DNA from: Lachnospiraceae bacterium
Lineage (GTDB): Bacteria > Bacillota > Clostridia > Lachnospirales > Lachnospiraceae
Reading direction: 5' to 3'
NCBI GenBank assembly: GCA_017438305.1
Contig: JAFRVX010000083.1
Span: forward strand, 1 to 34,799
Length of the DNA: 34,799 bases
The notes under the pieces: generated by a model
The model's input: only the letters and a program-made list of their open reading frames with translations
What the model was told of the DNA's origin: nothing
Databases searched by the model: none
Translations under genes and position numbers: made by a program
In this document: positions 1 through 34,799 of the stretch, piece after piece
How positions within the stretch are numbered: the first letter of the stretch is position 1
Layout: each line of letters starts with the position of its first letter

Positions 1-15
1 CACTCCCACCATCCT

Positions 16-131
16 CCCTCATTCCGCACTCTCGTGGAGTAAAAACTCCACTTCGTGCTTCATGAGGGGCACGCCAAGAAGTCTTTCCTCCACTGGAATG
101 TAAACATTCCGTGGAGTCCGACTTTTGGCGT
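16..131. repeat. Two adjacent long imperfect hairpins downstream of rplA
   Basis: Two back-to-back inverted repeats. The first pairs CCCTCAT (16-22) with ATGAGGG (62-68), GCAC (26-29) with GTGC (55-58), and TGGAGT (35-40) with ACTCCA (45-50). The second pairs CGCCAAGAAGTC (about 72-83) with GACTTTTGGCG (about 120-130) with one bulge, and CTCCAC-T-GGAATG with CATTCC-G-TGGAG around a TAAA loop. No reading frame here looks coding. The paired-hairpin layout resembles an extragenic palindromic repeat, but no second copy is visible in the window. Confidence 0.5.
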
Positions 132-294
132 TGGAATCATCATATCAATAAAAGTATATCCGAAGTCATCGCTCCGGGCAAGTGGATTTCACGAAAAAAT
201 CATCTCGCCGCTGTCGTCGGGAACTTTCGCTTCCGTCGTCGGAAACAATGGCTGCAGTATCGTATCCGGCGAAACAGTCCTGTGTTTTCGATAT
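132..294. other. Intergenic stretch with nothing recognised
   Basis: I see no gene, promoter or RNA here. Short ORFs crossing it lack codon-usage or family signals. An L10 leader or rplJ, often found after rplA, does not start within this stretch. Confidence 0.4.
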
Positions 295-321
295 AAAAAA
301 ACGGCGCCGCAATGCGGCGCC
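295..321 (-). terminator. Rho-independent terminator after rplA
   Basis: On the minus strand a perfect 8-bp stem, GGCGCCGC/GCGGCGCC with a 3-nt loop (303-321), is followed by a run of seven T (295-301). It lies about 70 bp past the rplA stop and should end the rpmG-secE-nusG-rplK-rplA transcript. Confidence 0.9.
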
Positions 322-388
322 TGTATCCTGTTCACTTAAATACTGTTATCTGACGTTCAAAGCTTTTCTCTTATCGTGAGCTTTATTG

Positions 389-1084
389 TCAGGCCATCAA
401 TCTGGTAACATTCAGTTTAACACCGGGGCCCATGGTGGAGGCTACCGTGACAGACTTCAGGAACGCGCCCTTTACTGCTGACGGTTTTGCCTTGATAACC
501 GCATCCATAATGGTGTTGAAATTTTCTACCAGGGCTTCCTTGGTGAAAGAAGCTTTTCCGATCGGAACGTGGATGATGTTGGATCTGTCAAGACGGTATT
601 CGATCTTACCGGCTTTGGCTTCCTTAACAGCAGTAGCCACATCCATGGTAACGGTACCGGCCTTGGGGTTGGGCATAAGGCCCTTCGGACCAAGCACACG
701 GCCCAGACGGCCGACAACGCCCATCATATCGGGAGTTGCGATAACAACGTCAAAGTCAAACCAGCCGTCATTCTGGATCCTGGGGATCAGCTCTTCGCCG
801 CCGACGTAATCGGCTCCGGCTTCCTGAGCTTCGTCCAGCTTATTGCCCTTGGCAAATACCAGAATACGTACGCTTCTGCCGGTTCCGTTAGGAAGAACGA
901 CAGCGCCGCGGATCTGCTGCTCTGCATGACGTCCGTCACAGCCCGTACGGATGTGAAGTTCCACTGTTTCATCAAATTTGGCGGATGCTGCGTCCTTTAC
1001 GATCTGAAGGGCTTCGTCTGCATCATATAAAACAGAACGGTCGACCTTTGCCGCAGCCTCTTTATATTTCTTTCCTCTCTTCAT
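389..1084 (-). CDS. rplA: 50S ribosomal protein L1
   Basis: Ribosomal protein L1 forms the L1 stalk that helps release deacylated tRNA from the E site, and in many bacteria it represses its own operon by binding mRNA. The 231-residue length is normal. The sequence opens [15 protein letters not shown] and contains the family core [15 protein letters not shown] in the middle third. It lies 4 bp after rplK on the same strand, so the two are translationally linked, and a strong terminator follows at 295-321. No oddities. Assignment is near certain. Confidence 0.98.
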
Positions 1085-1088
1085 CTGC

Positions 1089-1514
1089 TTATTCCTCCAC
1101 TGTAACGCCCATGGAACGAGCGGTTCCTGCGATCATGCTCATTGCTGCTTCGATGGTTGCGGCATTCAGGTCGGGCATCTTGGTTTCCGCAATGCTTCTT
1201 AAATCAGCCTTGGAAAGCTGAGCGACCTTCGTCTTGTTGGGCGTGCCGGAACCGGACTGGATCTTGCAGGCTTTCTTGATCAGAACTGCCGCGGGAGGAG
1301 TCTTCAGAACGAAGCTGAAGCTCTTGTCAGCGTAAACGGTGATGATAACGGGGATGATGGTATCGCCCTTATCGGCCGTCTTCGCATTGAATTCCTTGGT
1401 AAACTGCACGATGTTGACGCCGTGCTGACCCAGAGCCGGGCCTACAGGCGGTGCCGGCGTTGCCTTGCCGGCTGCGATCTGCAACTTGATAAAACCTTCG
1501 ATTTTTTTTGCCAT
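1089..1514 (-). CDS. rplK: 50S ribosomal protein L11
   Basis: L11 belongs to the GTPase-associated centre of the 50S subunit and is needed for RelA-type stringent sensing. At 141 residues it has the usual length. It begins [20 protein letters not shown], continues with [14 protein letters not shown], and has the C-terminal rRNA-binding half with [10 protein letters not shown]. An AGGAGG ribosome-binding site lies about 8 bp upstream of the ATG. It is the fourth gene of a transcript that probably begins at the rpmG promoter, and no separate promoter is evident in the 86-bp gap after nusG. Confidence 0.98.
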
Positions 1515-1600
1515 TGTATTAAGGCCTCCTTGTGGTATTGTTTTTAGCGGTATTTAAAGCTTGAGCCTTAAAAACCTCCCACTGTAAGACAACCTTTGCC

Positions 1601-2119
1601 TTACTTCTTTTTCACTTCCGTAAATCCCAGCTCCACCGGTATAATGCTTCCCAGAGTATCCACCAGGATGGTCACGCTCTGGCGCTGGTGGTTGATATTG
1701 GATATCGTTCCCACCGTATCCCGCCAGGGACCGGAAATAACGACGACTTCGTCTCCGGTCTCAAAGTCCACAACGATGTTCTTCTTTTCACTCATGCCGA
1801 GGGAGACCATCTCATCCTCGGTCAGAGGAACCGGTTTGGACCCCGGACCCACAAAGCCGGTGACGCCCCTGGTATTTCTGACGACATACCAGGTATCGTC
1901 ATTCATGATCATACGGACCAGGACGTAACCCGGGAACAGTTTGCGGTCAACGGTTTTTTTCGTGCCGTTTCTGACCTCGACAACCTGCTCTATCGGAACG
2001 GATACTTCCATGATCTGATCCTGAAGATTACGGTTGATGATGGATTTTTCCAAATCCAGCTTTACTTTGTTTTCATAACCGGAATACGTATGAACTACGT
2101 ACCATTTTGCCTCTTCCAT
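1601..2119 (-). CDS. nusG: Transcription termination/antitermination protein NusG
   Basis: NusG binds the RNA polymerase clamp and modulates pausing, termination and coupling to translation. The 172 residues contain the N-terminal NGN domain (WYVVHTYSGYENKVKLDLE near the start; FPGYVLVRM in the middle) and a C-terminal KOW domain (GDEVVVISGPWRDTVGTI, roughly residues 120-165). It lies 11 bp after secE, the classic secE-nusG pair. Nothing unusual is seen. Confidence 0.98.
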   Translation of the reverse strand: MEEAKWYVVHTYSGYENKVKLDLEKSIINRNLQDQIMEVSVPIEQVVEVRNGTKKTVDRKLFPGYVLVRMIMNDDTWYVVRNTRGVTGFVGPGSKPVPLTEDEMVSLGMSEKKNIVVDFETGDEVVVISGPWRDTVGTISNINHQRQSVTILVDTLGSIIPVELGFTEVKKK

Positions 2120-2130
2120 GAGTCACCCCG

Positions 2131-2352
2131 TCAGAATATGGATCCCACCGCTTTAATCAGCAGCTGGGAAAGAATATCGATGACACGGATGAAACCGCAC
2201 AGAACAGCGGAAATAACGACGACGGCCAGGGACTGCTTCCAAAGCTGTTCCTTTGTGGGCCAGACGATCTTCCGGACTTCCGTCTTAAGGCTTTTGAAGA
2301 AATTTTTCACCTTATCGGCAAAACCCTTCTTCTCGGTGCTTTTCTCAGCCAT
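2131..2352 (-). CDS. secE: Preprotein translocase subunit SecE
   Basis: SecE is the small essential clamp of the SecYEG protein-export channel. The 73-residue protein has the short Gram-positive form: a charged amphipathic N-terminus with the family motif TEVRKIVWPT, then one transmembrane segment (about residues 42-64, LAVVVISAVLCGFI and onward). It sits 20 bp after rpmG and just before nusG, the standard arrangement. Confidence 0.96.
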   Translation of the reverse strand: MAEKSTEKKGFADKVKNFFKSLKTEVRKIVWPTKEQLWKQSLAVVVISAVLCGFIRVIDILSQLLIKAVGSIF

Positions 2353-2372
2353 AACGCCTCCTGTCCCAAAAG

Positions 2373-2522
2373 TTATTTGGTCTCCTTATGCATGGTATGT
2401 CTCTGACAGAACCTGCAGTACTTCTTGGTTTCCATTCTTTCAGGATGGTTCTTCTTTTCCTTGGTCAGGTTGTAATTGCGCTGATGGCACTCTGTACATT
2501 CCAATGTGATTCTTACACGCAC
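2373..2522 (-). CDS. rpmG: 50S ribosomal protein L33
   Basis: This 49-residue protein reads [17 protein letters not shown] at the N-terminus and ends HTMHKETK, a classic L33. It keeps the zinc-ribbon form: C-x2-C near the N-terminus (CTEC) and CRFC towards the end. The start is GTG (complement of 2520-2522), chosen because L33 proteins begin M-R-V-R/K and because GGAGGTG lies about 6 bp upstream. An ATG-only ORF scan misses this gene. It is the first gene of the secE-nusG-rplK-rplA transcript and lies about 70 bp from the promoter at 2597-2625. Confidence 0.95.
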
Positions 2523-2596
2523 GATCTCCACCTCCGTCTTAATAATGTGAACAGGATGTCTGTCAGGGCATACTACTCCCGTAAACAGACTGAACT

Positions 2597-2625
2597 ACTT
2601 TAGCACAAAAAAAAGGGAGCGTCAA
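2597..2625 (-). promoter_or_regulatory. Sigma-A promoter of the rpmG-secE-nusG-rplKA operon
   Basis: On the minus strand TTGACG (2625-2620) is separated by exactly 17 bp from TAAAGT (2602-2597). The predicted transcription start is near 2590, about 68 nt before the rpmG GTG. The -35 box sits in the loop of the terminator-like hairpin at 2607-2636. Promoter assignment is by consensus only. Confidence 0.7.
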
Positions 2626-2636
2626 CCCCCTTTTTT
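2607..2636 (-). terminator. Terminator-like hairpin after the CarD-like gene
   Basis: On the minus strand AAAAAAGGG (2636-2628) pairs with CCCTTTTTT (2617-2609) around a 10-nt loop. The remaining T tail is short because most of the T run is in the stem. It lies 80 bp past the CarD-like stop codon and probably ends that transcript. Confidence 0.6.
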
Positions 2637-2717
2637 CATTTCTTTCGAATGCTTTTCCGTTTTCTTTGAACGCTGCGCTTTTTTCAGAGCCGGACCCGAT
2701 GATCTCTTGCCTGATCA

Positions 2718-3218
2718 TCAGCTTTCCGCGTATTCAATGATCAGTTCCTTGACTTCCGCATTCGATTTGTCCAGTACGAATCCCAGTTCCGAATACAATG
2801 CCTTCTCCGCCATGGCAAAGTATCTGTCATCCATGGCCGTGGTCTTCTTTCCGTGAGCCTGCCGTTCAGCCGATCTCAGATACATGTGTTTGATGATGCC
2901 CACCAGCTTCTCCGGTGAACAGGAGCGGATCGCTTCCCGATAGGTGTCTTCCCGGGCTTTTTCGCTTTCCACTTTGGCTGCATGGATTCCTTTTACGGCC
3001 ACCACAAGATCTTCTGCTTCATTCCGGCTCATGACCGGGCGGATTTCCGGATACTCATCTGCCACCGGCAGATAAACCTTGATTCGGGGATCAGAGACGG
3101 GAACCAGAAGATAATAAGGCACTTCTCTGCCGTCTCCGGGGATTTTCATTACTGTTTTGCAGTCGACCTTGCAGACACCTTCGCCTGCCTTAACGATGTA
3201 ATCGCCGATCTCAAACAT
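2718..3218 (-). CDS. CarD/CdnL-family RNA polymerase-binding regulator
   Basis: The 166-residue protein starts MFEIGDYIVKAGEGVCKVD, the typical opening of the CarD/CdnL (TRCF-like RNA polymerase-interacting) fold. A helical C-terminal domain of about 100 residues follows (KLVGIIKHMYLRSAERQ is characteristic). Family members bind the RNA polymerase beta subunit and stabilise open complexes, especially at rRNA and ribosomal-protein promoters; activity here is inferred. It is monocistronic, with its own promoter (3290-3318) and a terminator-like hairpin before the ribosomal-protein operon. The placement next to rpmG suits a growth-rate regulator. Confidence 0.88.
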   Translation of the reverse strand: MFEIGDYIVKAGEGVCKVDCKTVMKIPGDGREVPYYLLVPVSDPRIKVYLPVADEYPEIRPVMSRNEAEDLVVAVKGIHAAKVESEKAREDTYREAIRSCSPEKLVGIIKHMYLRSAERQAHGKKTTAMDDRYFAMAEKALYSELGFVLDKSNAEVKELIIEYAES

Positions 3219-3289
3219 GTTTCACCCCTGATTCTGTCTGTTCTTGTGCTGCCTTGCAGAGTGCATTTCATTTTTTCTTTCCGGTTTTC

Positions 3290-3318
3290 ATTTTACCAAA
3301 TTTAAAGGGGAAAGTCAA
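3290..3318 (-). promoter_or_regulatory. Sigma-A promoter of the CarD-like gene
   Basis: On the minus strand TTGACT (3318-3313), a 17-bp spacer and TAAAAT (3295-3290). The predicted start is near 3283, giving a leader of about 65 nt. The -35 overlaps the loop and 3' arm of the hairpin at 3307-3330. Confidence 0.7.
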
Positions 3319-3330
3319 ACGGCTTTCCCC
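3307..3330 (-). terminator. Hairpin upstream of the CarD-like promoter, possible terminator of the TPR operon
   Basis: Perfect 8-bp stem GGGGAAAG/CTTTCCCC with an 8-nt loop, followed on the minus strand by TTTAAATTT. It is the best candidate terminator for the long upstream operon ending at 3505, but the T tract is interrupted. Confidence 0.45.
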
Positions 3331-3504
3331 TGAAAATGGTATAAATTATTAACCAAACTGTACATAAACAGCTTTTTTTGCCTTTTTTTCCTGTCTTCCG
3401 GGGGTCAGATTGCCGGAATCCGTTATCCGGATAAAGGATCCGGTCATAAACCATGAGAAGCTGTTACGGCTCTCTTCGGAAGATTGCTGCGGATCTTGCC
3501 TGGA

Positions 3505-5349
3505 TCATCCCTCCGCAGGCTGCTCGGGATTCTGTTCAGGATTCTCTTCAGGCGCCTGTTCGGGATTCTGTTCCGGATTTTCTTCGGGAGGCTGTTCAGG
3601 ATTCTGTTCCGGATTCTCTTCAGGAGGCTGCTCCGGATTCTGATCCGGGTTCTCTTCTGGCGGCTGCTCAGGATTTTCATCCGGATTGCCTTCGGGATTC
3701 TCATCAGGATTTCCCTCGGGATTCTCGTCAGGATTGCCTTCCGGATTTTCATCAGGATTCCCTTCGGGGTTATCCGCATCGGAAGTCTCCTCGGTCTCGG
3801 GAGGCGTCGTTTCCGGAATATCCAGGCCTTCCACCAGCTCCTCATAGATAATGGGCTGCACCAGAGCAGTTTTATCAAGCTCTTCCGTCCAGGGATCGAT
3901 CTCGGCCTTGTCTTTCAGCACCAGGTAATGGTTCCGGGCGTTTTCCCGGTCTGCTTCGTTTTCAAACAGCCAATAGTACTGCCAATAGAAATTCGCGGCC
4001 CTGTCGGCGTCTCCGGCTTCCTCCCAGAGTTCCGCCGTACGCAGCCGGATCTCCGGACTGTCGGGCATCAGGTAGGAAAGGGCTTCATAGAGCTCTGCCG
4101 CCTTCCGGACCTCACCGTCTTCATAATAGCCTTCCGCCTCTTCTCTGTAGCTGTCCCGGTTGCCCGGATTGCAGAGGACCAGGGCGACGTCATTATACAG
4201 AAGCAGACAGTCATCGGAAAGCTTATGAGGATCGATGGTCAGGAAAAGGCGGATAAACCGTACCCGGCTCTCTTCCGTATTCAGACCGGCGTCCGTGATG
4301 GCAGCCTCATTATTCCGGGCAAAGCCCGTCAGCTTTTCGATAAGGGGCATGGATTCCATGGTTTCCGCAATGGAAGCGGATTCGGACGCTTCCCGCTCGG
4401 ATTCGGCTTCCGATTCTTCAATACTTCTGGATTCCGCCTCGGAAGCGGCCCGGGCTTCCTCGCTGGCTTTCCGGGAAGCCTCGGCGATCTCCTGCTGCAG
4501 ATCCGAGATCTCGCTCTGATAGGACATGGCTTCGCTGGAGGCCTGTTCCATGGACCGGTCCACCAGGCCCGGAACGATCACGTACCAGGCTATGGCAATG
4601 CCCAGAAGCACCCCCAGGAAGATGTATAAAGCGTTGGCCAGATAGGAGCCGAAATCCCGGAACCTTACGGGAATGATCAGCTGTTCCCGGTCTTCTTCCC
4701 CGACGATCCCGGCCGAGCGGGCGCCGGAACCCTCCGTCAGGCTGTCCAGCTCTTTCAGGTAATAGAGCGCTCTTGTATTGCCGTGGTCCACCTTCAGGCA
4801 GTCATTCAGGACCTTCCTGGCCTGGTCGTATTTCTTATCGTCGATATAGATCAGGGAAAGGAGCTCATAGGCCTTGGTCATGTTCGGATGAACCGACAGT
4901 ACCTTCTTCAGCTGGATCACCGCCAGGTCTCTGGCGTTGTTTCCGGCATAATTCAAAGCCTGATTGAACTTTTTGATGCCATGGTCCTCTGAATTCAGGC
5001 TGTTCATGTTCCGGCGGATATAATTCATATACCGGTCGCACATGTTCTTTTCCGGAGCATAGCTCTTGGAAATGACCCACATTTTCAGCGCTTCCGCCGA
5101 TTCGCCCGTGGCATAGTAAACCAGCCCCAGAAGATTCCTGGCGTTCGTATTCTTTTTATACAGACTCAGACTGGTCTTCAGGTCTTCCTTTGCCCCGGTC
5201 AGATCCCTGGCCTGGGCTTTGGCGAGACCGTCATTATAATACCGGTTGGACATGAAAACGATCTTTTTGAAAAATTTCACGTCCGTTCCGCATTTAGGAC
5301 AGGTGTCCCGCCTCAGATCCAGCTGGCCGTTACATCTGTAGCAAATCAT
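3505..5349 (-). CDS. Membrane-anchored zinc-ribbon/TPR protein with proline-glutamate repeats
   Basis: 614 residues with an unusual domain order. A zinc ribbon (CYRC...CPKCG, residues 3-20) leads into tetratricopeptide-like helices (about 30-210). One transmembrane segment (about 238-260) is followed by an acidic Ala/Glu/Ser coiled coil (about 265-320), more TPR-like helices (about 380-490), and a C-terminal tail (about 525-612). The tail has four NPEGNPDE-type units, then four NPEQPPEENP-type units. The zinc ribbon should face the cytosol and the repeats the outside. It is the last gene of the lgt-started run, 17 bp after the 47-residue ORF. Partner and function are unknown; a scaffold or wall-spanning sensor is possible. 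Confidence 0.8.
   Translation of the reverse strand: MICYRCNGQLDLRRDTCPKCGTDVKFFKKIVFMSNRYYNDGLAKAQARDLTGAKEDLKTSLSLYKKNTNARNLLGLVYYATGESAEALKMWVISKSYAPEKNMCDRYMNYIRRNMNSLNSEDHGIKKFNQALNYAGNNARDLAVIQLKKVLSVHPNMTKAYELLSLIYIDDKKYDQARKVLNDCLKVDHGNTRALYYLKELDSLTEGSGARSAGIVGEEDREQLIIPVRFRDFGSYLANALYIFLGVLLGIAIAWYVIVPGLVDRSMEQASSEAMSYQSEISDLQQEIAEASRKASEEARAASEAESRSIEESEAESEREASESASIAETMESMPLIEKLTGFARNNEAAITDAGLNTEESRVRFIRLFLTIDPHKLSDDCLLLYNDVALVLCNPGNRDSYREEAEGYYEDGEVRKAAELYEALSYLMPDSPEIRLRTAELWEEAGDADRAANFYWQYYWLFENEADRENARNHYLVLKDKAEIDPWTEELDKTALVQPIIYEELVEGLDIPETTPPETEETSDADNPEGNPDENPEGNPDENPEGNPDENPEGNPDENPEQPPEENPDQNPEQPPEENPEQNPEQPPEENPEQNPEQAPEENPEQNPEQPAEG
3510..3775 (-). repeat. In-frame coding tandem repeats (24-bp and 36-bp units)
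   Basis: The 3' end of the TPR gene is built of repeated codons: four copies of an 8-codon unit (NPEGNPDE) and four of a 12-codon unit (NPEQPPEENPEQ), with silent and D/E variation. Copy number is likely to vary between strains. The reverse strand reads as spurious Cys/Gly-rich and Arg-rich ORFs. Confidence 0.85.
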
Positions 5350-5366
5350 CTAAAGGAGACCTCCGA

Positions 5367-5510
5367 TCAGCGTTTGTTCCGGTATTCGTTCATGAGTTCC
5401 ATCATCAGGTCCACCATGTCCTTTTCGCTGTCTTCCTTGATGGACTTCTCTGTTTCATCGATCTCAAGACTGGGTTTATATTTCTTCAGTTCTTCTTCAA
5501 AATTAATCAT
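5367..5510 (-). CDS. Small acidic/basic protein of 47 residues, unknown function
   Basis: The reading frame starts ATG with AGGAGT 4 bp upstream and encodes MINFEEELKKYKPSLEI... ending NEYRNKR. It is highly charged, probably helical, with no membrane segment or cysteine. It lies 27 bp after the ATP-grasp gene and 17 bp before the zinc-ribbon/TPR gene on the same strand, so it is very likely translated. I do not recognise the family. Its position suggests a role linked to one of its two neighbours. Confidence 0.7.
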   Translation of the reverse strand: MINFEEELKKYKPSLEIDETEKSIKEDSEKDMVDLMMELMNEYRNKR

Positions 5511-5537
5511 GTTCACTCCTGATCAGACTCTGATGCT

Positions 5538-6524
5538 TCAGGCCTCTTCGAAAGAAAGCAGCACCGCCTTCCGGTATACCTCTTTCGCTTTTTCATAATA
5601 TTCCGGACTCTGGCCGGAAAGATGTTCCATCATGACGCCGCCGTTGATCTCCAGCACCATCAGTTTTGTTCCTTCCGACCCTTCCTTTTCCGGTGCAGTC
5701 TGCTCTGCTTCAGCGGGCAGGCCTGCGTCTTTTCCTTCCGGAACAGTCTGCCCTGCTTTATCGGGCAGGATCATGCCTTCCCCTGCCGGGGGAAGGTGGT
5801 CCGAAGGGCCGGATGAGGGCACAGCCACCACATCCACGGACACAAACCGCGCTCCGAAGACAGCCGCCGCGGAAACGGCCAGTTCTCTGACCCCGTCGGG
5901 GACCTCGCCTTCCTCCAGGATCACGCCCCGGGCGCCCTGGCCCAGATTATGCCTCCAGTTCAGGTACTGCCTCTTCCCTTCCTCATCCAGGACGTAAGCC
6001 CGGTCTTTCCGGATAACAAGAAGCGGTTCCCCGTCCAGAAGGATCACCCGGTATTCCTCGAGGATATTATAATAGGGTGATATGCTGGCTCCGTAATTCC
6101 CGGCATAGATCACCTCCAGAGCCTGTTTTATCTCTTCCATGGTCTCTGCTTTAAAGACCTTGTTGCCGCCGGTGCCGTTATTATCCTTCACCACCACGGT
6201 GCCGTACAGCGCCAGCATATTTACGCAGATGCTGTCCACATCTTCCTCACCAAGTCCCGTGGAGGCGATGTTGTGAGGCAGGAAAACATGTTCCACAGCC
6301 GGGATCCCGCTGTCATCGAGGATCTGGTACGTCAGCACCTTATCCTGGCAGAATTCCTTGACGGAAGCCGTATTCAGCGGAAACTGATAGCCCAGGATAT
6401 AACGGGTCCTGCCGTCTTTTCTCAGCCGGTGTCCCCAGCCGTAGGAAAAGCTGTCGAGAGAGATGCCCTCTTCCCGGCAGATATCTTCTAAAATCCGAAG
6501 GAAATTGGATTTTTTTGCTGCCAT
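5538..6524 (-). CDS. ATP-grasp family protein (YheC/YheD-like or RimK-like) with a repeat-derived insert
   Basis: 328 residues. ATP-grasp signs are the glycine-rich strand VVVKDNNGTGGNKVF (about residues 110-125), the acidic strand SVDVV (about 230), and the metal-binding end MVLEINGGVMMEHL (about 287-300). Such enzymes ligate a carboxylate to an amine or thiol through an acyl phosphate; the substrate cannot be told. Between SVDVV and LEING, where relatives normally have a short turn, lies an insert of about 50 residues rich in Pro, Glu and Gly. It contains a 16-codon duplication and a sequence matching an intergenic hairpin element. The gene follows the P60 lipoprotein by 2 bp. Confidence 0.8.
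   Translation of the reverse strand: MAAKKSNFLRILEDICREEGISLDSFSYGWGHRLRKDGRTRYILGYQFPLNTASVKEFCQDKVLTYQILDDSGIPAVEHVFLPHNIASTGLGEEDVDSICVNMLALYGTVVVKDNNGTGGNKVFKAETMEEIKQALEVIYAGNYGASISPYYNILEEYRVILLDGEPLLVIRKDRAYVLDEEGKRQYLNWRHNLGQGARGVILEEGEVPDGVRELAVSAAAVFGARFVSVDVVAVPSSGPSDHLPPAGEGMILPDKAGQTVPEGKDAGLPAEAEQTAPEKEGSEGTKLMVLEINGGVMMEHLSGQSPEYYEKAKEVYRKAVLLSFEEA
5688..5768 (-). repeat. 48-bp direct duplication inside the ATP-grasp insert
   Basis: Two 33-bp copies at 5688-5720 and 5736-5768 share the core CAGTCTG.CCTGCTT...CGGGCAG at a period of 48 bp (16 codons). They encode the similar peptides AGQTVPEGKDAG and AEQTAPEKEGSE. The period keeps the frame. Confidence 0.75.
5775..5818 (-). repeat. 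Twin-hairpin repeat element, coding copy
   Basis: Read on the minus strand it starts CCTCATCCGG, has a small first hairpin (GGCCC/GGACC with wobble), then ACCTTCCCC...GGGGAAGGC. The same order of motifs occurs at 15290-15336 on the plus strand. Here it is translated as part of the ATP-grasp insert. Confidence 0.65.
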
Positions 6525-6526
6525 GA

Positions 6527-7600
6527 TCAGTAAAACCTTCTGATAACCACCGGTTCTCCGCAGTAATTATAAACACTGATGGAGACGCAGCCGATGGACT
6601 GAGAGGCATGGAGGATCTTATTGTCGCCGATATAGATGGCCACGTGATCCACACCGCGCCCGTGAGAATTATAAAAAAACAGATCTCCGGGGACCGCATC
6701 ATAGAAGCTTCCCACCAGGGCTCCCCGTTGGGACTGTTCTATGGAAAGCCGGGGAAGGCTGACCCCCGCCTGTCTCATGCAGGCCAGGGAAAAGTAAGAG
6801 CAGTCCAGGCCGGCCATGCTGTTGCCGCCGAATACATAGGGTGTTCCCAGATACTGCATGCCCCATTCGATGACATTTTTGGCGGGTCCCTGGATGTTGT
6901 CCATCTGGCTCCAGTTTTCCGCCTCCGGCACGGTAAAGCCGGCGCGGCAGTACTCCTCGGCTATATAGCCTTCTTCGGAACCGATGGTGATCCTGAACCA
7001 CCCGTCCGCCTTGCCGACGATACGGTAATACTGTCCCTGGCGGATCCGGGTAAGGATGCCCGCTTCCATGGAGGGCTCCATCCGAACGTTCAGGGCAGCG
7101 GAGTCTACGGTGACCCAGTAGTTCTCATACTGCATGCACTGCCTTATGGCATCTTCGCCGGTCTTTACCAGGGGCTGGTAGACGTAGCCCTCCAGGCCGC
7201 CCGAAGATACCCGGTACCAGCCGTCGTCCCGTACCTCCAGGATCTCCATCCCGGTATTGGAATAAAAACGGCCGACGATATTTCCGGTGGCGGTGGAAGG
7301 CTTGTCCCGGAGATTTCCGATGCGGATCTCGTCCGAGATCAGTCCGAAGTTCGTATAAAACTTAAGCTCCAGCTCCGGAGAAAAGGGTTCCTCCTCCAGG
7401 GTGGGGATGGTGGCCTTCTCCGGTTCGGGGATGGTCACTGCCCGGGAAGTCTCCTCAGCTTCTGTTGTCGGTTCTGTCTCGGAGATCTCCTGAAAGACCA
7501 GGGTCTCCACCGGAGAAGCTGCGCTTCCGCAGGATATCAGTCCCTGCAGGAGGGCTCCCGTAAGAAGCAGCGCTCCAGCTTTTTTCCAAATTTTCATCAT
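6527..7600 (-). CDS. SH3-domain NlpC/P60 lipoprotein, putative cell-wall hydrolase
   Basis: 357 residues. A signal peptide ends in the lipobox LISC with lipidated Cys24. A Thr/Glu linker and two bacterial SH3-like domains (about 95-150 and 165-220) precede a C-terminal NlpC/P60 cysteine peptidase. Its catalytic triad is visible: Cys in LDCSYF (about 266), His in DHVAIYIG (about 317) and His in ILHASQS. P60 enzymes cleave D-Glu-meso-DAP bonds in peptidoglycan stem peptides. The start codon overlaps the stop of the branching-enzyme gene (ATGA). Its modifying enzyme Lgt is encoded two genes upstream in the same run. Confidence 0.92.
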   Translation of the reverse strand: MMKIWKKAGALLLTGALLQGLISCGSAASPVETLVFQEISETEPTTEAEETSRAVTIPEPEKATIPTLEEEPFSPELELKFYTNFGLISDEIRIGNLRDKPSTATGNIVGRFYSNTGMEILEVRDDGWYRVSSGGLEGYVYQPLVKTGEDAIRQCMQYENYWVTVDSAALNVRMEPSMEAGILTRIRQGQYYRIVGKADGWFRITIGSEEGYIAEEYCRAGFTVPEAENWSQMDNIQGPAKNVIEWGMQYLGTPYVFGGNSMAGLDCSYFSLACMRQAGVSLPRLSIEQSQRGALVGSFYDAVPGDLFFYNSHGRGVDHVAIYIGDNKILHASQSIGCVSISVYNYCGEPVVIRRFY

Positions 7601-9573
7601 TTATTTTTGCGTTTGAATACGATAGCCGTCCTTGAGGGAAGATACGTATAGAAGCAGGTCATGCCTTCCGCATCCTTTTCGGTGTGGTAGCGGTACTTAT
7701 GATCCACGCGGCCGAACCCGGCAAAAGCCGTGTCGTCGGTGGAGAAAGCAGCCTGATAGACGCCTTCTTCCAATACCGGTATCCGGTAGCCTTCATAAGA
7801 CCTGTCCGGGCTGAAATTGAAGATGCAGATGTCGCCGTCCTTCTCAACCACCAGTACCTGGTCCCCTTCATTGACCCACAGGTTGCGGGCGGGAACGTTT
7901 TTCTGCCTGCTGCCGTTTTTAATCATCACCCGGTCAAAATCGTTGAGGAACCGGTATTTAAGATCCTCATCATCCACCAGGGACCACTGTCTGCGGCAGT
8001 AATGGTAGGACCAGCCGTTTCCTTCCCGGGGAAAATCGATCCATTCGGGATGGCCGAACTCGTTGCCCATGAAGTTGAGATAGCCGTCTTCCGCCAGCGT
8101 AAAGGTAATAAGACGGATCATTTTATGCAGGGCGATGCCCCGGTCGATCACAAGGCTCGGCGGATTGAATTTGCTCATGCCGGTATACATTTCCGCATCG
8201 CAGAGCCAGAACATAATGGTCTTGTCGCCCACCAGCGCCTGATCGTGGGATTCCGCATAGGCGATGGTCTTCTCGCCGGGACGGTGCTGGGTAAGCTCAT
8301 GCCAGAGCTGCCAGACGGACCAGTCTTCATCCTTCTTTTCTTTCAGCAGCTTTATCCAGAGATCCGGAACGCCCATGGACAGCCGGTAATCGAACCCGAT
8401 GCCGCCCTCCTTCGAAGGCAGGCACATCCCCGGCATGCCGGACATATCTTCCGCAATGGTAACCGCCTTTTTAGACACCTGATGGATCAGCTCGTTCGCC
8501 AGCATCAGATAGGTCACCGCATCATGATCCGTATTCGGTGAGAAATAAGTGCCGTAATCGGTAAAGGCCTTCCCCAGTCCATGATCGTAATACAACATGG
8601 AGGTCACGCCGTCAAAACGGAACCCGTCAAAGTGGAACTCATCCATCCAGTACTTCAGGTTGGAAAGCAGGAAATGGATGACCTCCGGGCGGCCGTAATC
8701 AAACAGCTTGGTATCCCAGGCCGGATGATCTTCCCTGCGGAAATACTGATGATCCGTTCCATCGAACATATTCAGGCCTTCCTGGGTGTTCTTTACCGCA
8801 TGGGAATGCACCACGTCCAGCAGGACCCGGATATTCATCTGATGAGCTGTATCGATAAGGCTCTTCAGGTCTTCCGGCGTACCGAAACGCCTGGACGGCG
8901 CAAAGAAATTGGAGACCTGGTAGCCGAAGGAGCCGTAATAGGGATGCTCCATGATGGCCATCAGCTGGATGGTATTATAACCGGCCTTCTGCACTCTCGG
9001 AAGGATATCATCCCGGAATTCCGCATAGGTATGGACCCGGGGTTCTTCCCCGGCCATTCCCACGTGGCACTCATAGATCAGCGGTTTCTTTGAAAAGCGG
9101 GTCTTCGCATCATGCCATTCATAAGGTTTCTCGGGAATATGCACGGCCGCACACCAGCTGTTGTCCGGATTCTGGATCACATAATTGGCATAGGCCGGGA
9201 TATGCTCGGTCGTAACGCCGTTCTTTGTGACAAGAGCCTTCAGCCGGCTGCCGTTCTCCGGCGCCTTTTCCTTCGGGATCCGGATCTCGAAATTGTCGCC
9301 GACCTTCGTCATCTGGTACTCCAGGCGGTCCCAGTTGTTGAAATCGCCCGTAAGGTGCATCTCATCGGCTCCCGGAGCCCATTCCCGGTAGACAAAGCTG
9401 CCGTCCTCATCCCGGTGGAAACCGTAATAAAGATAGCCGTTCGCAAAGTTTTTCAGGGACTGCCCTTTTTTCAGCAGTTCCTTCTTCTTGTTTTCAAAAA
9501 GGGATACCCGGTAATCGATCGCCTCTTCATAAGGGGCAAGATAGGGGTCCCGCTCAATGATCTTCCAGCTCAT
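7597..9573 (-). CDS. glgB: 1,4-alpha-glucan branching enzyme, eukaryote-like GH13_8 type
   Basis: About 658 residues. An N-terminal CBM48-like domain has the signature GYLYYGFHR...YREWAPGA...LTGDFNNWD. The GH13 barrel shows the nucleophile in GFRFDGVTSMLYYDHG, the acid in TIAEDMSGMPG and the third carboxylate in AESHDQALVGDK. The opening (IIERDPYLAPYEEAIDYR) resembles eukaryotic GBE1-type enzymes more than the usual bacterial GlgB. It makes alpha-1,6 branches in glycogen. No other glycogen gene is nearby; it lies 82 bp after lgt. The ATG at 9571-9573 is preferred by homology. An in-frame TTG at 9583-9585 behind AAAGGAA is an alternative start adding four residues. Confidence 0.93.
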   Translation of the reverse strand: MSWKIIERDPYLAPYEEAIDYRVSLFENKKKELLKKGQSLKNFANGYLYYGFHRDEDGSFVYREWAPGADEMHLTGDFNNWDRLEYQMTKVGDNFEIRIPKEKAPENGSRLKALVTKNGVTTEHIPAYANYVIQNPDNSWCAAVHIPEKPYEWHDAKTRFSKKPLIYECHVGMAGEEPRVHTYAEFRDDILPRVQKAGYNTIQLMAIMEHPYYGSFGYQVSNFFAPSRRFGTPEDLKSLIDTAHQMNIRVLLDVVHSHAVKNTQEGLNMFDGTDHQYFRREDHPAWDTKLFDYGRPEVIHFLLSNLKYWMDEFHFDGFRFDGVTSMLYYDHGLGKAFTDYGTYFSPNTDHDAVTYLMLANELIHQVSKKAVTIAEDMSGMPGMCLPSKEGGIGFDYRLSMGVPDLWIKLLKEKKDEDWSVWQLWHELTQHRPGEKTIAYAESHDQALVGDKTIMFWLCDAEMYTGMSKFNPPSLVIDRGIALHKMIRLITFTLAEDGYLNFMGNEFGHPEWIDFPREGNGWSYHYCRRQWSLVDDEDLKYRFLNDFDRVMIKNGSRQKNVPARNLWVNEGDQVLVVEKDGDICIFNFSPDRSYEGYRIPVLEEGVYQAAFSTDDTAFAGFGRVDHKYRYHTEKDAEGMTCFYTYLPSRTAIVFKRKNK

Positions 9574-9655
9574 ATTGTCTCTCAATCATTCCTTTGTTCT
9601 ATTTTATTTATTATTCAGCCTGTCAGTTCTATAGAAACAGAATCCGCTGCACCCG

Positions 9656-10711
9656 TTACAGTTCAGCAGGATCTTTTGCTTCTTCCGCTGCATCGGTTAT
9701 TGTTTCTGCCGCTTCCGCTGCTGCGTCTGCAGCGTCTTCTGCGCTTGCTTCTGCTTTTTCAGCGATCTCAGCTGCTTCATCGGTAATGGCTTCCGCTTCC
9801 GCTGTCACTGCTTCGGCTGCTGTTTCAGCTGTTTCGTTGATCTCATCAGCTGTTTCAGCTTCATCCCCGTCTTCGGCGCCATCCTCATCTTCATCCTCAT
9901 CCTCGTCTTCAGCTTCATCCAAAGCGTCTTCCGGATAACCGCCCACCTTCACCGGCCGTGCGGCATACCAGCGGAACACAAAGAAGGAGCCCACACCGAT
10001 GATGAATACGAAGATCGAGATAAACTGTGAAGTCGAAAGGGGTCCCACAGCTCCCCGAGGGTCATTCCGCAGGAACTCGATCAGGAAACGTCCGAAGGCG
10101 TAAAGGATCATATAAAGGGAAATCGCAGCACCGGCGAATTTCTCTTTGTAGTTGACATAGATCAGGAACAGGCACAGGAGTACGTTCAGGACCACGCACA
10201 TGATCTGTACCGGGTACAGGGGGATTCCCGCAGGCGCTTCCGATCCCGCCGGGAAGGTAAGGCCGTACCAGGCGCCTTCCGGAGCCGGTTTGCCGTAGCA
10301 GCAGCCCGCCATCAGACAGCCGACTCTTCCGAAGGCCTGTCCCAGAGAAACCGCGGGAATGGCGATCTCCGCATACTCAAGGACTGCAGCTTTTTTGATC
10401 TTAAAATACAGCAGGAAGGCAATAATGCCCAGGATGATGCCGCCGTAGGCAACAAAACCGCTGCCGATATTCAGGAACAATGACGGGTCCTTCATATAGG
10501 AATCCCACTCCACAATAATATACAGCAGTTTGGCGCCGATCATGCCGAAGATAAAGCCGATAATGGAGCCGTTGAACATCAGGTCGGAGTTCAATCCGAA
10601 TTTCTGGGATCTGTAAAACGCCAGCGTCACGGCCGCGATCAGGCCGAGGGCGATGCAGACGCCGTAGGTGTAGACGGTCAGCGAACCAACCTGAAAAAGA
10701 ATGCGATGCAT
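9656..10711 (-). CDS. lgt: Prolipoprotein diacylglyceryl transferase with acidic C-terminal tail
   Basis: Lgt transfers diacylglycerol from phosphatidylglycerol to the lipobox cysteine of prolipoproteins. The first 255 or so residues are a multi-spanning membrane protein with the signature GRVGCLMAGCCYG (about 124-136) and a later GRFLIEFLR segment. Residues about 258-351 form an extra tail: an Asp/Glu block (DEDEDEDED), then an Ala/Glu-rich, probably helical stretch. The usual length is 250-290 residues. It starts a six-gene run and has its own promoter (10809-10837) with AAGGAGG before the ATG. Confidence 0.95.
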   Translation of the reverse strand: MHRILFQVGSLTVYTYGVCIALGLIAAVTLAFYRSQKFGLNSDLMFNGSIIGFIFGMIGAKLLYIIVEWDSYMKDPSLFLNIGSGFVAYGGIILGIIAFLLYFKIKKAAVLEYAEIAIPAVSLGQAFGRVGCLMAGCCYGKPAPEGAWYGLTFPAGSEAPAGIPLYPVQIMCVVLNVLLCLFLIYVNYKEKFAGAAISLYMILYAFGRFLIEFLRNDPRGAVGPLSTSQFISIFVFIIGVGSFFVFRWYAARPVKVGGYPEDALDEAEDEDEDEDEDGAEDGDEAETADEINETAETAAEAVTAEAEAITDEAAEIAEKAEASAEDAADAAAEAAETITDAAEEAKDPAEL

Positions 10712-10808
10712 AAGGCAGTTGCCTCCTTAAAAAAATAACTTATAAAAACCGGTCTCCGGACAGGAAACGGTATTCCGCCCGCATGTCCGATTTTTGTCAA
10801 ACATAACT

Positions 10809-10837
10809 ATTATATCATCAATCCGGTCTTTTCACAA
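10809..10837 (-). promoter_or_regulatory. Sigma-A promoter of lgt
   Basis: Minus strand TTGTGA (10837-10832), a 17-bp spacer, and perfect TATAAT (10814-10809). The predicted start is near 10802, giving a leader of about 90 nt. It should drive lgt and the five genes below it. Confidence 0.65.
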
Positions 10838-10914
10838 GACGTTCAGTCTTTCTTATTCAGAAGTTCAGTTCTTCCATCCATCCGCAGTTTTCCGAAAAAT
10901 CTTCTGTATAATCA

Positions 10915-10955
10915 GAAAAAGCCGGGAGCAGCGGTTTTGATGCCTTGCTCCCGGC
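10915..10955 (-). terminator. Rho-independent terminator of rnpB
   Basis: Perfect 10-bp stem GCCGGGAGCA/TGCTCCCGGC (10955-10946 with 10930-10921) around a 15-nt loop, followed on the minus strand by TTTTTC. It lies directly after the RNase P RNA 3' end. Confidence 0.9.
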
Positions 10956-10959
10956 AAAA

Positions 10960-11324
10960 AACTGAGCCGGACTGTAAGCCGGGTTATGTCGCGAATGATC
11001 ATCTGTCTAGGCTGTCCGTCACCGGACAGCTCAAGCAACCTACCCGGAACATCGGACGGGCCGCCCTTATCGTTCCTGTTTGGTCTTGCTTCGGATGGGG
11101 TTTACACTGCCATTTCCGTTACCGGAAACGCGGTAGTCTCTTACACTGCCATTTCACCCTTACCCGCTTTTACGCGGGCGGTATATTTTCTGCTGCACTT
11201 TCCTTAGAGTCGCCTCCACCTGACGTTATCAGGCATCCTGCCCTGTGAAGCCCGGACTTTCCTCACCTGCTCATTCTGCCGTTTCCGGCACTTCGCAGCC
11301 GCGATCATTCATCCGCCTCAGCAT
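10960..11324 (-). ncRNA. rnpB: RNase P RNA, class A type
   Basis: The catalytic RNA that trims tRNA 5' leaders. On the minus strand the 5' region has GAGGAAAGTCCGGGC (about 11250-11265, P4 and CR I). The 3' region has ACATAACCCGGCTTACAG (about 10973-10990, CR V). P1 can form between CTGAGGCGG near the 5' end and CCGGCTCAG near the 3' end with one mismatch, and P2 between GAATGATC and GATCATTC. Length is about 365 nt. The ends are set by the promoter (11329-11357) and the terminator, so they are good to a few bases. Reading frames across it are spurious. Confidence 0.95.
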
Positions 11325-11328
11325 GCAT

Positions 11329-11357
11329 ACCATATCATTTTTTTGCCGGTCTGTCAA
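11329..11357 (-). promoter_or_regulatory. Sigma-A promoter of rnpB
   Basis: Minus strand perfect TTGACA (11357-11352), a 17-bp spacer, and TATGGT (11334-11329). The predicted start near 11322 agrees with the 5' end of P1. Confidence 0.75.
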
Positions 11358-11425
11358 ACAGAACCGGAATACCGGATATCCCCAAGCCGGAGCACCCAAT
11401 GTCTTCAGAACAGGAAAACCGGGCG

Positions 11426-12322
11426 TTACCGCCCTTCCAGGATCTCCCGGAGCATTGAAAGCCGCTTCTCTTTTTCACAAAGGGCTTCCGCTGTTTTCCC
11501 GGAGCGCCCGCCCGAGGTTTTTCCGGAAGCCAGGGCTTTTCGGATCTCGGAAAGCCTTCTTTCTTCTTTTTCCTTTTCTTTCCGGATATATTCCAGAAAA
11601 ACGTCCGGCCTTTTCTTCAACAGTACAGGCCCGAACAGTTTTTCCGTTTCTGTCAGTATCGGCCGCTCTGCTTCGCTTTCTTTATCAGGTCTTTTTTCTT
11701 CTTTGCCGCCCGGCCCGGCTTCTCCCGGATCTTCTGTTTTCTTTTCTTCTCTGCAGCCTTTTCCTGCCCCCCGCGCCTCTTCTGCCCGGGCAGCATCGTC
11801 TCCGCAATCGCCTGCACTGGCAGCTGAAACATCCCCGCTCTTCCGGCTCTTCTTTTCCACCTTCAGGAAGACATAAAACTTTTCGTCCTCTTTGACCATG
11901 GTCTCATCCGTCAGGAAGAAGCCTGCATCATACAGGTATTCCCGAACGATGTCCGTATCTGTATGGGGCGAGAGGATCAGTTTTTCACATGTCTCCAGGA
12001 CCGGCTGGCCCTTTTCCAGGATCTCCCGGATCAGAAGGCCGCCCATGCCGGCGATAACGATCTCATCGGCCTCACCGGGCTCCAGCACTTCAAGGCCGCT
12101 TCCCAGGCGGGTCTTTATCCTGTCGGAAAGAGCCGCCTCTTCTATGTTTTTCCGGGCTCGTTCCAAAGGTCCGGGACGCACATCACAGGCAAGCGCAGCG
12201 GAAGCTTTCCCGGTTTTCAGCATCTGTATCGGCACATATCCGTGATCAGTCCCGATATCCGCCAGGCAGCGGCAGGGATCGGCAAATGAAACCAGTGCCT
12301 GAAGTCTTAAAGAAAGCTTCAT
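11426..12322 (-). CDS. trmK: tRNA (adenine-22-N1)-methyltransferase TrmK with a low-complexity insert
   Basis: TrmK makes m1A22 in tRNA using S-adenosylmethionine. Residues 1-158 hold the Rossmann methyltransferase fold: ADIGTDHGYVP (about 21-31), ACDVRPGPLERA (about 49-60) and VIAGMGGLLI with the family NPPxx-like position replaced by AGMGG. The C-terminal coiled coil resumes at LTETEKLFGP. Between them, about residues 160-222, lies a Gly/Ala/Lys/Glu-rich insert; total length is 298 against about 235 for known TrmK. It follows dnaG by 78 bp, where rpoD is usually found in between. Confidence 0.9.
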   Translation of the reverse strand: MKLSLRLQALVSFADPCRCLADIGTDHGYVPIQMLKTGKASAALACDVRPGPLERARKNIEEAALSDRIKTRLGSGLEVLEPGEADEIVIAGMGGLLIREILEKGQPVLETCEKLILSPHTDTDIVREYLYDAGFFLTDETMVKEDEKFYVFLKVEKKSRKSGDVSAASAGDCGDDAARAEEARGAGKGCREEKKTEDPGEAGPGGKEEKRPDKESEAERPILTETEKLFGPVLLKKRPDVFLEYIRKEKEKEERRLSEIRKALASGKTSGGRSGKTAEALCEKEKRLSMLREILEGR

Positions 12323-12400
12323 CTTCGTGTCTTTTCCTTTTTCCTGTTATCTGTTATGGATCCGCCGTTTGGTCGTAATTGCCCGCTTATTCATATGTTC

Positions 12401-14167
12401 TCAGATCTTCATGATCTTCTGCCGAAGCTCCTGTTTCTCCTTCATGAGTTCCATGAGCTTTTCAGGATCTTTTGCATCATGCATCTGATTGTCCAGGCTG
12501 TTTTCCTTGACCTTCCGCAGGGCTTCCTTAAAGGCCTGTTCATGGTCTTCTTCCTGCAGTTCATCGGCATAAGAGGAGGAAAAGACCTCAGAGACCTCCC
12601 TGTACCGGTCAGAATCGATAAAGCTGTCCAGGACAGCGGCGGGATTCAGCCGTCCCTCCTGAAGCTGCTGAAACAGAAGCCGGGCTGCTTCCCGGTACAG
12701 TTCATCGGAGAAATCCTCCCAGGAGAGCAGCCCCCGGATACTTTCATAACGGGAAAAATCCGATGAAAGATCCGTCAGCAGCAGTTTCTGCGCTTCTTTC
12801 AGGCCGTATTCTCCGGATTTCAGCGTTTTTACGGAAGGATTCTTCGGCCGTGTATTTTCTTCCCGGGCTGCGACGATCCCGATCCGGTTTCCGATGACGG
12901 AGACCTCATCCTTCAGGACCTTGTAATCGATACCGTAGACCCGGGCTACGGCCTCCGTATAGGAATTTCTTTCGATCTCATTCTCAAAACCGGCGATCCG
13001 TCTCGCGGCTTCGTTAAAGAAGGCCGCCTTGTCCTCGGGATCCGAAAAGTCATAGGATTCCTTCTCCATGGACAGTTCGAACAGGAAAGCGTTCCGGGCA
13101 TCCCGGATCCTTTCCCGGTAAGCCTCCGGTCCCAGGGCTCTTAGGAATTCGTCCGGGTCTTTATAAGGAGACATATCCAGAACGCGGATCTTGAGGCCGG
13201 CTTTTTTCAGGATCGGAATGGCCCTCAGAGCGGCTTTTCGGCCTGCCCCGTCGGAATCGAAGGTGCAGATGACCTCGTCCGTATACCGTTTCAGGATCAT
13301 GCCATGCTGCTCCGTAAAGGCCGTTCCCAGAGAGGCCACGGCGTTCGTAAAGCCGTACTGATGCAGGGAGATCACATCCATATAGCCTTCGCAGATCAGG
13401 AAGAACTTCTCCCGGGACCGCCTGGCCGCGTTCAGCCCGTACAGATTCCGGGATTTGTCGAAGATCCTGGTCTCGGGTGAATTCAGATACTTGGGTTCTC
13501 CGTCTCCCATCACCCGGCCGCCGAAGGCGATCACCCGGTTATTGACGTCCATGATGGGGAACATCACCCGGTTCCAGAACCGGTCGGAGGCCCCCCGCTC
13601 CCGGAAGGAGACAAGGCCGGAATCCTTGATATCACTGTCCTGGTAGCCTTTCTGCTTCAGATACCGGTACAGGGCATCGGGCCGTCTACCGGCATAGCCG
13701 AGGCCGAAGGAACGGATCATCTCATCCGTCAGCCCTCTTTTTTTCAGGTAATCAAGTCCAGGTTTCCCTTCTTCGGTCTTCAGGACATGCACAAAAAAGA
13801 GGGCCGCGTCCTTATGCATCGCCAGAAGCACCGAGCGGTGATCCTTCTCCCGCTTCTCGTCTTCAGTATAGGAAACTTCCGGCAGTTCGATGCCGGCCCT
13901 GTCCGCCAGGTGTTTTATCGCCTCGGGAAAGGTATAATTCTCATAATCCATGACAAAGGTCACCACGTTCCCGCCGACGCCGCAGCCGAAGCAGTAAAAC
14001 ATCTGCCTGGAAGGCGAAACGGAAAAAGAAGGCGATTTTTCGTTATGGAAGGGACAGAGGCCGAAATAATTGGCGCCTTTTTTCTCCAGGTGCACATACT
14101 GGCCTATGATATCCACTATGGGGCTGGCTGTCCTGACTTTTTCAATAATTTCTTCGGAATAATACAT
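12401..14167 (-). CDS. dnaG: DNA primase
   Basis: DnaG makes RNA primers for replication. The 588 residues show the N-terminal CHC2 zinc finger (Cys38, His41, Cys59, Cys62; CFGCGVGGN). The primase core follows (FWNRVMFPIMD, IAFGGRVMG), with a Toprim domain (CEGYMDVISLH; TFDSDGAG-like CTFDSDGAGRKAA; YKDPDEFLR). The C-terminal helicase-binding region ends in charged helices. Length is normal. It starts 21 bp after dgt. The next gene downstream is trmK, not the sigma factor gene expected there. Confidence 0.98.
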   Translation of the reverse strand: MYYSEEIIEKVRTASPIVDIIGQYVHLEKKGANYFGLCPFHNEKSPSFSVSPSRQMFYCFGCGVGGNVVTFVMDYENYTFPEAIKHLADRAGIELPEVSYTEDEKREKDHRSVLLAMHKDAALFFVHVLKTEEGKPGLDYLKKRGLTDEMIRSFGLGYAGRRPDALYRYLKQKGYQDSDIKDSGLVSFRERGASDRFWNRVMFPIMDVNNRVIAFGGRVMGDGEPKYLNSPETRIFDKSRNLYGLNAARRSREKFFLICEGYMDVISLHQYGFTNAVASLGTAFTEQHGMILKRYTDEVICTFDSDGAGRKAALRAIPILKKAGLKIRVLDMSPYKDPDEFLRALGPEAYRERIRDARNAFLFELSMEKESYDFSDPEDKAAFFNEAARRIAGFENEIERNSYTEAVARVYGIDYKVLKDEVSVIGNRIGIVAAREENTRPKNPSVKTLKSGEYGLKEAQKLLLTDLSSDFSRYESIRGLLSWEDFSDELYREAARLLFQQLQEGRLNPAAVLDSFIDSDRYREVSEVFSSSYADELQEEDHEQAFKEALRKVKENSLDNQMHDAKDPEKLMELMKEKQELRQKIMKI

Positions 14168-14188
14168 TTTTCAACACTTCCCGGTCAT

Positions 14189-15187
14189 TCAGGGTACAAA
14201 GATCTCCATATATTTCTGCACGGCGTACTGGTCTGTCATGCCGGAAACATAATCCGCCGTCACGATCTCCGGCCCATCCTTTTCCATATGCCGGATATAA
14301 GATTCCGGGATCTTTTCCGGATGCTCCAGATACCAGGAAAACAAAGTATTCAGGACATGCTGGGCTTTGTTCTCTTCTTTGCGGATGGCTTCCGAATAAT
14401 AGACATTTTCAAACATGAAGGCCCGGAGGCCATAGATCGCTTCAAATACCTCGTCCGACACCAGGATATCATCCTTATCCATACTGTTTTCGATGACGTC
14501 ATGGATCATGCGGTTCAGTCTTGATTTTACGGTATGACCGAGGATATCCGTATACTTTTTCGGAAGATCGCCCTGTTTCAGGACCCCGGCTCTTAAAGCA
14601 TCGTCGATATCATGATTCACATAGGCGATCTTGTCTGACAGGCGGACGATCTTGCCCTCCAGCGTGTGGGGCATGCGGTCTGTCCCGTGGTTCCGGATCC
14701 CGTCCAGCACTTCCCAGGTCAGATTCAGGCCCCGGCTGTCTTTTTCCAGAACGTCCACCACCCTCACCGACTGATCCGCATGATGAAATCCGATAAATCC
14801 GAACTCCTTAAGTCTCTCATCCAGGGCCTGCTCACCTGCATGACCGTAGGGGGTGTGCCCCAGATCGTGCCCCAGAGCAATAGCTTCCGTCAGATCTTCA
14901 TTTAAAAACAGGGCTTTGGCGATGGTCCGGGCGATCTGGGAGACCTCCAGCGTATGGGTAAGCCGGGTCCGGTAATGATCGTCATCAGGCTTTAAAAACA
15001 CCTGGGTCTTGTTTTTCAGCCGGCGGAAGGATTTGCAGTGGAGGATCCGGTCCCGGTCTCTCTGATAGCAGGTCCTGACGTCACAGGGCTCTTCTTCTGT
15101 TTTTCTTCCGCGGGACGTATCGGAATGAGACGCGCAGGGTCTCAGATCACGGTATTCCCGCTCTTCCATCAATTCTCGGATCGTCAT
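14189..15187 (-). CDS. dgt: dGTPase-like dNTP triphosphohydrolase (HD domain)
   Basis: 332 residues. The HD-domain metal ligands are visible in RLTHTLEVSQIAR, in LGHDLGHTPYGHAGE and in the later SDKIAYVNHDIDDA. The protein hydrolyses dNTPs to nucleoside and triphosphate; Gram-positive members of this length may act on several dNTPs. The dgt-dnaG order is common in Clostridia. Its own promoter lies at 15248-15277, giving a leader of about 55 nt. Confidence 0.93.
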   Translation of the reverse strand: MTIRELMEEREYRDLRPCASHSDTSRGRKTEEEPCDVRTCYQRDRDRILHCKSFRRLKNKTQVFLKPDDDHYRTRLTHTLEVSQIARTIAKALFLNEDLTEAIALGHDLGHTPYGHAGEQALDERLKEFGFIGFHHADQSVRVVDVLEKDSRGLNLTWEVLDGIRNHGTDRMPHTLEGKIVRLSDKIAYVNHDIDDALRAGVLKQGDLPKKYTDILGHTVKSRLNRMIHDVIENSMDKDDILVSDEVFEAIYGLRAFMFENVYYSEAIRKEENKAQHVLNTLFSWYLEHPEKIPESYIRHMEKDGPEIVTADYVSGMTDQYAVQKYMEIFVP

Positions 15188-15247
15188 ATAAAATTCCTGT
15201 TAAGAATGGCTGCTGCACCGGTGCAGGCGTACATTTGTTCTATCCAT

Positions 15248-15277
15248 ATTATACTCCGTCACCCCGGGGGTTGACAA
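15248..15277 (-). promoter_or_regulatory. Sigma-A promoter of dgt-dnaG-trmK
   Basis: Minus strand TTGTCA (15277-15272), an 18-bp spacer, and perfect TATAAT (15253-15248). Predicted start near 15241. Confidence 0.65.
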
Positions 15278-15289
15278 GGCTTTTTTGGG

Positions 15290-15336
15290 ACCTCATCCGC
15301 CGTGCGCTGCACGGCACCTTCCCCAGAGGGGAAGGC
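15290..15336 (+). repeat. Twin-hairpin dispersed repeat, intergenic copy
   Basis: Starts CCTCATCCG, then hairpin GCCGTGC/GCACGGC (15299-15305 with 15309-15315, 3-nt loop), then hairpin CCTTCCCC/GGGGAAGG (15317-15324 with 15328-15335, 3-nt loop). From memory, similar CCTCATCCG...ACCTTCCCC...GGGGAAGG elements are frequent between genes in gut Clostridia. It lies between the divergent dgt and hpf promoters. A second copy is inside the ATP-grasp gene (5775-5818). Confidence 0.7.
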
Positions 15337-15349
15337 TGCTTGGTAAATT

Positions 15350-15368
15350 TTCACAAACAGTTCACAAA
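15350..15368 (+). promoter_or_regulatory. Direct repeat TTCACAAA upstream of the hpf promoter
   Basis: Two copies of TTCACAAA (15350-15357 and 15361-15368) at an 11-bp period, centred about 60 bp before the predicted hpf start. The spacing of one helical turn would suit an activator dimer; no known operator is recognised. Confidence 0.35.
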
Positions 15369-15384
15369 ACTTTCTGTTCTTTTG

Positions 15385-15413
15385 TTGATTTTAGGTTCAT
15401 CTTGTGATATGAT
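15385..15413 (+). promoter_or_regulatory. Sigma-A promoter of hpf
   Basis: TTGATT (15385-15390), a 17-bp spacer and TATGAT (15408-15413). Predicted start near 15420, about 43 nt before the ATG. Confidence 0.7.
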
Positions 15414-15462
15414 TCAATTGACTGGAAGGTTATTCTATAACCTGATGAAAGGAGAACTGACT

Positions 15463-16002
15463 ATGGAATACAAGATCACCGGAAATCACATGTTCGTTTC
15501 TGAAGATGTGAGAGACTATATACAGAAAAGGTTCTCGAAATTCGAGAAGTTTTTCAAAGAGGACACCGATTTTATTTTCACCCTCTCCCGGGTCAGGGAT
15601 ACCAAGAAGGTTGAGATAACCATCCCGGCCAGGGGAACCACCATCCGGGCGGAAGAATCCAACATCGATCTGTATGCTGCCATCGACCTGCTGCAGGAGG
15701 TCGTGGAACGCCAGATCCAGAAATACCGCAGAAAAGTGATCGACCGCCATCAGAATGCGCCTTCAGCATCTTCTTTATTTACGGATAATCAAAGCGACTG
15801 GGATGTCGAAGAAGATGATGAAATAAAGATCGTGAAATCCAAAAGATTCGCGATCAAACCGATGGATCCGGAAGAAGCCTGTTTCCAGATGGATATGCTG
15901 GGACACAATTTCTATGTGTTTTATAACTCTGAGACCGATCTCGTCAGCGTTGTCTACAAGAGAAAAGACGGCTACTACGGACTCATCGAACCTGAGTATT
16001 AA
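15463..16002 (+). CDS. hpf: Ribosome hibernation-promoting factor, long form
   Basis: 179 residues starting MEYKITGNHMFVSEDVRDYI. The start is supported by AAAGGAG 9 bp upstream; the frame is open further 5' but lacks homology. The N-terminal domain (1-100) has the HPF/YfiA fold and binds the 30S decoding region. After an acidic linker, the C-terminal dimerisation domain (about 118-179: KSKRFAIKPMDPEEACFQMD...YKRKDGYYGLIEP) marks it as the long form that joins ribosomes into 100S dimers in stationary phase. It is monocistronic with its own promoter and terminator. Confidence 0.97.
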   Translation: MEYKITGNHMFVSEDVRDYIQKRFSKFEKFFKEDTDFIFTLSRVRDTKKVEITIPARGTTIRAEESNIDLYAAIDLLQEVVERQIQKYRRKVIDRHQNAPSASSLFTDNQSDWDVEEDDEIKIVKSKRFAIKPMDPEEACFQMDMLGHNFYVFYNSETDLVSVVYKRKDGYYGLIEPEY

Positions 16003-16027
16003 CGTTCTGCAAGTATTCAGTTAAACG

Positions 16028-16062
16028 GAAGGCGGGGGCAAAACCCCCGCCTTCTTCTTTTT
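16028..16062 (+). terminator. Rho-independent terminator of hpf
   Basis: Perfect 11-bp GC-rich stem GAAGGCGGGGG/CCCCCGCCTTC (16028-16038 with 16044-16054), 5-nt loop, then TTCTTTTT. It could also stop weakly the convergent transcript from 16249. Confidence 0.9.
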
Positions 16063-16167
16063 GTGCAAGAAGCTTATTCTTTTGAAAAACGGTCTTTATT
16101 TTTCTTCGTTTCTCTTTTGTTTATTTCTCTCTTGCTTCTCTTATGTCTGTTTCTGTTTGTCTTTTCT

Positions 16168-16199
16168 ACGGCTTCCCGTAAAAAGAAGCCGTTTTTTTT
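16168..16199 (+). terminator. Second plus-strand terminator
   Basis: Stem ACGGCTTC/GAAGCCGT (16168-16175 with 16185-16192) followed by an eight-T run on the plus strand. It may be a back-up terminator for hpf or may end a short plus-strand RNA from the T-rich stretch before it. Confidence 0.65.
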
Positions 16200-16248
16200 G
16201 CCGTACTGCTCTATTCTTCCGGCGGCACAATTCTTTTTTAAGCTTCGG

Positions 16249-17763
16249 TCACTGCTGTTTCGACGGCATATCTTCGCTGCGGTAGCAGATCGCCCCCAAG
16301 ACGTTCATCGTATTCACGTCACCTATGGCTTCAAGATTATTGATAAAGATAATATCGTCGATCTCTTCCGTCTGGGCGAGGTCGATAATGCTTTCCTTGT
16401 AGCCGCGGTAATCCACTACTACGACCTTATCATAGTAGTCGGCCAGGAAAGGAATGAAGGTATTTCCGAAGGATTCCTTTACCACCATTACGGAACGTCC
16501 GGTGCCCAGTTTGGGATTCCGGATGTATTCGATGGGATTGTCGCCGTAGATGAAGGCCTGGTATTTCTGGGTGGGCTTCAGTTCGGAAAGGTCCCGGACG
16601 ATCTTTCCCTGACGCCATCTCGCCTGCATCACGTCATAAAATTCGAAGTCGTTGGTGGTGATGGGTTCATAGGCGTAGATCGTATCCGGATTATCCATCA
16701 GCTGGGTAAAGCCGCTGGAAGAATAATAGGATCCCAGGAAGTTCTCCATCGTGATCATTTTGTAATCCGAAAGGGGATGCAGATCCCAGCCCTTCTCTTC
16801 CAGGAATTTCTCCAGAGTATAGTAGGCGCCCAGCTGGGTCCAGTGATGATCCGTTTTGAAATACAGGTATTCATCCCTGTGTTCCAGAAGTTTGTCCAGG
16901 ATCGGGATGCATGTCACCTTGTCATTCAGAGACAGAATGTAGTTGGAGAAATAACTGATCACCTTATGCTCGTCGGAAAGCTTCCACTCTTTCCGGGTCT
17001 CTTCATCCAGCATGACCGCGGAATTGTTCGGGACCAGGATATTATAGACGTTCACGTCAGGAAGCAGTGTCTGGGTCCTGGCCACGTTCTCTCCGTAGAT
17101 ATTGGCGGCTTTCAGGTTAAAGCCGTACACGCAGTAACCCACCAGGTCCTTGACGTTGACGCTGCCGGCCTCCTGGGGGTTCATATTGGTGAGTTCCTGC
17201 CCGTCCACGACTTCTGTAGAAGTCTCCGCCGTAGGTTCCGCTGCCGTTTCCGACTGAGATTCAGTCCCGGAGGGTGTGCTCTCTTCCGGGTTCTTTGAAG
17301 GATCAGCGGATTCCGCCGTTTCAGAACCGTCCGGAGTCTTATCCTCTGCAGAGTCCGTTCCGCCGGGCGTCACACTTTCCTGCCCCGGATCCGGAGAATC
17401 CTTTGACGGCATCGGGAAATCCGGGATATCGTCGCCTTCAGCCACGTGTTCCGCCGCATCCCGCTGCAGGCCGTAAACGGTCTTGATGATCTGTTCGTTT
17501 TCCAGAAGGTCATCCCGGAAGGGGTAGGTATCGGCATACCAGAGGCTGATCTGGTCTGTATAGCTGCCGCTTAAGAGCGATGTCACGGAAAACTCGGGAA
17601 ATGTCTCCAGATCCCTTTTTTCAAAATCCGATACCGACGGCCGCAGAAAGAGCAGAAAGCCCAGGACCGAGCCGCCCAGCATCAGTATCGAGAAGAGCAT
17701 GATGGTTATCAGATGATAGGTTCCCTTCTGCTCGTTGATTTTCATCTGTTTTTCAATATTCAT
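16249..17763 (-). CDS. DHHW/AlgX-like protein, partner of the MBOAT acyltransferase
   Basis: 504 residues. One N-terminal membrane anchor (about 16-40), an extracytoplasmic domain beginning FEKRDLETFPEF, a Ser/Thr/Pro/Glu-rich spacer (about 113-190), and an SGNH/AlgX-like domain with KTDHHWTQLGAYYTLE (about 300-316) and VVKESFGNTFIPFL. The DHHW motif names a Pfam family typical of Firmicutes. Such proteins work with AlgI/DltB-type MBOAT proteins to O-acylate exported polymers. It lies 9 bp after the MBOAT gene. The spacer is longer than needed and compositionally biased. Confidence 0.88.
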   Translation of the reverse strand: MNIEKQMKINEQKGTYHLITIMLFSILMLGGSVLGFLLFLRPSVSDFEKRDLETFPEFSVTSLLSGSYTDQISLWYADTYPFRDDLLENEQIIKTVYGLQRDAAEHVAEGDDIPDFPMPSKDSPDPGQESVTPGGTDSAEDKTPDGSETAESADPSKNPEESTPSGTESQSETAAEPTAETSTEVVDGQELTNMNPQEAGSVNVKDLVGYCVYGFNLKAANIYGENVARTQTLLPDVNVYNILVPNNSAVMLDEETRKEWKLSDEHKVISYFSNYILSLNDKVTCIPILDKLLEHRDEYLYFKTDHHWTQLGAYYTLEKFLEEKGWDLHPLSDYKMITMENFLGSYYSSSGFTQLMDNPDTIYAYEPITTNDFEFYDVMQARWRQGKIVRDLSELKPTQKYQAFIYGDNPIEYIRNPKLGTGRSVMVVKESFGNTFIPFLADYYDKVVVVDYRGYKESIIDLAQTEEIDDIIFINNLEAIGDVNTMNVLGAICYRSEDMPSKQQ

Positions 17764-17772
17764 ATCCGCCTC

Positions 17773-19212
17773 TTAAAACCTGAAATACAGGAAAGGATTA
17801 TAGCTGTTGCCAACCAGGGCCAGTACGGAAAGAATAAGCAGCACCGCCGGCGTGATCATATCGGTCAGTCCGGTCACATGCAGGAAGAATCCGCCTTTTC
17901 TCTGAGCCCTCTTCATCATGGCTTCCCGGATCCTGTGGCCCAGGGGGAAGCAGGCCAGGAGCGCTGCAGCCAGGAAGAACAGGTTATTCAGCGCTACAGA
18001 CTGGGTCTCCAGGGAATACAGGGCGTGTCCCTGCATAAACAGGCCCTTCACCACCTCTATAAGCGCTTTCGTATCGGTAAACCTGAACAGCACCCATCCA
18101 AAGTAGACAACGATCAGGGTGTAAAGGTGACCGATAAAACGGGAAAAACCGTTTTTTTCCAGAAGTTTTCCCAGAAACAGCCGTTCCAGCGTCAGGAAGA
18201 CAAAGAAATACAGGCCCCAGAGGATGAAGTTCCATGAAGCGCCGTGCCACATGCCGGTAAGGGCCCAGACGATGAACATGTTGAAGATCGTTCTGGCGCT
18301 GCCCCGCCGGCTCCCGCCGAGGGGAATATAGACGTAATCCCTGAAGAAGGAAGACAGAGAGATATGCCATTTGCGCCAGAATCCCTGGACGGTATGGGCT
18401 TCATAAGGATAATCAAAGTTCTCCAGGTAATGGAAGCCCACCATACGGCCCATGCCGATAGCCATATCCGAGTAGGCGGAAAAGTCCAGATAGATCTGCA
18501 GCATATAAGCTGCCATGCCGAGCCACATGGAAAGGGTGGAAGCTTTAGCCAGTATCTCCAGATTTTCCGGCACCAGCTTGTCCGCCACTGCCGCGCAGCC
18601 GTTTGCCAGGATCGCTTTCTTGGCAAGCCCCACCGCAAAACGGCGGACGCCGTATGCCACATCATCCAGACGGACTTCCCGTTCCTCGATCTCTTCGGCC
18701 ACGGTCTTGTACCGGACGATAGGACCGGCGATGCACTGATGGAACAGCGACGCATACAGGAGCACCTTCCAGTATTTCTTCTGATATGAAACCTCGCCCC
18801 GGTAAACGTCGATCACGTAGGATACCAGCTGGAAGGTGTAGAAGGAAATGCCGATGGGCAGGACGATCTCCGGAATGAAGTCAGGCCATCCGGTAAACCA
18901 TTTGATATTTGTCAGGATAAAAGTGAGATATTTAAAAACGACAAGAAGGCCGAACATGGAGACGAGCTCCATGATCAGCCAGCGTTTTTTCATTTTAGAG
19001 AATTGGGTCTCACCGATCTTCCCGGCGGTGAACCAGCTCAGGAAGGCCTCCAGAAGCAGCAGGATCAGATACAGCGGTCCTCCGAAGGCGTAGAAGATCA
19101 GTGAAAAGATCAGCAGCAGAATATTTCTGGCTTTGGTCTTTCTGAGCAGCAGATAAATAAGCATCTGCGGCACCAGAAAGGCAAAGATGAAGAGCAGACT
19201 TGAAAAGACCAT
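17773..19212 (-). CDS. MBOAT family O-acyltransferase (AlgI/DltB-like)
   Basis: 479 residues, about ten hydrophobic spans. MBOAT features are VLPIGISFYTFQLVSYVID (about 120-140), FWRKWHISLSSFFRDYVYIP (about 273-295) and the catalytic-histidine region GMWHGASWNFILWG (about 318-330). These proteins carry an acyl group across the membrane to acetylate or alanylate surface polymers. The DHHW partner next door fits polysaccharide or peptidoglycan O-acetylation rather than D-alanylation, since no dltA/C/D is present. It follows the second P60 gene by 28 bp with an AAAGGGG ribosome-binding site. Confidence 0.92.
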   Translation of the reverse strand: MVFSSLLFIFAFLVPQMLIYLLLRKTKARNILLLIFSLIFYAFGGPLYLILLLLEAFLSWFTAGKIGETQFSKMKKRWLIMELVSMFGLLVVFKYLTFILTNIKWFTGWPDFIPEIVLPIGISFYTFQLVSYVIDVYRGEVSYQKKYWKVLLYASLFHQCIAGPIVRYKTVAEEIEEREVRLDDVAYGVRRFAVGLAKKAILANGCAAVADKLVPENLEILAKASTLSMWLGMAAYMLQIYLDFSAYSDMAIGMGRMVGFHYLENFDYPYEAHTVQGFWRKWHISLSSFFRDYVYIPLGGSRRGSARTIFNMFIVWALTGMWHGASWNFILWGLYFFVFLTLERLFLGKLLEKNGFSRFIGHLYTLIVVYFGWVLFRFTDTKALIEVVKGLFMQGHALYSLETQSVALNNLFFLAAALLACFPLGHRIREAMMKRAQRKGGFFLHVTGLTDMITPAVLLILSVLALVGNSYNPFLYFRF

Positions 19213-19240
19213 AACAGACCCCTTTTGCGGTATTTTTTTA

Positions 19241-20569
19241 TCAGTACATTCTTCTTACAGCGATAACCCTGGCAGGATCCATGGTTCCGAAGGATACATA
19301 CTGACCGGGATTCGGCGCGTGAACGATTACCCCGTTCCCATAGTATATCGCAACATGGCCGTTATAGCAAACCATATCTCCGGGAAGAATGTTTTCCAGA
19401 GACACCGGCCGGCCCATACTTCTTAAAGTGGTGGAATCATAAGCGTGCACATTGGCCCCCGCCTGGTCGATCAGGCCGAAATGGGCGTATACCTGTCCGC
19501 AGAAACCGCTGCAGTCCGCTCCGTACTGGAGGCTGGCGCCGCCCCACACATAGGGGACCTTGTTGATGAACTGCGCAGCGTAATTGGGGATCTGGTAGGT
19601 CAGGGACGACTCATAGGCCTTCTTGGCAGCCTCCGCCTCTTCACGCTTGCGCTTCTCTTCTCGTTCAGCAGCTTCCCTGGCTTCCCGGGCCTTGCGTTCC
19701 GCCTCTTCCACCATCTGTTTGTTAAATTCATCGTAAGAGGTATCCGACTCATGGGACAGCCGCTCACGGTTCAGTTCCACGGCCCAGATCTGCTGGCGGA
19801 TGATGGTGGAGGTGTCGGAAAGACCGTACTGGTCGCAGATATCGGACAGATACCGGTAATTCTCCAGTGCATAGACCAGCACCGTATACATGCCGAGATA
19901 GGATCCGGCTTCTTCTTCCCGCTTGAAATCTCCCTGCAGCACATAATTCGCCTGCTGGGCATATTCATCAAATTTCTGACGGACATCATCCGGAAGGGTC
20001 TCGATGTCATCCGCGGTCTTCACCTTTTCGGGAAACGGCGTATTGTCCCGGGATTCCTCATGATACATCTGCTTGAAGGCTTCGGCCTCCTCGCCGAACA
20101 CCACGTATTTGCCCATGATGTAGCCTTCAGTCTCGCCGATGGCCACCTTATACCACAGGGCGCTGTTGGTAAGCCTTTCCCCGATGACCCAGATCTCCAT
20201 GCCCCGGAATTCCTGAGCCACGACCTCAGACAGCATCGTGGAGGATGCACGCACATTGTGGGCAGCTTCTACCGCCACCACGCCTATGACGCGTTTTTCA
20301 TAGGTCGTCTCAATATCCTCTTCGGGAGCATCGGAACCGTTCTCGTTCCGGTACTCGTCGGCATGCTCCTTGATGGGCTGCAGGGTCTTCATGAGCCGCT
20401 CCGCAGCGTCGGGATTGCTTTCAAAAAAAAGCTTGAGGGCCAGGGAGGCGCCTCCGAAGGCGGTTTTCTGATCAATGGAATCAAAAGAAGCCGCCCGGGC
20501 GGTTTTTCCACCCAGGACGGCTAAAACACTCAATGTAAGCCAAACAAAGACTGTCAAAAATTTTTTCAT
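19241..20569 (-). CDS. Secreted SH3-NlpC/P60 cell-wall hydrolase (second paralogue)
   Basis: 442 residues. Signal peptide (residues 1-26, ending ARAAS), a short conserved block FDSIDQKTAFGGASLALK shared with the next gene upstream, an SH3-like domain (about 95-155), helical regions including a basic/acidic coiled coil (about 285-320), and a C-terminal NlpC/P60 domain. The triad is Cys in ADCSGF, His in GHVAIYYG and His in VIVHAPN. No lipobox, so probably secreted. It follows its larger paralogue by 35 bp; a small hairpin (20585-20601) separates them. Confidence 0.93.
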   Translation of the reverse strand: MKKFLTVFVWLTLSVLAVLGGKTARAASFDSIDQKTAFGGASLALKLFFESNPDAAERLMKTLQPIKEHADEYRNENGSDAPEEDIETTYEKRVIGVVAVEAAHNVRASSTMLSEVVAQEFRGMEIWVIGERLTNSALWYKVAIGETEGYIMGKYVVFGEEAEAFKQMYHEESRDNTPFPEKVKTADDIETLPDDVRQKFDEYAQQANYVLQGDFKREEEAGSYLGMYTVLVYALENYRYLSDICDQYGLSDTSTIIRQQIWAVELNRERLSHESDTSYDEFNKQMVEEAERKAREAREAAEREEKRKREEAEAAKKAYESSLTYQIPNYAAQFINKVPYVWGGASLQYGADCSGFCGQVYAHFGLIDQAGANVHAYDSTTLRSMGRPVSLENILPGDMVCYNGHVAIYYGNGVIVHAPNPGQYVSFGTMDPARVIAVRRMY

Positions 20570-20584
20570 AGACGAAACTTACCG

Positions 20585-20601
20585 GAAACCCTTCGGGTTT
20601 C
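20585..20601 (-). other. Intercistronic hairpin between the two P60 genes
   Basis: Perfect 7-bp inverted repeat GAAACCC/GGGTTTC with a 3-nt loop, lying between the stop of the first P60 gene and the start of the second. No T tract follows, so RNA processing or stabilisation is more likely than termination. Confidence 0.5.
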
Positions 20602-20604
20602 TTA

Positions 20605-22536
20605 TCAGTAAACTCTCCTTATCGTAATGATCCTGTCATAATTGACGTAACCGATCTCTGCTCTTCTGCCGGCCATGGGCTCATGGATGACTCTGGCGTT
20701 TCCGACGGCATCCACGCCCCAGAACAGGGCTACATGGCCTTCATAGCAGATCAGATCGCCCGGCTGCATTTCATTGACCGAAACCGCTCTTCCGAGGTTT
20801 CTCATGGAGCCGGAAAAATAATTGCCGTGATTGGCAGCCCAAGCCTGGGACACGATCCCGAACTGGGCGTAAATATTCGCAGCGAAGCCGGAACAGTCAC
20901 ATCCGCTTGTAAGGCTGGCGCCGCCCCAGACGTAAGGAAGAACGCCTACATAGGGTTCTGCAGCAGCCACGATGGCCAGGCCGGTGGGGTTATAAGCAAT
21001 ACCCTCTTTCCTGGGCGGTACGGCGCTCTGGTTTGCACACAGGGCGGCCAGCTCTGCCTGACTGGCAGCGGACTGAGCCTGATCCTGGGCAGCCTGTTCT
21101 GCGGCTTTGGCTTCCGCAGCCTGCCTTTCCGCTTCTGCAGCTTCCTGCTGGAGCCGTTCCGCTTCAGCCTTGGCAGCCGCTTCTTCTTCGGCTTTCTTCC
21201 GGGCTTCTTCTTCCGCTTTCTGCGCAGCTTCCTGATCCGCCTGTTCCTGCTGCTGACGTTTCGCTTCCTCATCAGCGGCTTTTCTGTCCTCTTCGGCCTT
21301 CAGCCTTGCGGCTTCTGCCTCTTCGGCGGCTTTCCTCTGGCGCTCCGCTTCTTCCTCCCGGGCCAGCCAGTCAGCTTCCGCCTTCTGCCTTGCGGCTTCG
21401 GCTTCTTCAGCTTCCCTGGCGATGCGGGCATTTTCTTCATCAACCTTTGCCTGGGCTTCCGCATGAAGCTGGGCAAAAAGATCATTTTCCGACTGTCCGC
21501 TCTTCTCGCTTAAGGAGGCCCTGGTGCTGTTGACCACATTCAGCGCGTATACCGCTTCGGCATGGGTAGCATCCAGGCCTTTCTCAGAGGCGATGTCAAT
21601 GATGTTCTGCAGCGTATCACAGACGTAGACCACTGTGGAGAACATCTGAAGGATATTGTTTTCATTTTCAAGGGCGGTATAATGATCTCCCAGACAGAAC
21701 CGGATCTCTCCCGCATAGAATTCCAGCCGCTCGGCAATGTCCGCGGAGACCGCCGCAAGATCCCGGGCGGGGATCGCAAAAGCTGAGGGAAGCACCGGCT
21801 CGTAAGCTGCCTGGGTTTCCTCTGAAGAAGTTTCAGGCGCTGCCGTTTCGCTTTCCGACGGCGCTGCCCCGTTTTCAGGTGCTGCCGTGGTTTCCGCTTC
21901 GGCTGCTGTGACAGCGGCCTCGGTTTCATCAGGCCTTTCGGTTTCAGCTGAAGTTTCTGCGGCTGTCGTTTCGGGAAGAGAAGATGTCACGGCTTCTGCC
22001 GTCTCCGCTCCTCTCCCGGCTGAAACGGAAATCTTAACAGCTTCATCTTTATCCGCTGTTTTCGATTTTTCATCTTTCAGTTCGATATAATCCGCCAGCG
22101 CATAGCCGGTCTCGCCGTAAACGTTGACCTTATACCATTTTTTACCGCCGGTGGTACGTTCGCCGATGATGTCCAATTCAAACTGATCGGGGGTTACGGC
22201 AACCACATCCGCCATGGTGGTGGGCTGTTCCCGGATCCTCAGGGAATAATCCACATGGACCCGGCCGGTCTTTTCTTTATCAAAAAGCACTTCAGCCGCC
22301 TGGTCAGCCGTATTTTTCCCGGGCGCCATGACTTTGATCTCCGAAGAAGGAAGCAGGTTTTTCAGTTTATCCGCAGCATCCTTATTTTCCGCAAGATACC
22401 GGGAAAGGGCAACGGAAGCCCCGGCAACAGCCGTTCTGGAATCCAGCGTATCAAAAGTAAAAGCTTCTGACAGAGATGATCCCAGAAGCATTACACTCAG
22501 CGATAATACGGTTGTGGTCTTCAGCAGTTTTTTCAT
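20605..22536 (-). CDS. Secreted SH3/coiled-coil/NlpC-P60 cell-wall hydrolase (first paralogue)
   Basis: 643 residues. Signal peptide (about 1-25), the block FDTLDSRTAVAGASVALS, an SH3-like domain (about 90-150), a Thr/Glu/Ala-rich linker (about 170-250), a helical region (about 260-350), a long Ala/Glu/Lys/Arg coiled coil (about 355-500) and a C-terminal NlpC/P60 domain. The P60 domain has Cys in CDCSGF, His in GHVALFWG and a third His in VIHEP. Coiled coil plus P60 recalls CwlO-type hydrolases that need FtsEX, though there the coiled coil is N-terminal. Its promoter is near-consensus and flanked by WalR-like boxes. Confidence 0.93.
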   Translation of the reverse strand: MKKLLKTTTVLSLSVMLLGSSLSEAFTFDTLDSRTAVAGASVALSRYLAENKDAADKLKNLLPSSEIKVMAPGKNTADQAAEVLFDKEKTGRVHVDYSLRIREQPTTMADVVAVTPDQFELDIIGERTTGGKKWYKVNVYGETGYALADYIELKDEKSKTADKDEAVKISVSAGRGAETAEAVTSSLPETTAAETSAETERPDETEAAVTAAEAETTAAPENGAAPSESETAAPETSSEETQAAYEPVLPSAFAIPARDLAAVSADIAERLEFYAGEIRFCLGDHYTALENENNILQMFSTVVYVCDTLQNIIDIASEKGLDATHAEAVYALNVVNSTRASLSEKSGQSENDLFAQLHAEAQAKVDEENARIAREAEEAEAARQKAEADWLAREEEAERQRKAAEEAEAARLKAEEDRKAADEEAKRQQQEQADQEAAQKAEEEARKKAEEEAAAKAEAERLQQEAAEAERQAAEAKAAEQAAQDQAQSAASQAELAALCANQSAVPPRKEGIAYNPTGLAIVAAAEPYVGVLPYVWGGASLTSGCDCSGFAANIYAQFGIVSQAWAANHGNYFSGSMRNLGRAVSVNEMQPGDLICYEGHVALFWGVDAVGNARVIHEPMAGRRAEIGYVNYDRIITIRRVY

Positions 22537-22574
22537 AACACCCTTTACGATCTTTACTCAATGGTTGAAAAAAT

Positions 22575-22591
22575 GTTACAAATTTATTACA
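22575..22591 (-). promoter_or_regulatory. WalR-like box at the transcription start
   Basis: Minus strand TGTAAT-AAATT-TGTAAC, a perfect match to TGTWAH-N5-TGTWAH. It begins right at the predicted start of transcription, a position where a bound regulator would more likely repress. Confidence 0.6.
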
Positions 22592-22598
22592 CCCCTGC

Positions 22599-22626
22599 AT
22601 TATATCACATCTTCTGATTTTGTCAA
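22599..22626 (-). promoter_or_regulatory. Sigma-A promoter of the P60/MBOAT/DHHW cluster
   Basis: Minus strand perfect TTGACA (22626-22621) and perfect TATAAT (22604-22599) with a 16-bp spacer. Predicted start near 22592, about 55 nt before the ATG. Confidence 0.8.
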
Positions 22627-22653
22627 CGCTTTTGTAAAATTTAAAACAAGATT

Positions 22654-22670
22654 TTAACAATTCCGTAACA
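22654..22670 (-). promoter_or_regulatory. WalR-like box upstream of the -35
   Basis: Minus strand TGTTAC-GGAAT-TGTTAA, a second perfect TGTWAH-N5-TGTWAH match, about 62-78 bp before the predicted start. A third, weaker half-site TGTTTT follows after another 5 bp, keeping the 11-bp period. Confidence 0.6.
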
Positions 22671-22833
22671 ATTGAGTTCTCTTTTCCATTCTCTTTATTT
22701 TTCCTGACATTTTGTTTGTTTTCTTATTTCCCTGAACCGTTTTCTTCACGATTTCCGAAAGCCCTTGCCGTAAGCCCGGCTCCCGGTTTTCTCTGTAGAC
22801 TGCAGCTTGGTTTTTCCTATGCAGCGTTTCTTC

Positions 22834-22862
22834 TTTACAATGGGACACCCGCATTTTATAAT
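22834..22862 (+). promoter_or_regulatory. Sigma-A promoter of the SDR gene
   Basis: TTTACA (22834-22839), a 17-bp spacer and perfect TATAAT (22857-22862). Predicted start near 22869, giving a leader of about 170 nt that contains the tandem repeats. Confidence 0.65.
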
Positions 22863-22897
22863 GGCCTTAAGCCGTGGCCGGATGCGTACAGCTTCGG

Positions 22898-23016
22898 ATC
22901 TGTCTTTTCGGAAGACATCCGCCCGGTTACAGCCATCTGATTGAATCCTCAGAAAACATCCGCCCGGTTACAGCCGGCAGATCTGTCTCCTCGGAAGACC
23001 TCCGGCCGGACAGCTC
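22898..23016 (+). repeat. Three degenerate 41-bp tandem repeats in the SDR leader
   Basis: The core ACATCCGCCCGGTTACAGCC occurs perfectly at 22915-22934 and 22956-22975. A third, diverged copy (ACCTCCGGCCGGACAGC) starts at 22998. The flanking GATCTGTCT..TCGGAAGAC is shared by copies 1 and 3. Confidence 0.8.
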
Positions 23017-23041
23017 AGGATCAGGGAAAGGAACTGATTTC

Positions 23042-23746
23042 ATGAACCGTAAGATCATTATTACCGGCGCCAGCGGCGGCATCGGCCGGGCGCTTGCAGA
23101 ACAGTTTTACCGGGAAGGGGACCGTCTGATCCTCTGTGCCAATCACCATCCGGAGAATCTGCCGGATCTTCCCGGCGCGGCCCGTTTTGCCGGGGATCTT
23201 TCCGACCTGGAGACCGTCCGCCGCCTCTTCCGGCTGGTCCGGGAAGTTTTCAAAACCCCGGATATCCTGATCAACAATGCCGGCGTGGCGGACTTTTCAC
23301 TTTTTCAGGATTCATCCGATGATAATTATCTGCGGATCCTCCATGCCAACCTGTCCTCCTGCGTCCGCTGCTCCAAGGAAGCTGTAAAGCTGATGCTTCC
23401 CGCAAAACACGGCCGCATCCTGAACATCTCTTCTGTCTGGGGCACTTTCGGCGCCTCCTGCGAAGCGGAATATTCCCTGACCAAAGGCGGCATCAACGCC
23501 CTGACCCGGTCCCTCGCAAAGGAGCTGGCGCCTTCCGGCATCCAGGTCAACGCTCTGTCCTTAGGGGCCATCGATACAGAGATGAATGCGCGCCTCACGG
23601 CTTCCGAGAAAGAAGCCCTGGAGGCCGAGATCCCCGCGGGCAGGATGGGCACCTGTGAAGAGACCGCCGAATTTGTTTCCCTTATTCTGAAAGCCCCGGA
23701 TTATCTGAACGGTGCGGTAATCCCCTTTGACGGGGCCTGGATGTAA
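23042..23746 (+). CDS. Short-chain dehydrogenase/reductase (FabG-like)
   Basis: 234 residues starting MNRKIIITGASGGIG. The nucleotide-binding motif TGASGGIG spans residues 8-15, NNAG 78-81, and the catalytic Ser131, Tyr144 and Lys148 (YSLTK) have the usual spacing. The end (NGAVIPFDGAWM) is typical. It is closest in style to 3-oxoacyl-ACP reductase FabG, but no fatty-acid genes adjoin it, so the substrate is open. The start is chosen for the motif and AAAGGAA 8 bp upstream; the frame is open 5' into the repeats. Monocistronic, plus strand. Confidence 0.9.
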   Translation: MNRKIIITGASGGIGRALAEQFYREGDRLILCANHHPENLPDLPGAARFAGDLSDLETVRRLFRLVREVFKTPDILINNAGVADFSLFQDSSDDNYLRILHANLSSCVRCSKEAVKLMLPAKHGRILNISSVWGTFGASCEAEYSLTKGGINALTRSLAKELAPSGIQVNALSLGAIDTEMNARLTASEKEALEAEIPAGRMGTCEETAEFVSLILKAPDYLNGAVIPFDGAWM

Positions 23747-23791
23747 GACCTGACAGCAGGATCAGAACCACAATGACAGGAGCAGAACGGC

Positions 23792-23843
23792 CGGCAGAAT
23801 AATGTTCTCCGAAAGAACGGCAGAATAATGATCTCCGGAAGAT
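23792..23843 (+). repeat. 26-bp tandem direct repeat after the SDR gene
   Basis: CGGCAGAATAATG.TCTCCG at 23792-23817 and again at 23818-23843, differing at a few bases. Confidence 0.75.
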
Positions 23844-23885
23844 CGGAAAAAGAACGATCATACACAGGAACCGTCTGCAGAAGAA

Positions 23886-23935
23886 AGAGAAGCCGCGGGC
23901 GCTGTTTTATGCCCGACGGCTTCTCTGTTTTTTTT
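23886..23935 (+). terminator. Rho-independent terminator of the SDR gene
   Basis: Stem AGAGAAGCCG (23886-23895) with CGGCTTCTCT (23917-23926), continued by GGGC/GCCC, then a T run to 23935. Confidence 0.9.
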
Positions 23936-24111
23936 CGTTCTGTTTTTTTATTTCATCTCTGCCAGGCTGCTGCGTTGTCGTATTCGGTACAGATCATAAC
24001 TGCAGATATTGTATCCGGTACTTTTCTTTCCGGTACTTTTCCGGCAATATCGGCAGCTCCCTTTATCCGGCAGATTTCCCCGTCAGAGAATATCCAGCCT
24101 CTTCGGCAGGA
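23936..24111. other. Intergenic stretch between converging SDR and glyS genes
   Basis: No gene seen. It holds a short direct repeat TCCGGTACTTTTC at 24014-24026 and 24029-24041 (15-bp period). No convincing minus-strand terminator for glyS is visible. Confidence 0.4.
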
Positions 24112-25500
24112 TCACCACATCAGCTTGTTTCTGAAATAATCCACCAGTTCCTCAACTTTCACCCGCTCCTGCTCCATGGTGTCGCGGTCCCGGACCGTTA
24201 CGCAGCCGTCGTTTTCGGTATCGAAATCATAGGTGACGCACCAGGGCGTACCGATCTCATCCTGTCTTCTGTAGCGCTTTCCAATGGATCCTCTGTCATC
24301 ATATTCGCAGTTGAAATACCGGGAAAGCTCCTGATAAAGGGCTTCCGCCTTATCGTTGAGCTTCTTGGAAAGCGGCAGCACGCCGACCTTGACCGGCGCC
24401 AGGGCCGGATGGAAATGCATCACGGTCCGGACGTCCCCTTCCGCCACTTCTTCTTCATCATAAGCGGCGCAGAGGAAGGCCAGTACCACACGGTCCGCGC
24501 CCAGGGAGGGTTCGACCACGTAGGGAATGAATTTCTCATTGGTGGCTTCATCAAAATAGGTCATATCCTGGCCGGAAGTATTCTGATGCTGGGTCAGGTC
24601 GTAATCGGTCCTGTCCGCGATGCCCCAGAGTTCGCCCCAGCCGAAGGGGAACAGGAATTCCAGGTCCGTGGTGCCCTTGGAGTAAAAGACCAGTTCTTCC
24701 GGATCATGGTCCCGGGCTCTCAGCTCATCGTCCTTCATGCCCAGGGTCTTCAGCCAGTCGATGCAGAACTGGCGCCAGTAGCTGAACCATTCCAGATCGG
24801 TGCCGGGTTTACAGAAGAATTCCAGCTCCATCTGTTCGAATTCACGGGTACGGAAAGTGAAGTTTCCGGGCGTGATCTCGTTCCGGAAGGCCTTGCCCAC
24901 CTGGCCGATGCCGAAGGGCAGTTTTTTCCGGGAAGTCCGCTGCACGTTCTTGAAATTGACAAAGATGCCCTGGGCGGTCTCCGGACGAAGGTAGACCGTG
25001 TTCTTGGCGTCTTCCGTAACGCCCTGGAAGGTTTTGAACATCAGGTTGAACTGGCGGATATCGGTGAAATTGTGGGCGCCGCAGGTCGGACAGGGGATCT
25101 GTTCTTTATCGATGTACGCCTTCATTTCCTCATGAGTCCAGCCGTCCAGCCCTTTTTCGGGAACGATGCCCTTCTCGTTCATATAATCTTCAATAAGTTT
25201 ATCCGCGCGGAAACGTTCCTTGCACTCCTTGCAGTCAAGCAGCGGATCGGAAAAGCCGCCCACATGGCCGGATGCCACCCAGACCTGCGGATTCATCAGG
25301 ATCGCGCAGTCCACGCCTACGTTGTAGGGGGATTCCTGGATAAACTTCTGCCACCAGGCCTTTTTCACGTTATTCTTAAGCTCCACGCCCAGATTGCCGT
25401 AATCCCAGGTATTGGCCAGACCGCCGTAGATTTCGGAGCCCGGGTAGATAAAGCCGCGGGATTTGCAGAGCGCAACGATTTTTTCCATGGATTTTGCCAT
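24112..25500 (-). CDS. glyS: Glycyl-tRNA synthetase, dimeric class II type
   Basis: GlyRS charges tRNA-Gly. The 462 residues start [28 protein letters not shown] and carry class II motifs: motif 2-like [21 protein letters not shown] and motif 3-like [14 protein letters not shown]. The C-terminal anticodon-binding domain is [20 protein letters not shown]...[24 protein letters not shown] zinc-binding insert is suggested by CKECKE and CPTCGAH. This is the single-chain alpha2 form. No T-box antiterminator motif is visible in its leader; a strong hairpin (25524-25570) lies just upstream of the ribosome-binding site. Confidence 0.98.
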
Positions 25501-25523
25501 AATACCAACCTCTCTTTATAAAG

Positions 25524-25570
25524 AACCGGAAGCAGCGCCCGGCAATTCCGCCCGGCTGCCGCTTCCGGTT
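25524..25570 (-). promoter_or_regulatory. Hairpin in the glyS leader
   Basis: Outer perfect 10-bp stem AACCGGAAGC/GCTTCCGGTT closing a GC-rich interior with further short pairing, followed on the minus strand by TTCTTTATAAAGAGAGG containing the ribosome-binding site. It could be an attenuator or the terminator of the lipoprotein gene upstream. Confidence 0.45.
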
Positions 25571-25592
25571 ACTTTCCTGTCTATTAAATGTA

Positions 25593-25700
25593 TCCGTTTT
25601 GGATATTTCCCTGTTTATTTAAAGGTGCCCCTTAAGATACTTCCTTTTTTATTTTAAGGCGTCCGCTTCGGATATTTCCCTGTTTATTTGAAAATGACCG
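25593..25700 (-). repeat. About 35-bp tandem repeat, three copies, across the lipoprotein stop codon
   Basis: GGATATTTCCCTGTTTATTT occurs at 25601-25620 and 25670-25689; a diverged middle copy (GATACTTCCTTTTTTATTTT) starts at 25636. The last copy contains the TAA stop and final Lys codon of the lipoprotein gene. Confidence 0.75.
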
Positions 25701-26346
25701 CCACCGGTGTGCCGCCGGGAGAAGATACACAGTTAAGGTCCGCCGTATACACCGCTCCTTTGGAAACAGCCGCGACTTCTCCTTCGCCGTAAAGCACCGC
25801 CTGCAGATCGCAGATCATATACCGGTAGGAACCGGCTTCCTTGCTGTTGACCAGTTCATCCAGAACCACGTCCGCCGAGCCGTCCGGCAGTACAAAGGAG
25901 AAGGAGAAAATGTCTTCTGCCGGAGTGGAAAGCGTTCCCGTTTTCAGAATGCTTCCGGAGCGCTCCTGCAGTTCCTGCTGATTATAGGCAAGGAAATCGG
26001 AAGCGTTGTAATACTTCAGGATCTGGGTAAGGATATTGGAGGATGCATCGCATTTCTCGATGGAGATCGCGCTGATCTTCTGCCCCTCACTGTCAGTATA
26101 GGGATGAGCGGCATTGTAAACGTCCAGATCCGCCTGCAGGAAGCCCTGATATTCTTTATCATTGTATTTCTGTGTGTCAAAGTCCGCCAGCATGCAGTCC
26201 CGGACCGTAAGATCCGCGGAAAGATAAATGCCGTTGGTGGCGGTTCCGAAAGTGTCCGGCTTTTTTTCAGGTTTATCAAATCCTTCGCAGGATGTCAAAA
26301 GAATCATGGAGAGCGCCAACAGCGCTCCTGCAAGATATTTCTTCAT
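25684..26346 (-). CDS. Lipoprotein of unknown function
   Basis: 220 residues from the start MKKYLAGALLALSMILLTSCEG: a signal peptide with lipobox LTSC, lipidated Cys20. The frame is open 45 bp further upstream, but this start has AGGGA about 7 bp before it and gives a proper signal peptide. The mature part has a proline-rich lead (DKPEKKPD), then two beta-rich halves, one beginning GIYLSADLTVRDCMLADFD and one with SFVLPDGSADVVLDELV and GAVYTADL. I do not recognise the family. It has its own promoter and a structured leader; glyS follows after 183 bp. Confidence 0.8.
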   Translation of the reverse strand: MKKYLAGALLALSMILLTSCEGFDKPEKKPDTFGTATNGIYLSADLTVRDCMLADFDTQKYNDKEYQGFLQADLDVYNAAHPYTDSEGQKISAISIEKCDASSNILTQILKYYNASDFLAYNQQELQERSGSILKTGTLSTPAEDIFSFSFVLPDGSADVVLDELVNSKEAGSYRYMICDLQAVLYGEGEVAAVSKGAVYTADLNCVSSPGGTPVAVIFK

Positions 26347-26404
26347 CTGTCTTCCCTTCATCATGGGGCCCGATCCTCTCCTTTCCGGCATCTTGCCGCA
26401 GAAA

Positions 26405-26477
26405 GCCGGCAGACCTGCCGGGCCGAATTAGGGCCGGAAAACCTCCGGCTGGTGATCCCGTCACTTAGGTATGTGAC
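26405..26477 (-). promoter_or_regulatory. Structured leader of the lipoprotein gene
   Basis: Three inverted repeats follow the predicted start: GTCAC/GTGAC (26460-26464 with 26473-26477), GCCGG/CCGGC (26433-26437 with 26445-26449) and the 8-bp GCCGGCAG/CTGCCGGC (26405-26412 with 26415-26422). The leader is about 138 nt. No known riboswitch motif is recognised. Confidence 0.4.
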
Positions 26478-26490
26478 AGTACAAACACAA

Positions 26491-26519
26491 ATTTTAACGC
26501 TTAATCGATTTTTTATCAA
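26491..26519 (-). promoter_or_regulatory. Sigma-A promoter of the lipoprotein gene
   Basis: Minus strand TTGATA (26519-26514), a 17-bp spacer and TAAAAT (26496-26491). Predicted start near 26484. Confidence 0.65.
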
Positions 26520-26556
26520 GTAAAATTTGAAGAATCCGTCCGGAAAAATAAAAAAA

Positions 26557-26640
26557 CTGTCGGAAGATATTAAAATCAGGCCGGAAAGGACGGGAATCTG
26601 TCCTGAAGATACAAAAACAGGCCGCAGATGTCAACTGTCC
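26557..26640 (-). repeat. Degenerate 41-bp tandem repeat after recO
   Basis: CTGTC..GAAGATA..AAAA.CAGGCCG at 26557-26588 and again at 26598-26629 (41-bp period), with a third CTGTCC at 26635. It separates the recO stop from the lipoprotein promoter. Confidence 0.6.
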
Positions 26641-26644
26641 GTGG

Positions 26645-27391
26645 TCATCCTTCCCCGGTCAGTACCCTGATCATCTTTCTGGATTCCGGCTCCCGGTCCC
26701 AGGTATGGGTCAGCAGAAATTCCGTAACGGCCTCCACTTCCTTAAGGACTTCGTCGCTTAAGGTGAAGGAAAACAGCCGTTTTCCGGAATTCTCCCGGAT
26801 AAAGCGGAAGGTATACAAAGCGCTTCTGGAGAGCGGATACGCCCCTTCTTTCATGCAGTCGGAATCCACCGCCTGCATCAGGTCCGGCCTGAAGAAGCCC
26901 TCCTTAACAGGCTTTTTGCAGACAGCGCAGACGGAAAAGTCCGGACAGAAGCCGTTGATGGCCAGCAGCTTTATCTCGAAAACCCGTTGGACAAGCTTCG
27001 CGGGAAGGGTATTGCCGCCCAGGGCTTTCAATGAAAAATATAATAAGGAGACCAGCTCCGATTCATCCGCATTTTCCCGGGCGAAGTTTCCGGCAAGTTC
27101 CAGAAAATAATAGCCGTAGGCCGTTTTTTCAATGTCTTTGACCAGTTCCTCAAAGTAGTCGGAGATCTCCGCCTGGGAAAGAGAAAAGGCATTTTTCCCC
27201 GGATTCAGGGTAAAGGTCCCGAAGGCGAAAGTCCTGGTTTTGGCGGAAAGGGGCGAATTCATCCGCTTTGCCCCTCTGGCAAAGCAGGAGACCCTGCCCA
27301 TCTCCCGGGTCAGCAGGACGACCCGTTTGTCGGCTTCGTCTATGGGCATGGAAGACAGCACGACGCCGGTAACCGTTATCTGGACAGCCAT
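26645..27391 (-). CDS. recO: DNA repair protein RecO
   Basis: RecO loads RecA onto SSB-coated DNA with RecR. 248 residues from MAVQITVTGVVLSSMPIDEADK, chosen because GGAGGTG lies just upstream; a longer frame adds 10 unlikely residues. The N-terminal OB fold (to about 80, with GRVSCFARGAKR) precedes a helical domain with a zinc-binding cluster (FCPDFSVCAVCKKP and a later Cys). It follows era by about 77 bp on the same strand, the common era-recO order. Confidence 0.95.
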   Translation of the reverse strand: MAVQITVTGVVLSSMPIDEADKRVVLLTREMGRVSCFARGAKRMNSPLSAKTRTFAFGTFTLNPGKNAFSLSQAEISDYFEELVKDIEKTAYGYYFLELAGNFARENADESELVSLLYFSLKALGGNTLPAKLVQRVFEIKLLAINGFCPDFSVCAVCKKPVKEGFFRPDLMQAVDSDCMKEGAYPLSRSALYTFRFIRENSGKRLFSFTLSDEVLKEVEAVTEFLLTHTWDREPESRKMIRVLTGEG

Positions 27392-27468
27392 TTCTTCACC
27401 TCCCGTATCTAAGTTTCTCACCGGGCACCTGATGACCGGTCAGGATCGATCCTCTTTTTTTACAATAA

Positions 27469-28374
27469 TCAGAAAGGCGCATTATCCTCTGAGTAGCCGA
27501 AATTCTTCAGGAACAGGTCGCTGTCCCGCCAGTCTTTCCTGACTTTCACCCAGAGTTTCAGATTCACCTGGCCTTCCACCATTTTCTCGATATCCGCCCT
27601 GGCCTGGGAACCGATCCTTTTCAGCATCTGTCCCTGTTTCCCGATAATGATCCCTTTATGGGATTCCTTTTCGCAGATGACCGTGGCCTCGATCTCCCAC
27701 AGACCGTCCTTCCGCTGCGTCATCTTTTCAATGGTCACCGCGATTCCGTGGGGGATCTCGTCATTCAGGCAGCGAAGCGCCTTTTCCCGGATCATCTCCG
27801 CCGCAATCTGGCGCATGGGCTGGTCGGTCAGCGTCTCTTCGTCATAATAAAGGGGGCCTTCGGGAAGCCACTCGAAAACCGCATCCATGACCTTGGAGAT
27901 CCGGAGGGCCCTCAAGGCAGAGACCTTCAGAATGGCCTTGAAGTCCATGATATCCCGGTAGGCCTCTTCCGCCTCCTTCACCTTTTCCTTATCGGTGAGA
28001 TCGATCTTATTGATGATCAGGATCACCGGCTTCTTTGACTCTTTAAGGGCCTTTGCGATCTCCAGCTCCCCTTTTCCGATAAAGGTCGTGGGTTCCACGA
28101 GCCAGAGGATCACGTCGGCGTCCCCGATGGTCTTCAGTGCTTCGGCCACCATATATTCCCCGAGCTTGTTCTTGGCCTTATGGATGCCGGGCGTATCCAG
28201 AAACACTGCCTGTCCCCGGGAATCCGTATAGACCGTCTGTATGCGGTTTCTGGTGGTCTGAGGCTTATTCGCTGTAATGGCGACCTTCTGGCCGATCAGA
28301 TGGTTCATCAGCGTGGATTTCCCCACGTTCGGCCGTCCCACGATGGATACAAAGCCTGATTTTACCGTATTCAT
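27469..28374 (-). CDS. era: GTPase Era
   Basis: Era binds the 3' end of 16S rRNA and checks 30S assembly. 301 residues: G1 GRPNVGKST (13-21), G2 region with TTRNRIQ, G3 DTPGIH, G4 NKID, then a C-terminal KH domain including the family motif GIIIGKQGQMLKRIG. Its ATG overlaps the stop of the M16 peptidase gene by 4 bp, implying translational coupling. Confidence 0.98.
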   Translation of the reverse strand: MNTVKSGFVSIVGRPNVGKSTLMNHLIGQKVAITANKPQTTRNRIQTVYTDSRGQAVFLDTPGIHKAKNKLGEYMVAEALKTIGDADVILWLVEPTTFIGKGELEIAKALKESKKPVILIINKIDLTDKEKVKEAEEAYRDIMDFKAILKVSALRALRISKVMDAVFEWLPEGPLYYDEETLTDQPMRQIAAEMIREKALRCLNDEIPHGIAVTIEKMTQRKDGLWEIEATVICEKESHKGIIIGKQGQMLKRIGSQARADIEKMVEGQVNLKLWVKVRKDWRDSDLFLKNFGYSEDNAPF

Positions 28375-31289
28375 GCTTCCTCTTTTGATAATGTCATGAC
28401 CCGGTCGAAAATCTCCCGGTTCTCTTCGATCACATCTGCGTTTCCGAGAACACAGATCATATTGTCCTTCAGTACGGCTTCAATGGGCTCCGCCAGGGCT
28501 CTTAAGTTTTCCGGGGTGCAGGAAAGCACCTGTTCCCTTTCCGTCTGGTAGACGGATTCAGGAAGCCCGTACAGATAAAAGTACAGGGACCGGGTCCCGG
28601 TCTGCTGGGGGCTTAAGGGCGCGTCCATGCCGTTGATGGCGCCGATGATGTTCTTGGTCATTTCCCGTTCATCGGCCTCATAGTTTCTTAAGTATTCAGG
28701 CAGTTCCCGGTATACTTCCAGGGTCTCCGCAACTGCCGGATCCCGGTAGGAAGCAAAGACCATATCCCCGTTTCTTTTGAAGGTGGAAAAGCAGCCGTAG
28801 GCGCCGCCCAGGACCCTCAGCCGGTTCCAGAGATAATCGCTTCCCAGAACCGCCCGGAGCACGTTATAGGCGCCGGTGTAGGGATAGCCCTTCAGGCGGG
28901 CGTTCCCGCCCATCGCATTATACTGGACCTGGGAAACGGTCTTGATGCCCTCTCTGACGGGAAAGCGCTCTGCTTCCCGGGCAATACAGGCGTCTTCGGA
29001 AACCTTGCCTTCAGGCAGGGCTTCCAGCAGTTTTCCGACGGCTTCGGCAAAGGCCTTGTAAGCTTCTTCCGATCCGGTAAAGGATATCAGAAGCTCCCGC
29101 TTTGTGAAGATCTCCTTTCCGAAGCGGACAAAGGCTTCAGGCAGCGCTTCCTTTGTTTCATCGAAATGCTCCAGAACAGCTTCCAGATGCCGGAAAGCCT
29201 CTATACCGGTTATTTTCTCATCCAGATAATTGGCGGTCCCGGTGCCGGAAAGCACCCGTCTGGCCGCTGTCGCGTGGCCGCCGGCCACCAGCAGCTGCTG
29301 GGCCTGGCTCTTCTTTTCCTCCAGCAGTTCCCGGATCCTGTCCGTATCGGAATACTCCGTCCGGAGGAGGATCTCTTCGACCAGCTCAAGGGCCTCTTTT
29401 GTCTCATCTGTCAGGAACTTGGTCTGGACGGCAAAGGCTTCATTCAGGGCAAAATCCTCTCCGGCCTCATATAAGAGATAAGTGGAACGGAACCCGCCGG
29501 TCTTTAAGAGAAGCTCGTCAAAGAGCTCGCTGTAGGTATAGTTTTCGGTGGAAAGCAGGCTTAACAGCCCCTTCCATAAAAGAAGCAGCGGCAGATCTTC
29601 TGTTTTCACCGTTTTTGAGGAAAACAGGAAGTCCACGTAGCTGATGCCGGAGGTATTGACGTTATGATACAGGACTTTAGCGTCCCCGATCCTCCGCTCT
29701 TCATTAATGAAGGGACGGATCTCCTTCCCGATATCCTCAATATCCAGGACCGGTATGGTCTCCAGGGCTTCCGGAGAAGAGGGCTCGCTCTGAAACCGTT
29801 TCAGTTCTTCCGTTTCTTCAACAATATGCCGGATCTCTTCGTCTGTAAGAGCTGCCTTGATCCCCGCCAGTTTTTCTTCCAGTTTCTTTTCGTTTTCCCG
29901 GATCAGGCCTTCCTTCGGGATCTCAGTCAGGATAATGCCGAAGGGATTGTCCAGCAGTTTTTCCCGGATGACCTTCTCGAAATGATCCGTCTCGATCAGA
30001 GCCCTTACGGTTTTAAAATCCTCATCAAACTGCAGCATCATCATGGGATCCAGGCCATGGATCCAGGCGGCCATGGCGTCCAGGCCGTACACCAGTCCCT
30101 TGGGATACCCGTATTCCGCCTCCCGCACCGTAAATTCACTGTTGTTCACCGCTGCCAGGAGCGTCTTTTTGGGAATGCCTTCCTGAATGACCTTTTCCAG
30201 GGTCTCTTCAATGATCCTGACGAATCTTTCCTTATCTTCTTCCCTGCAGCCTTTGGCGATGATCTCGAAATAGGGCTGGCGGATCTCGTCCACGTAGCCC
30301 CCGTAGATCTCCTTTCCGATCCCCGCTTTCACCAGGGCTTCCTTGACCGGGGCGCCGGAGGATTCGATCAGGGCATATTCCAGGGCTTCATATACGATGG
30401 CGGAAGCCGGATCCTCCAGGCCTTCCACGACCTTCGCCCAGGCGAAGCTGCAGCCCTCATCATCGTCCTCGTCTTCCGCTTCGCAGAAGACCACGTCTTC
30501 CCGGACCTTCTCAAAAGGCGCCTGCAGGGAAATCTCCGTCTTCGGGTCTATGGCGTCATAATGCCGAAGGCATTCCTGATCCAGCCACAAAAGCCGCTCC
30601 TCCATGTCCATATCGCCGTACAGGTAGATATAGGCGTTGGAGGGATGATAGAACCGCCGGTGGAACTCCAGGAATTCCTCATAGGAAAGGTCCGGAATGG
30701 CTTCCGGATCCCCGCCGGATTCAAAAGCATAGCCCGTGTCCGGAAACAGGTTGTTCTGGATCTTCCGGGCCAGCACGTTGTCCGATGCAGAGAAATCCCC
30801 CTTCATCTCGTTATAGACGATACCGTTGACGGTCAGCGGGTCTTCGGGACGCTCCAGTTCATAATGCCACCCCTCCTGGTAAAATCCCAGGGGGCTCTTA
30901 TAGATAAGGGGATGGAAGACCGCGTCCGTATAGACTTCCATCAGGTTTTTAAAAGACTTCAGATTGGTGGAGGCTATGGGGTAAACGGTCTTGTCCGGAT
31001 AGGTCATCGCGTTCATGAAGGTCCTGAGAGAGCCCGTCAGTTCTCCCATGGGATCCTTGACCGGATACTTTTCAGAACCCGAAAGCACCGTATGCTCCAG
31101 GATGTGGGGCACCCCGGTATCATCCTCCGGAATGGTCCTGAAGCCGGCGAAGAAGACCTTGTTGTCATCCTCCGTTTCTATGACAAAAAGATGGGCGCCG
31201 CTCTTGATATGCTCCAGCACATGGCCGGTACCGCCGATCTCTTTCAGTTCTTTTGTTTCAAGAAGTCTGTAGGTTTCAGGAACTTTCAT
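28371..31289 (-). CDS. M16C-family zinc metallopeptidase (PreP/falcilysin-like)
   Basis: 972 residues. The inverted zinc motif is His62-x-x-Glu65-His66 (PHILEHTVLSGSEKYP), with the third ligand Glu161 in YNEMKGDFS. The full-length, two-lobed layout matches the M16C presequence-protease type, which closes round short unfolded peptides and degrades them. There is no signal peptide, so it is probably cytosolic. The start overlaps the end of the U32 gene by 14 bp, and its stop overlaps era. The physiological substrate is unknown. Confidence 0.95.
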   Translation of the reverse strand: MKVPETYRLLETKELKEIGGTGHVLEHIKSGAHLFVIETEDDNKVFFAGFRTIPEDDTGVPHILEHTVLSGSEKYPVKDPMGELTGSLRTFMNAMTYPDKTVYPIASTNLKSFKNLMEVYTDAVFHPLIYKSPLGFYQEGWHYELERPEDPLTVNGIVYNEMKGDFSASDNVLARKIQNNLFPDTGYAFESGGDPEAIPDLSYEEFLEFHRRFYHPSNAYIYLYGDMDMEERLLWLDQECLRHYDAIDPKTEISLQAPFEKVREDVVFCEAEDEDDDEGCSFAWAKVVEGLEDPASAIVYEALEYALIESSGAPVKEALVKAGIGKEIYGGYVDEIRQPYFEIIAKGCREEDKERFVRIIEETLEKVIQEGIPKKTLLAAVNNSEFTVREAEYGYPKGLVYGLDAMAAWIHGLDPMMMLQFDEDFKTVRALIETDHFEKVIREKLLDNPFGIILTEIPKEGLIRENEKKLEEKLAGIKAALTDEEIRHIVEETEELKRFQSEPSSPEALETIPVLDIEDIGKEIRPFINEERRIGDAKVLYHNVNTSGISYVDFLFSSKTVKTEDLPLLLLWKGLLSLLSTENYTYSELFDELLLKTGGFRSTYLLYEAGEDFALNEAFAVQTKFLTDETKEALELVEEILLRTEYSDTDRIRELLEEKKSQAQQLLVAGGHATAARRVLSGTGTANYLDEKITGIEAFRHLEAVLEHFDETKEALPEAFVRFGKEIFTKRELLISFTGSEEAYKAFAEAVGKLLEALPEGKVSEDACIAREAERFPVREGIKTVSQVQYNAMGGNARLKGYPYTGAYNVLRAVLGSDYLWNRLRVLGGAYGCFSTFKRNGDMVFASYRDPAVAETLEVYRELPEYLRNYEADEREMTKNIIGAINGMDAPLSPQQTGTRSLYFYLYGLPESVYQTEREQVLSCTPENLRALAEPIEAVLKDNMICVLGNADVIEENREIFDRVMTLSKEEA

Positions 31290-32520
31290 GGATCTCCTTC
31301 TTTTTCTGTCTCAGTATTTCATATTTTTCCGGCTTCACGGTAAAGGCGACGTGCAGCTTTTCCGAAGCATGGGAAGCTGCCTCCATTTCCTGTCCGTCGT
31401 CGTTGAAGATCGAAAGCACCCGGGTCTCCAGGGTCGTCCCGTCCGGCTTCATGATCTCCAGGATATCGCCCTTTACGAATTTGTTCTTCTGGGTAAAGAC
31501 CGTGAGGCCCTTCTCGTCCTCTCCCTCTGCGGTCCCCATATAAACATAGGTGGTCACATAGGTCGAGCTGTCATAGATCTGGGCATCCCGGCCGGGCTTT
31601 CCGAAAAAGAAGCCGGTGGTAAAGCTGCGGTTGGTGCATTTCCCGATCTCTTCTTTGTACCATTCCAGGTTTTCCCGGTATTTGCCGGGATCTTCAAAAT
31701 AATCGTCAATGGCCTTCCGGTAAGTACGGGCCGCCGTCGCCACATAGAGGGCGGTCTTCATGCGGCCTTCGATCTTTAAGGAATCCACGCCGCAGGCAAA
31801 GAGCTCCGGAAGATGATCGATCATGTTCAGGTCTTTGGAATTAAAGATGAAGGTTCCCCGCTCGTTTTCCATGACCGGCATGTATTCTCCGGGCCGGGTC
31901 TCCTCCACCAGGGCATATTTCCAGCGGCAGGGATGAGTGCATTCGCCCCGGTTGGCGTCCCGGCCCGTCAGGAAATTCGATAACAGGCACCGGCCTGAAT
32001 AGGAAATGCACATGGCGCCGTGGACAAAGGTCTCGATCTCCATGTCCTCAGGAATATTCTCCCGGATCTCCTTCAGTTCCTCCAGGGAAAGCTCCCGGGC
32101 GGAAACCACCCGCTTCGCGCCGAGATCATGCCAGAATTGATACGTCAGATAGTTGGTATTATTGGCCTGGGTGGAGATGTGGATATCGATCTCCGGGCAG
32201 ATCTCCCGGGCTGTCATGAAGATGCCCGGATCGGAAATGATCAGCGCGTCGGGGCCGATCTCCCTGAGCCGTTCAAAATAAGGCCTTACGCCCTTTATAT
32301 CTTCATTATGGGCCAGAATATTGGCCGTAACGTATACTTTTTTATTTCTGGCGTGGGCAAAGGCGATGCTTTCTTCAAGTTCGGAATCCGTGGCGTTTTT
32401 CGCGCCTTTCCGAAGCCCGTAGGCCTCTCCGCCGATGTAGACCGCATCGGCTCCGTAGATGATCGCTTCTTTCAGTACTTCCAGATTGTTTGCGGGAAGC
32501 AGAAGCTCCGGTTTTTTCAT
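31276..32520 (-). CDS. U32 peptidase-family protein (TrhP/YrrO-like)
   Basis: 414 residues starting MKKPELLLPANNLEVLKEAI. The U32 signature is ETFVHGAMCISYSGRCLLS (about 168-186), followed by RGECTHPCRWKY; these cysteines bind an iron-sulfur cluster in related proteins. A C-terminal beta-barrel includes KGDILEIMKPDG. The closest characterised relatives are TrhP proteins, which hydroxylate U34 of tRNA from prephenate, so a tRNA role is more likely than proteolysis. It heads the overlapping M16-era-recO run and has a plausible promoter upstream. Confidence 0.93.
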   Translation of the reverse strand: MKKPELLLPANNLEVLKEAIIYGADAVYIGGEAYGLRKGAKNATDSELEESIAFAHARNKKVYVTANILAHNEDIKGVRPYFERLREIGPDALIISDPGIFMTAREICPEIDIHISTQANNTNYLTYQFWHDLGAKRVVSARELSLEELKEIRENIPEDMEIETFVHGAMCISYSGRCLLSNFLTGRDANRGECTHPCRWKYALVEETRPGEYMPVMENERGTFIFNSKDLNMIDHLPELFACGVDSLKIEGRMKTALYVATAARTYRKAIDDYFEDPGKYRENLEWYKEEIGKCTNRSFTTGFFFGKPGRDAQIYDSSTYVTTYVYMGTAEGEDEKGLTVFTQKNKFVKGDILEIMKPDGTTLETRVLSIFNDDGQEMEAASHASEKLHVAFTVKPEKYEILRQKKKEIHESS

Positions 32521-32554
32521 GTAAAATATCTCCTGTTATCTTTCAGTGCCCGAG

Positions 32555-32583
32555 ATAATACCGTCATGTAAGTAAAGATCCAA
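32555..32583 (-). promoter_or_regulatory. Possible promoter of the U32-M16-era-recO run
   Basis: Minus strand TTGGAT (32583-32578), a 17-bp spacer and TATTAT (32560-32555). The -35 is weak. Leader would be about 30 nt. Confidence 0.5.
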
Positions 32584-32615
32584 CTTCGGGAATACTGCTT
32601 CGGGAATACCGCTTC
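32584..32615. repeat. 14-bp tandem repeat CTTCGGGAATAC
   Basis: CTTCGGGAATAC occurs twice 14 bp apart with a partial third copy (CTTCCCGG), next to the possible U32 promoter. Confidence 0.7.
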
Positions 32616-32689
32616 CCGGCACCGGAGAAGATCCGGTCAAAGAGGGATCGGCAGCAAAAAAGTGAGCATTATAAACGATATGACCCGAA

Positions 32690-32715
32690 AGAGTCCGGAC
32701 CAAGGTCCGGACTCT
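32690..32715 (-). terminator. Hairpin after the nitroreductase gene
   Basis: Perfect 12-bp inverted repeat AGAGTCCGGACC/GGTCCGGACTCT with a 2-nt gap. On the minus strand only TTTC follows, so it is a weak or rho-independent-like terminator. Confidence 0.6.
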
Positions 32716-32739
32716 CTGTCATCTTTTCAAGAAGATCTC

Positions 32740-33264
32740 TCAGATACGGAATACATTCTTTTCTTCGGAAAATTCATGGGGCGTCTTTTCCATGGCCTTA
32801 TGGCCGACCGCCAGAGCTACCAGATAGACACAGCCTTCGGGGATCTTAAGAGCTTCGTTGAAAGCGGCTTTCTTCTCACCCGTCATGGCGTCCTTGATGC
32901 AGCCCAGGATAACGCTGCCCAGGCCCAGGCCTTCCGCCGCAAGAGACATGTTCTCAACGGCAATGCCCGCATCCACCGCGCTCCAGTAGAAATCTTCCGG
33001 ACCGCTTAAGATAAACAGCGTGGGAGCGCCGTAATAAAAACTCTGGCCGCCGTTGGGCCTGCCCTTCAGCATCTCCTCATGGATCTCCTTCAGAAGCGGA
33101 TTGTCTCCGTCCACGACGGAGAAATAGATTTCCTGGCGGTTTGCGGCGGTGGGCGCCTGCAGACCGGCCTTAATGATCGTATTCAGTTCTTCTTCCGTAA
33201 GTTTCACATCGGAATAACCTCTGGTGGAACTTCTTTCTTCAATGGCTTTTAAAACGTCTTTCAT
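32740..33264 (-). CDS. Nitroreductase family flavoprotein
   Basis: 174 residues, short form. FMN-binding features are ERSSTRGYSD (about 9-18), LQAPTAANRQ (about 35-44) and the glycine-rich GLGLGSVILG (about 112-121). Such enzymes reduce nitro groups, quinones or other electrophiles with NAD(P)H; the natural substrate cannot be read. AAAGGAG precedes the ATG. It stands alone with its own promoter, 83 bp after pgi. Confidence 0.9.
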   Translation of the reverse strand: MKDVLKAIEERSSTRGYSDVKLTEEELNTIIKAGLQAPTAANRQEIYFSVVDGDNPLLKEIHEEMLKGRPNGGQSFYYGAPTLFILSGPEDFYWSAVDAGIAVENMSLAAEGLGLGSVILGCIKDAMTGEKKAAFNEALKIPEGCVYLVALAVGHKAMEKTPHEFSEEKNVFRI

Positions 33265-33317
33265 TGTAATGCTCCTTTCAGAAAAAACGTCATGGTTAAT
33301 GAATCCATTCTGAGCAT

Positions 33318-33346
33318 ATTATACTCTATTTTTCCGAAAGAAACAA
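33318..33346 (-). promoter_or_regulatory. Promoter of the nitroreductase gene
   Basis: Minus strand perfect TATAAT (33323-33318), a 17-bp spacer and a poor -35, TTGTTT (33346-33341). Predicted start near 33311, leader about 47 nt. Confidence 0.5.
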
Positions 33347-33347
33347 G

Positions 33348-34607
33348 TCATTTTCCCAGCGCTTCAAACATCCATTTCTTATAGGCTTCCACGCCCGGCT
33401 GGTCGAAGGGATCGATGCCGAGCATCCTGCCGGAAAGGCGGCAGGCAAACTGGAAGAAATAGAACAGCTCTCCGAAATGGTATTCATCAATACGGCCGGC
33501 TTCCAGCACCAGGCAGGGCATCTTTTCGGAATGGGCCTTCAGCGTCGCCCGGAAGGCCGCCCGGTTGATATCGGCAAAATCCCATCCGTTCAGATAATCA
33601 AAGCCGTCCGCCTTTCCATCAGGCTGTACGATAAGGCTCGCCCCGGGATCTTTTACGTCCAGGAAGGTTTCGAAAATGAAGGGCGTTCCGTCCTGCAGAA
33701 ACTGTCCCACCGCGTGAAGCTCCTCCGAATACTCCGCTGCTGCCGGGAAAAGCCCCTTCCCGTCTTTGCCTTCGCTTTCCGCAAAGAGCTGGATCCACCA
33801 TTTATAGAACCATTTCAGCCGGGGTTCAAAGGAAGAAAGCATTTCCACGCCGTAACCCTTCCGGAACAGCAGGTTTCTGGCCGCCGCATAGAGGACCCCG
33901 GGATTCTCCTGCCCGTCTTTCGATAAAAGCCGTTCCCGCATGGCTTGTGCGCCTTTCACCAGGCTTTCGATATCCGCGCCGGATACCGCCATGGGAAGCA
34001 GTCCCACGTAGGAAAAAGCACTGTAGCGCCCGCCGATATCATCCGGGAAAGGCACGAAGGTATAGCCTTCTTTCCGGCAGAGTTCCTCCAGGGAAGACCC
34101 GGCCGTTCCCGTGCAGATGGTCCTTTCGGCCGCTTCTTCTGCCGTATAGCGTTCCGCCATGACCTGCCGCAGGATCCGGAAGGAAGAGCCCGGCTCCAGC
34201 GTTTCGAAATTCTTTGCGATGCAGTCGATCGTAAAGTCCTTTCCCTCAAGCTTTTTGAGCATTTTCTTAAGGGCATGGGGAGAAAGGGTGTTCCCGGCAT
34301 AGACGATCTCCGGACCACCGTTTCCATCCAGGGCCTCGATGACGCTTCTGGCGGCATTATTGGAGCCGCCCACGCCGATCAGGACAAAAACATCACTGTT
34401 TTCCCTGACCTTCCCGGCGATCTCGCGGATCCGTAAAAGTGTGTCTTCCCCGGCCCATTTTGAAAGATCGGCCCAGCCCAGACTGTCCGCGAATCTTTCG
34501 TCTTCTTCCGGCAGCTTCCGGTATACCGCTTCCGCCTCACTTAAAGCCGCCGCCCATTCTTCCTCCGATACAAACTGTGTTATATTATCTGTTTTCAGTG
34601 TGATCAT
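33348..34607 (-). CDS. pgi: Glucose-6-phosphate isomerase
   Basis: Interconverts glucose 6-phosphate and fructose 6-phosphate in glycolysis. 419 residues, somewhat shorter than the usual Firmicute length of about 450. SIS-domain features are LIGVGGSNNAARSVIEAL (about 76-93), the family signature DDIGGRYSAFSYVGLLP (about 188-204) and the C-terminal YKKWMFEAL. GGAGGC precedes the ATG. The upstream DNA is pyrimidine-rich and contains a 23-bp tandem repeat; I could not place a promoter. Confidence 0.95.
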   Translation of the reverse strand: MITLKTDNITQFVSEEEWAAALSEAEAVYRKLPEEDERFADSLGWADLSKWAGEDTLLRIREIAGKVRENSDVFVLIGVGGSNNAARSVIEALDGNGGPEIVYAGNTLSPHALKKMLKKLEGKDFTIDCIAKNFETLEPGSSFRILRQVMAERYTAEEAAERTICTGTAGSSLEELCRKEGYTFVPFPDDIGGRYSAFSYVGLLPMAVSGADIESLVKGAQAMRERLLSKDGQENPGVLYAAARNLLFRKGYGVEMLSSFEPRLKWFYKWWIQLFAESEGKDGKGLFPAAAEYSEELHAVGQFLQDGTPFIFETFLDVKDPGASLIVQPDGKADGFDYLNGWDFADINRAAFRATLKAHSEKMPCLVLEAGRIDEYHFGELFYFFQFACRLSGRMLGIDPFDQPGVEAYKKWMFEALGK

Positions 34608-34710
34608 ACGATAGCCTCCATCTGATCTTTTTTTTCCGGTTATTCTCTTTTTATCCGCTGTGTGCCTGTTCGTTTTCTGCTGGTCCGTTTCTTTCTTTCC
34701 GAGCTCCGTC

Positions 34711-34799
34711 TTCCCGCTGTTCCGCTTTCCGCCGTCCTTCTGTTCCGCTTTCCGCCTTCCCGCTGTTCCGCTTTCCGCCTTCCCGCTGTTCCGCTTTCC
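34711..34799. repeat. 23-bp tandem repeat, about four copies, reaching the window end
   Basis: Unit TTCCCGCTGTTCCGCTTTCC plus GCC at 34711-34733, a variant (GTCCTTCTG...) at 34734-34756, and perfect copies at 34757-34779 and 34780 to the edge. The period is not a multiple of three and no reading frame is favoured, so it is probably intergenic. Confidence 0.85.

Follow-up and report, generated by a model that had tools for sequence, protein, structure and literature searches.

The window, i.e., the whole stretch of 34,799 nt analysed here (contig JAFRVX010000083.1 of the Lachnospiraceae bacterium assembly GCA_017438305.1), carries on its minus strand a cluster of four genes headed by a cell wall hydrolase. 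This first gene (20605..22536, with its ATG at 22536) codes for a 643 aa protein with an SH3_3 domain (Pfam, 1.9e-7), a coiled-coil-like part and an NlpC/P60 domain (NLPC_P60, 3.5e-12), in agreement with the P60 hydrolase named in the original prediction, and its N-terminus resembles a signal peptide when judged by eye. Behind it come a second NlpC/P60 protein of 442 aa (19241..20569; NLPC_P60, 2e-13), an MBOAT O-acyltransferase (17773..19212; MBOAT, 6e-27) and a DHHW protein (16249..17763; DHHW, 1.2e-82), separated by gaps of 35, 28 and 9 nt respectively. This tight packing on one strand speaks for the proposed single operon as far as gene arrangement goes; the cluster contains two terminator-like sites on the minus strand (20516-20494 and 22310-22293 in a terminator scan), both located inside the P60 genes. 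The MBOAT and DHHW pair (16249-19212) lies directly behind the P60 genes, and DNA similarity over the MBOAT gene was seen in 8 of the 10 congener loci compared. Its placement suggests that a step of wall or surface-polymer O-acylation is coupled to the expression of the hydrolases.

The promoter scan placed a -35 TTGACA at 22626-22621 and a -10 TATAAT with a TG extension at 22604-22599 (both minus strand) in front of the hydrolase gene. With all 12 consensus hexamer positions, a spacer of 16 nt and the TG before the -10, this is the best of the eight promoters found in 16000-24200. The -35 hexamer is the same in the 10 congeners compared, and all 10 have TATAAT or TATACT at the -10. On both sides of this promoter there is an exact match on the minus strand to the WalR consensus TGTWAH-N5-TGTWAH. 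The upstream tandem box TGTTACGGAATTGTTAA (half-sites TGTTAC and TGTTAA around GGAAT) is found at 22670-22654, about -79 to -63, while the start-site box TGTAATAAATTTGTAAC (TGTAAT and TGTAAC around AAATT), our proposed operator, is found at 22591-22575 and begins 7 nt past the -10. With the transcription start placed by its distance to the -10, this box would span about +1 to +17. These are the only two exact sites of the whole window, where 0.04 are expected (mean of 100 shuffles, none of which reached two); resampling the AT-rich intergenic region 22537-22873 alone under a Markov model gave a probability of about 5e-5 for at least two exact boxes. The observation of perfect WalR-type boxes flanking the promoter is confirmed and is stronger than originally claimed. 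A weaker third half-site, TGTTTT, does continue the 11-bp period (TGTTAC-N5-TGTTAA-N5-TGTTTT), as had been noticed, although it lies between that upstream pair and the promoter and not farther upstream. The window has another SH3-NlpC/P60 gene at 6527-7600, flanked by ATP-grasp-like and alpha-amylase-like genes, and no exact box was found at it.

We compared this promoter within the genus in 10 of 15 genomes; in the remaining five (G006, G010, G011, G013 and G014) no ortholog was seen or the promoter fell outside the contigs fetched. Nine of the 10 congeners had a box, on either strand and with no more than one mismatch, in the 90 nt preceding the -35 (chance about 1-9% each), the miss being G003, in which the upstream box is about 190 nt upstream of the -35. 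At the same tolerance, seven of the 10 had a box within 32 nt past the -10 (chance 0.4-7%). Among the other three promoters, a start-site box with two mismatches could be recognised by eye in G007 and none was found in G002 and G005, and these cases count against the explanation that we favour below. The identical start-site 17-mer was found in the same place in G003 and also in G015, a genome from another genus. The prediction had been staked on the boxes being kept in relatives, and the pair is kept: the paired boxes are a conserved feature in which the upstream box varies in its exact location.

Scanned genome-wide without its promoter context, the consensus is only modestly enriched. This genome has 14 matches to the bare TGTWAH-N5-TGTWAH vs. 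five to the pattern read backward, and the 15 congeneric genomes have 124 vs. 86. This control is inflated, with several of its matches overlapping TGTTAC-type sites, the window's own included, and because of this contamination we also used tests based on genes and positions. Among the proteins adjacent to boxes in the genus, SH3_3 was found in seven of the 25 scanned, and others include a MurA-like protein (EPSP_synthase), a glutamine-amidotransferase and unrelated ones. This set covers 42 of the 124 matches, with 25 of 33 references scanned after setting aside five duplicates or near-duplicates and, by choice, L081, L095 and the left gene of L088. Given these partly unrelated neighbours, single boxes elsewhere may be due to chance.

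The box was also searched for together with the -10. The combination TATAMT-N{0,30}-TGTAAY-N5-TGTAAC was found in 111 of 397 Lachnospiraceae-type genomes, compared to 34 of 397 for the same -10 pattern with the box in the opposite orientation (reverse complement) and 17 for the backward-read control. TGTTAC and TGTAAC half-sites being near reverse complements, orientation here means that the TGTAA form is preferred on the coding strand. The box lies 4-18 nt behind the -10 in 107 of 125 distinct sites (0-29 nt overall), a distribution that is not uniform, uniform spacing being the only reference used and the 11-bp period of the half-sites being imposed by the search pattern. This architecture also bears on the idea that the start-site element acts in RNA, as a conserved motif of the 5′ leader setting translation or mRNA decay. 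Such a motif would sit, as this one does, in the presumed transcribed leader and would show a strong preference for one form (the 111 vs. 34 genomes above), but its distance from the -10 varies widely, over those 0-29 nt, and the same consensus is also found upstream of the -35 in nine of 10 congeners, so that we regard an RNA element as very improbable.

The association with hydrolase genes, also predicted, is strong. Pfam searches of the proteins downstream of the -10-plus-box pattern at 27 loci gave SH3_3 in 19, NLPC_P60 in 15, Hydrolase_2 in five and MreB in one (the set comes from 30 loci among 131 listed matches, of which L111, L116 and L120 had no ORF of at least 60 aa within 250 nt). 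In the MreB case (L125) the start-site box precedes an MreB/Mbl gene, and cell-shape genes may share the box regulon. A scan of a named genome collection with TATAATN{4,9}TGTAATAAATTTGTAAC recovered 20 loci: 12 of Lachnospiraceae, five of Petralouisia, Eubacterium, Agathobacter or Blautia, two of Clostridia/Clostridiales and one of an alphaproteobacterial MAG. Blautia wexlerae is one of the carriers of the pattern. SH3_3 was present in 14 and NLPC_P60 in nine of the 19 downstream proteins, L243 having no ORF of at least 60 aa within 250 nt either. When, conversely, SH3-P60 genes were chosen by protein only (30 loci by similarity to one SH3-P60 protein, 29 used, L286 lacking a usable ORF), an exact box was found within 200 nt upstream in 14 of 29 (about 1% in shuffled sequence) and one with a single mismatch or none in 22 of 29 (about 10% in shuffled sequence), leaving seven of these homologous genes with none upstream at that tolerance. 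The remaining 99,865 nt of these loci, which are mostly coding and hence less demanding as a control than other promoters, contained no exact box. The 124 vs. 86 count of the bare consensus could be invoked in favour of mere chance in AT-rich promoter DNA. For the class, chance is contradicted by the conservation of the boxes, by their position and by the genes that they accompany, and it can hardly be taken seriously as an explanation, even if single sites elsewhere may still be accidental.

The regulator is a different matter. The original prediction was WalR control, and its part about consensus boxes and hydrolase targets stood, but the canonical WalR/WalK (YycF/YycG) pair was not found in this assembly, which is 81% complete, so that the genome itself may still have it. 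The best match here to the YycF model is a 198-residue fragment that scores 233 bits against a cut-off of 340; it groups with a paralogue from another gene neighbourhood and is encoded on a possibly misbinned contig. With all candidates scored, the model gave 302-350 bits in 11 of 12 genomes from other families of the order (263 in the twelfth), whereas none of 19 Lachnospiraceae genomes exceeded 278: 17 were at 245-278, this assembly (G000) at 233, and G003 had no match at threshold. No genome out of 150 Lachnospiraceae reached 300 bits (no more than 17 candidates being scored per genome), and the two highest, with 284, are of the paralogue type, ending in the TKWGVGY motif. Considering these scores and the different gene neighbourhood, we did not simply accept a WalR homologue as the regulator in Lachnospiraceae. 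The promoter does not qualify for the canonical WalR regulon, since the regulator, a defining feature of that regulon, is lacking so far as the incomplete genome shows; a WalR-like way of working remains likely. We find the name WalR-type box preferable, the regulator being probably a WalR/MtrA-like paralogue.

The canonical arrangement was seen in the loci L204 and L205, where behind walR come a long kinase, then a small protein and two more proteins, and a MurA-looking start. The kinase of L204 has HAMP and PAS domains (Pfam), and its YycH/YycI were assigned by position, both proteins giving no Pfam hit. On the contig of our assembly that carries the regulator fragment (C135), the kinase has HisKA and HATPase domains and no PAS and is followed by GerMN, instead of a HAMP-PAS WalK followed by YycH/YycI. 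Exact boxes were found just behind walK in L204 (5433), L205 (5112) and L207 (119), and just upstream of walR in L206 (2667), where they could possibly be feedback sites. These boxes at canonical loci of other families, the exact match of ours to the published consensus, the 81% completeness and the limit of 17 candidates per genome in the larger survey all leave some room for a WalRK that is missing from the assembly or overlooked in the family, in which case the promoter would be under ordinary WalR control, like those of Bacillus. Nevertheless, the gap between the 19 Lachnospiraceae and the 12 other genomes, the result in the 150 genomes and a tree that places the Lachnospiraceae proteins among paralogues make it improbable. 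In this tree the Lachnospiraceae proteins and the paralogues from families that bear the canonical pair form one group of 21 rows with an SH-aLRT of 94, just under the level of 95 that is starred; it is a quick tree of 39 rows (a subset of the fetched regulators picked by text pattern, with two long rows) made without bootstraps.

The paralogue belongs to a different operon. The order in Lachnospiraceae is a ComEA-like helix-hairpin-helix protein, the response regulator, a histidine kinase without PAS, a GerMN lipoprotein and ComEC. The regulator-kinase-GerMN order was seen in L052, L208, L214-L217 and others, with Pfam evidence for kinase and GerMN coming from L052 and L208; in the regulator loci the labels ComEA-like (outside L208), MutS2-like, MurA-like start and secreted were judged by eye. 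With response regulator, PAS-less kinase and GerMN lipoprotein in a single operon, the arrangement matches the MtrAB-LpqB system of Actinobacteria, LpqB also carrying a GerMN domain. In the segment that we take to be the DNA-binding helix, the paralogue has mostly RTVDVH[IV]RRLREKIE and canonical WalR mostly RTVDVT[IV]RRLREKIE. The tree includes the paralogue from 12 of the 14 other congeners. G006 gave a partial match, and the copy of G003 is split over contigs, a break that made us reject the absence of the gene from this nearest congener. The only copy in our assembly is the one on C135 (G000:C135, L052 1-4930). This contig is 96.7% identical to G009 over 2,085 nt, compared to 67-82% between the window and G009, and the other congeners' copies of the locus are 68-83% identical to it. 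On this evidence C135 is probably misbinned in this assembly (contamination 5.8%). An exact box was found by the paralogue operon in only one of 12 loci (L219:3794-3810, just upstream of the ComEA-like gene), so that there is little sign of autoregulation, which would be possible in the L219 genome.

We also considered that another regulator of the OmpR/PhoB family could bind the boxes, i.e., the response regulator adjacent to MutS2, one encoded on contig C36, or a Pho regulator of the PhoB/PhoP type. The MutS2-adjacent regulator has a similar helix, RTVDVHIKRIREKI, but no exact box was found at any of its four loci. The C36 regulator, also of the OmpR family, has an exact box upstream of its gene (G000:C36:49276-49292; L054:3277) and might be an autoregulated rival. 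Pho boxes are likewise direct repeats with an 11-bp period, of a TGTNA-type half-site. At the alphaproteobacterial locus mentioned above (L224:2769-2796), a phosphate-selective porin gene is preceded by this combination of promoter and box, which there resembles a Pho box, and a WalR box is thus inseparable by sequence alone from other direct repeats of OmpR/PhoB regulators. Nonetheless, the genes downstream are here mostly wall hydrolases, and that porin excepted, phosphate-uptake, phosphatase and PhoU families were absent among the Pfam families listed for 71 box-adjacent proteins (25 of 43 families listed in the genus set). Some other OmpR/PhoB regulator seems to us a plausible but unlikely binder, and we prefer the ComEA-linked paralogue.

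Comparison with better known systems helps to place the ComEA-linked paralogue and the sign of its putative action. The WalRK (YycFG) regulon of Bacillus subtilis has the identical box consensus and includes both activated and repressed genes: in the excerpt of PMC7299342 used here, phosphorylated WalR represses iseA and activates lytE and cwlO, and the hydrolase circuit is described as a homeostat. The differences are that canonical WalR was not found in Lachnospiraceae and that the start-site boxes suggest repression here, whereas lytE and cwlO are activated there. The WalRK of Clostridioides difficile (walA-walR-walK-truA2), as excerpted from PMC9210968, shares the PAS-less kinase and a lipoprotein in the operon; this lipoprotein is predicted to be a beta-propeller there and is a GerMN protein here, where the neighbours are ComEA-like and ComEC. 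According to the same excerpt, overproduction of WalR represses about 4-fold a C. difficile NlpC/P60 gene that carries two putative WalR sites. What counts against our explanation is that single-gene knock-down or overexpression of members of that gene's regulon gave no phenotype. MtrAB-LpqB has the same grouping of regulator, kinase and lipoprotein and a kinase without intracellular PAS (PMC9210968, excerpt), and in C. glutamicum MtrAB represses nlpC and mepA (PMC9602371, excerpt). It belongs to another phylum, however, and the 198-residue paralogue fragment stays below the MtrA cut-off (215 vs. 300 bits).

On balance, and with slightly more belief than doubt, we favour an explanation in which both boxes are operators of an OmpR/PhoB-family response regulator, the ComEA-linked paralogue, that would control wall hydrolases. 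Both the regulator and the sign of its action are inferred. Under this explanation the phosphorylated regulator would bind the tandem repeats on the first ~20-30 transcribed bases, right after a strong promoter, and would there block initiation. In the genus of the window it would also bind the second box upstream of the -35. A single regulator could then use one site for repression and the other for stimulation or looping, and its control would extend to the second P60, MBOAT and DHHW genes packed closely behind. Taken separately, the binding of the boxes by the ComEA-linked regulator seems likely, and so, to about the same degree, does repression by the start-site box, since an operator downstream of a near perfect -35 and -10 is more in keeping with repression than with activation. 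A modulating role of the upstream box is suggested more weakly, and dual activation and repression, as originally proposed from paired boxes, would be a fair guess from their geometry.

According to PMC9210968 (excerpt), all Firmicutes have WalRK, and we found no report on WalR control in Lachnospiraceae in the open-licence literature, as judged by titles and the starts of abstracts for part of the matches. Against this background we put forward, only tentatively, a wider reading in which Lachnospiraceae would have lost canonical WalRK and the boxes would have passed to the ComEA/ComEC-linked, MtrAB-LpqB-like system, binding over the start of hydrolase genes and repressing them, with a sign opposite to that of the elongation hydrolases of Bacillus. 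This would be a family-wide replacement of the regulator with preservation of the operator. If true, in a dominant gut family the same operator would serve another regulator, with the sign reversed; what makes WalRK essential could then be tested by comparison, and a single promoter pattern would allow a hydrolase regulon to be read from gut genomes.
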